A stretch of 64,000 nt of DNA from Euborellia annulipes (taxonomy: Eukaryota; Arthropoda; Insecta; Dermaptera; Anisolabididae), in assembly GCA_023213315.1 (NCBI GenBank), contig JAKCPI010016844.1, forward strand, positions 1-64,000. Reading direction: 5' to 3'. Under the pieces are notes generated by a model. It saw only the letters and a program-made list of their open reading frames with translations, was not told the origin of the DNA and did not search any database. Shown here one piece after another: positions 1-64,000 of this stretch (position 1 is the first letter of the stretch; each line of letters begins with the position of its first letter). The translations under genes and the position numbers were made by a program.

Positions 1-7
1 AGAATTA

Positions 8-191
8 AATTCAAGTATGATACACAAGGTTTTTGTTTCAATGATTTATTTATTTAACATTAACACTTTAAACGCATTTCGACACCATATGTGTCATCAT
101 CGGAAGTGAATTACATACATTATGTACAGTACAGTACATACAGTATGTAATTCACTTGAAACAAAAAACCTTGTGTATCGTACTTGAATTT
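8..191. mobile_element. Hammerhead-ribozyme fold-back element, copy 1
   Basis: Positions 8-40 and 157-191 are near-perfect inverted repeats of each other (both contain the heptamer ACACAAG or its complement). The inner part carries a hammerhead-like motif on the minus strand (64-108). The right half has lost most of its ribozyme: after the inverted AAGTGAATTAC piece only GAAAC remains. The layout matches the fold-backs at 12.0, 42.5 and 60.3 kb. The assignment to one family is by structure, because the arms share no obvious sequence with the other copies. Confidence 0.6.
64..108 (-). ncRNA. Hammerhead ribozyme-like motif (degenerate core)
   Basis: Read on the minus strand, CACTT (stem I, 5' side) is followed by CCGATGA, which is the conserved CTGATGA with one change. 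Next come the perfect stem II arms GACAC and GTGTC around an ATATG loop, then GAAA. AAGTG closes stem I. One core substitution and an irregular stem III make self-cleavage uncertain. The arrangement of conserved boxes and two complementary stems is unlikely by chance. Confidence 0.5.
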
Positions 192-199
192 ATTTCTCC

Positions 200-445
200 T
201 ATTAAATCGTTTATTTAGATAATTCGGTGAATCGATGAATTCTATTTTCGGTGAATTTATTATTCAATGAATCGTTTTTAATTTAATTCGGCGATTTGTA
301 TTTTAGTAAATTATTTTTACAGTGAATTCAGCGAATTCGCTAATTGTTTATTAAGTGAATTGTTTTTCAGCTACTTGTACCTTATGAATTGTTTATTCTA
401 CAAATTTAATGAATTGGTGAATTCTTTATTAAATGAATTGTTTTT
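200..445. repeat. Degenerate GTGAATT/TTTATT short repeat tract
   Basis: The motif GTGAATT or ATGAATT, followed by a T/A-rich spacer, recurs roughly every 20-40 bases through this stretch. Examples are near 206, 229, 246, 332, 352, 384 and 415. It looks like an old, heavily diverged minisatellite. There is no coding signal. Confidence 0.4.
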
Positions 446-1831
446 TTTTTATGCTACTCTAGCATTCCCATTTGATATTATTTGTCAAAAATAGCATATA
501 AATAAGCAAGAAATTTATTTTTCATTTAATTAAAAAATTCAAAAATAAAATAAAATAAAAATAAAGTTTTAATAGCAATAACTAATTTAACTTTATTTAA
601 ATTTATTATAATTATTTAATTATTATTTTTAAATAAAATAATATCAGCTTCAATTAACAACCAAACCAGTTTTATTTTTGTGACGAAACTAGTCACCAAA
701 AAAATTCTTATTTTTTTTAATAAATAGTTTTCTAAATAAAAAAAAAAAAAAATTTTAAAAATTAATTTCTATTATTATTTATTATTAATTGAGACATTTT
801 ATATAAATTAGAGATTTCCTTTAATTCGGCCGTAAAAAATTTTAAATTATGATTTATAAAATTTTATTTTATTTTTGATTATGGCTTTTAATGGATTAAA
901 TATATTGATTATGTAAAAATAAAAAAAAATTAAAGGCTGACCATCGGCAGACCTTGTGGTTAGTCAGGTTATAAGAGGGAGTATATAATTTTTTATTTTA
1001 CAAGTACTTTTTGAAGAACCCATTAATTCTGATATTAGAAAAATCCACTAACATATCTGTTATTGACACTGCTGAAATAAAATTGTACTTATTTGTGGAG
1101 GAATTTCGGATGTCACCATGTCGATCCAGAAATCGGTATACATCACACTACTGGTTATTTCTAAAAGTAATAAATTACCATCATTGAAATACTGATTTTT
1201 ATTCGTAAATAATCTAGAGATCTAGGGTTCGATATGGTGGCTTGAACATTTTTTATTATTATTTAACAAATTAATTATAAAATAAATTAAATTATACATT
1301 AATTAACCTGATGAATCAAGTACACTTGTAATCAAGTAACAAGTATCACAATATTCCAAATTTAGTACTTTTTCAAGTTATTAATTAATTAGTTTTAAAA
1401 TTTAAATTAATGGAAATTTCAATATCATAATTGTTATTGATTATGTACACCAATTTCTCAGATGGTCTAGAGATTCCGGGTTCTTGATAATTTTATTTTT
1501 TATTTTTATTTATTATTATATTTTATTTAAATTGTGTTATTTATATTAATATTTGTATTACTAGCTGTTTTATTTTGATTTTGTTTTGTTTTGATTGTAT
1601 TTTATTTTAATTTTTGTTTGTACGATTTTGATGATTTTTTTTTTTTTATTTTTGATTTTTTGATTTTATTAATTGATTATTATTTTTTTTTTAATTTTTT
1701 CAGTTCGAACGAAGTAATTCACGTCATCCATCTACATAACCCCGAACAATGTAATTTTATTATTTTAAAATGTTAAAAATAATAATAATGTTAACAAATA
1801 AATTTAAATGTAAAAAAAAGAGGGCTGGATG
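446..1831. other. AT-rich interval without recognisable features
   Basis: A/T runs and short homopolymers dominate. The only open frame of note (1591-1776) encodes a phenylalanine/tyrosine-rich peptide from T-rich DNA and is judged non-coding. I see no RNA gene, terminal inverted repeat or target duplication. Confidence 0.6.
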
Positions 1832-2047
1832 CAGTGGCGGATCCAGAGGATATTCTCGGGGGGGGGTAATCTGACGTGACTGGTCGCACAGCACACAATT
1901 TTTTCTTATAATCGGTAATTTTAAGCCGCTTTATGTGGTTGTTTTAAATAAAGTAAGTAATTTTTAAAAATAATCAAAAAAAAAAAATATATTTCGGAGG
2001 GAAGGGGGTTAATACCCCTTTTACCCTGCCCCCTATATCCGCCCTTG
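1832..2047 (+). mobile_element. hAT-like MITE (CAGTGGCGGATCC family), copy 1
   Basis: The element starts with CAGTGGCGGATCCAGAG and ends with CCGCCCTTG, giving imperfect terminal inverted repeats. It is flanked by an 8-bp duplication with one mismatch, GCTGGATG (1824-1831) and ACTGGATG (2048-2055). An 8-bp TSD with CAG..CTG-like ends is characteristic of hAT transposons. The interior has a G-run and the shared motif GTGACTGGTCGCACAGCACA. Two sister copies lie at 18795-19065 and 35901-36072. There is no transposase, so it is non-autonomous. Confidence 0.8.
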
Positions 2048-2055
2048 ACTGGATG

Positions 2056-2761
2056 GCTTCTGCCGCAGCCTATAATAAATTAAAAAAGAAATTTCAGCTA
2101 TGTATTTAAATTTTTAATATTATTGGTAATAATAGTTTTCTACAATATACAATATATATTGTATATTGTGTTATCTAATAAATTAATCCTAAAATAAAAA
2201 ATAAAATAAAAAAACAATGCCATATCTCAACTTTCTTTATTAACAAAAAAAAAAAAATATATATTTGACACCCCGCGGCGGGGAAATTGTGAACTATATT
2301 GGCTCATTAAAAACAAGAAGATAGAAGATAGAGAAGTGTCTAATAATATAAATTAAAAATGTAAATAAGCTCTTTCTCTCTCTCTCTTTAAATAGGAAAT
2401 AATATTTATTTTATTAGTATTTGTCGTGATCTGGAGTCATCATTTGAGAGTGTGAGTGTTAACTCTAAAGACCACACCTCTATCTCTTTAAAAGAACGAA
2501 TGCAAGAGAAAGAAAAAAGAAAAAGAGAGACTTCATTACACCACACACACACACTATCACTCTTGTTTTGTATGAGAGACTCTTAACAAGTTTTATTATT
2601 ATAGGAACTCTAAATGAATCCCTCATCTCTAAGGAAGATAAAAAAAAAAAAACACTTGGAAATATTCCCTAAAAAAACTGGAGAGGTTTTTACTTGGTCA
2701 GGGTTACTAATAATCAATAAAATTATTTTGGTTTCAAACAGAATACCAAAATATGTTGAAG
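2056..2761. other. AT-rich interval with microsatellites
   Basis: The stretch contains a short palindromic AATATATATT motif near 2147-2165, a CCCCGCGGCGGGG palindrome near 2271-2283, a (TC)n tract near 2370-2389 and a (CA)n tract near 2543-2555. No gene is visible. Confidence 0.5.
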
Positions 2762-3664
2762 GGAGTGCATAGCCTTCATGTCACCGAATTGAACTAAAAT
2801 TTTTTCTATGTGTAGTACTTAATGAAAAACAAATTCTGTTAAAGCGAGAAAACGCGCTTCACAACCGTTCGTCTAAAAAAAAATGTTAAAGATTTTGCCA
2901 GCATGCCTTAAGCCGCTGCTAACAATAACATTTACAAAAGCCGCAATGGGGGGTAGCGTTCATTTTTTGTAATCAAGAAATCTCCAGTTCGAATCTCGCT
3001 CTGTGCAACTATTTTTTTTTTTTGTGTAATTTATTTTTTTTGGATTTCTAAGAATATTTTTTAATATTAATAAATAAATACAACGTTTTTTTTTTAATTA
3101 TTGGCTTTTAATTTTTAACATGTTCATTATATTTAAAGAAAATTAAAATGCTTTTCTGTCAAAAATATAATATTAGAAAATATTTAATATTATACGAGAA
3201 ATATGTTATTTAATACTAATAATTGAAGACATAAATATATTTACAATAATATTTAATATTTAATGAATACACAACAATATAATAAATTTTTGCAATTTTT
3301 TGAAATTTTCTATTTGTAATAATTAAAAAAAATAAACATTTTATTTATTTATTAATATTGAAAAATATTCTTAGAAAACCAAAAAATATAAATTACACAA
3401 AAAAAATAATTGTACAGGTCGAGATTCGAACTCGGGATTTCATGTTTACAAAGAATGAACGCTACTAATCTAGTCACATTGCGGCTTTTTGATTTGTTAT
3501 TGTCAGCAACGGCTTAAGGCATGCTGGCAAAATCTTTAACTTTTTTTTTTTAGACGAACGGTTGAGAAGCGCATTCTCTCGCTTTAACAGAATTTGTTTT
3601 TCATTAAGTACTATACATAAAAAAATTTCGTTCAAATCGGTGACATGAAGGCTATGCACTCTCC
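2762..3664. repeat. Long palindrome with ~320-bp arms and tRNA-like B boxes
   Basis: Arms 2762-3081 and 3341-3664 are inverted copies of each other, separated by a 260-bp AT-rich loop. Each arm contains a tRNA-type B-box-like stretch: AGTTCGAATCTCG near 2988 on plus, and its counterpart near 3420-3435 on minus. Arms also share the segments GGCTATGCACT and GCATGCCTTAAG (or complements). The open frame at 3474-3695 (minus) lies within an arm, and its reading is broken in the other arm, so it is not treated as a gene. The likely origin is two copies of a tRNA-derived SINE or one fold-back transposon. Confidence 0.65.
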
Positions 3665-3715
3665 TTGTCAGTACTTTACTTAATGAAATTAACAAGTCGA
3701 TGATCCATAATACAG

Positions 3716-3915
3716 AGATAGTAAGATAAAGTAGCCATTTTACTTTGTATTTTACTTTCTCTTACCTCTATATATGTTAATATATAGAGAGAGAAAGTAT
3801 TGGATTCATGTCAAAAATTCGATGTGAAGATTTTGATGGATATACACGTTTTGAGGTCCCCTGAATCCAAAAAAAGTGGTTTTCGCGACATGGTCTTTCT
3901 GTCTGTAGACAGATT
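3716..3915 (+). repeat. Dispersed repeat with ACTTTCTCTTACC palindrome, copy 1
   Basis: This segment is closely related to 48049-48210. Both contain ACTTTCTCTTACC, then an AT run, then AGAGAAAGTATTGGATT, followed by a ~110-bp shared stretch including TTTTGAGGTCCCCTGAAT and GTCTGTCTG. Related single ends (GGTAAGAGAAAGT or near) occur near 23970, 57140 and 63175. It is probably a mobile-element end of unknown class. Confidence 0.55.
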
Positions 3916-4786
3916 ATGTATTAATATAACACGAGCACTTATTCATTTTTTCATACTTCTAAAATAAATAATATCCTTAGGCTGGAGATTCTGGGTTCAA
4001 TGGGGTGCACTCACAATTATGATATACAATTTTTCGGCTTGCTCTCGTTAGAATCAATTTCTTTGTATTTTCACAATTTATGGATAATTTTGAAGTCTAA
4101 AATAAATTTTGTTAGTCTGTATCTATTTGTAATCATTATATACAATAATTTTATTATTTCAAACGAGTATTGATTGACATGATTTCTAAGTTCATTTGTT
4201 ATATCCAGACAGACTTTGTCTTTATGAATGAGGAAAGGCAAAGAGACTCATAATTTAAATAAACCTTATTAAAACGGACAATGCTAATAATAGACAATAA
4301 AAAAAAAGAGATTAATGTTTTAGTATGCACATTATCTACTCTAGTGATAAATAAAATAAGAGCCCATGACTTATGAACGCCTTTCTTTTTTTTTTTGTTT
4401 CCATTTAAGTTAAGCAGAAGTGTTCGCAGAAGAAGAGATAGTTGTAGTTTGTAGTTAGTCATACATAAGCTTCTGGCAGGCCATTAAGGTAAACCAAGGT
4501 TAAGGTAACGCATATATCACCCTGAAGCAGGAGCAGCACATTGTCTCGTCATTAAAAAAACAAATTCAATTTATAGTCTTTTCTCTTCGATAGAAATGTA
4601 GTTTAAATGAATATGAAATCTTTAATTACATGTCCTGGTGTCCGAGGCATCTCAGGGGAAAGGAGGAATTTTGTATTAGTGGGTTAGATGGAGAAAAAAT
4701 TGTTTGCTGTGCGACCAGTCACACCAGATTACCAAAAATAAGACATCAATTTTTAAAATTTGTTATATTATTTCTTAATTTCTGCC
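3916..4786. other. AT-rich interval, no clear feature
   Basis: No inverted ends, RNA gene or convincing coding frame was found. The short frames at 4199-4462 and 4630-4848 lack any family signature. A CTGTGCGACCAGTCACACC motif near 4708 is shared with the hAT MITE family and may be a remnant of one. Confidence 0.45.
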
Positions 4787-4912
4787 TTTTAAGTGCCTTT
4801 TTAAGTGCCTATTTTTACAATAAATCCCTTTTTAAGTGCCTATTTTAATAATTTTTAGTGCTTAGTTGCCTGCCTATTTTAAAGATTTTTAGTGCCTATA
4901 AATCCGAGCCCT
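4787..4912 (+). repeat. Degenerate tandem repeat (AGTGCCTATTTT)
   Basis: AGTGCCTATTTT or close variants recur about five times (near 4791, 4804, 4835, 4857 and 4893) and end in ATAAATCCGAGCCCTAG. This looks like a minisatellite next to a transposon end. There is no coding signal. Confidence 0.5.
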
Positions 4913-4967
4913 AGTCATAATGTTTTGCTATTTTCTAAGCAAATATATTTCAGTCACAGTTTATTTA

Positions 4968-5190
4968 TTTATTTTATTTTATTTTATTTTTTTTTACCCT
5001 TTTCGGCTACAGAGGCCATTTAGGGGTGATAAATTTATTTATTTAATTGAAAATACATAGTATCGATGGCTACCAGGGGGCGTTCCACACGCTGATTGCC
5101 GGGGGTCACCAATCCCTAGCTCTCGCAGTGCTTGGCATTACTTAACCGCAACGATTGTGGTGACTGTTGCTCTACACCGTTGCCAGGCTA
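4968..5190 (-). mobile_element. 5S-rRNA-derived SINE, copy 1
   Basis: On the minus strand, 5185 to about 5075 resembles 5S rRNA. GGTTAAGTAATGCCAAGC (5129-5146) corresponds to the universally conserved 5S GTTAAGCAACG region, followed by an equivalent of the GGATGGGTGACC box (TTGGTGACC, 5105-5113). The body then contains AAATGGCCTCTGTAGCC and ends in an A-rich tail with AATAAA units, the 3' structure of a retroposed SINE. Copies at 50.7 and 51.0 kb share both the 5S head and the AAATGGCCT tail. This is a SINE3-type architecture (pol III internal promoter from 5S), recognised from sequence similarity rather than by alignment software. Confidence 0.65.
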
Positions 5191-6190
5191 CCGGCTTATT
5201 TATTTTATATTTATTTAAAAGAGTTTTATGTGCATACATTTATTACTATTGATTTCTATAGTTTATTGTATTGTTATTTGAATTTAAGAGTTTGTTTTGT
5301 TATTTTATTTATTTTGTATTTTGAATTTTATTTATTTTATTTTATTTTTTCATTTTTACTAAAAATATGTAATTATAAAATAACAATAAAGTACAAAATA
5401 TAAAATCTGTATTTTGTACTTTATTGTTATATTTTTTATATTTTTAAAATATATGTATCTGATACATAACAAAATACAAATTTCAAAAGAAAATATAGTT
5501 TATATAAGTAAAATAACAAATACACATGAATACAAAGAAAAAGCAGTATTAATAGTGTCAAAAGACAAAATTATTTTTAGAAACCGATAAATTATTATTT
5601 TTTATAGTAAACGAAACTTTCTTCCTCCATAACCTTTATTATTTTTTATTATCTTATCTACTTCTGTATAATATCAAAAATCAGAAAAAAGAAAATAAAT
5701 GTTTATAAACACACTTATTGCTATAATATTATTTCATTTTATTAAATGATATAATTTTATCACTTATCAAAAAGCAAGAACTCTAAGGTACAGTGTTAAT
5801 TTCATTGTTCTTACGTAATACTAAATTATTAATGATACGCCTTGACTTACTCACTCACTCACTTTTGCTCCGGTTTTTTTTTTCTTTTGACTTGAATGAA
5901 TGAATGAATGGAACCAGTCAAGTCAACGTCAACTATGCATTGTGTGTGTGTGTGGGCATAAAGATGAGAGTGTTCAGTGTTTCGGGAAGATGTAATCAGA
6001 TAGCTTTAAGCGTTGCATTGCATCTTTATATTCCACTCACTCACTCTTTTCTTTTCCTCTCTCGTACGGATGAAGTTTACTCAAATGGAAAAATCAAAAC
6101 AAGAAACCTGGATTTGTTATATAATATTTTAATTAGAATATATGACACGCCTTATAAGTGAAGAAATTTTGGAAAAGGTCATACAAAATG
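5191..6190. other. AT-rich interval with simple repeats
   Basis: It holds T/A-rich frames that look non-coding, a palindrome around TACTTTATTGTTAT near 5390-5430, (ACTC)n and (TGAA)n tracts near 5853-5909, and a (GT)n tract near 5940. No gene is supported. Confidence 0.5.
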
Positions 6191-6241
6191 AGAAAATGCA
6201 GCTATATATATATATATATATATATATTTAATTATACAGCT

Positions 6242-6276
6242 GATGTTTCGATTCTGTATTGAAACCATCTTCAGAG
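6242..6276 (-). ncRNA. Hammerhead ribozyme-like motif
   Basis: On the minus strand, CTGAAGA is followed by an imperfect stem II and by CGAAACATC. Position 7 of the CTGANGA box is variable in known hammerheads, so CTGAAGA is acceptable. Stem III would have a C-A mismatch. Confidence 0.45.
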
Positions 6277-6450
6277 CTAACAAAAAGTCTTTTATAAAAG
6301 TGTCAAGTGGATTTTGTACATTTTTAGAATATGTATAATAAAAATATGATGATCATGTATACAAACGATATTGTTACAAACATATTATACAATATCAAGT
6401 GTAGTGAGTAGGTTCTAAAAATGTAGAAAAATCTACAATGGCATTTTGTC

Positions 6451-6487
6451 AGCTCTGAAGATGGTTCCAACATAGAACCGGAACAAA
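6451..6487 (+). ncRNA. Hammerhead ribozyme-like motif, core-mutated
   Basis: CTGAAGA (6455-6461) precedes stem II arms GGTTC and GAACC. The second conserved box reads GGAAC instead of GAAAC, which should abolish catalysis. Confidence 0.4.
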
Positions 6488-6964
6488 ATAAATAAAGAAA
6501 AAAATATAGCTGCATTTTCTTCGGTACTACCATTCCCGGTTGAAATGAAATTTCGCCAAACTTATAGAGGGCTTTATGAAGTCAGGAATAAAAGACCAAT
6601 AATCCCCAAATGGGGAGTATCAAAAGAATTCTTGAAAATCCTGAAAAAATCATTTAAAATTTTATCTCTCCTTATCAAAAATACAAAAAATTAAATTTCT
6701 CAAATGAAAAATAATAAAAATTGTAATATATAGGTAATTTTCTTTTTTTTTTTGTCCTTTGATTCTCATAAGAACATATACAGGTCTATTTTCTAAAAAC
6801 AGACGTTAAAATTTAAAATAAACAAGTGGGTGTTAAAAGTAATGTAAAAACAAAATTCAAAATCACTTCCTTGTCTCAAATAGCATTCTTTTAAAGCCAA
6901 AGCGTTAACATTTATTAAATAGTGTTAAAAATTAATGCCATGTCTAGGGTCTAGGTGCCTTTAA

Positions 6965-7345
6965 TATTTTAACATCGTATTTAAAATTAAACATGGCGTC
7001 TTTAACCTAAAAGTAAGGTTATGATTTTGATAGCCTTGAAATAAAAGCAACATGTTAACGTCGCTGTTAAAACTTTGTTTAGAGAATAGCATTTTTTACG
7101 CTGATTGTTTTTACATTACTTTTTAACACCCATTTGTTTATTTTAAATAACAAATGGGTGTAACAAGAAATGTAAAAAAAATCAGCGAAAACTTTTTTAA
7201 ATCAACAAATGGGTGTTAAAAGTAATGTAAAAACAATCAGCGTTAAAAAATGCTATTCTGTAAACAAAGTTTTAACAGCGACGTTAACGTGTTGCATTTA
7301 TTTCAAAGCTATCAAAATCATAACCTAGACGCCATTTTTATTTTA
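6965..7345. repeat. Fold-back element with ~150-bp arms
   Basis: Positions about 6975-7136 are repeated inverted at about 7195-7340. Shared pieces include TTATGATTTTGATAGC, GTTAACGTCGCTGTTAAAAC or its relative, and ACACCCATTTGTT or complements. The central 60 bp holds a further shorter copy of the ACAAATGGGTGT motif, which also occurs near 6822-6850. It looks like a MITE or fold-back transposon. I could not define a target duplication. Confidence 0.6.
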
Positions 7346-7584
7346 AATTTAGAAATATTATATAAAGATTAGTACTTGTTATACAATATATACAAACAAA
7401 TTTGAATTCGCAAAGTTTCCGAAAGCGGGTGACACAGCTAGTATTTTTAATGTTTGTTTAACATTTTCGATTTATTATATAGCAATCTTCTAAAAGAAGT
7501 AGAAAAATATATCTTGCCTTTTTTTTTTAAATATGGTATTCATTAATATGGAAATTTCTTCCATCTGCTGTTTGAATATTTAAC

Positions 7585-7611
7585 AAAAAAAAAAAAAAAA
7601 AAAAAAAAAAA
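7585..7611 (+). repeat. Poly(A) tract of 27 bases
   Basis: An uninterrupted A run, one of the longest homopolymers in the window. It could be the tail of an old retroposon, but no body is recognisable upstream. Confidence 0.8.
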
Positions 7612-8224
7612 CAGAAATGGATTTTATAACATAAAGACTTAAAGATGATTTTTAACTTGAAATATAAAATATAGTCTTTTTTTCGTTTTAATTGACCTGA
7701 TCTGATTGGATTTTTTTTTTTTTTTAGAGAGAAAAGTAGATACTTTGCATGATGATGATAATCTGTGTTAAGTTATTAGTACAGTGTTTGTGTGTGTGTT
7801 AAAAAGAAGATGGTAAGAGGGCGTAATGGAGAGAGCGTAATCTCGTTGCTCATTACGGATGCTAAGTACCTTTGGGATTTTATAATAAGATGTTCGTTTT
7901 ATTAAGACATGCATCAGTGATTGCACCAATGTCACCACCACGCTGCAATCAACAACAACTAACTCACAATCACAAAGGTTAGCGTTTATTTCACAAGAAT
8001 CTACATTGTTAAAATGGTTCCAGAAGCATTTTCCTTACAAAAGCATCTAAAATACAAACATAATTAAATAAAATAAAAGTACAAAGTAGAGATGCACATT
8101 AAAATACAATTTTCAAAAGAAACTGATGTATTAGAAAAACAAAAATGAATACAAAAAAATACACCAAGCATAAGTTGAGCAATAGTATAAAATACACATG
8201 GATATAAGGGCCTTGATGTAGGGG

Positions 8225-8375
8225 TTGTCGTGCTGGCCTTTTATACCAAGGGTCGCGGGTTCGCATTCCGTCTCATTCATTAATTTCAATTGGATTGGCT
8301 CCCAATCCAGGTAAAACAAATAGAGACGGGGTCTAAATGGCCTTCGCTGCTAAAAAAGACCTTAAATGAAATAAA
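8225..8375 (+). mobile_element. tRNA-derived SINE
   Basis: GGGTTGTCGTGCTGG-like sequence followed by GCGGGTTCGCATTCC (8254-8268) matches the layout of a tRNA-type A-box region and B box (GGTTCGANNCC). The body ends with CTAAATGGCCTT, AAAAAGACCTTAAATGA and an A-rich tail. The CTAAATGGCCT and tail motif resembles the ends of the 5S-derived SINEs, suggesting shared 3' ends and therefore a shared LINE partner. There is no protein-coding potential. Confidence 0.6.
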
Positions 8376-8520
8376 AACACAAAATTTCAAAGAAACGGTA
8401 TGACTAAAACAAAATAATAAATATACCTGAATACAAAAAAAAAAAAAAAAAAAAATTACAAATGAAATGTGCAAGTAGTATAGTATAAAATACACATGAA
8501 AAACAAATTACAAATAAAAC

Positions 8521-8692
8521 AGAAATAAATAAATAAATAAATAAATTTATTACGACCCACTTAGAGGCACCATTCCTTTGTGGCTAGGTCCAACAAACAC
8601 AATACAAATTTAAATACAATAACAAATACAACAAAACAAAAAAAGAACATCGTTGACAATTATGTCATTTCGGCCAGCCTACCAGCTAAAAT
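8521..8692 (-). mobile_element. LINE/SINE 3' end (GGACCTAGCCAC family), copy 1
   Basis: On the minus strand this reads T-rich sequence, then GTATTGTGTTTGTTGGACC, TAGCCAC, GTGCCTCTAAGTGGGTCGTA, and an AATAAAT tail. Copies with the same order lie at 17140-17310 (plus) and 24836-24930 (minus). The end of the LINE at 63.8 kb has a related GCCCAACGGCCACC...AAACGGGC, AATAAA-tail architecture. It is interpreted as the 3' end of a 5'-truncated non-LTR retrotransposon family. Confidence 0.6.
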
Positions 8693-8893
8693 TCTACTAT
8701 ACAAAAATAAATAACAAACAAATAAATATTCAAATAAATTAAACAAAAACAATAAATAAATAAATAACCACAATAAATAAATGAACAAACTACTATCACA
8801 ATAAATAAAAGTCTATGATAAATAAACAAATAGATAAATGAATAGAGAAATAACCATAATAATGAAAACAATAAATAAAAATATGCCCATTAA

Positions 8894-9229
8894 AGGTTGA
8901 ATTCCGAGAACGCGACAGAGCGGCAGCGTCAATAGCGTCACTGCAGCCGCGACAGTGTCGCGCTTGTGGCTTCCGATGTCGGCGTCAGTAAACAAACGCG
9001 ACCTATTGTCCTTACCTAAAAATGTTAATCCTATCAATATTTCATCTTCATTTTCGTTGAAGTCCGCCATTTTGTTTATTGTTTTGTTATGACAACGCCC
9101 GGCAGCGGCCGATCGAGAACAACGGGGCAGTGTCACTGCCGCCAGAGCGGCAATGACGTCACGGCAGTGTCACGGCTGCAGTGACGCTATTGACGCTGCC
9201 GCTCTGTCGCGTTGCTCGGAATTCCACCT
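8894..9229. mobile_element. PIF/Harbinger-like MITE with GC-rich TIRs
   Basis: Terminal inverted repeats of about 60 bp start with AGGTTGAATTCCGAG (8894) and end with CTCGGAATTCCACCT (9229). They are flanked by TAA on both sides (8891-8893 and 9230-9232), the 3-bp TWA duplication of PIF/Harbinger elements. The arms are GC-rich (GCGACAGAGCGGCAGCGTCA), in strong contrast to the surrounding DNA. The middle holds a short coding-like segment on the minus strand (see 9013-9070). At 336 bp it cannot encode a transposase itself. Confidence 0.75.
9016..9070 (-). pseudogene. Possible transposase first-exon remnant inside the Harbinger-like MITE
   Basis: An ATG at 9070 (context AAAATGG) begins MADFNENEDEILIGLTFLG, an acidic start with normal codon balance unlike the nearby A/T-rich frames. 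It is followed by AG|GTAAGG at about 9015-9016, which looks like a splice donor. MITEs formed by internal deletion often keep the first exon of their parent's gene, and this fits that pattern. I cannot name the parental protein family from this fragment alone. The frame itself runs on to 8813 but loses coding character. Confidence 0.35.
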
Positions 9230-9232
9230 TAA

Positions 9233-9557
9233 CAATCAACATGTTCATGCATTTCCATCGCAAGAAATAATAAAAATTGATATACAATTGTTGTTGATAT
9301 AGATTGTTATACAATTTACAAAATTATTTGTATTTTGTTTTATTTTATTTATTTTATTTTTATTATCGTTTCTTATTTATTGATATTTATAGAAATTGTT
9401 TGCAGTCATTCAATATTCAATTATCCGAACACATAAGTTAACCTTTTTATTTTAGCTTTGAGCTTTTTTAACTAATAAATAAGGATTAAATAATCAATAT
9501 TAAATTTAAAATAAAATAAAAAAACGAGTGGAAGGAGGCCGTAGATTAATATTTATG
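9233..9557. other. AT-rich interval, no feature
   Basis: No coding, RNA or repeat signal was seen beyond T/A-rich low complexity. Confidence 0.5.
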
Positions 9558-9710
9558 AAGAAAACAGACCCAAAATTATTTTATTCATACCATGCCGACG
9601 TTTCGTGGACGTCAGCTATCTTCAAGGCCTCGTTGGTTGAGTAATTGTAAATCCTCAAGAATCTACTTGAAAATGCATGAATAACAGGTAAAAAAAAGTC
9701 TGTTTTCATT
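9558..9710. mobile_element. Eroded hammerhead-ribozyme fold-back, copy 3
   Basis: Short inverted arms GAAAACAGAC (9560-9569) and its complement (9698-9707) enclose one ribozyme-like motif on the minus strand (9594-9628) reading TTGAAGA...CACGAAACGTC. GCC before the core pairs with GGC after it (stem I). The right half has lost its ribozyme. The CTGANGA box is mutated at its first base. Confidence 0.45.
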
Positions 9711-11027
9711 AACTTCTGTTTAAAATAAAATACAAACTTTTTGTAATTTTATTAACAATAATTTTTAAATTAAAACAATAATTGTTACTTAAAATTTTAA
9801 TTTTTTAAATTTTAATAAGCTATCAGTAAGAGATGATTAAATCAATTAATTCAAAGTAACAGTTAAAATTAAGCAATATATTTTCGGAATTTGTGTTGAT
9901 GTCATTCTTTCTCTATCGAGATGATTATCTTAAAAATATCCCCCGGGGCTAGCTGCAAGGCCTATTACAGGCGAGGCTATGCTATTAATATAAAATATAT
10001 TTTTTTCTAGTTTAATTCTAAAAATTTTACCGTTTCGATCTTAATAAAAAAAAAAAGCGAAAAATGTTTGGAATTTGTTATCTCTAAGAAAGTATCTTTC
10101 CTTAATTAAAAAAAAAAAAAGCTGAGAAATACATAAAATTAGGTAATTATCAGCCACTCTGGTGGTCTTTTCTTCAACTGCAACATCAAAAAGGTGTGAT
10201 TTGGATGTTGAACGATAATAAAATGATTATTCTATCTTTTGTTTGTGTTTTTTTTTTTTTTTAATTTATATAACTCTGTTTGTTGAAATGTAATTCTTTA
10301 TGATAAACGAAAATGATATGATGATCCTTGAATAAAAAAAAAAGTACTCTATAAAAATTTTTCTGTTAATGTCTATAACGGAATTAACTAATTATTGTAT
10401 AGTCTATTGATATGAAAAAAAATTTTGACATTTTTATTAAAACATTATCATTTGTAAGGAAAAACTTTCTAAATTGAAGATTTAATGTTCGCTTTTAATT
10501 TAATATTACAAGTTACATCCTAATAAAATTGGTCGTTTTTTTTTCTTCTTTTTTGTTGACTAGAAGTTAGACAACAAAAATAATCAAATTACTAAATGAT
10601 TTTTTTATTTAATTGCTTCAAAACTTCAATAGTATAACAATTGAAATATTTAATCAAAAAAAACTCAAAAATAAAATAATTTTTATTTTATTTTACATAT
10701 ATCATATTTCAATGATATATTAACAAATACAAAAGCAATATTAATAATTAAACAATTACAAATTACAAAAAATTATTGTTTTTATTTATTAACAATTATT
10801 TAGCTCATGTTTCAGTCCTGCTACCTGACATAAAATCCTAAGACTGTTGTTAGATAATAAATAAATTTAATTAAAACTAATCAAAAAAGGCCTTAAATAA
10901 ATAAAAAAAAAAAATTACCTGAGACAAAAAATCTGGTGTGAACACAACTTTCAAGCGAATGTATATATGAGAAAGTTTCAACTTTTAATTGAATCTCTTG
11001 GTCCAAAATTCCTGTAAATATAAAATG
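9711..11027. other. AT-rich interval; one arm-like fragment
   Basis: Mostly A/T low complexity. The segment 10750-10835 resembles the unit repeated three times at 12409-12586 (ATTACAAA...TTGTTTTTATTTATTAACAA...TAGCT) and is probably a distant copy of a ribozyme-element arm. No gene is visible. Confidence 0.4.
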
Positions 11028-11029
11028 TA

Positions 11030-11884
11030 CTCTCTAAAAACGAATTAGTAAAAAACTACTAATTCATAGTGTATAGTCACTTTTTTAAGATGTGCAAAGC
11101 AGACCACCCGTAAATAGTGGATATCCACTTTTTCAATTAGTAAAAATTATTAATATGAAAAATTCACTAATTGAAAAAGTGAATTTTTAAAAAATAATGA
11201 CCAAAAAAAGAAATGTTTAAGATATCTGAAATAAGGTGCGATGACACCGGGACCTTAACTTGTGTTTACTGACTCGAGTTCTAGCCGAACCCACTTAAAC
11301 TTGACTTACTCTTATTTCTCTGTTATTTGGTATATAAGTATGTCGCTGATGTTAACAATGCTTTTTACTTGAATGTTACTAAATTCCTTCCCAGCAATTT
11401 ATTTCTAAATAAACTTAATAAAACTAATTATCGTTATATCAAGAAATATATTTACTAAATTTTAAGTAAAAATATTTCTTAATTGACTATTTAAAAAATA
11501 ATATTTTATTAATTTAAAAAAATTTGGAATCTATTTGTTTTGACTTAACATATATTTTCTGCAATTTTTAACAAAAAATACAAGTTATCTCAATATTATT
11601 ATTTATTTGTATTATTATTACTTAAATAAAGCCTTATATTGCCAAAAATGTCTTTATTAAGGAACCGATCAAACAGCTGATTGAAAATGTCGGCCATGTT
11701 GGCTTCTCAGACAGCCGGAATTGAATGAACTACTTTTTGAATTAGTAAAAAATAACTAATCTAAAAGTAACCAATAAATTTACTAAATATCTTAGTAGAT
11801 TCTACTCAAAATGACTAAATTTGGTGTAATTTTCTTACCTACTGTTTGAATAAGTATAAATTCTACTAATTCGTTTTAAGAGAG
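11030..11884. mobile_element. TA-flanked terminal-inverted-repeat element (855 bp)
   Basis: The left end CTCTCTAAAAACGAATTAGT and the right end TACTAATTCGTTTTAAGAGAG are inverted repeats, flanked by TA on both sides (11028-11029 and 11885-11886). A TA duplication fits the Tc1/mariner superfamily. The interior contains several further AATTAGTA and ACTAATT pieces in both orientations and no transposase. It is non-autonomous. Confidence 0.7.
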
Positions 11885-11996
11885 TATGTATCAGGGGGGA
11901 TGTGAGGCTGTAGAGTAGATGTTGAAAGAGATAAAAAAAAAAAAACAAGAGGAAAATACAGCCAATGTAGTTTCTTTAATGATATTCATCCCACGT

Positions 11997-12036
11997 CTAA
12001 CGTTTCGATCCTATGTTTGGATCATCATCAGAGCTG
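11997..12036 (-). ncRNA. Type I hammerhead ribozyme motif
   Basis: Minus strand: CTGATGA (12025-12031), then perfect stem II arms GATCC and GGATC around AAACATA, then GAAACGTTA. Stem III is reduced to AC/GT, so a monomer would be unstable and a dimer is expected. The cleavage triplet would be GTT. Confidence 0.65.
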
Positions 12037-12061
12037 AGGCTATATGCCTTTTTGACACAGC

Positions 12062-12112
12062 CCCAGCTCTGATGATGGTCCAAACCTAGATTCGAAACGT
12101 TGGGCTGAATAT
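12062..12112 (+). ncRNA. Type I hammerhead ribozyme motif
   Basis: CTGATGA at 12069-12075 and GAAACGTT at 12094-12101 are intact. CAGC upstream can pair with GCTG downstream (stem I). Stem II is imperfect compared with the opposite copy. Confidence 0.6.
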
Positions 12113-12408
12113 CAATAAAGAAACTACATTGGCTGTATTTTCCTCTTGTTTTTTTATCTCTTTCGACAATAAAATTTATGTTTAGATATTTGTATGTTCA
12201 GTTTTTTAAATCTCTATTTCTGTATGATTTATGTTTTATGTAATTATGTAATTTTCCCGAAATATATACTATGTGAAATTTATTTGATTATTTCAATAAA
12301 AACCACTGGTCGAAATTTGATTAAAACCAGGACGGTTAAAACCTGTTTTAACCTGTGGTTTTAACCAAACCACCCTATTGTGAATAGCAATAATAATAAA
12401 TAGGCGGC

Positions 12409-12586
12409 AATTACAAATTAGAAAAAAAATTGTTTTTATTTATTAGCAATTTTCTAGCTAACGTTTCAAATTACAAATTACAAAAAAAAATTGTTTTTAT
12501 TTATTAACAAAATTCTAGCTAACGTTTCAAATTACAAAAAAAAAAATTGTTTTTATTTATTAGCAATATTCTAGCTAACGTTTCGG
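12409..12586 (-). repeat. Three tandem ~60-bp copies of a ribozyme-element arm
   Basis: Units at 12409-12467, 12468-12528 and 12529-12586 each read AATTACAAA..., A-run, TTGTTTTTATTTATTA, ..TCTAGCTAACGTTTC. On the minus strand each unit begins GAAACGTTAGCTAGA. The last unit is preceded by GACC, so the GACCGAAACGTTAGC string is the 3' half of a hammerhead. The CTGATGA halves are missing. This shows tandem multiplication of the ribozyme 3' half plus its downstream arm. Confidence 0.6.
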
Positions 12587-12589
12587 TCT

Positions 12590-13717
12590 TGGGCTGTGTT
12601 GTACCATGCAAATCCAAATTAATTACACTCTTCTTATATTTATTTTTTAATATTCATTCAACCATTTTCAATTTCTGATTAGATCCCCTCGAAGGTGGGT
12701 ACTTCAAATTCCCATGTATGTTAGTGAGATATCAAAAGAGAATATATGTTTGATAACAGAACCCCCTTTTTCAGATAATATTTTTTTTAAAAGAACATTG
12801 TTCTAACAACAAAGTATGTGTGTGTGTATGTGGAAGAATAAAAACTAAATGTGGGAGGGCTTTGATAGAGCTGTAACAGAATCCGCCCTTTTTTTTTTCT
12901 TTCTCTTCCATCTCCCTAATTCATTTTGTCATCATCATCCTCTTTGGAGAGAGAGAGCGATACCTCCCACCATGTGAAAAAAAGAAAAGATAAAAGGACA
13001 CCGAACAGGACACGGCTTACACGTGCTAAACATTGTCAACAACCCGAATGTCTTCTTAGTTTCTTCTTCTTCTTCTGTCATCTTTATTAAATAGGCCTAT
13101 CGTTGTAAATTTATCACAAGACACAAGTCATTATATAAATATATATATGTGTGTGTGGTCATTTGATGCGGGTCATGACCTGGTAAATTTATTACATTTT
13201 CCCCTTTTGAAATGTCTTAATGCAAATCTTCTTACTGCTGCTGCAGAAATCGAGATGGATTTCCGTGTTTAGAAAACCCCTCAGGGAATGGATAGATGGT
13301 GGGTGACCTTTTGACCAAAACGATTTATATACGTATAATCCGTGGCAACTTTATACTATAACGCTTCTTTTTTTCTGTGTGACGTTATTCATTATTTAGA
13401 CGGATTGTTGATTTGATTGAAAAAAAAAATAAAATAAAAATAAAAACAATAATTTTTGTAGATAATATTATTGTTATTTTAGAAAAATATACTGGTACAA
13501 AATTAACAATAATAAAATACAAATATTTGTAGTTTATTTTTATGTCAATGCCCTGAGGGCAATATTTTGGTTTGTGATCTAAATGTCTCTTATCAATGAA
13601 CACATATAGATAAGGAAATTTTAACTTTAAAAATAAATAGGCTCCAAATATGCTAAATTATTTTATAAACATATTTTATTTCTATTCCAAAGTAGTGACT
13701 GTGACTGTGTAGGTGGA
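12590..13717. other. AT-rich interval with simple repeats
   Basis: It contains a (GT)n tract near 12820, an AGAGAGAGAG tract near 12945, TTCTTCTTCTTC near 13062 and (TA)n/(TG)n near 13140. No gene or element ends could be defined. Confidence 0.45.
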
Positions 13718-13885
13718 TAATTATGGGCAGGAGCAGTCAATAAAAGACTCTATATGCTGGTTCTAATCTCGGAGACGTTTCGGTTCTTTTAATTTAAGAG
13801 CCATATATATATTGACATTGTCGAAACATCTCAGAGTTTAGAACCAGCATACAATCTTTTTATTGGCTGCTCCTGGCCCATAATT
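13718..13885. mobile_element. Hammerhead-ribozyme fold-back, copy 5 (centre deleted)
   Basis: Arms 13718-13780 and 13830-13885 are inverted copies sharing GGAGCAG, TATATGCTGGTTCTAA or complements. The left arm ends in ACGTTTCGGTTC (GAACCGAAACGT on minus) and the right arm begins with CGAAACATC. The two GAAAC boxes and the arms survive, but both CTGATGA boxes are gone. It is therefore a fold-back with its ribozyme 5' halves deleted. Confidence 0.6.
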
Positions 13886-15145
13886 TGCCATTTTTGATAT
13901 TTGTTCCCCCCTCCCCAAGGGCTCTGATTTTTATAAAATTTTATATTATTCTAAATAAAATGATTCAAAATATATCTACGAGTGTAACAAATTAAACAAT
14001 TAATTAGATTAAATATCTTTTGGCCAAATTTGAGTAACTATTTGTAAGTTTTTTTTTTTTTTTTAACTTAAGTAAATGGCCGTCGGAAAGACCATTTGGC
14101 CAATGGCAAGTAAGTGTAAGTTCAGATATAGGAACCCGAGAAAATTTTTTTTTTAATCGGGGCATAAATCTGACTTCTTATTCTCCGAGATCCGTATGCA
14201 CTGGTTCACAAATTGTAAATGTGACCAGTGACTCTGGTCTCGGGCTATTTGTAAGTAAATTTTAAGAAAAAAAAATGTTTGCCCCCCTTCCTCAAGAAAA
14301 GTTGAAATGACGCCACTGATCGCATTCAAGAGTTATTGCTTAATTTCTTACTATAAAAAATGACAAAAAAAAAAATAAAATAAAATAATGGTATAATATT
14401 TATAATGGTATTTATACAATAATAATTGATATTTAACTACGAAACTATCGAACAGATTTTTACAATTATATTTTTTTTAGGTTTTTAGGTTTTTTAGGTT
14501 TTAGTCTAAAATTTTCAAAAATTTTATTTCTCTGTAGATAATTAAAATAAAGATTTAAATAAAGGAATAAAGAAAACAAATATAAAAATACTAGCTGTGC
14601 CACTCCAATTTTGGCGAGCATTGTGACTTCAAGTTTTGTTTTTGCTTTTAATATTATAAATTTATGAATGGATCTAGCTTACTTGCTTCTTAAGATGTTG
14701 GTTAACAAATTTATTTATTAAGTTAAAGTAATTTTCCAAACAGGTCGTTAAAATTATTTAATATAAATAATATCTAATTCATTAAGAAAAATTTCTATAC
14801 CCCCTCTACGATTATCTAAAAAAAAAAAAAACTATCATTGTAGGCTATTTGTTAAAATAATATTATTTTAATATAGCCTATTGTATTTTATTCAAAACGT
14901 AGACTATTGTATTTTATAAATACATATCCATATACACCTAAGAGAATCAAAGACAAAAAAAAAAAGAATTTTTTTTTTTTAAATGCCAAGAATTTTTTGA
15001 GACTTAAGAATATGAGTCGTTTTTATATTTAAAGAAAAAAAAAATTAAAAAATGGGTAGAAACATATTAAATGAGTTTAATTTATTTAATCCTTGTAATG
15101 GCCACATCATTTGTTATTTTATGTGGTCCTTGGAAGGTCCTTGAA
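13886..15145. other. AT-rich interval, unidentified moderately GC segment
   Basis: The segment 14080-14250 is less AT-rich than its surroundings (GGCCGTCGGAAAGACC, GTGACCAGTGACTCTGG) and may be part of an old element. A TGGGGGGCAAAC-like or ccccccttcctc motif near 14282 recalls transposon ends. No coding frame is convincing. Confidence 0.4.
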
Positions 15146-15907
15146 CAGTGGCGTAGCGACCGAGGAGCGAGTGGAGCGGCGGCTCCAGGGCGGAGGGCAG
15201 GGTGGGGGCGCCGGGCACATATAATAAATAATACTTTTTATTTAATTTTTTGTCTATATTTTGATCCTTTTGTAGAAAAAAAATTATTTGGATCCTTTAA
15301 TCCAGCGGTTCCCCAACTCAGGGCCGCGGCCCACTTGTGGGCCGCAAGCTGATTGGAACTGGGCCGCGAACGTCTAATGAAAGATAAAAAATTATTACTT
15401 ATAATTAGAGAGCGGAAAAAAAGTCTTCGGACTTTTTGTCTATTTTGAGACTTTTCAAGATTTTCCTAAAACTTCTTTAAGCATTCCCCAAGGTTAGTAG
15501 AAAGACAAGGTTGTCTCATACGGAGTGGAAAATGGTGGGGGGTTTTGGCAGATGACGTCACTCGAGTCCAAGATTCCCTAGTGGCAAACGTTCTGAGTGC
15601 ATATAGCTATTTGATATTTTGTGCTTACATTACACATCCTTTAATAAATCGATTTGGACATTGTTTTATCATTTTTGCTTATATTGGAGGTAATTAATTG
15701 AATGTTAAATCAAATAGTTAAAAAATATATATTTGATTCTAATCATAACCTTTTTCAAAATATTCGATTTAGACTGTTTTTTCATCTTTTTCAATCAACT
15801 TTTTCATTTGTGTGTTTGTGGCGCTTTCTTTACATGGATTCAAGGTAATCAATGAAATACTAAATCAATTATTTAAAATATATATTTCATTCTAATCATT
15901 CTTTTAG

Positions 15908-16749
15908 ATGCCTGGAACAATTTGCTCAGTTGCAATTTGTAAAAATTCTTTTTATAAACAAAAGGAAGGAGAAGAAAAATTATTGTTTTTTTTTTCATTT
16001 CCAAAAGATGATAACCTACGAAAAGAATGGATTAGAAGATGTTATCGAAAAGATAGTGTAAATCCAAAAACGGGAAGAATTTGCAACGTGCAAAATCTGA
16101 TTTTCAAGAAGACATGCGAGCGAAAATTATGAATTTACCTCCCAAAATTCGATTAAAGCCAACAGGTAGGTAAAAAATACTCTCTCTATATATATATATA
16201 TATATGGTACAAGGCTTTTTTCACTATAAGCTATACCCATGTCCACTGAGATTCTAATTTTACTTTTTATTTTAGTAATATCTTATTTATTATTAATATA
16301 TCAATTTTTTCAGCTGTTCCATCGTTATTTTTAAAACCAAGTGATGTACTAATTCCTGAGGAATCAGCCCGATTAGCCCGAGATAAAAGAAAGGAAGAAA
16401 AAGAAATATTGGAAGATTTAATGAAGAAGGTTTCTGAAACTTCAAGTCTACAATCAAATATTTCACAGACAGAAAAAGATGAAGATAAAATAGATGAAGA
16501 AAAAAAAATAACAAAGGCAGTTTAAAAAAAGAAAAAAACATAGTAAATAAAATAACTAAATATGTATTTAAAAAATGCCCAGAAATTCCTATAATTTTAG
16601 AAAAATCATTCGTTAAATTAAGAGTTTTACTTAGAATAAATTTTTTTAATTCTCAAAGAGTAGTTACTAATAGAATTTCTTTAATGAAAATAAAACTTTC
16701 TGACGAAGGAAGAAAAAGTCTTAAAAAAAAGAAGAAAACTATTTCATAA
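15908..16749 (+). pseudogene. THAP-domain transposase-like gene, fragmentary and frameshifted
   Basis: Exon 1 starts at ATG 15908 with MPGTICSVAICKNSF, then FFFSFPKD, EWIRRCYRKDS and GRICNV. This is the Cys-x4-Cys, Pro and Trp pattern of a THAP zinc finger (C2CH). The second metal pair is damaged: the expected Cys-x2-His is lost because a small deletion at about 16098 shifts the frame. The downstream frame then reads SDFQED and KIRLKP up to a GT donor at 16166. A 148-bp intron (16166-16313) ends in TTTTTTCAG. Exon 2 (16314-16525) continues TAVPSLFLKPSD, a typical post-THAP linker, then a charged region and a stop. A third piece in another frame (about 16573-16749, with LEKSFVKLRVLLRI) still looks coding. 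The gene is inactive, with no catalytic domain visible. Confidence 0.7.
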
Positions 16750-16784
16750 GAAATAAATATTAATAGAATAATAGACAGGAACAA

Positions 16785-16830
16785 GACAGGCGTTTCGGTT
16801 TTAATTAAATAAAGCCATCATCAGTTCTCA
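16785..16830 (-). ncRNA. Hammerhead ribozyme-like motif
   Basis: On the minus strand CTGATGA (16818-16824) and CCGAAACGCC are present. Stem II arms GG...CC extend through an A/T-rich hairpin. The base expected to be U before the cleavage site is C in the adjacent triplet, so activity is doubtful. Confidence 0.5.
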
Positions 16831-16929
16831 AGAGATTATTGGCTCAAGGTTGGGATGCAGAGAGTGTTGTTTTATATAAACATATACAAAATTATATAAA
16901 AATATAACATTTGCACAGACAATAATCTC

Positions 16930-16975
16930 TTGAGAACTGATGATGGCTTTATTTAATTAAAACCGAAACGCCTTC
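16930..16975 (+). ncRNA. Hammerhead ribozyme-like motif
   Basis: CTGATGA at 16937-16943 and GAAACGCC at 16965-16972. AGAA before the core pairs with TTCT after it (stem I). As in its inverted partner, the GTC cleavage triplet appears as GCC. Confidence 0.5.
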
Positions 16976-17139
16976 TGGATTGAGATTTTTATTCGATAGG
17001 GGCTGTCCTGTTGGGCTGACATCCTCTCTTCCTGTCTATTATTCTATTAATATTTATTTCTTATGAAGTAGTTTTGGTAGAGAGGTCATACCATCCTTGT
17101 TAAGGTTTTTGGCCAGGTTTTCCTTAACAACTTAAGGCG

Positions 17140-17310
17140 AATGTCGGGATGGCTAATGCGACGTTTACTATACATTTCTATTTTTTTTCCTTTTGTTTTG
17201 TTTTGTTGTATTTGTTATTGTATTTAAATTTGTATTGTGTTTGTTGGACCTAGCCACCGGGGACTGGTACCTCTAAACGGGTCGTAATAAATTTATTTAT
17301 TTTATTTAAA
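17140..17310 (+). mobile_element. LINE/SINE 3' end (GGACCTAGCCAC family), copy 2
   Basis: T-rich leader, GTATTGTGTTTGTTGGACC, TAGCCACC, TGGTACCTCTAAACGGGTCG and a TAATAAATTTATTTATTTT tail, in the same order as at 8521-8692 and 24836-24930. It is 5' truncated and has no ORF. Confidence 0.6.
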
Positions 17311-18794
17311 ATAAGTTCCATTTTTATTTTTTTGAAATATTATTTAATGTTTTTTTTCAGCACTAGAACACAGAAAATAATAATTTTTTTTTAAATATAT
17401 TAATTAAATACGGTAATAGAAAGTAAAACAAAAATGAAGACATTTCGGAAAAAAATAATTTCTACTTATATATACTTATATAATATTGTTATATAGGTAA
17501 GAGAAAAGGAAAAATTAAATATTTTAATTTAAAATTTATATTCAACTATCAAAAATGATGAAAGAAAATTAAAATGAACAACTTTTAAATATAAATCGTA
17601 AAAAACGAGAGAGAGATAAATACTATTTATTAAATAAGAATTCAAATTTGGGCTTCTTGATGACGATTTCCCGCCTTCGCTCTGATTGGCCGAGCCGTAT
17701 GAGACAACCTTGTCATCTATTAGCCTTGAGCATTCCCATTGTTTTCGTCCACAAGGGACTAAATTAATTTCAAATTACAATAAAACTTAGAAATTTATTA
17801 TTTAGAATCTTTTATTGCTTAAAATCACCCCAAATAATACACAATTAGTAGAACTAATAGAAATAGATTAAATTGTTTCATCTGTCAAAGTTCCTCAACA
17901 TAAATCTGTTCATATTTCTTTTTCATTTCATAATTATTTGTCAATCGTATTTTTCAGTTCGAATATATAAAATTTATATTTAACAAATATGTGAGTAGTT
18001 AAATGTTTAGTCAAATCCGAATTGGAGGTATTTTTATTTATGAATATCAATATCTTATTCAAAGAGTAATAGGTTTCGAATATAAGCGTGTTTTTAAATA
18101 AAATTATCTTTGTCTTCTATATATCTTATTATATACAAGTTGTCCGTGGAGTTATCAAAAGAAATTGTACAGTGCTTCAAGGCTGTATTTTTTTTACTTT
18201 TTTCATATTATTAATTCTTAAACTTGACAGCGACTTTTTAGAGACTTTTTTACCGACTATTTGGCTAAAAAAGAATAGACTTATAAGGCGAGTTTTTCTG
18301 AAAATAAGAAACTTTTTCCGCTCTCTACTTCTTATTATAATAAAAATAAATGAGCTTTTTTCAATGTTAGTTTTCTTGAAAAATAAATACAGAGATAAAC
18401 TGAAGGCGAAAGTGGATTTAAGGCTAGAACTATCCAGTTTTCATTCAAATATTGACGCTCTTGTAGGTATAAAACAAGATCATTGACTTTTTAAACCTGG
18501 CCCATAGTTTTTAAGATTGCTTTTGTTCTTAATACAAAGTAAATGCAATAAAATCATTTTTTTTAAGTAATTTTGTACCAACCCATTTTACTTACACATA
18601 CACGCACACATTTATACCCAGTATACCCTAGTATACACTGGGCCTCAGCGTTTTTTTTACGGCAAAAAATGGGCCGTACATCGAAAAAGGTTGGGAACCG
18701 TTGCTTTAATCAATTAATTTTTGCTCTGTTGTTTTTTGATAGAATCTATGCATTTTTTTATTTAAAATGACAAACGTTAGGATTCACGGCCAAA

Positions 18795-19065
18795 CAAGAG
18801 AGGATACAAGGGGTCGGAAAAGGGGTAATTACCCCCCCCCCCCCCCCGGAGATTCGAAAAAATACCTTTTTTCGCAAAAAAATTTATTTTTTAAATGTAA
18901 AATTTTAAAAAAATTAATACTTAAAAAATTTGATGTGTATTTATATTCTGGCAAACAAGCATAGATATGCGCTTTTAAATTACCGAAATTAAAAAAAAAT
19001 AGTGTGCTATGCGACGAGTCACACCAGATTACCCCCCCCGAGAAACACCTCTGGATCCGCCCTTG
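18795..19065 (-). mobile_element. hAT-like MITE (CAGTGGCGGATCC family), copy 2
   Basis: Read on minus, it begins CAAGGGCGGATCCAGAGG and contains CTCGGGGGG, TAATCTGGTGTGACTCGTCG and AGCACACTA, matching the copies at 1832 and 35901. The flanking 8-mers CGGCCAAA (18787-18794) and CGACCAAA (19066-19073) differ at one base. A 16-base C run lies at 18832-18847. It is inserted in the outer hAT-like element. Confidence 0.75.
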
Positions 19066-20221
19066 CGACCAAAGATAAATAAATATATTATCCTGTTTGA
19101 TTCAAATTTAATTTTTAAAAGTAGACAAAATAAAATAAAAATATTGTTTTGTTGACTAAATATGATTTTTTTTTTTACTTTTAATATTGGCCTAATAAAT
19201 TAGAAAAAGCATTGAATTATTTAGTAGATATTGTGGTTAAATTTTGGTATTATACACAGATTATATATGCTGAGCTTTCAGATGAAGTTATTAAGGAATC
19301 TGAGGAATTTTTTTATATGAAAAAATTTTTTAACTCATTTAGTAATTTGAGATTTGCATTTTTAGGTTTCCGTGGTAGGGGGGGGTGTCGGTTACCGAAT
19401 GATAATAGTGTTCGGGGGGGGACGGGGGGGGCGTTATTAGTTGAGCCGCTCCAAGGCGCCAAAATCCTTGCTACGCCACTGATCCTGAATAAAAATATGG
19501 AACAATAAGGAATGAAAAGAAAAAAAAAACATCTCTTTGAGCAATAAAAAGCAAAGAAATAATATTAAATATAAAAATTATAAATATATAATTTATTCAC
19601 TAACGTGAAAAGTTTTTATAATAATTTGCTCACGAAATTATTAATATAGCCTAGAGAAAATTCTCCTTGGCCTTATGACCTCTTATTTTTTGTTTTTTTG
19701 AAAACTCAAATTCCTTCTAAAGGTAGGTAAAATTCCTTCCTAGCTGAACAGCCCTGGCCTCTTTTTCGTTTCTCCCTTAAAGTCAGCGGGTAATTAATTT
19801 AAGAGAATAAATTTTCAAGCATCTGAGGCTATTTAGACCCATTGTTTATTCATTTTAATTGAAGGCGAAACTTTTAAAGCTTAATTTAAATCTCTATTAT
19901 TATTCTACAATTAATCTATATAGATAAAAATGAAATGGAAAAATGTATGTATGTAAATATGTATGTATATGTTTTATAGAAATCCACAATTTTCAATGAA
20001 TCCATTTGAAATTAAGTACACATATAATATATGGTTCTGGAAGTAACGTAGTAATAATTTGAATCTCTTAAATTTTTGGAAAATTAATTATAATCAAATT
20101 TCTTCAATATGGGAACACAAAATCAACAAGTTGGCTGGCAAAATAGAGAGGTGATTAGTAGCTCTGAGAGCCAGCTTTCCAAAAATACCACTAGGGCGGT
20201 GGGAGGAGCTACCCAACTGCC

Positions 20222-20290
20222 TCAGCCAATCACGTGATTCTAGCCGAAAGTTATAAATACAACCGAGCCTGTCTCTCACGATTCATATGG
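20222..20290 (+). promoter_or_regulatory. CCAAT plus TATA promoter-like segment
   Basis: GCCAATCAC (20225-20233) is followed 19 bp later by TATAAATA (20252-20259) and, about 25-30 bp further on, by CTCTCACGATTCA, a plausible pol II start. The spacing is that of a compact animal histone-type promoter. Related CCAATCAG segments occur in elements at about 34010 and 58848. The inference rests on motif spacing only. Confidence 0.45.
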
Positions 20291-20370
20291 GACCAAGACA
20301 CAGTGAAGATCAAGTCAGAAGAAATACAACACTACAAGCCAGCGCAAGAGATCTCTTCAAGAAAAACAAA

Positions 20371-20386
20371 AGCCCTTTTCAGGGCT
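20371..20386 (+). terminator. Histone-type 3' stem-loop, copy 1
   Basis: AGCCCTTTTCAGGGCT forms a perfect 6-bp stem with a TTTC loop, preceded by AAAACAAA. This is the form of the replication-dependent histone mRNA 3'-end stem-loop. No histone-fold coding sequence lies upstream; the frame from 20287 does not encode a histone. Confidence 0.6.
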
Positions 20387-20497
20387 CTTTATATTCTTTG
20401 CTTTTAACAAAAATAAGTCAGATGAAATATGTTACAAGCCCACAATTCAGCGCAAGAGATATCTTCAAGCAAAGAACAAATTCTTCAAGAAAACAAA

Positions 20498-20513
20498 AGC
20501 CCTTTTCAGGGCT
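20498..20513 (+). terminator. Histone-type 3' stem-loop, copy 2
   Basis: Identical 16-mer AGCCCTTTTCAGGGCT followed by AACACCA, close to the usual ACCCA-like cleavage region. The preceding 60 bp (GCGCAAGAGATATCTTCAAG) repeats the segment before copy 1, so the signal was duplicated together with its upstream context. Confidence 0.6.
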
Positions 20514-20573
20514 AACACCATTTTTTTTTACCACCTTTCCTTCTTACAAAATTATGCTCCTTAAAAAAAAAAA

Positions 20574-20590
20574 AGTCCTTTTAAGGGACT
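20574..20590 (+). terminator. Diverged histone-type stem-loop, copy 3
   Basis: AGTCCTTTTAAGGGACT keeps the hairpin through compensating bases (AGTCC with GGACT), but the loop is changed. It is probably a diverged third copy of the preceding two. Confidence 0.35.
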
Positions 20591-21499
20591 AACTATCAAA
20601 AGTTAATATGCTAAAATCACCACATTCACTTTCTCCATCTTTATTTTATCAACTTTCCTTTGGTTTTATTATTAATCTTCTTTCTTTTTCCTGTTCTTTT
20701 TTATTAAAATAAAATAAAATTATTTTTTACTAATATACATTTAACCATTAAAATTCACGTTTATCAATTAAACGTATTTCCTTGGCACGTTTGTTAAGCA
20801 AACGTATTAAATCACCTCCAAATATCTCGCTCATTGCCTTAAATGCTCATTCATTTTGAATTAAAAAAATATTACGGAGGCAAAAAATATTTTTTCTATT
20901 CGTCTCAAACGCATGAAAAAAAACAAACTGAGATATAGTACATGGACCAGGGAGTAACGTAGTAATAATTTGAATCTCTTCAATATTTTGAAAAATTAAT
21001 TATAATGAAATTTCTTCAATATGGGAACACAAAATCAACAAGTTAGCTAGAAATTAGAGAGCGTCCTTTTTGCTGTGTGAACCAGCTTCCTACCTGACAT
21101 GGGCTGGGAGTGGTGGGGGCTACACAGCAGTTGAAAAGCGAAGAGAGGACTCGGGTGACTGACCCTTTAAACAGTCATAAACAGACCCTTTTGTGCTGTG
21201 CCCAATCGGGGTCAAAAGTGGTTTCATGTGCCGCTTGAATATAAGATACTCGCCTTAACATCTTAACACTTGCATTGCAACAAGAAATATCCCAAATCGG
21301 GAATAAACTTGCTCGCCGAAGGCGAGCAAGGGGTCCAGGGGCGCAGCCCCTGAGCTGGGGGAAGAAGCCCCGCCGAAGGCGGGCTTTGCGATTAGTCATA
21401 TATATATTTTAAATTTTAATTGGAAATTCAACAAAAATTCTATTTAATTTTAATTTATGAGGTGGAATTATTTTATTTAAATTTTCTTTATTATAATAA

Positions 21500-21705
21500 A
21501 ATCCATTTTAACATTTTTCTTGTGAAGCACACAATTAAAGATGGAATGAATGTTTAAAGAGCCACAATAGATTCTAGATGTCCTAGTGCACCCAAGTGAT
21601 CCGTTTCGGTTGAAATATATTTTTTCGCCTGAGGCGGATGCCAAACCCTCGACCTCTAGAATCTAATGATCTTACCTCTGATCCACAGATCAAGGGCTTT
21701 ATATA
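21500..21705 (-). mobile_element. tRNA-derived SINE with full head (body family CACAAGAAAAATG)
   Basis: On minus, GGATCAGAGGTAAGATC (A-box-like, about 21672-21690) and GTCGAGGGTTTGGCATCC (B-box-like, about 21640-21657) resemble a tRNA head. The body then reads GCCTCAGGCGAAAAAATATA, CATCTAGAATCTATTGTG and CACAAGAAAAATG. This is the most complete copy of a family whose body recurs through 21.5-31.1 kb. It gives the family its identity as a pol III SINE. Confidence 0.65.
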
Positions 21706-22004
21706 TAAAATGTTAAATAATATGCTTCATCTTCAAATTAAAACCTGTTAACAATTACGCAAGTATAAAAAGAATAATAAATTTAATTCATGCCTTGTTA
21801 CAGTCTCAAATTACACAAAAAATTTGAACCCCTCCCCCTCCCCTTATTTACAACACAATATTATGAATTTATCTAAATTAGAGTGAAAAACGTTGGATCT
21901 TGATTTCTTATGATTGAAGCCGAATTGTTTATAGAATAAACCTGAAACCACCACCCTCTTGAAAAACTCTGTACATAAAATTCCGTCAAGTAGTTTCAAA
22001 GTTC

Positions 22005-22090
22005 ATGTGTTAATAAGAAGACACTAGCTTCTCGTGCCAGAGTCCTGGGTTCGCCTCCCGTCACAGGCGAGAAAAAAATTTATTTCATTT
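22005..22090 (+). mobile_element. tRNA-SINE head fragment in opposite orientation
   Basis: GTCCTGGGTTCGCCTCCCG (B box GGTTCGCCTCC) is followed by CACAGGCGAGAAAAAAATTT, the same head-body junction as the SINE at 21.6 kb but on the plus strand. The two form an inverted pair 400 bp apart. Confidence 0.5.
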
Positions 22091-22099
22091 GATTTGACT

Positions 22100-22245
22100 A
22101 CATTTTTCTTGTGAAGTGCACAATTTGGGAGAAACATCTATAATGTTTGAGCACAATAGATTCTAGATGTCGTAGTGCATGCAACCAATCCGTTTCAATT
22201 GAAATATATTTTGGTGTCCAAATGGGCTTAGATGCGGGAAGACCT
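22100..22245 (-). mobile_element. SINE body copy
   Basis: On minus this reads the CATCTAGAATCTATTGTGC and GTGCACTTCACAAGAAAAAT blocks of the family, with CCGTTTCAATTGAAATATA at the head side. The tRNA head is lacking. Confidence 0.55.
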
Positions 22246-22843
22246 TAAAAAAAAATAAAATAAAAATTAGAAAAATTTAAACAATTATAATTTTATAATT
22301 TAGGATATTTTCTTTATATTAAATGAATAAATACCCATATAGGAAAATACAACAGGCCAAGCTTCAATAAGAGCCCCCTGTGTGGTATCTTTTATATAAT
22401 TATTTTTGTAAAATTCAATAAATATAAATAATTAAAAAAAATATACAAATTTAATTATTGTAATTATAATTTTTTTTTGTACCATCTTATTCTATTTTAA
22501 TACCCGCAGCAGTCAGTCATCTCCTCTAAACCTGTAATTAGCATTCCTGTATTAATTATCATACCCTCCTCCTCTGAGACTATTTTCTTTTTTTTTGATT
22601 TAATTTTGCATTTTTCTTAATTACTCTAAAAAAAAAAATTATTTATTAAATTAAAAAAAAAGAGTAAATAAATTTGAATTTTTTTTTTAAGTCACGTAAT
22701 AAGATCAGGGTCATACTTGATACATAAAGGGAATTTTTTTTATTATCTTTTACACACACAAAAAATGTTTACGACCGTAGGCTCTTGTTGAAACATTTTG
22801 TAAATTAAAATATATAATTGTTTCAAATTAATTATTGATTATA

Positions 22844-24501
22844 CCATGGGGAACATAAACATTTGCACCCTGAGCCATTTGAAAGACGCCTACTGTTAGG
22901 CAGCCCAATTGACTCACCACTACATATGCACTGTCTGTGTGAATTTACCTGAGTTAGGGTTCTGAGGGTCTTTTAGGATAGACCATAAACCATCCCTTTG
23001 GACAATAAATAAATTTTAAATAAAGAATTTGCGAATTCCTCTTCTAGACACCGAAAAAAAACTTAAATTCAATTTTTAGCTTTTAATGTTTGCTTTTGTT
23101 TAATTCGAAGGGCCTACAGGGGTTGGAGAAAAACAAAAAAAAACTCAAAATGTGTGTACTTTTTTCAGTATCTCGCTTATATCTCTCAAACTAAGCATAT
23201 TTTGTGCACTCCCCCCATAATAAATTAGAAAGAGTATAAAATTTGGTTGATAAAACGAATTTTCAGACCAAATATTAACCGAGATTCGGCTGATCAAAGT
23301 TTCTTTTTTTCATTTCGAGATACTTTGGACTTTTTTCAGTTTTTCGCTTATATCTCGGAAACTAAACATATTTTGTGAATTTTAATACATAATAAAGTTG
23401 TAGAGCATTAAATTTGCTAAGATTGGGTTAATAAATCGAATATTTAGACCCAATATTAACCGAGATACGGCCGATTAAAGTTAGACCAAGTTCCTCGAAA
23501 TGTAAAACAAATAGAAACTTTGATCGACCGTATCTCGGTTAATATTGGGTCGAAATACGCGTTTTAATAACGAAGTTTTAGCAAATTTAATGCTCTACAA
23601 CTTTGTATTGTACTCTGGTGCACAAAATATGCTTAGTTTATGAGATAGAAAACAAAATAAAAAATGAAAAAGTTCTAAAATTTTGAGGTTTTTGCAACCC
23701 CTCTCCCACTCCCCCCAAGTTAGTACAGGGTCCTCGAGGTCAAAAACTTTGGATAGATCCTAGAGTACCCCCCAAATAACCTGTAAAAATTTCTACAAGC
23801 AAATGGTGGCTCAACACATTATTAATAAATAAATATTTTCTATATGTCCGGTGTTCATATTATTTTGTCTCATAGGCCTAGCGGGGGAGGGGGGGTTCAA
23901 ACCTCCCCCAATAGGACCCAAGCCATGACTAGATATTTAAGATATATAATACAAATTAAATTTCATATAGGGTAAGAGAAAGTAAAATATTGATAATTTA
24001 CTCTAGCTAAAAAAAAAAAATAAAAAAAAAAAACGATTTATAAATACCCTAAAAAAAATATTTGAAAAAAATTTTCTTAAAGAGAGTGTTGTGTGCTGTG
24101 CGATCAGTCACACCAGATTTTTTTCTTAATAAGAATATTTTAACGCCCGAGATATTATTGTAAAGGTCTATAGATATCGGAGAAATTTTATTAAAAAATT
24201 GGAATAGTAGGCGTCTTTCAAATGGCTCAGGGTGCAAGTTTCGTTCAAAATTTGAAATAAGTTAATTTTTTTCCAAATAACAAGATGAAATTAAAAAAAA
24301 GTTTAAATATTGAGATAAAAAAAAAAGGCTACGCTATATTGCTGAAAAGAGGTGGTTTATGGTCTATCCTAAAAGACCCTCAGAACCCTACCTCAGGTAA
24401 ATTCACACAGACACTGCATATGTAGTGGTGAGTCAATTGGGATGCCTAACAGTAGGCGTCTTTCAAATGGCTCAGGGTGCAAATGTTTATGTTCCCCATG
24501 G
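22844..24501. mobile_element. TA-flanked inverted-repeat element, 1.66 kb
   Basis: Arms of about 150 bp (22844-22992 and 24353-24501) are near-identical in inversion, starting CCATGGGGAACATAAAC and including GGGTCTTTTAGGATAGACC. TA lies on both sides (22842-22843 and 24502-24503), as in Tc1/mariner-type insertions. An extra partial arm at 24207-24238 and a nested palindrome (23120-23700) lie inside. No transposase ORF is present. Confidence 0.75.
23120..23715. repeat. Nested direct-and-inverted repeat with CTCGGTTAATATTGGG motif
   Basis: The segment 23160-23320 (CTCGCTTATATCTC, AAACTAAGCATATTTTGTG, ATATTAACCGAGAT) is repeated directly at 23330-23490. Its parts return inverted at 23510-23650 (ATCTCGGTTAATATTGGGTC, CACAAAATATGCTTAGTTT). 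The result is a three-copy fold-back nested within the TA-flanked element. No coding frame. Confidence 0.6.
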
Positions 24502-24608
24502 TAAATCTTCATTTGTGACATTATTGTAGTGTTTATTTATAACCAATAAATATATTGTAACAAAAAAAACATTTGTAAAATTTACAATTTTTCAATTTCA
24601 ACATGTAG

Positions 24609-24792
24609 CACTCAGTGCATATATATTGACACTATCATAAAACTTATTAGCGCCATTGATTTAGGCATCCCACATGACTACTGTGTGTCGTTTGGGATGC
24701 CTACATCCCACATGACTACTGTGTGTCGTTTGGGATGCCTACCTCAAAGGCTTTAAGTTTTATGATGAGTGTCAATATATATGCACTGAGTG
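24609..24792. mobile_element. Small MITE with 36-bp TIRs and internal 38-bp duplication
   Basis: Arms 24609-24644 and 24755-24792 are inverted (CACTCAGTGCATATATATTG and complement). The core contains two exact tandem copies of a 38-bp unit (24666-24703 and 24704-24741), each flanked by the hairpin-forming AGGCATCCC/GGGATGCCT. No target duplication was identified. Confidence 0.7.
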
Positions 24793-24835
24793 GGGTATTG
24801 TATTGTGTGCTTTTGTGTTAATATTACTTTGTTTT

Positions 24836-24932
24836 AATAAATAAATTTATTAATGACTTATTTAGAGGCACCAGTCCTCGGTGGCTTAGTCCAAACAAAC
24901 ACAATACAAATTTAAGTACAATATATTTAATA
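24836..24932 (-). mobile_element. LINE/SINE 3' end (GGACCTAGCCAC family), copy 3
   Basis: On minus: GTATTGTGTTTGTTTGGAC, TAAGCCACCGAGGACTGGTG, CCTCTAAATAAGTC and an AATAAATTTATTTATT tail. It matches the copies at 8.5 and 17.2 kb with moderate divergence. Confidence 0.6.
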
Positions 24933-25119
24933 TATATTATACTGAAAATGGTGTATATATTTTGTAATAATCATTTATATATCAATTTATATTGATATTT
25001 TAAAATAGATTGAATGTATAAATTCAGAGCAGATTTTCATGTACATGAAAAAAATAATATCCAGAATTAGCAATTATTACAAAAGTATAAATACTATTTT
25101 GTAACTCCAAAGGCGAAAT

Positions 25120-25370
25120 TTTAAAGCTTACTTATTAAATCCTATAATTATTTTTCTATAATTAATCATAAATATATTAAATTTTAATTTTGAAATTCAA
25201 CAATAATTTATTTAATTTTACACATAATAAGAATTATTTTATTTAAATTTTTCTTTATTATAATAAAATCCATTTTAACATTTTTCTTGTGAAGTACACA
25301 ATTTAAAGATGGTTGAGCACAATAGATTCTAGATGTCGCAGTGCATCCAAATCCTGTACGCAATTAAAGT
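25120..25370 (-). mobile_element. SINE body copy
   Basis: It contains the complement of TTTTTCTTGTGAAGTACACA (25281-25300) and AGATTCTAGATGTCGCAGTG (25324-25343), the body blocks of the tRNA-SINE at 21.6 kb, with the AT-rich 3' part at 25120-25260. No intact head was seen. Confidence 0.55.
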
Positions 25371-27189
25371 TTTCCAATTTCATAATCAATTGCAAATCAT
25401 CTAAATAACGAGCCAGGGGAATGATTCTCCTTTATGGTAGAGGGGGTGGAGCCTCCCTCCAGCCTATTCATAAGTATCAAAACGTAGATTTTTATTTTTA
25501 AATGTATTAAAAATAATTATCTCTCTCAAGAGGAGTTCTTGGTTCATTTTCAAACTATTGATAATAATTTCAGAGACTATTGCTTCGGCACAAGTGAAAT
25601 CTTCCTCTTGATTGCGTGTGTAAATAGAATTTAATTAAGAGCCCGTTGCAATTGTTAAGAAATAAAAACACAAGAAACACTTTAATTAAGAGATAAAAAT
25701 TAGAGAGAGTCAAAGTTCTCTCTCTCTCTCTCTCTTGTAAAGAATTTGTTGGGCATATTTTTTTTTTTTTTTGATAATTCACTTTTGTTATGAGGATGAC
25801 ACAGCTAGGTGCGTGATTAGCAGCCATTATCCAAATGTTTGCAACTCATTATAAAGAGTGGCGCGAGTTGAGAGTACCGCGTGTGAAATGAGACGAGAAG
25901 AGACCACGCCGACAAACGTTTGAGTGAGAGCCAAGGGAACGAACAAATTACAGAGACAACAACAACAACAATAACAATAACAACCCTCATCTGAAAAAAA
26001 TTACTACTGCTTGAATTAACTAGTAACTAATGATCATTAAAGAAAAGAACAAAATTATATATTCTCTGGTTTTTTTTTTCTATTATTAATTTCATTTTAT
26101 TTTTAATGAATATAAAAATCTTTTTTTTGTATGTGTGAATTGTTATTTTTAACAATTACAATAATGAATTTATTTTTAATTGATTTTAACAATTATTTTT
26201 ATTTTATTTTCTAATTTTGTAATAATCAAGCATTATATTTAATATTAATTTTCTTTTTTGTTGAATTAATTGTGCAAAAAATAGATGGTAATTAAAAAAA
26301 AAATTAATTTAGACAGAAATTTTAGTATTTTTTATCAACGTTTTGTTATTAAGTTATTATCTATTTGATGATGACATAATAATATTAGGCTATTGTTGGA
26401 ATATTTGTATTGTATAATATGATATATTCATGAAAATATTATTTCTTCTTTTTTTAATAAATAAAATTAAGAATCCAATTTTTTTTTTTTTTTGTTTGAA
26501 TTGTTATTTATAACAATTAAAAAATTTATTTTTAATTGAAAAATAAAATTGCAAAATTTTATTTTTATTTTATTTTAATTAACAAGATTTTGTAATAATT
26601 AAGCCTTATTATTATTATTTGAATTATAATCAATATTAATTTAGATTAAATAATATTTTTTCTCTTTTTTTGTGTTTAATTAAGCTGAGAACAAAGATAC
26701 CTAAACTTGTGCGTCATTATAGCTTTTTGTTTAGGATAGAAATGTGAGGATGTTTGGTCTTTTTTTTTAAATTTTTAATTAATATTTATTTTCCAAGTCA
26801 TTGATTGGTTGGCCCTTTCATATTATTTTTTTTTCCAAAAGCGTACCGCTTTTCAAGAATCTTTTATTTTTTTCTTTCTCAATTCAAGCGAAACGTCACT
26901 CAAAAGTCAACCTCTGAATTTCCAATCCTTGATGAGATAGAAGGGGGGAGGGGGCGGGGATTTAAAATATAATAATAATTTTGCCGAAAGACAGGTGGCC
27001 ATTGTTCACAAACAAGGAAAAAAAACGTTATCAAAAAAAAAATAAAAAAAAACTATTTTTAACAAAAAAAATATATATACCGGTATTTTTTTTATAGAAT
27101 TAAGAAATCCTTTTCATGTCAATCCCCGTTGTCAATAAATTGTAGGATTAGAGAAAAAAAAAATAATAATAATGTTGAATGAAAGTAAT
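25371..27189. other. AT-rich interval with (TC)n, (CAA)n and a GC-richer segment
   Basis: A (TC)n tract lies near 25715-25735 and (ACA)n/(ATA)n near 25957-25985. The stretch 25795-25925 is less AT-rich (GTGGCGCGAGTTGAGAG, ACGCCGACAAACGTTTGAG) but has no supported frame. The rest is A/T low complexity. Confidence 0.4.
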
Positions 27190-27227
27190 GGATCAGTCAA
27201 GCGTGATAATTATATTTAAAAAAATTT

Positions 27228-27256
27228 CTCGACGTTTCGGTCTTTTTCAGTTTAAT
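27228..27256 (-). ncRNA. Solo truncated hammerhead-like motif
   Basis: Minus strand shows CTGA, AAAAGACC and GAAACGTCGAG. The CTGANGA box and stem II are shortened. No inverted partner was seen, so this is a degenerate single copy. Confidence 0.35.
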
Positions 27257-27589
27257 TAAATAACAAAAAAAAAGAAGATAAATTTAAAATGGTAACCAAC
27301 TGTTGGTTCTAATTGAAACATTATGAGTATGTATAATTAATTAACACAATTTGACGTAAATATTTTATACGTAATAATATTTCAACACTCAATGTGTCAA
27401 AAATATAAGCATTTTTAAAGTTAAATACCATAATTATAATATTTATTGTATATTAATCGTATATACTGTATAAATTTAATTTTAATTTTGTAATTTAACA
27501 AAAAATTATTTGAAATTTGAATAATAAATTTTTCAATAAAATTATTTTTAACGAGATTTAATTTTCCAAATTTCAGATTTTTTTAACTA

Positions 27590-27905
27590 AATCCATTTTA
27601 GTATTTTTCTTGTGAAGTTCACAATTTGTGAAAAATATCTTTAAAGATGGAATATAGTCATTATTAAAGTTAAATCCCATAAATATTAATCTATAATTAA
27701 TAATATATATTAATTTTTAAATTTTTATACTTAATTAATTAATTTTTCAATAAAATTATTATTAAAGTTAATTAACGAGATTTAATTTAATTTTTCATTA
27801 TTATAATTAAATCAAATTTTTCTTGTGAAGTTCACAATTTGTGAGAAATCTCTTTATTGTTGGGCCCAATAGATTCTGGAGATTGCAGTGCAACCAACTT
27901 GATAA
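27590..27905 (-). mobile_element. Two consecutive SINE body copies
   Basis: The block TTTTTCTTGTGAAGTTCACA occurs at 27605-27624 and again at about 27819-27838. Each is followed by the rest of the family body (ATAGATTCTGGAGATTGCAG at 27869-27888 in the second). The two lie in the same orientation as the copies at 21.6, 22.1 and 25.3 kb. The open frame 27857-28075 runs through the second copy and is not a gene. Confidence 0.55.
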
Positions 27906-28659
27906 ACAAAGTAGAGATTTTAATACAGGAAATAATTAAAAATTTAATTAATTCAACAATGAGATCTTTTAGGGTAATAAAATCAAATTTCTGTCCTTTA
28001 ATCAATAAAATTAGACAGATAGTGAAATCTGAGAGTTTTTTTTATTCTGTTTTGATCAGTCAAATGTCTATTTGAATGAAACATGTTGGATAATTTTTTT
28101 TGTCTGCTCGTTGTTTAAAACAAAAAAAAAATTTATTTATTCTATTTTAAGAGATTGAAATAAATGAATGTATTCTGTTTTAATAGGTTTGACAAGTAGA
28201 TTTAAAAAAATGAAGAATCACCTGTCCGTATATAGAGGGGACGTCAATTAGGATTTGCATTTGAGTAGAAAGAGATAGAGAGAAGAAAATGGGTTGGTGA
28301 CCCCAACAAGGGGGTCTCAAAAGACAATGTGACAATAGAGACGATAATTTTCCAGCCTATTGACGACAAATGCTCAATTACCCTACCAATTTTTTTTTTT
28401 TTTTTTATTAATTATACATTCATTTTTTTTTATATAATTTCTTAATCAAATGTGAGAGAGATAGAGTCATCATCACTTTGTCAAAAAGAGACATTGATTA
28501 AATCAACAACAAATATTTAGGAAATGATCTTAATTGCAACAACAACAACAAGTTGAAATTGAAATTTAAATAACAGAACAAGTTTTTAGCTTTTAAATAT
28601 TAATAATAAAAAAAAAAATTATGTTTTGAATAAATTTTCTATTAAAATTAAAACAATTA

Positions 28660-28985
28660 GTGAGATTTAACCATTTTTCTTGTAAAATTGATAGGAAGTT
28701 ACAATCTTAATAATAACAACAATAAAAAGACGGTTTCAAGTTTCAATCCCAATTTGAAGTTTTAGTTTTCCATTGAAATAATAGAATTACAATAAATTTG
28801 CTAAATTTAATTTTGAATTTTAATTTATTAAAAATTTTTACAAATCAATGAATTTTATTTATTTGTAATTTGAAGATTTTATTTTTATTGATAAGTTATT
28901 GTTATTTAACATAATTGTTAACAAAATAAATCCATTTTTATATTTTTCTTGTAAAGTTGAAAATTTAAAAGAAACATGATTTTTT
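28660..28985 (-). mobile_element. Two degraded SINE body copies
   Basis: CCATTTTTCTTGTAAAATTG (near 28671) and TATTTTTCTTGTAAAGTTGA (near 28942) are diverged forms of the family body block, in the same orientation. The surrounding sequence is too AT-rich to bound them well. Confidence 0.4.
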
Positions 28986-29014
28986 TTTAAATTTGTTTTA
29001 AGATTTGTGGCTCA

Positions 29015-29080
29015 AGGCCATTTATTTTGACATTTGTTAGCAAGCCATATTCAGAATGAATACAATTACTATTCTTGATT
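29015..29080 (-). repeat. Dispersed repeat with GACATTTGTTAGCAAGCC motif
   Basis: The complement recurs at 37905-37965 and 38155-38215 (CATTCTGAAGATGGCTTACT). The string CTGAAGATGGC recalls the first box of the ribozyme elements, but no GAAAC box follows, so it is listed as a repeat only. Confidence 0.45.
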
Positions 29081-29121
29081 ATTTGTATTACTAATCAACC
29101 ATCAATTTACCAATAAATATA

Positions 29122-29398
29122 TTGAAACCCAATCTTTTACATACTTTTCGCTCAGGGGCCCACACCTTGTGGGTAGGTGGATGGCGACCACGAGCTGCCC
29201 GAGCTAGGACAGCCAGTCCTTCAGTTCTTTCTATGTCTGTCTCTTCCTTCCTCTTTTCAACAGGCGTCAGACTGTACGACGGACCGGCCTGTCCTATTTC
29301 TTCAGGTCGCAAAAACGCTTGATAGGGTTGGAGGGAAATAGTGAGGTCCGCCGACCCCGCATCGCGGGAATAGGGCGAGGACAGAAGAAGAAGAAGAA
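29122..29398 (-). repeat. GC-richer dispersed repeat with (TTC)n end, intact copy
   Basis: On minus it runs CTTCTTCTTCTTCTG, CCCGCGATGCGGGGTCGGCG, CAGGCCGGTCCGTCGTACAG, GAAAAGAGGAAGGAAGA, AGCTCGTGGTCGCCATC and GTGTGGGCCCCTGAGCG. The same order appears at 53785-54300, where it is split by an insertion. Overlapping frames on both strands are open (29091-29322), but none resembles a known protein. It may be a fragment of a larger retroelement. Confidence 0.55.
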
Positions 29399-29843
29399 GA
29401 ATCTTTTACATACTTTATTATAAACAGTATTGTTAAATTATCAAGTCTAAAATTAACAAAAATAAAATAAAATAATTTATACAAATTATAAAATAGCAAT
29501 AATTTTAATTTTTATTTCAAGTATTACTCAATTTATTTATTCAAATGGTTGATAGTCAATTGAGATAAATTGGAAGGGAAAGCAAACACGGATCTCGGGC
29601 CACTGCGTAAGAATTAATAATGAAAAAAAAATACAGATTCCCATTTGAGGATTTTAACTAAAATAAAAAAATCTTTTTGTTTAATTGATTTTTTCACCTC
29701 TCAAAAATCAATTTTTTTGTAATTTGAGATTTTCAAGTAGTAGATATAAAATTACAATATTCATACAGACCATAATACTATAAATACAAAAACATAGAAA
29801 TCATTATTTAAACAAAAGATCAAAATACAGTGTAATATAAATA

Positions 29844-30836
29844 TCTACATATATAATTCGCTAATGTCCGTCTGTCTGTCACGCTCCATTTAGGCAACTT
29901 CCCGTTAGAATTTTGAAATGAAATTTTATACGCATAAAAAGCACCTTCTCGGGATTACAAGAAAATTATTTTCATCCCGAAATTTTTATAACTTTTTGAG
30001 TTATTAATTCTTAAATTTACGATTTCTCCCATAGGAAATGTATGGAGATACACTGTAAAAAAAACTTCAAAAAACTTCCTATACAAGTATAGTAATTCAG
30101 TTTCATAAACTGTTTATGAATTTATATGAGAAAGTTCAATTTGGTGCCAACCTAACCAATTTCTTGTATATTTTAAAATTAATTATTTTGGTGAAATTGT
30201 TAATTTTAATTTTAATTTTTATAGCTATTTAGTTGAATTACTTTATAAAAATTATTTAATTAGTATGATTTTAATATACTTCATAAATATTTAAATAGTT
30301 TATTTAGAGCGCGAATTTCAAACCAGAATTTAATAAATTTAGATTTGTGAAATAAATTTTAAAAGAATAATTTCAAGTTTCCTTAAAATAATTATAAAAT
30401 AATATTAATAAAAATTCCTTGAGGTAGTCGAGTTATTTGAGAACGTTTAGACCAGTGATTCTCAACTTGTCGCGCAGTGCACTTTTAACGATTTCAAAAT
30501 TTGGCGGCACACAAAGAAAAAGATAAGTTTAAAAGTTGGCAATTTGTTCATAAACTTTTATATTAATTTTATTTCATATCCTTGGTCTATTAAAATTAAA
30601 CCACGAAAGTATATGGAAAATGATTGAAAATTCATATTTTTTTACAGTGTATATTTATGTATTCTTTTCATTTGTGTATTCCATGAATGTAAACAAATCC
30701 TCAAGTAGGCACTGAATTGGAATGGAATAATAATAACTTTTCATAATTGAGAAGAAAAGGTGAGGGTCCGCCGCAGGCGGGACCGAGCCAGCTGGAGGGG
30801 GGTCCAGGGGGGCGTAGCCGAAGGCGACTCGTCTAG
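29844..30836 (+). mobile_element. Helitron-like element A, interrupted by a MITE
   Basis: It starts A|TCTACATATATAATTCGC followed by GTCCGTCTGTCTGTCACGC and ends with a GGGTCCGCCGCAGGCGG region, a GCCGAAGGC hairpin and CTAG|T. These are Helitron-type ends. The copy at 61895-62334 is the same element on the minus strand without the interruption. There is no Rep/helicase; it is non-autonomous. Confidence 0.65.
30051..30649. mobile_element. TA-flanked MITE inserted in Helitron-like element A
   Basis: The ends CACTGTAAAAAAA (30051) and TTTTTTTACAGTG (30649) are inverted repeats, flanked by TA (30049-30050 and 30650-30651). The interruption is confirmed by comparison with the uninterrupted copy near 62090-62100, where the two sides are contiguous. 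Inside, CAGTGATTCTCAACTTG near 30453 resembles a hAT end and is probably another old insertion. Confidence 0.75.
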
Positions 30837-31089
30837 TTATTACGAAACCGCCACTTCAAATTTTGTTACAAGTGTTAAACAACTTGATGAAAATAAAACT
30901 AAATATAAACTAAATTATGTTTATTATTTTTATATTTATCAATTCTTTTTTAGGTGTCAATCACAATACGGGGTCTACAAATTTGGTGGCTTTAACTTAA
31001 ATTAGCGTTTTTATAATGTTAACGATGAGAAACTGAGGATAAAAATAATTGTAAGTGAATAAAAATTAAATTTTTATTTTTCAAAATTA

Positions 31090-31145
31090 ATCCATTGTTT
31101 TATATTTTTCTTGTGAAATTCACAATTTGGTTAAAACATGTTTAA
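31090..31145 (-). mobile_element. SINE body fragment
   Basis: TATTTTTCTTGTGAAATTCA at about 31102-31121 is a further copy of the tRNA-SINE body block, the last of the cluster and in the same orientation. Confidence 0.45.
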
Positions 31146-31164
31146 TAATACAATAATATTCAAA

Positions 31165-31440
31165 TCACGAGATGGGATCATATAAAAGTGTCTGTCCTTG
31201 GAGGACAAAAGGACTCAAGAAAAGAAGAGGGTGTGCCCTCAAAAAAAAAAAGAGACAAGATAATAAATTCCAAACTAAATGATTGGGTGGAGGAGGGTAG
31301 CAAAATGGGTGAGTGCAAAAAGAAAAAGAAAAAAAAAGAATCTCCGTGGGAGAGAGAAAGAAAAAAAAATCGTCTAAAATCAACACAATCAATTGTAAGC
31401 AAATGTCATTTTAAGTTGCCTATAAATAATAACTGATATG
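31165..31440. other. Purine-rich tract with overlapping chance frames
   Basis: A long A/G-rich strand (AAAGAAGAGGGTG, AAAAAGAGACAAGA and similar) leaves frames open on both strands. The predicted peptides are low-complexity (poly-Lys/Glu or poly-Phe/Ser). I do not regard it as a gene. Confidence 0.5.
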
Positions 31441-31955
31441 CAACTCGTGTTAAGCATTCAAAAGAGAGGTTATATATATAAAATGGACCAAGAAGAAAAG
31501 AATATCTCTCTGCTAATAAAATTGGGGACAGACAGACTTTTCTTTCAGATAAGATCATATCTGTAAATCATATTTTTTTTTAATTCAATATAAAATTTCT
31601 TTAGAAATCTCAAGTGAATAAAAAAGGAATTATACAATATAATATAAATATCTATTTATTTATTTTATTTCTTTTTATTTATCATCATCAAAATGAACAA
31701 AGGAGCGAATGTTATTGTAGAAACGAAAAATGTATCTATTGCTATAGATTGTTGTAATTATTGTTTGTACATATTGCTATGAATTGTTTTAATTTTTCAA
31801 ATCAAAAAGATTTTTTTTTTTTTTGATTGAGTATAATGAAAAGATTTACACATCTGAATTTTAACAAAAATTTGAACCAAAATTTAAATGTATACAATTT
31901 GTCTTAAGGAAGTGGATTAGCAGCCAGGAGAATAAAAAACTATTTTTAATTTCTT

Positions 31956-32000
31956 TTGATCGACATTTCGGACGCCAATCACGTCCTTCTTCTGGACCAA
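31956..32000 (-). ncRNA. Hammerhead ribozyme motif, core change
   Basis: On minus, stem I TTGGTC pairs with GATCAA. The core reads CAGAAGA instead of CTGANGA, stem II arms GGACGT and GCGTCC pair fully around GATTG, and the 3' box is GAAATGTC. One core base (U4) is wrong, so it is probably inactive. Confidence 0.55.
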
Positions 32001-32100
32001 GATTGTTAAAAAGCACACGTGGATTTTGTTGTGGCATGTATAAAATATTTGAACAATATTGACAAAGGCATCCTTTTGTGTAAAAGAAGAGCTCTCTGTG

Positions 32101-32354
32101 CATGGGCGTAGCCAGACATCTTGTTAGGGGGAGCCCCGGGCATCCCCTCGTTAGGCCGAGAGGGGGAGGGGTTTGCAATTAATATATACACAGATTATTA
32201 ATTATTTATTTAAATAAAAAAAAATTAAATTAATGTATTGGATTGGGGCGTTAAAAAAAATTCCCAATGGGAAAAATATATATTTGTTTTTTTTTTTATG
32301 ACAAGCCAGGGGGGGGCAACGGCCCCTCCCTGCCTCCCCCTGGCTACGCCCATG
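32101..32354. mobile_element. hAT-like MITE nested in ribozyme fold-back
   Basis: The ends CATGGGCGTAGCCAG (32101) and CTGGCTACGCCCATG (32354) are perfect inverted repeats. TCTCTGTG is duplicated exactly on both sides (32093-32100 and 32355-32362), the 8-bp duplication of hAT elements. The interior has GC-rich flanks (GGGGGAGCCCCGGGC) and an AT-rich middle. The open frames crossing it are not genes. Confidence 0.8.
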
Positions 32355-32398
32355 TCTCTGTGCGTTATTTTCTCCAATACGTGTGCTTTTTTACAAAC

Positions 32399-32446
32399 TT
32401 TGATCCCGAAGAAGGACGCGATTGGCTTTCGAAACGTCGACCAAAA
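32399..32446 (+). ncRNA. Hammerhead ribozyme motif, core change
   Basis: The core reads CCGAAGA and is followed by a weakened stem II and an intact GAAACGTCGACC. Stem I TTTGATC pairs with GACCAAA with one mismatch. It is the inverted partner of 31956-32000. Confidence 0.5.
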
Positions 32447-32546
32447 GAAATTAAAAATAGTTTTTTATTCTCCTGGCTGCAAATCCACTTCCTTAAGATT
32501 AATAAATAACAGCCATCTTACACTTTTATTAAGTATACAATTTGTC

Positions 32547-33519
32547 ATGATAAAGATAATTTTATGATAGTTTAGGAGTTATTTGTGAAATGGTAAAATA
32601 AACTTTTTTTTTTTTAAATGGTAGCAGGAATTTACTTAGAGGAATGGAGGGGGGGATTTAAATTAGTTCTGATAGAAATTCAAGAATTTAAAACAATTTT
32701 TCAAATTAGTGCTGTTGTTTCAAAATTCCTATTTGAACGAAACTTAAGTTTTATTGTTAATTTAAAGTTCATAATAATCTAGAAAACGGTAAACTTCTAG
32801 GATAACAATACTTGTTAGTAGTTTGTAGAATAATTTTTTGGAATTCTACAAAATTAAAGAGATTGAAATTTGAAACTTACAAAATGTGAAAAATAAAAGT
32901 AAAATAAAATAATTTTTTTTTTCAATTCAATTAATTGTAATAGGTGACATCTGTCGTTTGGAATCCAGCAGCGGTTAATAAACACATCAGTTTTATTTTT
33001 TTTTATTTTTTGTTTATTATCCACAAAAGGAGCAAGTTTTTATTTTCTTTGAACAACTAAAAGGCCATTCCCCTTTAAGGTGGGGGAGTCCACGAAAATA
33101 AATTTCATTTGTTTATAATAAAAAATACGAATTTATTTTATAATTAAATTTAAATTTTTTGAAATCAAATGTATAATAAAATGGTAATAAAAAAAAAATC
33201 TTTAAATATTTTAAATATAAATCGGAACATTTATTTTATAATTATTGTTTATTAGATCGTATTTAAATCATCAGCGTGCAATTGATACAATAAATATTTA
33301 TTTATATTACCTTGATCAATATTCGTTTAAATAAATTATTAATTTAAAATTGAATTGAATCTATGGGGAAAATAAAATTTAATATATGACTAATTATAGA
33401 ATAATAATTGTGAGATTTAATTTTAACTTTTTCTTTATAAAGCATTTATTCTGAAACTATTTAACGAATTTTCAAAAGGTTTTTATCAAAGTATAGTTAA
33501 TTTAAAATTTATTTTTAGA
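32547..33519. other. AT-rich interval, no gene
   Basis: Low-complexity A/T sequence. Only short, chance-like repeats such as TAAAATAAAATAATTTT were seen. Confidence 0.5.
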
Positions 33520-33562
33520 GAGGCCTGATGATGGTTCAGTATGTAACCGAAACTGTCAAATA
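33520..33562 (+). ncRNA. Solo hammerhead ribozyme motif
   Basis: CTGATGA (33525-33531), stem II arms GGTT and AACC (33533-33536 and 33545-33548), and GAAACTGTC (33549-33557). ACTGT gives a 2-bp stem III with a one-base loop and GTC as cleavage triplet. Stem I is weak and there is no inverted partner. Both core boxes are canonical. Confidence 0.55.
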
Positions 33563-33889
33563 TTTGAAATATCAGTCGCCGGCTCTTATTTATCCTCATT
33601 CTCAATTCTATTATTTGCTTAGAGGAAAAAAATCTCTACGTAACTACGTAATCTAACAATAAATCCTTAAAAAAAATTTTTATTTTTTATTTTACTTGTC
33701 TAAGCTTTGATTGACCCTGACTTTCGTTCTCAAATTTCTTTTTTTTTTTGTTTTCCAACTTCGCCTACTATGAATGAATATTAATTTCACTTTTTTATAG
33801 TTCAAATTACATTTAGAAAGAAGAATAACAACCATCGAGTTCTTTGTTGTCAAGTAAATCGCTGCATTCAAGATCCTTTATTATATTAA

Positions 33890-34080
33890 CAAGTGGCAAA
33901 ACCCGCCTTCTGCGGGCTTTCCTTTTTCTAGCTGCAAATTTATTCTTGCTCACTGTTTAAAGATTTTGCAAAGTTTTAAATTTCCCTCACTGATTCATCT
34001 TCCTCTGTCTCTGGCCAATCAGCGAGATAGATTAGTAAACAGGAACATAACGGAAGTCAGAGGCTTATAGTATGATAATT
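33890..34080 (-). mobile_element. Helitron-like 3' end with CCAAT segment
   Basis: On minus the element ends AAGCCCGCAGAAGGCGGG, TTTTGCCACTTG|T, a hairpin plus CTTG end like the Helitron at 61895. Upstream (plus strand) GGCCAATCAGCGAG (34011-34024) and GAAGTCAGAGGCTTATAGT match a segment at 58840-58910 (GCCAATCAGCGCTC, GGAAGTCAGTGGC). The start of the element was not located. Confidence 0.5.
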
Positions 34081-34349
34081 TGTATGAGTTGTTCTTTTCT
34101 ATGTAAAGGTCTTTTATATTTCATATTTAGCAAAGGAAGTTTATTTAATTATTTGTCAAGAGAAGGGTAGTTAACTTGTTATTGAATTAAATGTAAAGAA
34201 AAATGAAAAAATGTTATAAAATAATTATTGCTATGATGTCAATTGAAAAATTTATTTACATTTATTTTGTCTATATTTTTGTAGATTTTAAAATATAAGA
34301 GAACAAATTTTTTCTTTGGTGTCTAATTTGATTCATGTAAATTGAAAAG

Positions 34350-34560
34350 TTAAAACATTAGATTATAAGTTTCAAGAGGAGGGATGAAGCAATTAAGCTT
34401 ATAATCCTGAGTTGAGCACAACTTGAGTTCAAATCCACTTCATGGCAAAAAATTATCCAACTCTTTTTAAGATACCTCCTTCTAGGGAAGGAAACGAGAA
34501 CCCACCTCAGTATTATTCCATGAAAGTTACTCTTTAGAGTAACCACAAAGTGTCAGTCCT
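34350..34560 (+). mobile_element. Possible tRNA-derived SINE, diverged
   Basis: GAAGCAATTAAGCTTATAAT and CTTGAGTTCAAATCCACTTC (B-box-like GTTCAAATCC, about 34425-34435) are spaced as in tRNA-derived heads. The body contains CCTTCTAGGGAAGGAAACG and ends with CCTGACACTAATGACTGAAG. No A-tail is evident. The assignment is tentative. Confidence 0.35.
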
Positions 34561-35890
34561 GACACTAATGACTGAAGACAAGTTTCAGAGATTTATTAAA
34601 AATTAATATTTTTAACACTTAGTTTTTAATATAACCTAGTGATTTTTTAAAAATTTCTCCGTACATTTGAGTTTACTTTGTTTTACCAAGAGAGCAATGA
34701 ATTTAAAAAAAAATCAATATACACATACAAAATATCTACAAAATTTTAAAATAAATTTTTGTATTAATAATTTTTTTTCTAATTCTTAATAAATCAAAAA
34801 ATAATTTTTCAAATTATTAAATAAAAATAAAATATGCCAAATAACAAACAAAAATTGTAATTTATTTAATTTAAATTTTTAAGTTATTTTTCCAATATTG
34901 TTTTTAGATTTTTGAAATCTTTAGTCGTGTTGTTGGTTACCAACCTCCTAATTGGACTCGAAATGTTATTTATCAGAGCGCTTCACTCACAGATTCTCCA
35001 GGTGATAGTTGAAACAACAGCCTCAAGCTGGACTCGAAACGTAACCTGATATTGTAGTCGGTCTAATTATCAATCCGTGGGTTCCGTCTTATAAATTGGA
35101 ATGAATTTACATAAACGTTCCCAAAAAAAAGAACATGATACTCTTGATATTGTGTCTTTCTTTCTTTTAAATTCATCTTCAAAGGATCACCGCTTCTTTC
35201 TATTCATTCAAATAGAGAACTAATTTTTGCTACACAGTATCACACCCCTCAAACAAAAAGCAAATTTTATTTAGAAGACGATAGATTGCTAAAAAAAAAA
35301 AATAAATAAGATGCTTGTTCTTAGTTGTATACAACCATATTTTGACAGGCCTAAACAAATACTAATTTTGGTAGGATTGATATTTTTATTTGTAATTTAT
35401 TTTAATAAATTGAAAAAAAAAAAATTATTGTACTTTATTACAAAACAAATAGGCAATATTGTTTTTATTGTTATTTTTGTATCAATATTTTTATTTTTGT
35501 TTTTGCATCAATGTTATTGTTATGATTTTTTTTTTTGTACTTTTACTTTGTTTTGTATTTTATTTTATTTTATTTTTTTTATTTAATATAGGGTGTTTCA
35601 AAGAACAAGTTCATTAAATGGTTTCAATGAAAGAGTTTAGAGAAAATTTTGAACTTTGGCATATTTTGCTCTTATTAAATAAATTTTTAACAACTTTTTA
35701 ACTCTTTCTGTTTTGCAACATTCACAATCTTTTTTTTTTCTATTGAACACTCTATTATGTTTTATTAGATTTCTCGTTCAAATTTTTGTTTAATTCATTT
35801 AATATATAAAATCAAACGTTTTTAATATTAATTTATGTTTTTTAAAAAATGAACCAATTTATCGTCCATCTTTAAAAATTAATAATAATA
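34561..35890. other. AT-rich interval with GGACTCGAAA direct repeats
   Basis: GGACTCGAAATGTTA (near 34963) and GGACTCGAAACGTAA (near 35029) recur 66 bp apart and may be decayed ribozyme-element halves, but no CTGATGA box accompanies them. The frame at 35311-35586 is a hydrophobic T-rich translation without family features. No gene is supported. Confidence 0.4.
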
Positions 35891-35900
35891 GAATTAGAAC

Positions 35901-36072
35901 CAGTGGCGGATCCAGAGGTGTTTCTCGGGGGTAATCTGGTGTGACTGGTCGATTAATTTTTAAAATTTTACATTAAAAATACATTTTTTTTCGAAAAAAA
36001 AGTATTTTTTTTCAAATCTCGGAGGGAGGGGGTAATTAACCCCTTTACCCCCACCCCTTGTTCCCGCCCTTG
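35901..36072 (+). mobile_element. hAT-like MITE (CAGTGGCGGATCC family), copy 3
   Basis: 172 bp, starting CAGTGGCGGATCCAGAGG and ending CCGCCCTTG. A perfect 8-bp duplication ATTAGAAC lies on both sides (35893-35900 and 36073-36080). It has the family motifs CTCGGGGG and AATCTGGTGTGACTGGTCG. The perfect TSD makes this the youngest-looking of the three copies. Confidence 0.85.
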
Positions 36073-36080
36073 ATTAGAAC

Positions 36081-37996
36081 TCTTTATTAGATATTAAAAA
36101 ACTTATATCTAATGAAAAAAAAGAACTTGAATTTTATATACAAGGTGTCTATAATTGTAAATTTATGAAAATCAAAAAGTTGTTAATATTCAAGTTTTTT
36201 TTTTAAATGGAACATTTCTTTTTAATCAAACTGTTAATTTTGGATATTAAAGGGAAATATTTAATAAACTCCTATTGGATTTTCACGTAGAATTTAAAAA
36301 TAATTTATACAATGTCCAATTAAAAGAAAATTTGATTATTAATTAAATAAACGATTATTATGTACACCCTGTATATAAATTATTAATTCATTTCTAAAAT
36401 GTTATTAGTTGAAGTCAATAAATCACAGTGAGTTATTTTTTTCTATTTTCAAAAAAATTTAAATTTAAATAATGATCTTGTTAGTAAAATTCACTGGTCA
36501 CCGATCCAATTCATGCATTCGCATTCAATTGCTTAAAGCAATTTTCTACACTCACGATTTAAATCTAAGATTAATGACCCTTATTACAATAAGTGTATTA
36601 TTTTATGTGAGTTATACACATATAAATTACATCTACTCTCTCTATATAGCATTCATTCCCTTGAGGCAAACAAACAATATTTGAACTTTTTATTGATTAA
36701 ATTAGCCCCTCATTATTTGCTGATTTTTTATAACGGAACAGTTTAATAAGAAGAAGATATGCAAATATGTCTAAAAAGATAAAACGGTTAAAAAAAAAAT
36801 AATAATAAAAAAAAAATTAAAATTAAAATAATTGAAAAATTTACAAATACAAATTATAACAATATATTATTGTTATTTTTAATTAATTAAAAATAATTTT
36901 TATTATTAAATGAAGTTTAACCAAAATGAATTTGATACATTTTAGTTTTTCTAGTTTCTATCTTACACCATTTCTCTAATTCTTAACAATAAAATTTCTG
37001 TCAACAATAGAACAATGTTAACTTCTCAAGTTAGTTATCCGTATTATTTAAATTAAAAATAAAAATTATTGCTATTTTATAATTTGTATAAATATTGATT
37101 TTATTTTATTTATGTTAATTTTTGACTAAATATTTTAACAATACATTATAAAGTATCAATAGGTAGCACTACAATAAACAATATCATATTCTTCTTTCTT
37201 AACAACTATTTTTTGGCTCCCTTGTGTTCATTTAAAATTTTCTTACCCATTTACTGTAGTAAAATACTACAATACGAGCCCTTATTGTGCCAGACTTCCA
37301 GATCTCCAACTCACTAAGAGCCCTTATCTTATTTTTCTATATGGGCAAATGATTTTTTATAATTATTGTTAATTGAAAGTATTAAGTAATCAAATTTTTA
37401 AGTATTTAAAATCCTTTCCCTTAACTCTGTCAGCAATAATAAGCAACCTCTTCTTTTACATTTTTTTTTAAGAACCGACTTTTTTCTTTTAAAAATACAA
37501 ACACTGATAATCCCTATTTACTTCCTCCCACCCCCTTATCTTCCTTGTGAGTAAAATAAGCAAAATGTTAACTCTCCAAGCTAGTTATCCATAATACTTG
37601 AATTAAAAATAAAAATTATTGCTATGTTATAATTTGTAGAGCTATAAATTTTTATTTTATTTTATTTGTCAATTTTAGAGTAAATAATTTAACAATACTG
37701 TTTATTATAAAGTATGTAAAATATTAATTCCATGAAGACTTGACGAAGACGAGCCGAAACGAAATGTCCCTAATCTAAATAAATGAGATGAAAGAAAGTC
37801 CCTAAATTAATCCAACAGATTTCGGACCACTATGTAAAATATTAGGTTTCAATATATTTATTGATAAATTATTTGAAGGTTGATTAATAATACAAATAAT
37901 CAAGAATAATAGTTATATTCATTCTGAAGATGGCTTACTAACAAATGTCAAAATCAAGTAATACTAATTAAAATAGCAATAAGTATAATTGAATTG
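36081..37996. other. AT-rich interval with one repeat pair
   Basis: The segment 37045-37140 is repeated with divergence at 37585-37715 (AATTAAAAATAAAAATTATT, GCTAT..TATAATTTGTA), so this is a local direct duplication about 540 bp apart. CGAAGACGAGCCGAAACG near 37743-37760 recalls a ribozyme-element end but lacks the full core. No gene. Confidence 0.4.
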
Positions 37997-38165
37997 TTTA
38001 AAGACAAACAGCAACAATACTTAAATTACATACAAATACTTGATAATTAGCAATTATTTTTAAATTACACTAACAATACCTTAAAATAAAATAAATACAA
38101 ATTATTTAATAACAATAATTTTTATTTTTAATTAATTATAATAAATTACAAAATAAAAATAGTTA
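37997..38165 (+). repeat. Dispersed AT-rich repeat, copy 1 of 2
   Basis: Nearly the same sequence occurs at 43799-43970, both starting TGTTTAA.GACAAACAGCAA and running through ACTAACAATACCTTAAAATA to an AT-rich end, with few differences. Class unknown. Confidence 0.6.
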
Positions 38166-38220
38166 TATTCATTCTGAAGATGGCTTACTAACAAATGTCA
38201 AAATCAAGTAATACTAATAG

Positions 38221-39424
38221 CAATCTGTTTGAGTTCAAAAATTCGAATGAGGTACTGTGGTCTAAATTATAATAAAGATCTCCATTTAAAATATTATATA
38301 GACGTCTAATATTAAACAATATCACTGATGACGGGGGGATATAGCAATATATAGCAATAATAATAGTTTGTAAATGATTTCAAAAAAAAAGAGGAATTTT
38401 TTTTTTAATCGACTATTATATAAAACATTCATTTACTAACGAAGACATTAAACTGAATTATAAACAAGTTCAACAACTTGAAATACTATTAATTAATGTT
38501 CTTAGCAGTTTTTAGATATATTTTTTAATAAAATACCTTTTAGATAAACCTATAATTAACAGTTTTTTTTTTTTTTTTTGGTGTATCTGTGTGTTTGTGT
38601 GTGTGTCTCGCACTTTTAAAGAGACAATTATTATTCCTTCAAATAGGAAAAGTTTTATAAATTAACCTAAATTACAAATTAATCTAAAAAAAAAACCTCT
38701 ATTATTAAAGTCAAGTTGGGTTGGACCCCTTTAAGTTATAATCAAAAATGGACTATAATGATAGAGCTATCAATTTGCTAACCTGAATGTTTGATCACGT
38801 GTCAGGTGTGCCTCCCCCGGACCCCCCTTCACCAGTGACCACCCTGAGACCAGCCATCAATTTTCTACCACTCGCATTTTCCATAAATAAGACATCAAAA
38901 GCCCACACACATATTGAGATCGTAATATGCATATTTTCTCAATAAAAATAAATACAGGGAGGAACTTAACTAAAAAAAAAAAAAACTAAACTAAACGTAG
39001 ACCCTCAGGGGGTCCCAATAATAAATACCCAAGTTGAGATTTAAAGGATAAATCACGATCTACATAAAAAAAAATTATCTTTTACATTTTTATTGTTATT
39101 AAATGGAATCTATTAAGAGATACAATTACAAAAAAAAAAAAAAAAAAATACAAATTTATTCATTTATAATAAATGTAATTGACTATTAAATGAATTATTT
39201 ATTATTGACTAAAATAACGGAATATCCTATTATAATAGGTCTGTAATTCAGGAAAAAAAATTTAATGTTATATAATATTAAAAAAAAAAAATTATTTTTA
39301 AATTATTTTATTTTTGTTAAAGTAAAATAATTTTTGTTGAAAGTTTTTTTTTTCTATATTAAAATGTATACTGATAATCATTTGTATTAGTTTAAATATT
39401 ACTAATTTAAAAATACTAGGCGAT
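38221..39424. other. AT-rich interval, no gene
   Basis: It contains a (GT)n tract near 38585-38605 and a less AT-rich island at 38790-38900 (GTGCCTCCCCCGGACCCCCC) without coding character. The remainder is low complexity. Confidence 0.45.
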
Positions 39425-39706
39425 ATGTTTCTATACAAGAAAAAAAAACAATATATCATATCTCGACATCTTAAAGAATTACGGGTCGTATTAATTCAAC
39501 TCAAAAAACGAGTTCGATATCACAAAGCAGCTAGAAAAACTTTCCTGCGGCTTGTTCTATTGATTGATCTAATATACTGGACCATCGGGTGGTGTCGTCT
39601 TTCCATGGTACGCGGTTTCATCTTGACTATGAAAAGCAACATCACCAACATCACCCAAGAGGAAGTGACGTTTCGAAGGAAAGGTGGGATCCCATCCAAC
39701 AAGTAA
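39425..39706. other. GC-richer island with a possible ribozyme-element 3' box
   Basis: The region 39470-39700 is clearly richer in G+C than its surroundings, and frames are open on both strands (39425-39706 plus, 39520-39702 minus). Neither resembles a known family. On minus, CCTTCGAAACGTCACTTCC matches the GAAACGTC box of the ribozyme elements, but no CTGANGA box precedes it. It is best read as a fragment of an old retroelement. A small real gene is not excluded. Confidence 0.35.
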
Positions 39707-41939
39707 CAATACTATATTTTTTTTATTGCAATTGAAAGCATTAATTTGAACTTTAAATAATTTTTAATATAATAAATTGAGCTCACAAACATAGGAAAAA
39801 AAAAAAAAACTTTCATAAATAATTTTAAACAAACATAAAAAATTAAAATTTATTCAATTGGCCAAAATAACTAATAATAATTTAAATATTTCTAAAATAA
39901 AAATTTTTCTTTATAAATATATTTATAAATCTTTATTGTCATTTTGATTAAAACAAGAAAAAAAGAAAAAACTTTATTAATTCAGTTCAAATATTTCTAA
40001 TTCATAAATTAAAAAAAACGTTATTAATTCACATCAAACGTTTTGATTTTTTTTTTTAATTTTTTTATTTTCTAATTAATAAAACTAATAAATTAGTAAA
40101 TTTTTTTTTTTTAAATAAATGCATTGCGTTTTCTTATCTGATGCCGTAATTGCTTGTTAAATAAACTAAAATTTTTTAAAAGAAATTTGTTTGATTCCAT
40201 GTTTAAATTTGAATATTCTCTTTTCAGCCAAAAAACATTTCAATAATATTCTTATCCATGTCCTACCCGATAGGCTCAGCATAGCAGACTGTACTCCCAG
40301 ATAAAGAGACACCTATTCTTGCCCAACAATGTAATTATACAATATAAAAGTCGAAGCATTATACAATATAAAAGTCGAAGCAGATACAATATAAAAGTCG
40401 AAGCAGATACAATTATAACTAATCATTAACTAGATCTATTAATTGATAAATCGAAACATTTTTTTAATCTTTAAGAATTTTTTTAAACCCTCCTTTTCGA
40501 TCAGGTCCCCCCTTTGGTTCATTAGGAGGTCCTTATTTTCTCTTATCCCCACCACGATTGGAGTAAAATAAGTAGATAATAACAATAAATTTATCTATAT
40601 CAATTTATATAAAAAAAAATATATCGAAACATATCATCTCTTTCTAATTTCAGTCCTTTGGGTTTTCTTCAGCCGTTGTTAACCAAAGCATTAGTGTACC
40701 TGGTATATTGTAAAAAGAATTAAATTAATGAATTAATAAATAATATACAAGATATAAATGGCCTTTTATACTCAAGACAAAGAATTAATTATAATTAATA
40801 TTAATTTAAAAAAATACTAGGCTATATGTTTCAATATATTTATATAAAAAAATTACTATAATTGTTAGATTTAATTTCAGTTTTTACATTTTAATTCATT
40901 AATACCAAAATTAGTTGACGGATTTTTGTAATGTGTAGAGAATTTTTCGTGTGCTGTTTAAGACTGCATTTTATCTTAATGAAAAAATTTAGTAATCAAT
41001 TAAAAATTCATTTATTCGGATTTTTTTTTTTTAATAATTAAATAAAATTAATTACACTCTGTAAAGAAAAATCCAAGAAGGTCCACTAAAGGCAGGTCAT
41101 GCAATTAGTTAATAAAAAAAATAATAAAATTGAATTTATATGAAATCAGTTGAATAATTAAAAAATTTTAATTATTTTTCCAATTTTTTAAAACAAGAAC
41201 ACCCAAGTTCTAATTATAGTCTAATTTATTAGACAGTTAATAACAATAATAATACATGTATATGTATGTATAATAGATGACAAAAAAAAAAAATTTTTTT
41301 TTTTAAATCCCTATTAAATAATAATTTTGAAACGACCTGTTATTGAACAATTAAGTTATTTCGTTAGATTTTTCTTGTATTTGATTTATAATTGCTATGA
41401 TTAGTTTTAACTTAAAAATAGGGCTTTGGGCTATTTTTTATTATTTTTTGATTAAGATATTTTTTTTTTTGTTTTAAGAGAGTTACAAACTTTATATATA
41501 ATTAAATTAATATATATTATTATTTATTATATAGGAGAACTGATATTAAATAAAAAAAAATAAATCCAAAAAAAAAAAATCTTTAGTGAGTGAGTGAATT
41601 AGATAATTTGCATATGTAATCGGTTTTTAAATAATTTTTTTTTTTTTTTACACACCACCTATCATCATTTTTCAATTTATGAATATTGAAAAATTTAAAA
41701 TTTTTCAATTAATTTAAAAACAAATTCATGTAGAGAATACGAAATTTTTTTGATCTTCGTGTGTGCTTGAGATTAAATGATTCATAATTCTTAGAGGAGA
41801 GGAGTTGGGGGGGGGAGGAGGATATAATGAAAAATAAAAAATCGATCATACTAATTTGAATGATCAACTCTAACTTTGTAGTTCATTTATTAACAATAAA
41901 TTCATAAAAATAACTAGTTCATAAAAATAATTTGTTGTT
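39707..41939. other. AT-rich interval with one minisatellite
   Basis: Apart from the tandem repeat at 40335-40405 and a weak ribozyme-like string on minus at 40652-40690 (CTGAAGA, then AAACCC, AAAGG and CTGAAAT), only A/T low complexity is visible. Confidence 0.45.
40335..40405 (+). repeat. Three tandem copies of a 24-bp unit
   Basis: The unit ATACAATATAAAAGTCGAAG plus CATT or CAG is repeated at 40335-40358, 40359-40382 and 40383-40405, with a partial fourth. It is nearly exact, so recently expanded. Confidence 0.8.
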
Positions 41940-41942
41940 GAT

Positions 41943-42470
41943 TTTTGTTTAGACGGTCTAAAAACAATTACAATTCTTTAAACAAATATTGTTATATTAA
42001 CAATAATTGTTTTAAAAATTAGAATATTGTACTGTAAATTAACATAAATATTTGAAGTAGTATTGTAGTTCTTCTGTTATTATAACAATACTTTGTAGAA
42101 ATTTGTTTTAGAATCTTTTTTTTTTTTAAGTTTATAATTCTCCAAGTGGCTTTAAATTTTTCTTCAAAATTCGAGTCTTATTAAAGCCTCTAACAATGTA
42201 AATTTACACTTACGTTGTTTTTTATGTAAAGTTGGGTTACAGGATCATTTTTTTTTTACAATAGCTTCCATCAAGTAAATACAAACATAAAAAGACATAT
42301 AAAAATACAAATTACAAGTAATACTGGTGTATAAGTAAAACAAAATTATAAAAGTAGGTAAATCACTCCTTTTAGATTCATTTAATCTGGAAAATAAATA
42401 ATATTGAACTATATGACTAATTCATAAAATCAATGGAATTTATAATTCAACAATTGAAAGACAGAAAGCG
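41943..42470 (+). repeat. Dispersed ~530-bp repeat, copy A (joined to ribozyme fold-back)
   Basis: It is closely similar to 53072-53745: both contain AGACGGTCTAA/AAACGGTCTAA, AATATTGTACTGTAAATTAA, TCTCCAAGTGGCTTTAAATT and ATTCAACAATTGAAAGACA. The end of this copy forms the left arm of the ribozyme fold-back at 42417-42663. In the 53-kb copy the same sequence continues without any ribozyme. Class unknown; no ORF. Confidence 0.7.
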
Positions 42471-42480
42471 AAAAAAAAAG

Positions 42481-42523
42481 TTGTCGACGTTTCGAATACT
42501 GATCGCACTCTTCTTCAGGGCAA
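42481..42523 (-). ncRNA. Type I hammerhead ribozyme motif
   Basis: On minus: TTGCC (stem I side), CTGAAGA, stem II arms GAGTGC and GTATTC (pairing with G-T wobbles) around GATCA, then GAAACGTC and GACAA. The core boxes are intact; stem I has one mismatch. Confidence 0.7.
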
Positions 42524-42560
42524 AATTGCTGTCCAATTTTCAGGTTAGTTGACATCATTT

Positions 42561-42603
42561 TTGTCCTGATGAAGAGTGCGATCGGCGCTCGAAACGTCGA
42601 CAA
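42561..42603 (+). ncRNA. Canonical type I hammerhead ribozyme motif (best copy)
   Basis: Stem I TTGTC (42561-42565) pairs perfectly with GACAA (42599-42603). The core CTGATGA is at 42566-42572. Stem II GAGTGC (42574-42579) pairs with GCGCTC (42585-42590, one G-T wobble) around loop GATCG. GAAAC GTC lies at 42591-42598. Stem III is only A-T and C-G with no loop; since ACGT is self-complementary, two molecules can share a 4-bp stem III as in dimeric hammerheads. The predicted cut is after C42598. All invariant core bases are present. Known relatives sit in Penelope-like elements and retrozymes. Confidence 0.8.
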
Positions 42604-42666
42604 CTTTTTTGCCTTCTGTCTTTCAATTGTTTAATTATAAATTCCATTGAATTTATGAATTAGTTA

Positions 42667-42830
42667 AAATAAAATAAGTCTATTTTTTGTTGACTTTTAA
42701 AGCGCCGATCGCACTCTTCATCAGGACAAAATTGATGTCCAATTTTCAGGTTAGTTGACATCATTTTTGTCCTGAAGAAGCGTGCGATCGGCGCTCGAAA
42801 AGTCAACAAAAAATAGACTTATTTTATTTT
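42667..42830. mobile_element. Hammerhead-ribozyme fold-back element, copy 8b
   Basis: Arms 42667-42690 and 42808-42830 (AAAATAAAATAAGTCTATTT and complement) flank ribozymes at 42688-42729 (minus, second box mutated to TAAAAGTC) and 42767-42808 (plus, GAAAAGTC). The same 37-bp centre as copy 8a is present. Beyond the right arm, CAGCCAT (42849-42855) occupies the position it has in copies 7 and 9. AATTAGTTAAAA (42658) and AATTTAGTTTTA (42864) may be a decayed target duplication. Confidence 0.75.
42767..42808 (+). ncRNA. Hammerhead ribozyme motif, mutated 3' box
   Basis: TTGTC, CTGAAGA (42772-42778), stem II GCGTGC and GCGCTC around GATCG, then GAAAAGTC (42797-42804). Stem III and stem I are disturbed by the A for C change and by AACAA in place of GACAA. 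Confidence 0.6.
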
Positions 42831-43798
42831 TCGCCTTGGCATAATATCCAGCCATCAAGAAACAATTTAGTTTTATTGTTTATTCTAAGTTCAAGGAAAT
42901 GAACTTCTAGAGTATAATGTAACAATACTTGATTGTAGATTGTAAATTAATTGTTTCAGATTCTACAATTGAACAAAATTGAAGTAATTGAAATTTGAAA
43001 CTTAAAAATTACAAAATATGAAAGTAAAATAAAATAAAAATATTTATTTATATTTAAATATCAATATTATATGGTGTGATGAAATTTACAAATTGTCTTC
43101 TCTTAGAGCACAAACACACATTTTAAATTTTATCTCTTCACAAGACATGTTGCATCTTATTTTTAATTTATTTTAAAATCTATAAACAGAGAGAGAGAGT
43201 GAGTGAGTTAATTAAAACGCTGTTAAGTTGTATTTCATCTTTAATTATATATTTTGTGGCGGCGTCACGAGCATGAATTAAACATATATCATTAGTTTGC
43301 TCTCATAAAGACTTAAATGGTTCTCTAATATTAAATTTGCATATTCCCTCCCCCCTCCTCTCAAAAAGGTTTTCAATTTATTATATTTCCAATTGAGACT
43401 AAAAAAAAAAAAAATATTAATAGAGTTGTTATATTGATAGAATACATCAGAGCGATTTTTTTTTTTTAAATTGAATTGAAAGACAAATTTATGTTGTGTC
43501 CTTATTTAGTAAAAAAGAGTAATAATGCTCCATCAAAATCTCTTAAAAAAAAATTTCAGATTAGATGTAATAAATTTTATAAAAAAAAGAGAGAGAGAGA
43601 AAAGAATTAGTAGATTATTATAGATAATAATTTTATTCATAGGTGTGAATTTTGAATTTTGAAAATTACATATTTTAAAACATCTGAATTGGTAATTAAA
43701 AAAAAAAAGTGTAATTTAAATTTAAAATACGGAGACAACATAACTTTTCTATAATACAATATTTTATAACTATAAAATTTATATTTTGAATAATAGAA
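42831..43798. other. AT-rich interval, no gene
   Basis: It contains (GA)n tracts near 43190 and 43590 and low-complexity A/T. The segment 42900-43030 resembles 32770-32920 (TTGTAGATTGTAAATTAATT, GAAATTTGAAACTTA-type strings), so another diverged repeat is present. Confidence 0.45.
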
Positions 43799-43972
43799 TT
43801 GTTTAATGACAAACAGCAACAATACTTAAATTAGATACAAATACTTGAAAATTAGCAATTATTTTTAATTTCACTAACAATACCTTAAAATAAAATAAAT
43901 AAAAATTATTTAATAACAATAATTTTTATTTTAATTAAATATAATAAATTACAAAATAAAAATATGAAAAAT
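43799..43972 (+). repeat. Dispersed AT-rich repeat, copy 2 of 2
   Basis: Sister of 37997-38165, differing by scattered substitutions and a few indels. No coding potential. Confidence 0.6.
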
Positions 43973-44029
43973 TTTCAATTATTTTAATTATTTTCTGAAT
44001 TGGGTTAGACTCGGGGGAGGGGGTAATTT

Positions 44030-44305
44030 GTTTTAAGGTCTTTTTCGACATCCAAGGCTACTTAGGCCCCATCGCTTATTTATTTCAAATGATGAATAGA
44101 CAATTCAATTGAAATACATTTTTTTTCGCTTGGAGCGGGAAGAGAACCAGGGTGATTATTTATATTAGGGTTGTCCATTTAATAAAAGATATAAGGGTCG
44201 AGGGTCAATTCCCGTTCTAAAGATATAGTGGATATTAATTAATTAAGAAAAATGGCGATGATGCTTAAATAGCCTAAGATGCAGAAAAAGTCCTCAAATA
44301 AATTA
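44030..44305 (+). mobile_element. tRNA-derived SINE remnants
   Basis: On plus, GGGTTGTCC...AAGGGTCGAGGGTCAATTCCC (B-box-like GGTCAATTCC, about 44203) is followed by GATGCTTAAATAGCCTAAGA, AAAAAGTCCTCAAATAAA, the tail architecture of the SINE at 8.2 kb. On the left, AAGGTCTTTTTCGACATCCA, GGCTACTTAGGCCCC is an inverted copy of the same tail. Two SINEs are therefore placed tail-outward. Confidence 0.5.
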
Positions 44306-44379
44306 AATATCGGATTTATAATATATAATTGAATTGTTTAAAGTCTAAAATAAAAATAATTCCCTCTTTACGCTTTATT

Positions 44380-44402
44380 CGAAGCAAACGTTTCGGTCAT
44401 GA
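44380..44402 (-). ncRNA. Truncated hammerhead-like 3' half
   Basis: Minus strand reads CTCATGACCGAAACGTTTGC. The GAAACGTT box is intact, but the CTGANGA box and stem II are reduced. No partner was found. Confidence 0.3.
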
Positions 44403-44589
44403 GATACAATATTTCCCTATACCACACAACTATTTTAATGACAAAGATATCTTTTAAAATTTTGATGATGCCTTTTATTATGGTTGATCGAATGGTTGAA
44501 AAAATAATATAAAGGTGAATAATTAAAAGCTAGTTACATCCTTCTGACTCTTATCTTATAAACTCAAGATTCAGTAATTAAAATAAAAT

Positions 44590-44795
44590 AAAAAATACAA
44601 ATTAAATAACAATACTTGATCATTAGCAATAATTTGTATTTTTAAATCAATCACAAAAATATGAATTTTACTTAAAATAACTAAAATTATGTATTTTAAC
44701 TAGAAGAAATAATACAAATTAAATAACAATACTGAAGATTAGCAATAATTTGTATTTTAAATCAAACAAAAAATATGAATTTTACTTAAAAGTAA
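44590..44795 (+). repeat. Direct duplication of ~85 bp
   Basis: The segment 44595-44680 (ACAAATTAAATAACAATACT, TTAGCAATAATTTGTATTTT) is repeated at 44708-44792 with small indels. Confidence 0.6.
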
Positions 44796-45929
44796 AAAAC
44801 AAAAAACAAAAAAACACTCGTTTTTTTCCTTTTCTTTATTACTTTATTTGTCATTTGTTTCTTATAAAAGAATGGCCATTTTATTTTTTTTTTTTTTCAG
44901 AATCAGGTTCAGGCTAAAAATATAATATATATTTCCTATTGGAATTTTATTTTTGATGTTCGAGGAAATTAAAAAAAAGAAGAAAATAGTTGGCGATTTT
45001 TATTCTTAGTCTTCTTTGTAAAACGTGTTTTGTGCGCTTGGAGATTTTAATGAGCGGTCGGCGAATGTTTTTCCTTTGAGGACTTCTTTCTTTTAGATAG
45101 AGATGGCTTCCGCGGTGGTCGCCCTTCCACACACACACACACACACACACACACCTCATTCACAACTTGTTCCATTTATTTTTATTATTTAAAAATTCGA
45201 TAATTTTTGTATTTTTGTATAACTGTCAATATTTGACAACGTTATAAAACTTGCAAATAAAAAAATCTTGCCCAAGTGTACGTATTTCTTAAATCTGATC
45301 AAAATCATCGATTATATAATTGCACAAGTCATAATATTAAATGTGTGTATGTGTGTGTGTAATAACCCGAAAAACTTTTGAAATACTTTCCATGTAAGGG
45401 AATATTAATTATTCATTCTCCCAAGAAGTGATATTTATTATCTCTCTCTTTTTTTTTCCAACTTTAAAAGTAAGTAAATGGAGACGAGATTTTGATCTTT
45501 AGTTTTATTGATGAGTGTATGTTTAAGTTTCTTTGTATCTGGTTTGTTTGTGTAATGATATGTAATCTTAAAAAAAAAAAAAACTAGTGACTTTATCTTT
45601 TAGTTTATAGTGTATTATAAAAAAAAAAGAACATTTTAATAAACTATAAAAACTATTATTTAATTGAAACAAATAAAAAAATAAAACTAGCACACCTTCA
45701 GTGGGTCATAGATCTAGTCTTTTCCACCATTTTTTTCAAAGTGATTTTATTTTTTCTTCTTAAATTAGTGGGTAATAAATTTTAATTATTATCCAAAAAT
45801 AAAATCACCCAATTTTCTAAATATTAAAAAAGAACCCATGAAAATCCGTTAACTAGTTTCGGAATTATTAGATTTCACAAATATTATTCTATAATTAGTG
45901 ATATATATTAAATTTTAATAAAATGGTGG
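44796..45929. other. AT-rich interval with (CA)n
   Basis: A (CA)n tract lies at 45128-45154. The flanking 45005-45125 is somewhat GC-richer but has no recognisable product; the minus frame 44947-45159 ends in poly-(Cys-Val) from the microsatellite. A (TG)n tract occurs near 45343-45360. Confidence 0.45.
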
Positions 45930-45932
45930 TAA

Positions 45933-47730
45933 AGGGTATTAAAATCGCGCTTTTAATCTTAACTTAATAATTGGAAAAATGGGAAATCAATAGAGGCATG
46001 TTAAAAACTGAGAACAATATTTATTTAGTAATTGAAGATTTGAATTTTAAATTTTATTTATTATTAATTTTAAATTATTTTAAAAATTATATTTTATCAA
46101 TTTAAAAATTGAATAATTAAATATCACAATTATTTTTTTATAATTTGTCGTCACGTCTTAGGACGTCCTGGCTTGTAGCTTCACAGCCTTTGAAGTGACG
46201 TCAAAGCCGTGACGGCTTGTAACGCGACATGCTGATAGAAGAGCGAAAAAATTTGAGGCCATCAAATAAAAGTTCCACTTTAAAAGAAGAAAAAATAATT
46301 AATTATCTTATCGTTATTTCCAACATTCAAAAGATTTTATAATTTTTAAAATGGACGATGTTATCCATGAAGGAACCAAGCGCCATTAATCTAAATCTGA
46401 GATAAAGGGCATCTTATTTGCACAAATGTAAACAAAACCAATTGTAATGACATTTTTTCTTGTTTTATACAAAAAAAAAGTGCTCAGAGTAATAATCTTG
46501 TGATTTATTAATAAATAAATAGTATAATGTTTTTATAAATTGGTAAACAATATAAAAAGGTAGATCCATAATGACGCTAGGTTCCTTTTTGTATAAGATC
46601 AGTTAGAAATTATTTATTTCCTGATCGTTGTTTAAAAAAAGTTTACAATATGCAGATTATCTGAAATACAAGAAAAATGACTTAATTAAATACCAGATAA
46701 TTATAAAGTTTTACAATTCATTCATTAAAGGAAAAGGATTATGTATCAACAGGTTGTGGTCAAGTACTATCAATTACTTATTTGCTATTCATAACAAATC
46801 AGAGAATAACAACAACAACAACAAAATAAATAAATAAAATTTTTGATATCCAAAATTTTTATCCAACAAGTGGAATTGGAAGGGTTTAAAAAAAAAAATT
46901 TTCTCGGGTTTAATGGTCTAATAAAATGACATGGAAATTTGACCCGAAATTGTGAATAGAATTTTGGTGAAATAAAATAAGAATATTATTGTTATTTATA
47001 CAAAAGTGTATTTTGTAGATTTTGTTCTTTTTTGAAATATTATTTAATTAAATGTGAGATTTACCAAACAACCTCTGGCTACTGGGAATCGAACCCGGGA
47101 ACTCCAACCTATTCGGGCACTCGACTTCAGCATCAGATTCTCCTATATATCTTGATTAAAATTTCCCAAACTCGAGATTTGTCCCGGGTTCAATTCCCGG
47201 TGGCCAAGGGACTTTAGATTCATCATTAATATAAATTTTAATACTTTGTGCATCATTTTCAGAAATAATACAAATACACTCACATTTATACCATTAAATA
47301 TATTGAATCTTATTGCCTAGTATTTTTTAATTAATTTAATGTTTTATCTGGAGTTAATGGATATCAGTTTAAAATTAATTAGGCAGATTTTTTTTAAGTG
47401 AAACTATTATTTGATCCTCTCAAATTTTTTGGCTTTTCTATATGGATGTCGCGTTACAAGCCGTGACGCTACAAGCCATGACGTCACAAGCCAGTCGTCA
47501 CGACAAAAATAGGAAAGTTGAAATTTAATATATATGACCAATTTTAAAAAATAATTGTGAGATTTAATTATTCAATTTTAAAATTGATAAAATATAATTT
47601 TTAAAATAATTTAAAATGATTCAAATCTTCAATTGCTAAATAAATATTATTCTCAGTTTTTAACATGCGTCTATTGATTTCCCATTTTCCAATTACTAAG
47701 TTAAGATTAAAAACGCGATTTTAATACCCT
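45933..47730. mobile_element. PIF/Harbinger-like element with ~340-bp arms (1.8 kb)
   Basis: The ends AGGGTATTAAAATCGCG (45933) and CGCGATTTTAATACCCT (47730) are inverted repeats flanked by TAA on both sides (45930-45932 and 47731-47733). Arms 45933-46285 and 47398-47730 are collinear inverted copies. Near their inner ends they carry a GC-richer block with CGTCACAAGCC/GGCTTGT and TGACGTCA motifs. A third, solo copy of the inner arm is at 49612-49835. The interior (46290-47395) has no transposase. Frames at 46628 and 47032 are not convincing. Confidence 0.7.
47066..47210. repeat. Inverted pair of tRNA-like 3' halves
   Basis: On minus, TTCCCGGGTTCGATTCCCAG (near 47074-47095) and on plus, GTCCCGGGTTCAATTCCCGG (near 47181-47200) are both consensus-like T-arm/B-box sequences, each followed by an acceptor-like (AGTAGCC or TGGCC). 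No complete cloverleaf with matching 5' half was found for either, so they are tRNA-derived remnants, not tRNA genes. Confidence 0.5.
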
Positions 47731-48048
47731 TAATTGAATAATTTTCTGAAAATTTTCAGTTAAACGCCTACGATCCGAAAAAAAGTTTCACTTGCATCGT
47801 GGTTTCATAAAATCACACAATGTTTTTTTGTTTATAGATTAATTTTCAATAAATAATAAATTCTCATTCCTATATATATTGCTATTTTCTCACTAATAAT
47901 TACGTCATTAGACGAGTCGCTTCCCTTTTGACTTTGATATTTTTCTACAAAATCTTTAGACCAAAAATATGACAAATTAGAGATTTTTCAACTCTTATTG
48001 TTTATATACAATAATTCTCATACACTACAATATATTGCAAATTTATCC

Positions 48049-48310
48049 TTATTACTTTCTCTTACCATGTATATATGTAATATATATATAGAGAGAAAGT
48101 ATTGGATTATGTCAAAAATTCGATGTCGAGATTTTGATGGATCTTCACGTTTTGAGGTCCCCTGAATTCAAAAGTGGTTTTCGGACATGGTCTGTCTGTC
48201 TGTGTGTGTGTCTGTGTGTCTGAGAACAAAATATCTCAAGAACGAAAAGAGCCAGGAGGTTGAAATTTTATATTTAAGTTAGGCACCCCCATGGGACGTC
48301 ACACGAAGCT
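48049..48310 (+). repeat. Dispersed repeat with ACTTTCTCTTACC palindrome, copy 2
   Basis: Longer relative of 3716-3915 with the same order of blocks, continuing into GTCTGTCTGTGTG, AAAATATCTCAAGAACGAAA and GTTAGGCACCCCCATGGGAC. Two copies of the hAT-MITE-like ACCAGATTTT/ATCTGGTGTGAC string lie just downstream (48628 and 48700), probably from another insertion. Confidence 0.55.
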
Positions 48311-49611
48311 TTTGAACAAAATCGACCAAAGAGTACTAGTACTTTACTGATGCACTTTTTCAGTTTTTTTCGATTTTCTCAAAATTTGCTCCAACGATTT
48401 TTTTTAAAATTCAAAAATCAATTATTTTTTAGATTCTCTTTAAAATGTATATTCTCATTTTGTGATTGAAATCTTCTGAAGACCACTTTACTCTTGTACT
48501 CCATAGAAAAGATAGGAGAAATGGTTGCCATGGTAACATATAAATATTTTGCCATACTTATAAATTTTACATCTTGAAAATCGAATGTACCCTACTGTCG
48601 GAAACTAAATACATGTCGACACAAAAAATCTGGTGTGACAAGCACAGTACACAACATTCGATTACCGAAGGTAGAGAAAGTGTGTGCTGTGCCCAGTCAC
48701 ACCAGATTTTTTAAAATGATTTCCACTTTGACTGGACATCAAAAAAAAAAAAGCCGAAATTTTTTTTTTTTCTAATATACATATTTTAAATTCCAAATAT
48801 CTATATTTAAATTAACAACTATTCATCCTTTGAACAATTTTATGACTAAATTTTATTTATATTGAAAAATCAATTAAATTCAGAAGAAGAAGTTGTAAAG
48901 AAGAAGAAGAAGTAGGCAAAGCTTTTAAAAGTATAATTTAAGAATTCAATATATTTTAAAATTTATTTATTTATATAGCTTCAGGTTTTAGGTTTTTTTT
49001 TTTTTTATTATTATTCTGTTCTTGATGCGAAAAAGTTGTATTCTTTGTATGTGTATGACATAAATAAATAAATAATCTTTAAGAAAAATTATTAAAAAAG
49101 AAAATTATTAAATACAATTTTTATCTTTCGACATTTGACAACAATTAAAAAAAATTTTTTTTTTTTTTATTTTTTTTGTTGGGGTTTTAATTTTTATATT
49201 TAAAAAAATATCATCTATTTTTTAATTTAGATTTATTTTTAATATAATTTAAAATTAAACAAAAAAAAAATTAATAAAATATTTTTTTTCTATTTTCTTT
49301 TAATTTTCATTTTTTATTTTATAACTATTAATTATATTAAAAAATATTAATATATAAATATTAAAATAAAAAATAAAAATAAAAATTTAAAATAAAAATA
49401 AAAATAATAATTTATGGATATACGTTGTTTATGTAAATTAGAATGATATTTAAATTGTTTTTGTAAAATTATAAATTAAATAAAAAAAAAAAATATAAAA
49501 AAAATAAAAATTAAATTCATTAATTAAAAAAAAAAAAAAAAAAATAAAAATAAAAAATAAAAAAAATTAATATAAAAAATAATATTTTTAAATTATAAAA
49601 ATAAAAATTAT
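48311..49611. other. Extremely AT-rich low-complexity interval
   Basis: From about 49080 to 49610 G and C are almost absent, and the strand alternates between T-rich and A-rich blocks with long A runs (for example near 49526-49545). No feature can be recognised here. The left part contains TE-like fragments only. Confidence 0.55.
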
Positions 49612-49835
49612 TTTTAAAATTTATAAATTGAATAATTAAATCTCACAATTATTTTTTTATAATTCGTCATATATATTAAATTTCAACTTTCCAATTTTTG
49701 TCGTCCCGGCTTGTGACGTCATGGCTTGTAGCGTCACGGCCTTTGACGTCACAGCTTGTAACGCGACATGCTGATAGAAGAACGAAAAAATTTGAGAGGA
49801 TCAAATAAAAGTTTCACTTTAAAAAAAAAATATTT
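49612..49835 (+). mobile_element. Solo arm of the Harbinger-like element
   Basis: It matches 46090-46285: AATTGAATAATTAAATCTCA, then the GC-richer block and GATAGAAGAACGAAAAAATT. The block at 49709-49767 consists of four ~15-bp units (GGCTTGTGACGTCAT, GGCTTGTAGCGTCAC, GGCCTTTGACGTCAC, AGCTTGTAACGCGAC). Confidence 0.6.
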
Positions 49836-50088
49836 TACTCTATTTCTTAAAAACTTGGATCGTATCCCGCCCTGAGCGATATAATGATTACCAATAAAAA
49901 TACTGGTGTCGATCTATATCAAGCCTCCACATTCATTCATTGAAGTCCAATACAAATAACATCTTAATCTACAAAATAATTGTGTGCTAAATTGTTTGTA
50001 ATGGTCTAAAAGATTACTTTGAAATCAGGGTGGGCAAAATAAAAAATGAAAATATCTTATGTTAAGTTGGTAACTTTAGAAGAGAGAA

Positions 50089-50700
50089 CTTGTTGTATTA
50101 TATCAATATAAAAAAGTAGGTTGTTTACGAATACAATATTTCATTCGAAACTCTTACTGAGTGTAATACTTGTTTTAAGGTGTTTAGATAGGAATAAAAA
50201 ACAAAATCAATAGAAAAAAAAATAGGGTAAAATTCCATGAAAGAATATTTAATTAATAAAAAATCAAGTTTTAATCGATGAAATGGTGAATTCAAAAATT
50301 AGGGAATAGAGGATCACCAAGATAGGTAGCACAAGGGTCGGATGGTCTAAAACAAGACGAGAAGCTCTCTCATAGACTCTGGTTGGGAAAGAACAATAGG
50401 TAGAACTTGTTGTATTATATCAATATAAAAAAAAAGGCCTCCAGGTTGTTTACGAATACAATATTTCCCCCATTCGAAAGCTTCACTTACTGAGTGTAAT
50501 ATACTTGTTTTACAAGGTGTTTAGATAGGAATAAAAAACAAAATCAATAGAAAATAAAAATAGGGTAAAATTACACATGTCAAAGAATATTATAATATTA
50601 ATAAATAAATTACAAGTTTATAATATAATCGATGAAATGTCGTTTGTTAAAAAAATATATCATTTCAAAAATTTTAAGTGGAATAGTAGGATATAACCAC
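50089..50700 (+). repeat. Tandem duplication differing almost only by small indels
   Basis: The segment 50089-50325 (AACTTGTTGTATTATATCAA...) is repeated at 50405-50700. The second copy has many extra 1-6 base pieces (for example GGCCTCCA, CCCC and ACA) while substitutions are few. It runs into a 5S-SINE: 50312-50345 shows a clipped version (GATCACCAAGATAGG) of the 5S-SINE start at 50685. Confidence 0.65.
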
Positions 50701-50850
50701 CAAGATTAGTATTGTTAAGCAACGCCAAGCTGTGCTGAAAATCGGGATAGATGTTCTCCGAAAAACAAGACTGCCAGAAGCCCTCGATACATATTATTTC
50801 AAATATTGTAATCTCTAAATGGCCTCTAAATTATGTTAAAAATTTATTAT
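50680..50850 (+). mobile_element. 5S-rRNA-derived SINE, copy 2
   Basis: The head contains ACCACCAAGATTAGTATTG, TTAAGCAACGCCAAGC (50717-50732, matching conserved 5S sequence) and GGATAGATGTTCTCCG (the GGATGGGTGACC equivalent). The body TGCCAGAAGCCCTCGAT is followed by CTAAATGGCCTCTAAATTAT. It is about 90% like copy 3 at 50.99 kb. Confidence 0.7.
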
Positions 50851-50989
50851 TTTAAGGTCAAAATAAGTTAAAGCACAAAACTACAAAAAATATTGTTATA
50901 ATAACAATTATTTAATGGTGTAATTATATATATATTGTATTGCTTTGCACCATAAATTAATAGTATAGGAGTAGTAGAACAAGAATTGT

Positions 50990-51160
50990 AGGACATAACC
51001 ACCAAGATTAGTGTTGTTAAGCAACGCCAAGCAGGGCTGAAAATCTGGATAGATGTTCTCTCAGAAACAAGGCTGCCAGAAGTCATCGATTCTTATCAAA
51101 TGTTAATAATATTGTAAACTCTAAAATGGCCTATGTAGCCAAAAGATTATAAATAAAAAA
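50990..51160 (+). mobile_element. 5S-rRNA-derived SINE, copy 3
   Basis: Same order as copy 2: ACCACCAAGATTAGTGTTG, TTAAGCAACGCCAAGCAGG, GGATAGATGTTCTC, GCTGCCAGAAGTCATCGATT, then AAAATGGCCTATGTAGCC and an A-rich end. With copy 2 it forms a direct pair 310 bp apart. The open minus frame over it (50868-51086) is not a gene. Confidence 0.7.
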
Positions 51161-51482
51161 ATGGAATGGTGAAGTAAATATCACCTCTGGAATAATTCAT
51201 AAAAAATTTGTTGAAATTAAAAAATTTTACACATTAATATTGTAATCAAGTTGTAAAAATTTAAGATTTTTTTTTTTTAAATAAATAACTAAACAAAGGG
51301 TCTAAAGATTTGTTGAAAATGATAGAAAAAAAAAATTAATAACAAAAATATTAATATATATAGGCTAATATAAAAAAAGTATATTGATAAAATAAAAAAC
51401 AAAATTAAAAAATATATAATAATATAAAATTAAAAAAAAAAAAAAAAAACGAGAAAAATTACTATTATTTTTGTGTGAAAAT

Positions 51483-51730
51483 CAGAGTTTAGTTTTATAC
51501 ATGATTTTGAAGTTTTATACTAAAATAAAACTGTATAAAACGTTTTAAATGTATAAAACTCGGTATAAACCCGACGAGAAAGGAAATTCAAATAAAATTC
51601 ATTTATCTTTTAACCTGTTTTTTTTTTCGGCGAGTTGGTTTTTTACAGTTTTTTACATCGGCCTAGTTTTATCCATATACATGTTGAAAACCGTGTATAA
51701 TACTCGACGGGATAAAACTTGCCAACTCTG
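51483..51730. mobile_element. hAT-like MITE (CAGAGTT ends), 248 bp
   Basis: The ends CAGAGTTTAGTTTTAT (51483) and ATAAAACTTGCCAACTCTG (51730) are imperfect inverted repeats. The 8-mers GTGAAAAT (51475-51482) and ATGAAAAT (51731-51738) look like an 8-bp duplication with one change. Inside, further GTATAAAAC/GTTTTATAC pieces alternate. The frame 51549-51731 is not a gene. Confidence 0.65.
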
Positions 51731-51738
51731 ATGAAAAT

Positions 51739-53071
51739 ATACTAATTAAACATTCGGTAATCTGTCATTTGAAAATATTTAATGATAATATTAAAAAGAA
51801 AAAAATGAAAATACAATAGTTCTTGAATAAAAAAATATTTTTGATGAAATCTGGTTAGTTAAAAAATATAGTCGATCAAAAAAAAAAAAAAACGAAATTT
51901 TGAAGCTTATATGAAATAAGTTACCTCTAATAGAAAAGTATTTCACTTATTATGGTTTATTTGAAAAAAAAAAATAAATAAAAATAATAATATTGTAATC
52001 AATTTGTAGAAGCGTGCCTTTTTAAGAAATAGTTAAATTATTTTGTTGAAAATTTATTGTTTTAAGGTCTAAATAAGCAAAAGCACAAAACTACAAAAAA
52101 TATTGTAATTATAATAAATTTATTGTTTTAAGGTCTAAATAAATTCAAGTACAAAACTACAAAATTGTTATAAAAACAATTATTTAACGGTGGAATTATG
52201 TATATATTGTTTTACCTTGCACCATAAATGCGTATTATTTTTTATCTATTTATTATTATTTTTTAAGCTTCGTTTAATCAAAAAAAAAAAAAAAAAAATT
52301 AAAGGAATGTTAGTATATAAACTGAATACGAATTGCCTAAAATTATGAATAGAATATTAATCATAAAAGCTCTCATTTAGGAATCTTGATCAAGTGCTTT
52401 TTTTTTTCTATATTAAAAAGCAATCTGGAAAAACATGTCAAAAGAAAATTCATTTATTGTTATTCAATCGATTAACGTTTTTTGTTTTTGTTTTTGTTTT
52501 ACTTGATTTCTGTTCAAGAACTACTGTATTTCCATCTTTTTTTTTAATATCATCATTAAATATTTTTTTTTATCACCAATTTAGAACAAGATTAGTGAAA
52601 TTTATAAATATTACTTAAAAAAAAAAAAAAATGATTAAAATCCTCCTCTTAAGTTTAAAAAAAAAAAAATGATAATAACAAAACTTGATTTTTAAATGAG
52701 TTTAAAGCCTTTTTTTTATCTCTTCTAATCTGAATTAATTGATTTTTCTCTTTCACAGGAAATTCCCTCTATATTTAAAAACTTCTTTTAAGATTTCAAC
52801 AGAGCGTCATCAAGTTTACGTTAATTAATTACTCTACTTATTATTAATTATTATTACGTAGGCTTTATTAATTTCTGATTTAATAAAAAAAAAAAAAAAA
52901 TAGCTTAATCACTTTTCAATATCTTGTTGTTTTTTAATTTATTTCACAAAAAAAAAAAAAAAAATGAATTCCAGTTCTTTTTTTGTTCTTGTGTCGTTCT
53001 GAAAAGAATTTTGATGATATAAATATTATATTAAAAATACGGGCATCGGCCCCTGCGGGATGGGGATTTTT
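51739..53071. other. AT-rich interval with duplicated AAGGTC segment
   Basis: The segment 52050-52230 (TTGTTTTAAGGTCTAAATAA, AAAACTACAAAA, CACCATAAAT) repeats 50848-50965 and is itself internally duplicated. The rest is low complexity with several A or T runs above 12 bases. No gene. Confidence 0.45.
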
Positions 53072-53745
53072 GTTTAAACGGTCTAAGAACAATTACAATT
53101 CTTTAAACAAATATTGTTATAATAACAATAATTGTTTTATAAATTGGAATATTGTACTGTAAATTAACATAAATATTTGAGGTAATATTGTAGTTCTTCT
53201 TTGTTATTATAACAATACTTTGTAGAAATTTGTTTTAGAATCTATTTTTTTTTTTTTTTTTTTTTAAGATTATAATTCTCCAAGTGGCTTTAAATTTTTC
53301 TCAAAAATTCGAGTCTTATTCAAGTCTCTAACAATGTAAATTTACACTTACGTTGTTTTTTATATGAAGTTGGGTTAAAAGATCATTTTTCTTATAATAG
53401 CTTCCATCAAGTAAATACAAGGTGGTCCGATTGTCTGTAGGGATATATAACACGATACTTGGAAGTGAAAACCGTTTATCGCCTAAGTAAATATGGTATA
53501 ATACGATGACATGGAGTATCATGCTCTGTTTAAGCAAAACACAAGTAAATACAAACATAAATTAACTGACATATAAAAATACAAATTACAAATAATTCTG
53601 GTGTACATGTAAAACAAAATTATAAAAGTAGGTAATTCACTCCTTTTAGATTCATTTAATCTGGAAAATAAATAATATTAAACGATATGACTATTTCATA
53701 AAATCAATGCAATTTCTAATTCAACAATTGAAAGACAAAATCAAC
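53072..53745 (+). repeat. Dispersed ~530-bp repeat, copy B (no ribozyme insertion)
   Basis: Paralogue of 41943-42470 with a 130-bp extra piece (about 53420-53548) flanked by the direct repeat CAAGTAAATACAA/ACAAGTAAATACAAAC. After ATTGAAAGACAAAATCAAC it continues into unrelated AT-rich DNA, whereas copy A enters the ribozyme fold-back. Confidence 0.65.
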
Positions 53746-53784
53746 TTTTTTTGTATTTTCTTGATGCATTAGAATTATACTAAG

Positions 53785-54300
53785 TCTTCTTCTTCTTCGG
53801 TCTTCGCCTTAATCCCGCGATGCGGGGTCGGCGGTCCGACCTGGGAAGAAGATAACAGGCCGGCCCGTCGCACAGTGGGGCAGTATAAAAAAAAACCTGG
53901 CAGAAATTAAAAAACGTAATTTTTTTAATTTTAATCTTTAGGTTTATATAATTTGAGTATAAAACAATTAAAAATATAAAAAACAAAAAGATATTTTGAT
54001 CCTACTAGCTACGTCGTCCGCCAAAAGAGGGCCGAATTTCGACTGAAATTTGAAGATGAACATTTTTTGTTTTAAATCTTTAAGAACATATAGTTTGAGT
54101 ATAAAACAATTAAAAAATACAAAAAACAAATAGCTATTTTGATCGTACTAGCTGTGTTAGACCGTGTGACACGTCGCACGGTCTGACGCCTGTTGAAAAG
54201 AGGAAGGAAGATATGCAAAGAATAAAAGGACTGTCTGCCCCAGCTCGGGTAGCTCGTGGTCGCCATCAACGTTCCCACAAGATGTGAGACCCTGAGCGAA
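53785..54300 (+). repeat. GC-richer dispersed repeat with (TTC)n end, interrupted copy
   Basis: Left part 53785-53876 and right part 54166-54298 together match 29122-29398 read on minus. The match is interrupted by 53877-54165. CGTCGCAC occurs at both edges of the interruption, consistent with an 8-bp target duplication. The insert begins AGTGGGGCAGTATAAA and contains two tandem ~80-bp copies (53933-54012 and 54077-54157, each with TTGAGTATAAAACAATTAAA). Confidence 0.55.
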
Positions 54301-54359
54301 GAATTATACTAACAAATAAATATTCTTATTGTTGTATAAGAATAATTTAATATTTTAAA

Positions 54360-54440
54360 TATTAAAATAAAAAAAGACTAGGTGATATGGCTCGGCAGAT
54401 TTATGACTCGAATCCGGGCAAAACCTTTTTCGGTTGATTG
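54360..54440 (+). mobile_element. tRNA-SINE-like fragment
   Basis: TGGCTCGGCAG...GACTCGAATCCGGGCAA contains a B-box-like CTCGAATCC. The tail ACCTTTTTCGGTTGATTG follows. It is short and isolated. Confidence 0.3.
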
Positions 54441-55879
54441 AATTATTAAATGTTCATTTAAATGATTTTAACAATACTTTCTCTCTATATATATTTCAAA
54501 GAAAGTAAAAATAACTTCATAGACCAATTAATATATTATATATACTTTTACTTATTTTTACCTTTATATCTTTATCCCTAGCAACTCTTTTTCTAATTTC
54601 TATTAATTTTCCCCAACAATTATTCAATTGTTTTGCTACAATATTTTTAATCTTGCTTAAGTACCATATTTTACAATATTTTGTAGAAATATTTTGAGAA
54701 CTATAATTGTTTTATTTTTCTTTAATGTAGTAAAGTCTAATAATAAAGGTTACTACATAGTTCAACATATGTAACCTGTGTGTAATGTATTGTTTTTCTA
54801 AAGAATGAATTAAATGAACTTGATAATCATTTAATAAAATTAATGATTTTTTTAACACTATTCTACATTTAATAAACGATAATTTCTATTTTAAGAAGTA
54901 AATTTAGTCAATCAATATTTCCATCTCCACCCCTGAGGGTAAAAAACATAAAAAAAAACCTCTTTAGCATTCAAACTTGTTTTTTAGTTTAGTATTATAA
55001 TAATTAAGTTGTAAATTTAATTGATTAATGATTTATCAATATTTAAAAGTGATTAAGTTTAATATTCGATGTAAAAATCTGAATATTTAATTTTTTTTTT
55101 TTTGGAGAGAGAAAAAGAATTTTAGTTACGGTTTATTAACGCCCCCCTTCGAAAATATTAGAGAAAATTAGTCAAACTCTCACGATACTAAAAAAAAAAA
55201 GAAAGAAAAGAACATGCACGTTGCTGCTGTTGATGTTGCGGTCATTTACACAATAATTGCCAACAAACAATCCTCTAATCAAATCAATTTTCGAAAGCAA
55301 ATTAATTCATCTCCACCCCCCTTAGGGCGAAATTTATTTATATGAGAAATAATTTAAGGAAATTCCTTTTTTCCTGACTGATTTGTTTTACAAATGACTA
55401 ATTTTGAAAATTGAGTTAAATAATAATAATAATGATTTTAAAAAAAATTATAGTTTATAACAAAATTCTTTGGAAATATAAGTATATATTATTAATTAAT
55501 TTATCAACTTGAATAACGATATTATTTTTTTTTTTTTTAGGTAAATATAAACTCGTTTTATTAACCTATCATTAGTGTATATCTGTCAGTAATAATATTG
55601 TTAATTTGATAATTTAATTTAAAAAAAAAATCTAAGAATCAAATTACAAGAAATTGTTTAGTAAGTAGTCTAAATGAATATTCAACAAAATACATAAAAA
55701 TATTGCTATAATTAGCTACATATAATAAAGCATAAATACAAAAAATTGTTTAATTTGGAGGCATATGAATCATCAACAAAATAAATTAAAATTGTGTTAT
55801 AATTAGCTACATATTTTGTAGAAACATAAGCCACGATGATGAAAATAGCCAATGAATTTTTTCACATATCATAGAGAGT
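54441..55879. other. AT-rich interval, no gene
   Basis: Low complexity and short poly(A/T) runs. The segment 55650-55815 shows an imperfect internal direct repeat (AACAAAATACATAAAAAT, ATAATTAGCTACATAT). No coding or RNA signal. Confidence 0.5.
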
Positions 55880-55884
55880 AATAG

Positions 55885-56906
55885 GGGGGGGGGCGGAAAG
55901 TAATGTCGTTTTTTTACATTGAATTCAAACAAATAAATGTTTAACAAGTTTTTATTTTCAATAAATGATATAATCACTCTCGTTATCAACAACCTTTTGC
56001 CATCTAGTATCCAAAATTTCAATGCCAAAATCAATTGGTTTTTGAGCTAAATATCTGGAGATGGCATTTTGGACATCATCCAAATTTTCAAATTTTTTGC
56101 CACTTAAAGTTGGGAATAAATGGAAATCCGATGGCGCGATATCGGGAGAGTATGGTGGGTGAGGCGATACCTCCCATCCCAATTCGTTAATTTTTCCCAA
56201 GGTTCGTCTTGAACAGTGCAGTCTTGCATTATCATGTTGCAGAATAACGCCTTTTCTGTTGACAATCGCTGGGCACTTTTCAATTTTCACTCGATCCAGT
56301 TGTTCACAATAAAGGTCTGCATTCCATGTTTCAGCACTTTAAAATGAATGACCCCGCGAATACTTCACCAAACACACAAAAACGCCTTTTTGGGGTGTAA
56401 ACCTGGCTTAGCTGTACTTAGCCATTGCCTTTTGCGTTTTGGATTATCACACAGGATCCACTTTTCATCTCCAGTGTTCAAGCGATCAAAAAACGCTTCT
56501 GTATTTGTGCCGCTGAAACAATAACTGGTGGATCGGTTAGCTTCGGACAGATTATGCGGGACCCAAACACCTGCTCTGCTTACTTTACCAATCTGCTGCA
56601 AATGTTCTTGGATGGTCGACCAAGAGTGTTTGACAGTTTCTCGATTGTTTGACACGGATTTGCTTCCATTTCCGCCCTTAACATGTCATTGTCTAAAGTT
56701 ATTGGTCTTCCTGATCGATACGAGTTGGAAAGATCAAAATTACCGGATTTGAACTTAGAAAACCACCTTTGGCATTTAGGAACGTCTAATGCACTTGGAT
56801 AAACATCGCAAATGTTTTTGGTAGCAACTGTTGGGTTACCACCCTTGAGAAACTCAAAAAGCATACAATGCCGGATATGTACTTGTTCTGGTATTTGGCT
56901 GGCCAT
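55885..56906 (-). pseudogene. mariner transposon with frameshifted D,D34D transposase
   Basis: The transposase runs from ATG 56906 (MASQIPEQVHIRHCMLFEFL, N-terminal helix-turn-helix region) to about 55955. Three frames must be combined: 56906 to about 56610, then to about 56365, then 56300-55958. At least two frameshifts and a stop make it inactive. Signature motifs are all visible: WVPHNLSEAN, TGDEKW (first catalytic Asp), LQHDNARLH (second) and YSPDIAPSDFHLFP (third), with 34 residues between the second and third Asp (mariner D,D34D). The family length of about 345 residues fits. A TIR-like end with AAAGTAATGTCGTTTTTTT lies at 55895-55915; the opposite TIR beyond 56906 is not recognisable. 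It acts by cut-and-paste into TA sites. Confidence 0.9.
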
Positions 56907-57034
56907 TTATTTCACCATAAATCGCAAAAAAAAAAATTATTTAAGCTTTAATTATTTACGAGGAGAGTCTAACCTTAAAATGTCAGTGGCACGATACAAG
57001 TGGAAAAGTCCGCCTTCCACTAAAAATAAGATAG

Positions 57035-57165
57035 CAAAAAGAGAGACCAAGTGCCATCGAGATCCATGTTGATAAGTAAGCCCAAGCAAAATTTGGATAG
57101 GTGGTCTTCGAGAAACAAAACAGTAGAACAACAATATATAGGGTAAGAGAAAGTTCAAACGAAAT
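57035..57165 (+). mobile_element. Degraded 5S-derived SINE, copy 4
   Basis: GATCCATGTTGATAAGTAAG, CCCAAGCAAAATTTGGATAG and GTGGTCTTCGAGAAAC follow the order of the 5S-SINE heads at 50.7 and 51.0 kb (TTAAGCAACGCCAAGC, GGATAGATGTTCTC) with divergence. It is followed by TATAGGGTAAGAGAAAGT, which also follows a similar but weaker segment near 63175. Confidence 0.45.
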
Positions 57166-58794
57166 GGAGTTTTTTTTGACACTAGATAGGGACCATCATC
57201 AGACCGAGAATTGTTTAATATGAATTCACTTTATCAAAAATATTGTTCAAATAACAATAAATTTTGTAGAAATTTTTTGTATATTTTTATTTTTTTGAAT
57301 ACAAACTTTCTACAATCAATAATATTATATTACATATATTTTAGCAAAGAAATTTTTTTTTTTTTTTTTAAGAAATAAATGTTAAAATTCTAATTTCTTT
57401 TTTAAAGACCATAAATGTAATAAAAGATTAATCGTTATAAAATATTCAAAGGAAAAAAAAAAACAAGATAAGGAGGCAAAATAAGGTTTATTACGCTTTA
57501 CTTATTTAAAATTCATTCTCCGTTTTAGCTCGCTCTCTATAGCTATTCTTTTAAATGGATTTTATTTATTTTTTTATTTGAAACTATCTAAAGAATTTCA
57601 TTAAAATTCGCCAGAAGGCAGGTAAAAAAAAAAAAAAAAAAAATCGAGACGCTCTCTCTCTAATCACATGAATTGATTGAGCTATGGTTGACTTAACACA
57701 AGACTCTTGTTTTGTGTGTACGGGAGTGAGCTCAATTGGCTATTTGTCTTAGCAATTGGCGTCGAGTCTAAGTGTTTCTCGTAACTCAACCTCCACTATT
57801 TAATTGATTGCAATCTTTTGTTTATTTATTATTTTTAAAATCATAGAGGAATAAAAAGATCAATTAGTAGTTGGGCTTTGTATACCTGAATAAATTGCCT
57901 ATAATGGTAGACAACCCAAATGTCTAAATTCACAGAGACAGTTGCTGAGATTAATCTATAGAATTTAACGAGAACTAATTTATCACCCTATACCTATCAG
58001 AATTAGTTTTTTGTATAAATTTTATTTATTTTTTTTTTTAATTTTTCAGTTTCAGTTTCAGTATATTATACTTTTTCATGATAGCTATAGCTATCATAGA
58101 AAAATAGGCTATAAATAAGCAGAAATACACTGACTTCATTGTAAATTAACAATAATTTTTTACAATAAACTACAAACATTTATAATTTTGTAAAAAAAAA
58201 TAGGTTTAAATTGTTGATACATGAATGTATTTTTATGAAGTTAGATTTTGTATTATGACTGCAAAATTATGACTGTAAAATTAAAATTAAAATTCATGAA
58301 AAATAATTTTATACCATCTTATTTAGCTGTGTTTTTTCATAATATACGGGAAGTGAAATTAAATTTACTAGACAGTACTTCTTTAATAATTGATGAAACT
58401 ATGATATTTTAGAGAAAAGCCGTACCCTTATTCAAGATTGCCCAAAAAAAAAAAAAAGGGGGAAGGGGGGAAATAAAACACGAAATCATGATAGTTTTTG
58501 TAAAAAGTGTAAGATTTTTTTAAATTTATTTTAGGTCTTTTTCGGTATCTAAGGCCAGGCCCGTCAGTATTTATTTCTCATATTTGTTAAATATAATCGA
58601 ACTGAAAAATATGATTTACAGATAATTATGAAATGAAAAATAAATTATGCAGAGGAATTTTGACAGACTGAAACAAGTGAATCTAACTCTCTTTAGAATC
58701 AGAATTCAAGGCGTATGTCTTTATTCTATCTTACTCAGCCCGTGAGATATTATGTCTAGACCCCTAGCACAAGAAACGGATACTCTATCACTGT
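57166..58794. other. AT-rich interval, no gene
   Basis: CATCATCAGACC near 57193 recalls the complement of a CTGATGATGG box, but no GAAAC box pairs with it. A (CTCT)n tract lies near 57650. TTTAGGTCTTTTTCGGTATC near 58530 is a SINE-tail-like complement, suggesting a SINE remnant at 58525-58790 that includes TAGCACAGTGATAGAG on minus (A-box-like, near 58795-58780). Confidence 0.4.
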
Positions 58795-58925
58795 GCTATT
58801 GTCCAGTTTTAAATTTCCCTCTTTGACTCATCTTCTTTTATTCTAGCCAATCAGCGCTCTGATACATACACAGGGACAGGAAGTCAGTGGCTAGCGCTTT
58901 ATATATAGTAATGTGATATATAGTA
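58795..58925 (+). promoter_or_regulatory. CCAAT/TATA-like element segment
   Basis: GCCAATCAGCGCTC (58847-58860) is followed by GGGACAGGAAGTCAGTGGC and CTTTATATATAG. It closely resembles 33960-34080 and, in motif layout, 20222-20290. It is probably the promoter-like part of a Helitron-like element rather than of a host gene. Confidence 0.4.
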
Positions 58926-59548
58926 ATAGTAAAACACAATAAAAGAATTAAAATTAAGATAATAGAAAAAATATTTCATTAATCACGTCTTGATCTTTAA
59001 GAGATAAAATTCCCAGATAAGGTAAGAAAAAAAACTACAGATGAGAAAGTCAGATTAAAAAAGTGGAGAGTCAATAAACAAAAAAAAAAGAGACGCAAGC
59101 GATGAAAATAAATACTCATATGGAGGGGTTTAAAAAAGAAAGAGGGGTGAATAAAAATCTAGGACAAAAAAAAGGTCAAAGTTCGGACGATCACTTTGCT
59201 TAAATTTAAAGGATCAAATGCCTCTAGCCATTTTTTTTCCTGGCTCTCTCATCCATCGTAGATAAATTATATGCTAAATAACTATAATTATCTATATCAT
59301 CATGTTCAAGAAAAATATCTCAGAGAATCATCAACTATGTTATGTGTAGTGTAGAGGTTATGTTTAGTTTAACGAACAAAAATAAATTCCATTTGTTGAT
59401 AATAAATTTTCATGTTATTTTAAATCAGTTGTGTTTTTTTTTTTGGTTGGTTACGCCACCGTAACAACTATTAAATGTCAATATTTTTAAAAATTAATAC
59501 CATTGAAAATATATTTACATAAATCGACTTGAGGATTTTTTATATTAT

Positions 59549-59715
59549 TGAATTGACTCATTTTGTTTGTATAATTTGTAAATTATGAGTAATTTGTAGA
59601 TGTATTGTTTTTAGTACAAAATTGTGTAGTAATCGTAGCAATAGTCATATTTAAGAGTAGTGGCATATGCATTACAACAATTTTGTCATTTGTTTCTCTT
59701 AATGAAAAATGTGGC
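59549..59715 (+). repeat. Direct repeat, copy 1 (GTAGATGTATTGTTTTTAGT)
   Basis: It matches 60690-60866: TTGACTCATTTTGT, GTAGATGTATTGTTTTTAGT, GTAGTAATC.TAGCAATAGTC. The LINE C-terminus and a ribozyme fold-back lie between the copies. Confidence 0.6.
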
Positions 59716-59867
59716 GCGACAGGAGAATAATATAGCCTATATATATAATATATAAAGATAAAAAAAATCTAAAGATTAAATAGATAGGTAATAATTTTTA
59801 TAAATTTTTTTTTTTGTTTTTTAATTTTTTTCTAATCCCCCCTCCCCTTTCTACCATTGTTTTGTAG

Positions 59868-60034
59868 GCACTAGAGCCACCCCAAAACATTTCATATTTC
59901 ACTGCCCTAATTTTAGAAACCAAAGACAACAATTAGAAGAAACTCCAGGACCCACCAAGAGAGGAAATCCTCTACTACAAACAACAGATGCCCTAGCAAT
60001 ATTCCTACAGACTACAAGAATATCCATTTAATAA
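59868..60034 (+). pseudogene. LINE ORF2 C-terminus, 5'-truncated
   Basis: One frame reads GTRATPKHFIFHCPNFRNQR, then GPTKRGNPLL and ALAIFLQTTRISI before the TAA. The pattern Thr-Pro-x-His-(x)2-Phe-x-Cys-Pro followed by Leu-(x)n-Phe-Leu-x-x-Thr-x-Ile is typical of the C-terminal zinc-binding region of jockey/R1-like non-LTR ORF2 proteins. Reverse transcriptase is absent, consistent with 5' truncation. A related fragment lies at 63369-63480. Assignment to jockey or R1 is by resemblance only. Confidence 0.6.
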
Positions 60035-60244
60035 ACAATCGTTTATCAGGTATCGTTTATAATGTTATTGTGTATTATTTTATTTTTCATCAGTTTTTGT
60101 TCCGTTTTTTTTTTTGTTAAATTTTTTCTTTGTTTTATTTGTATTACGTAATTTCTATTATATGATTTTTTCCCGTTTATATTTTATATTATTATTCAAG
60201 GGATGATGAATAGGCAGCCAACAAAAAACAAAATTTTTAATTTT

Positions 60245-60291
60245 CTCTGTCGACGTTTCGAACGCTCATCGCGCTCATCATCAGGACAGAG
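60245..60291 (-). ncRNA. Canonical type I hammerhead ribozyme motif
   Basis: On minus: CTCTGTC pairs with GACAGAG (7-bp stem I). The core is CTGATGA, stem II GAGCGC pairs with GCGTTC (one wobble) around GATGA, and GAAACGTC follows. Stem III is again the self-complementary ACGT. All core positions are intact. This and 42561-42603 are the two best candidates for activity. Confidence 0.8.
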
Positions 60292-60413
60292 AATATTAAA
60301 ATTTTTTTTTGTTGGCTGATCATCAGGCGCTCATCATCAGGTCAGAGAATATTAAAAATTTTGTTTTTTGTTGGCTGCCAACAAAAACGAACAAAAAACA
60401 AAATTTTTCATTT

Positions 60414-60458
60414 CTCTGTCCTGATGATGAGCGATGAGCGTTCTAAACGTCGACAGAG
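60414..60458 (+). ncRNA. Hammerhead ribozyme motif, damaged
   Basis: CTCTGTC and CTGATGA (60421-60427) are intact and GACAGAG closes stem I. Stem II has lost two bases and the second box reads TAAACGTC instead of GAAACGTC. It should be inactive, unlike its inverted partner. Confidence 0.6.
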
Positions 60459-60550
60459 AAAATTAAAAATTTTGTTTTTTGTTGGCTGCCTATTCATCAT
60501 CCCTTGAATACATACACATCAGCCATATCCAGTTATAATTTTATATTATT

Positions 60551-61894
60551 TATTTCTGAAAACATATATGTAAAATTTTGTTTTTGGCTTGACTTTTGGC
60601 CGAAAATCAAATATAAAAACTTCATGGAAGTTAGAAAACAATGAATATTTTTTTTTTATTACCAATCCCCTAGCAATGGCACAGGTGCAAATTGACTCAT
60701 TTTGTAGTATAAAATGGGCCATATGAGTAATTCGTAGATGTATTGTTTTTAGTACAAAATGGTGTAGTAATCATAGCAATAGTCATATTTCAAAATGGTG
60801 CTATAACATCTACAAAAATCTTGTGATTTGTTTCTCTGAGATTTGTAATGAAAAATTTTGGTTTAGACAAGAAATTACGTCCTTCTTCGTTAATAAATAT
60901 ATACTGTTATATATATTAATATAAAAAACTCTGAGGGTTAAACTCATTTTTAAAGAAACAATTTCTATTTTTTTTTTTATTTTAACTTCAGGAAGCTTTA
61001 AAATATTGTTTTGTTTTTGTTTAATTTTTTAAATATTGTATTTTTGTAGTATTTATTTTTTGTATACATGTAGCTTTAGAAAATTTTATTTTGATACTAA
61101 TGTTAAAACTAAATTTAAAAAACTTCAGGAAGCTAGAAAACAATGAATATTCGTAATAAATTAATTTTATTATTAAATCTGATGACTTGATTGAGTATAT
61201 TGATTACATGCCAAGAAAAAAAAATGATAGGATCCGGGTTCATGACCTTCAGGAACTATAAAAGAAATTAATCTTTAAAAAAAAAAAAAAATATTGTTTG
61301 GTTACCCATCCGAGATTTTGCAAGTGTCTATATAATAATATAATTGGAACTTTTTCATAACATGTTGGTCATGTATCACGATCCCCGAGGGCTGATAGAA
61401 TCAAAACCATTTGTCCCGGGTATCATTAATAATTAATTTCTGCCGCGTAACTACCGAGTATTTCAAACGCCATCATCAATCTCTACTTGAGAGTTGTAGC
61501 AACAACAACAACAACACGCCATCTTGTTTTTTGAACGATATTGTACTGATCGTACTAGTTAAATTGATTCCTAAAAGGAATGTTAATGGTACGCGAAAAT
61601 TTTGTACAGATACCTATCGAGAGATTTATTTATTTATTTTATTTATTTTTTTTTTTGATGATAAATCGAATGAGCGACACACGTTTTTTTTTTTTCTTCC
61701 ATCTTTCTCACTAACAAGCATATTAAAACAATAATTAATGAACTACATGACACGTGACTACATTAATTTTTTTTTTTTTAACAAATTTAGTCATCGTGGT
61801 GGTTAAACAAAAAAAAAAAAATAAAATAAAAATAACAAATTTCAAAAATTTTGAAAGAGATAATTTAATATATATTTGTGAAATATTGAAATTA
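60551..61894. other. AT-rich interval with direct repeats
   Basis: It contains the second copy of the 59.5-kb repeat (60690-60866) and paired GGAAG.TAGAAAACAATGAA segments (near 60626 and 61127). A (CAA)n tract lies near 61500. The frame 61411-61734 has an unremarkable composition and no family features; I leave it uncalled. Confidence 0.45.
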
Positions 61895-62334
61895 CAAGCC
61901 GCGCCGTCCGCCTTCGGCGGGCTTCGCGTCTAGCCAGGCCCCTGCCAGCGGGCTCGGCGCGCCTGCGGCGGACCCTCGCCTTTTCTTAATTATGAAAAGA
62001 AAAATATTATTACCAAGTATACCAATCCAGTGCCTGCTTGAGGATTTTTTTTACCTTCATAGAATACACAAATGAAAAGAATACATAAATATTTCTCTAT
62101 ACATTTCCTATGGGAGAAATTGTAACTTTAGGTATTAATAACTCAAAAAGTTATAGGAATTTCGGGACCCAAGTATTTTTCCGGGACTCTCTATAACGTC
62201 CTCTATAAGACTGCAAAATTTCGTTTCAAAATTCCAACGGGAAGTTAGTCAATCAGAGCGTGACAGACGGACAGACAGACGAACAGACGGACATACGGAC
62301 AGACGGACACACCGCTATTATATATATATATAGA
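61895..62334 (-). mobile_element. Helitron-like element B, uninterrupted
   Basis: On minus it starts A|TCTATATATATATATAATAG, followed by repeated GTCCGTC/GTCTGTC and CTCTGATTGACTAACTTCCC. It runs through CCCATAGGAAATGTATAGAG, TTATGTATTCTTTTCATTTG and GAGGGTCCGCCGCAGGC, and ends with CCGCCGAAGGCGG and CTTG|T. It is the same element as 29844-30836 without the MITE. Non-autonomous. Confidence 0.65.
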
Positions 62335-63358
62335 TTAATATTTGTTTTGCCACAATATTATTATATTTTTATTTGTATTTTGAGAAAACAATAAATGATA
62401 TTGCAATATTTTTGTAGAATTCAAAGAAAACAATTACAATCATAATAGCAATCATTTCTACAAATTTATAAAACAATTATACCCACATAAAACTCAAATA
62501 ATTGGACATCTCTCCCTAAATAGATTTCGAGATCTCCCAGAATAAAAGAGAATTCGCCTTCTGATGGAACTTAAAGCCAACTTTGGCAAGCTAATTGTTA
62601 TATACAGTCCCAGCTCGTTATAGAGATTATTAAGATCAATTGTAGGAATTTTCGTATTTAATATTTTAATTATAGTGACCACTAGATTTCAAAAACTGAA
62701 AATTAAACAGACATCTCACAAGAGCTAGATATCGTTAAATTAAGAAATTTTTAAATTCTGAAATACCATATTTAAAAGAAGATAATTTATTTATGAAATA
62801 GAAATTTTTAATAGACATTAGGCAACTACAAAGTGATTCGCCTAAGGGCTCTAATAATTAAAACTTAGCAAATTTGCTCTCTTTAAAATAATTATCAAGT
62901 TAGATTTTTTTTTTTTAATTTTTCAATGACAAATTTTTCAAATAGTATTGTATAAAAAAATAAAAAGTATTCATGTCGAAAATAGTAAAAGATGCTTTTC
63001 ATCTCTTTCATGGCGTAACGAAAGCCAGCCAGATCTGACAGCCAAGATCAGTGTCACATCAACGTGCGTGACAATCCGTAAGACAAATCGGAAAAATCAA
63101 TCCTTAAATGTATGGTTGACTCTTCTAATACTATGACTATGACTATGACAAGATACAATAAAATCAAATATAGGGTACGAGAAAGTAAAATATAAAAAAA
63201 TGTGACCACAATAAGAACCTAACTATATTCCTAGAAGGGGGTGGGTTTGAAAGGTGGTATTAAAAAAAAGATCCAACATTTTAAAAAAGTTCCAAAAACT
63301 AACTCTGAAACCCCTTATTAAAGAAGGATGAAATTGAACAAATAGTGATATATTAATA
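62335..63358. other. AT-rich interval, weak 5S-SINE-like segment
   Basis: The segment 63010-63160 (GCCAAGATCAGTGTCAC) weakly recalls the 5S-SINE head, and it precedes TATAGGGTACGAGAAAGT as at 57.1 kb. The frames 62494-62682 and 62948-63136 are not convincing genes. Confidence 0.35.
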
Positions 63359-63368
63359 TATCTGGGCA

Positions 63369-63790
63369 CAGCTACCCCGTTCCATCTAATAGCTCAATGC
63401 CCAAGTTACAATAGACCAAGAAACTTATATCTAAACTCCATCATACCGGGATCCTACATCATTCATGCAACTGTTTAAGCAGCCTAAGCAACAAGAACTC
63501 ACAGTGATTCATTCGTTTCTAAATATACACAAAAATCACACTACAATATAATACTACAAAAAATAATTTCTACAATTATGCCTTTATATTGTTTTGATAT
63601 TGTATTGGTATTGTTTTTATTTTGTTTTAGTTTATATTGTATTGATATTGTTTTTATTTTGTTTTGGTATTGTATTGAGATTTTTTTATTATTGTATTTG
63701 CATGGCTTATTTTTATATTTTTACTGTATATCCTTTGTAAACTTTTTAGCCCAACGGCCACCGACCAAACGGGCAAAATAAATAAAAAAA
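63369..63790 (+). pseudogene. LINE 3' end: ORF2 C-terminal fragment plus 3' UTR and tail
   Basis: The frame reads GTATPFHLIAQCPSYNRPRN, LYLNSIIPGS, IIHATV then a stop, and after a short gap HSDSFVSKYTQ. This parallels the fragment at 59868 (GT-ATP-H-I-CP-R pattern). The 3' UTR is T-rich (TTGTTTTGATATTGTATTGG) and ends GCCCAACGGCCACCGACC, AAACGGGC, AAAATAAATAAA. The frame at 63578-63781 is T-rich UTR, not a gene. The 3' end is related to the GGACCTAGCCAC tails at 8.5, 17.2 and 24.9 kb. Confidence 0.6.
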
Positions 63791-64000
63791 CAAATATTGT
63801 TTTAAATTTGTTTAAAATCGAATTGTAACATTCTTCATTAGCAAATCATTAGTTAAATACAATGGAGTATTAATCATAGAAATTGGAAAGTAATTCTTTC
63901 ATTTTGTATTCTCTCATGATAACGTCATAAACTTTGTAGAAGAGAGCAATAAAACTAACTAGAGAATAATAAAACTTTTAATAGCATTTTTTTACCCCCC

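Follow-up and report, generated by a model that had tools for sequence, protein, structure and literature searches.

Two abutting fold-backs, E1 at 42416-42664 and E2 at 42666-42830, lie in the 64,000-nt stretch of the Euborellia annulipes assembly that we analysed (contig JAKCPI010016844.1, hereafter the window), and both are very probably worn inverted pairs of solo pLTRs from a Penelope-like retrotransposon (PLE) whose pLTRs carry hammerhead motifs. By comparing their arms, we recovered the two fold-backs reported in a preliminary description: the outer arms of E1 (42416-42475 and 42605-42664) are 93% complementary, its inner arms (42474-42533 and 42551-42610) 87%, and the arms of E2 (42666-42739 and 42757-42830) 93%. 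The centre is identical in both, as had been reported, but it measures about 40 bp by eye rather than 37 bp. The 123-nt units 42481-42603 (E1) and 42687-42809 (E2) are 88% identical. Since the arms have diverged by 7-13%, the pairs are old. Neither has clean edges, with shortened tails in E1 and a truncated left arm in E2, and no target-site duplication was seen by eye at E1 or E2, the ends of which were not callable by script. The two may have arisen in one compound event or as two insertions. Just outside E2, positions 42859-43018 are about 69.5% similar to 32739-32895 in the 32-kb region, perhaps as an older repeat. The features are listed below, with scores from the covariance model R1 described thereafter.

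42416-42466, + strand: host target DNA left of the E1 insertion, collinear with the paralogue at 53065-53740
42467-42485, - strand: E1 left arm, shortened pLTR tail (alignments to the family tail and the paralogue)
42486-42518, - strand: E1 left-arm minimal hammerhead, well preserved (pattern match; 31.5 bits, E 4.9e-6)
42519-42565, no strand: E1 inverted junction of 47 bp, where the pLTR has its inverted repeat ATGTCAA...TTGACAT, both sides in spliced form; the gap in locus L067 is also 47 bp
42566-42598, + strand: E1 right-arm minimal hammerhead, exact match to the genome family (31.0 bits, E 6.8e-6); predicted cleavage after C42598
42599-42613, + strand: E1 right arm, shortened pLTR tail (alignments to the family tail and the paralogue)
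42614-42664, - strand: repeats target DNA 42416-42466 in inverse orientation (both arms, the right one inverted, aligned with the paralogue)
42666-42724, - strand: E2 left arm, truncated tail plus decayed hammerhead at 42692-42724 with a broken core (10.9 bits, E 1.7)
42725-42771, no strand: E2 inverted junction of 47 bp, nearly identical to that of E1 (sequence reading)
42772-42804, + strand: E2 right-arm hammerhead, weakened, CGAAAAGTC (pattern match; 19.7 bits, E 0.0071)
42805-42839, + strand: E2 right-arm pLTR tail, 25 nt short at the end when aligned to the family tail
42840-42865, + strand: optional PLE 3' extension, on the E2 right arm only (26/26 identical to the extension of other copies)
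53065-53740, + strand: paralogue of the target without insertion (alignment)

The preliminary description was right that 42561-42603 holds the core letters together with stem I (5 bp), stem II (6 bp, one of them G-U) and ACGT as stem III, with the qualifier that one A (42573) is unpaired between A9 and stem II. By searching for a hammerhead-like pattern, we found four matches in the window, two in E1, one in E2 and one at 60 kb, against 0.01 expected from shuffles. The preliminary description had made the identification depend on a hit to the Rfam hammerhead covariance model; none was obtained in the window, either at the gathering score or at E up to 10, as would be expected for variants without a closed stem III. 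Across all Rfam families, 34 sub-threshold matches appeared at E up to 10, many of them to microRNA-hairpin families, as would be expected of a palindrome.

The hammerhead identity was borne out instead by covariation of the stems. A core-pattern scan of the collected loci plus the window (676,342 bases, both strands counted) gave 124 hits in 20 clusters and 2 in letter-reversed sequence, a count that is not an unbiased density, as 86 of the 124 come from the window's own family, which brought the loci in. Across the 20 clusters, stem II paired in 60/80 cells compared to 42.4 (sd 3.2) with the 3' strands swapped, and stem I in 44/80 compared to 29.0 (sd 4.1), neither observed value being reached in 5000 swaps. 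In this test, one base after A9 was left unpaired for stem II, a few clusters that look spurious were retained, and stem I of L061, which stood for the largest cluster, scored as poorly paired owing to an altered junction. Covariation was also found in the alignment of 14 motifs behind R1, none of which comes from the window or from its subfamily: the score was 0.52 compared to 0.14 when shuffled, with none of 500 shuffles as high, and the signal was best at zero slide and gone once the partner was slid by 1-3 columns. Two coarser measures were equalled by 100/500 and 30/500 shuffles; several of the 14 motifs are mutually related, gaps in the alignment break stem II beyond two pairs, and the model uses only 6 base pairs.

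Scored with R1, the two motifs of E1 are well preserved, the right motif of E2 is weakened, and the left motif of E2 has lost its core, with CGAAA replaced by TTTAAAA. The earlier claim that each fold-back carries two ribozymes was thus not confirmed. The minimal type I features are present, namely a conserved core and covarying stems I and II. Judged by sequence, the outward-facing motifs are minimal type I hammerheads for which self-cleavage is predicted, and the proposed dimer-type stem III found support as well.

The motif is widely dispersed. With up to 3 mismatches allowed, it occurs at 1,784 places (893+891) in the 903-Mb assembly, against 0 for a reversed-pattern control. At the 66 sites that we read, the ribozyme is followed by a common 3' sequence with the end CATCCTCAT, after which some copies continue for ~32 nt more. 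Among the 18 inverted pairs read, E1 and E2 included, both ends were callable in 13. The 3' extension was present on exactly one arm in 12 of these; the thirteenth (L016) was called without extension on both sides, yet a divergent form is visible in it. Direct repeats of at least 10 bp were found at the ends of 8 of the 13 called pairs, compared to 0/156 swapped flanks, and were absent from the other 5.

The orientation of neighbouring motifs was counted in the first 100 listed of 804 places with the spliced form and in the full set of 95 with the unspliced form (see below for these two forms). Neighbours within 10 kb comprised 29 in (-,+), none in (+,-), two in (+,+) and one in (-,-) orientation among these listed places. 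Of the 29 head-to-head neighbours listed, 23 are less than 600 bp apart, which leaves no room for an ORF between them, and all listed neighbours at that distance are inverted. Gaps between paired motifs range from 23 to 446 nt. Direct neighbours within 10 kb were found only in C210 and C25340 among the 195 listed places, at 1.2 and 1.9 kb with the same flank repeated in the former, and 3.0 kb apart in the latter, where they delimit a full element. The 47-bp inter-motif gap is common to E1, E2 and L067, which all fold back at ATGTCAA...TTGACAT, and this inverted repeat of the pLTR can account for the shared centre even if the pair had no common ancestor. Within the window, R1 detected five more head-to-head pairs of PLE-type motifs (18.4-35.1 bits) with inverted-repeat surroundings, so this layout is common here:

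6234-6282 (-) and 6447-6495 (+): head-to-head pair
11991-12039 (-) and 12061-12109 (+): head-to-head pair
16781-16832 (-) and 16929-16980 (+): head-to-head pair
31954-32002 (-) and 32398-32446 (+): head-to-head pair
60244-60292 (-) and 60413-60459 (+): head-to-head pair

Single R1 matches were also seen at 33517-33562 (24.4 bits), 9589-9633 (16.8 bits), 37916-37957 (16.3 bits) and 38166-38207 (16.3 bits). An open frame at 55958-56338 on the minus strand looks by eye like a mariner-type transposase fragment.

The sole listed (-,-) pair led to L084, a full copy with two direct hammerhead pLTRs whose ribozymes lie at sense positions 292 and 3425, that is 3,133 nt apart; one such copy was read. 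Between its direct pLTRs is an 826-aa open frame (stop to stop). Pfam found no domain in this frame, even at E 10, so the family assignment rests on pairwise homology: over 555 aa, the L084 frame shares 34% identity (E 3e-99) with that of L038, in which GIY-YIG was found above the cut-off (8.5e-07) and RVT_1 below it (1.1e-06; 29.0 bits for a cut-off of 29.6). Through this homology, an RT/GIY-YIG ORF is linked to the pLTR of the window's family. Among 14 database homologues, PF00078, PF26215 and PF28514 are variously present and PF01541 occurs in 2, and a search of solved structures returned one match only, to a nanobody at E 0.82.

A second PLE family emerged independently when GIY-YIG was searched for (710 candidates, of which 150 were scored and 118 matched); it has a different hammerhead about 415 nt past the stop codon in the six loci L038, L040, L042 and L045-L047. 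In this second family, the stop codon is followed by an intron-like GTATGT...CAG stretch and then by the hammerhead CTGAGGAAGGAGTGCC...TCTCCGAAATATA, and 3' ends occur with and without a short extension. L046 and L047 were rejected as autonomous partner, as their own pLTR hammerhead differs and the family motif there belongs to an adjacent inverted pair. Open frames in L031 and L037 resemble bacterial UvrC by eye and come perhaps from a symbiont or contaminant.

Upstream of the ribozyme, the sites are mainly of two types, with some of the 66 fitting neither. In the spliced type, CATTTTT is directly followed by GTCCTGATGAAG; in the unspliced type, a 70-97-nt GTATGT...TAG stretch lies between the two. 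Exact matches numbered 804 for the spliced form (399+405) and 95 for the unspliced form (47+48), with controls at 0 and with a pattern for the latter that takes introns of about 69-99 nt only. Such exact GT-AG removal in the genomic sequence indicates that spliced sense RNA was the template for those copies. Intron state could be called for both arms in 15 pairs, with one arm uncalled in 3 more; in all 15 the arms agree, being spliced in 13 and unspliced in 2. As about 2.8 mixed pairs in 15 would be expected for independent arms (95/899 unspliced), finding none is weak evidence that the two arms are not independent. Each of the four arms of E1 and E2 is spliced, and a stricter typing rule left the E1 left arm unassigned owing to substitutions.

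The intron ends three bases before the hammerhead core, inside stem I, and splicing lengthens this stem from 3 to 8 bp, with computed duplex energies of -6.5 kcal/mol when spliced and -1.9 kcal/mol when unspliced. Over 12 loci, R1 gave 27.5-32.4 bits for spliced family arms, and 27.2 and 24.2 bits for the unspliced L084 and L003, respectively. Gap lengths differ between spliced and unspliced pairs (Mann-Whitney p 0.016, 15 vs 14 pairs among the listed places), which may only reflect 5' truncation. L084 keeps both introns. Tentatively, splicing might complete and arm the ribozyme via stem I, with unspliced RNA carrying full-length elements and spliced, self-cleaving RNA feeding the abundant short pLTR-only pairs, a scenario to which we give rather low odds. 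Introns in Penelope-like elements were reportedly the subject of Arkhipova et al. 2003, to go by its title. An intron is known in at least one PLE copy from the excerpts of PMC3846280, and no report of an intron splitting a hammerhead stem I was found in the available portions of the open-access literature searched.

The outer arms had been described as unrelated between the two elements, and this is explained by their origins: element tail in E2, and inverted target DNA in E1. Both E2 arms match the family tail, and the right one ends in the 3' extension. With the E1 right arm (42599-42666) as query, a genome search that skips very common words, and hence is no proof of rarity, gave 3 places, all in this contig, namely the two arms of E1 and 53690-53740. 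These 3 places do not support another repeat family as the source of the E1 outer arm, and the alignment with the paralogue ruled out a second type of PLE tail. This paralogue, 53065-53740, is a local duplicate of 41940-42466 with about 120 extra nt and without the insertion (91% match between 41940-42284 and 53065-53420, and 92% between 42272-42466 and 53542-53740). Further left, 42201-42416 matched at 9 places, of which 3 are in this contig and the other 6, which are weaker, lie elsewhere in the genome. The paralogue can be aligned with the E1 left arm and the inverted right arm up to ~42466, the start of the pLTR, and diverges from there. Therefore, 42416-42466 is target DNA and 42614-42664 is its inverted copy of 51 bp. 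In sequence terms, this copy points to fold-back synthesis on cDNA joined to the target; it could also stem from a later DNA-level inverted duplication.

We propose that a short sense RNA would start in the pLTR and be spliced. The RT of the element would prime on cut target DNA and start inside the RNA, at the tail. The cDNA would then end near its own ATGTCAA...TTGACAT repeat, fold back and self-prime a second strand, which would yield two head-to-head pLTRs. For E1, the fold-back synthesis would have continued beyond the element, so that 51 bp of the attached target were copied in inverse. As for the hammerheads, they would serve the RNA cycle of the element, through dimer-type cleavage of tandem transcripts, and be passengers in the inverted pair.

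Other origins of the palindromes have to be weighed. They might have formed at the DNA level, when one pLTR and its flank were duplicated by folding back, without retrotransposition, and the 51 bp of target DNA taken in by the E1 palindrome would fit. This is unlikely in general, since the target-site duplications outside both arms of 8 of the 13 called pairs imply that both arms were present at insertion there, but E1 alone could be an exception of this kind. We consider it very unlikely that the inverted unit is itself a mobile DNA transposon, non-autonomous and of fold-back or MITE-like type, with the hammerheads as cargo. Inverted repeats throughout, and the 47-bp gap with the same junction in E1, E2 and L067, would agree with such a transposon, but the pair ends are unequal (extension on one arm only in 12/13 called), the gaps between motifs are variable, pairs with independent junctions are seen, and the existence of spliced and unspliced versions means that the family is copied via RNA. 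The inverted repeat of the pLTR explains why the junction is shared.

Animal retrozymes, that is non-autonomous elements spread via small circular RNAs cut by tandem hammerheads, would likewise place type I hammerheads at many sites. However, the motif studied here belongs to the pLTRs of a PLE that has an ORF, and tandem direct hammerheads at short unit spacing were absent from the 195 listed places; metazoan retrozymes are bounded at about 150-300 bp in the excerpts of PMC7761336, whereas neighbours listed here below 600 bp are all inverted. We regard a retrozyme origin as most improbable. The preliminary description saw in the inverted pair one sense ribozyme on each strand's transcript, and both cores are indeed kept in E1. 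Selection of the pair as such a regulatory device is nevertheless scarcely credible, because E2 has decayed, the motif is a dispersed repeat, and the read-through transcript of E1 is predicted to form a hairpin of -149.3 kcal/mol (-145.5 for the minus strand) in which the inverted copy pairs with 29 of the right-arm motif's 33 bases. With its motif buried in this hairpin, the pair is not expected to act as a two-strand ribozyme device, and a working sense ribozyme on each strand's transcript is doubtful. Altogether, the earlier observation is confirmed in part and its interpretation supported in part: the link to Penelope-like elements proved right, as E1 and E2 are best read as inverted pLTR pairs of a PLE, and the head-to-head layout, which was not recognised at the time, has already been described in PMC3846280.

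The feature is thus real and known in kind, as decayed solo inverted pLTR pairs of a PLE with minimal hammerheads. Such a pair is ordinary for PLEs, and its value is that of a fossil of their poorly known replication. Precise intron loss puts spliced sense RNA behind many copies, which bears on the choice between sense and antisense RNA template that the excerpts of PMC3846280 leave open while proposing self-priming. Also, the inverted target stretch suggests that the cDNA was already attached to the target when fold-back priming took place, and the split stem I makes the role of PLE hammerheads more accessible to experiment. As far as the portions of the literature searched reach, three details are new: target DNA copied in inverse, the predominance of spliced over unspliced copies, and an intron located within stem I.

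Taking the excerpts of the cited papers as a basis, the closest likeness is to the PLE families of Adineta vaga (PMC3846280), which share direct and inverted head-to-head pLTRs, palindromic junctions, an intron, an optional tail of ~31 bp on one inverted pLTR, and short target-site duplications (8-10 bp in several copies and none in others); inverted pLTRs are reported there with head-to-head as the most frequently observed order. Penelope of Drosophila virilis (PMC3136932) has long inverted repeats as here, and its repeats were suggested to form dsRNA as a source of siRNA. In comparison with both, 23 of the 29 head-to-head neighbours among our listed places lie less than 600 bp apart, exact-match copies are mostly spliced, and one palindrome reaches into target DNA. 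Minimal type I hammerheads occur in PLE pseudo-LTRs across animals (PMC7761336), also without a proper helix III and with proposed dimer cleavage, whereas in the family studied here stem I is interrupted by an intron, three bases ahead of the core. In PAc, the Poseidon element of Anolis carolinensis (PMC11167929), a hammerhead likewise lies at the pLTR-ORF junction and RT starts inside the RNA at a site matching the genomic tail; its ORF begins at stem II, whereas the open frame here begins after the tail, and its ribozyme cut only with the element protein, mutation being without effect on insertion in vitro. Finally, metazoan retrozymes (PMC7229834, PMC7761336) also carry type I hammerheads in dispersed repeats, but they are circular-RNA elements, whereas the family described here has no close direct motif repeats among the listed places.
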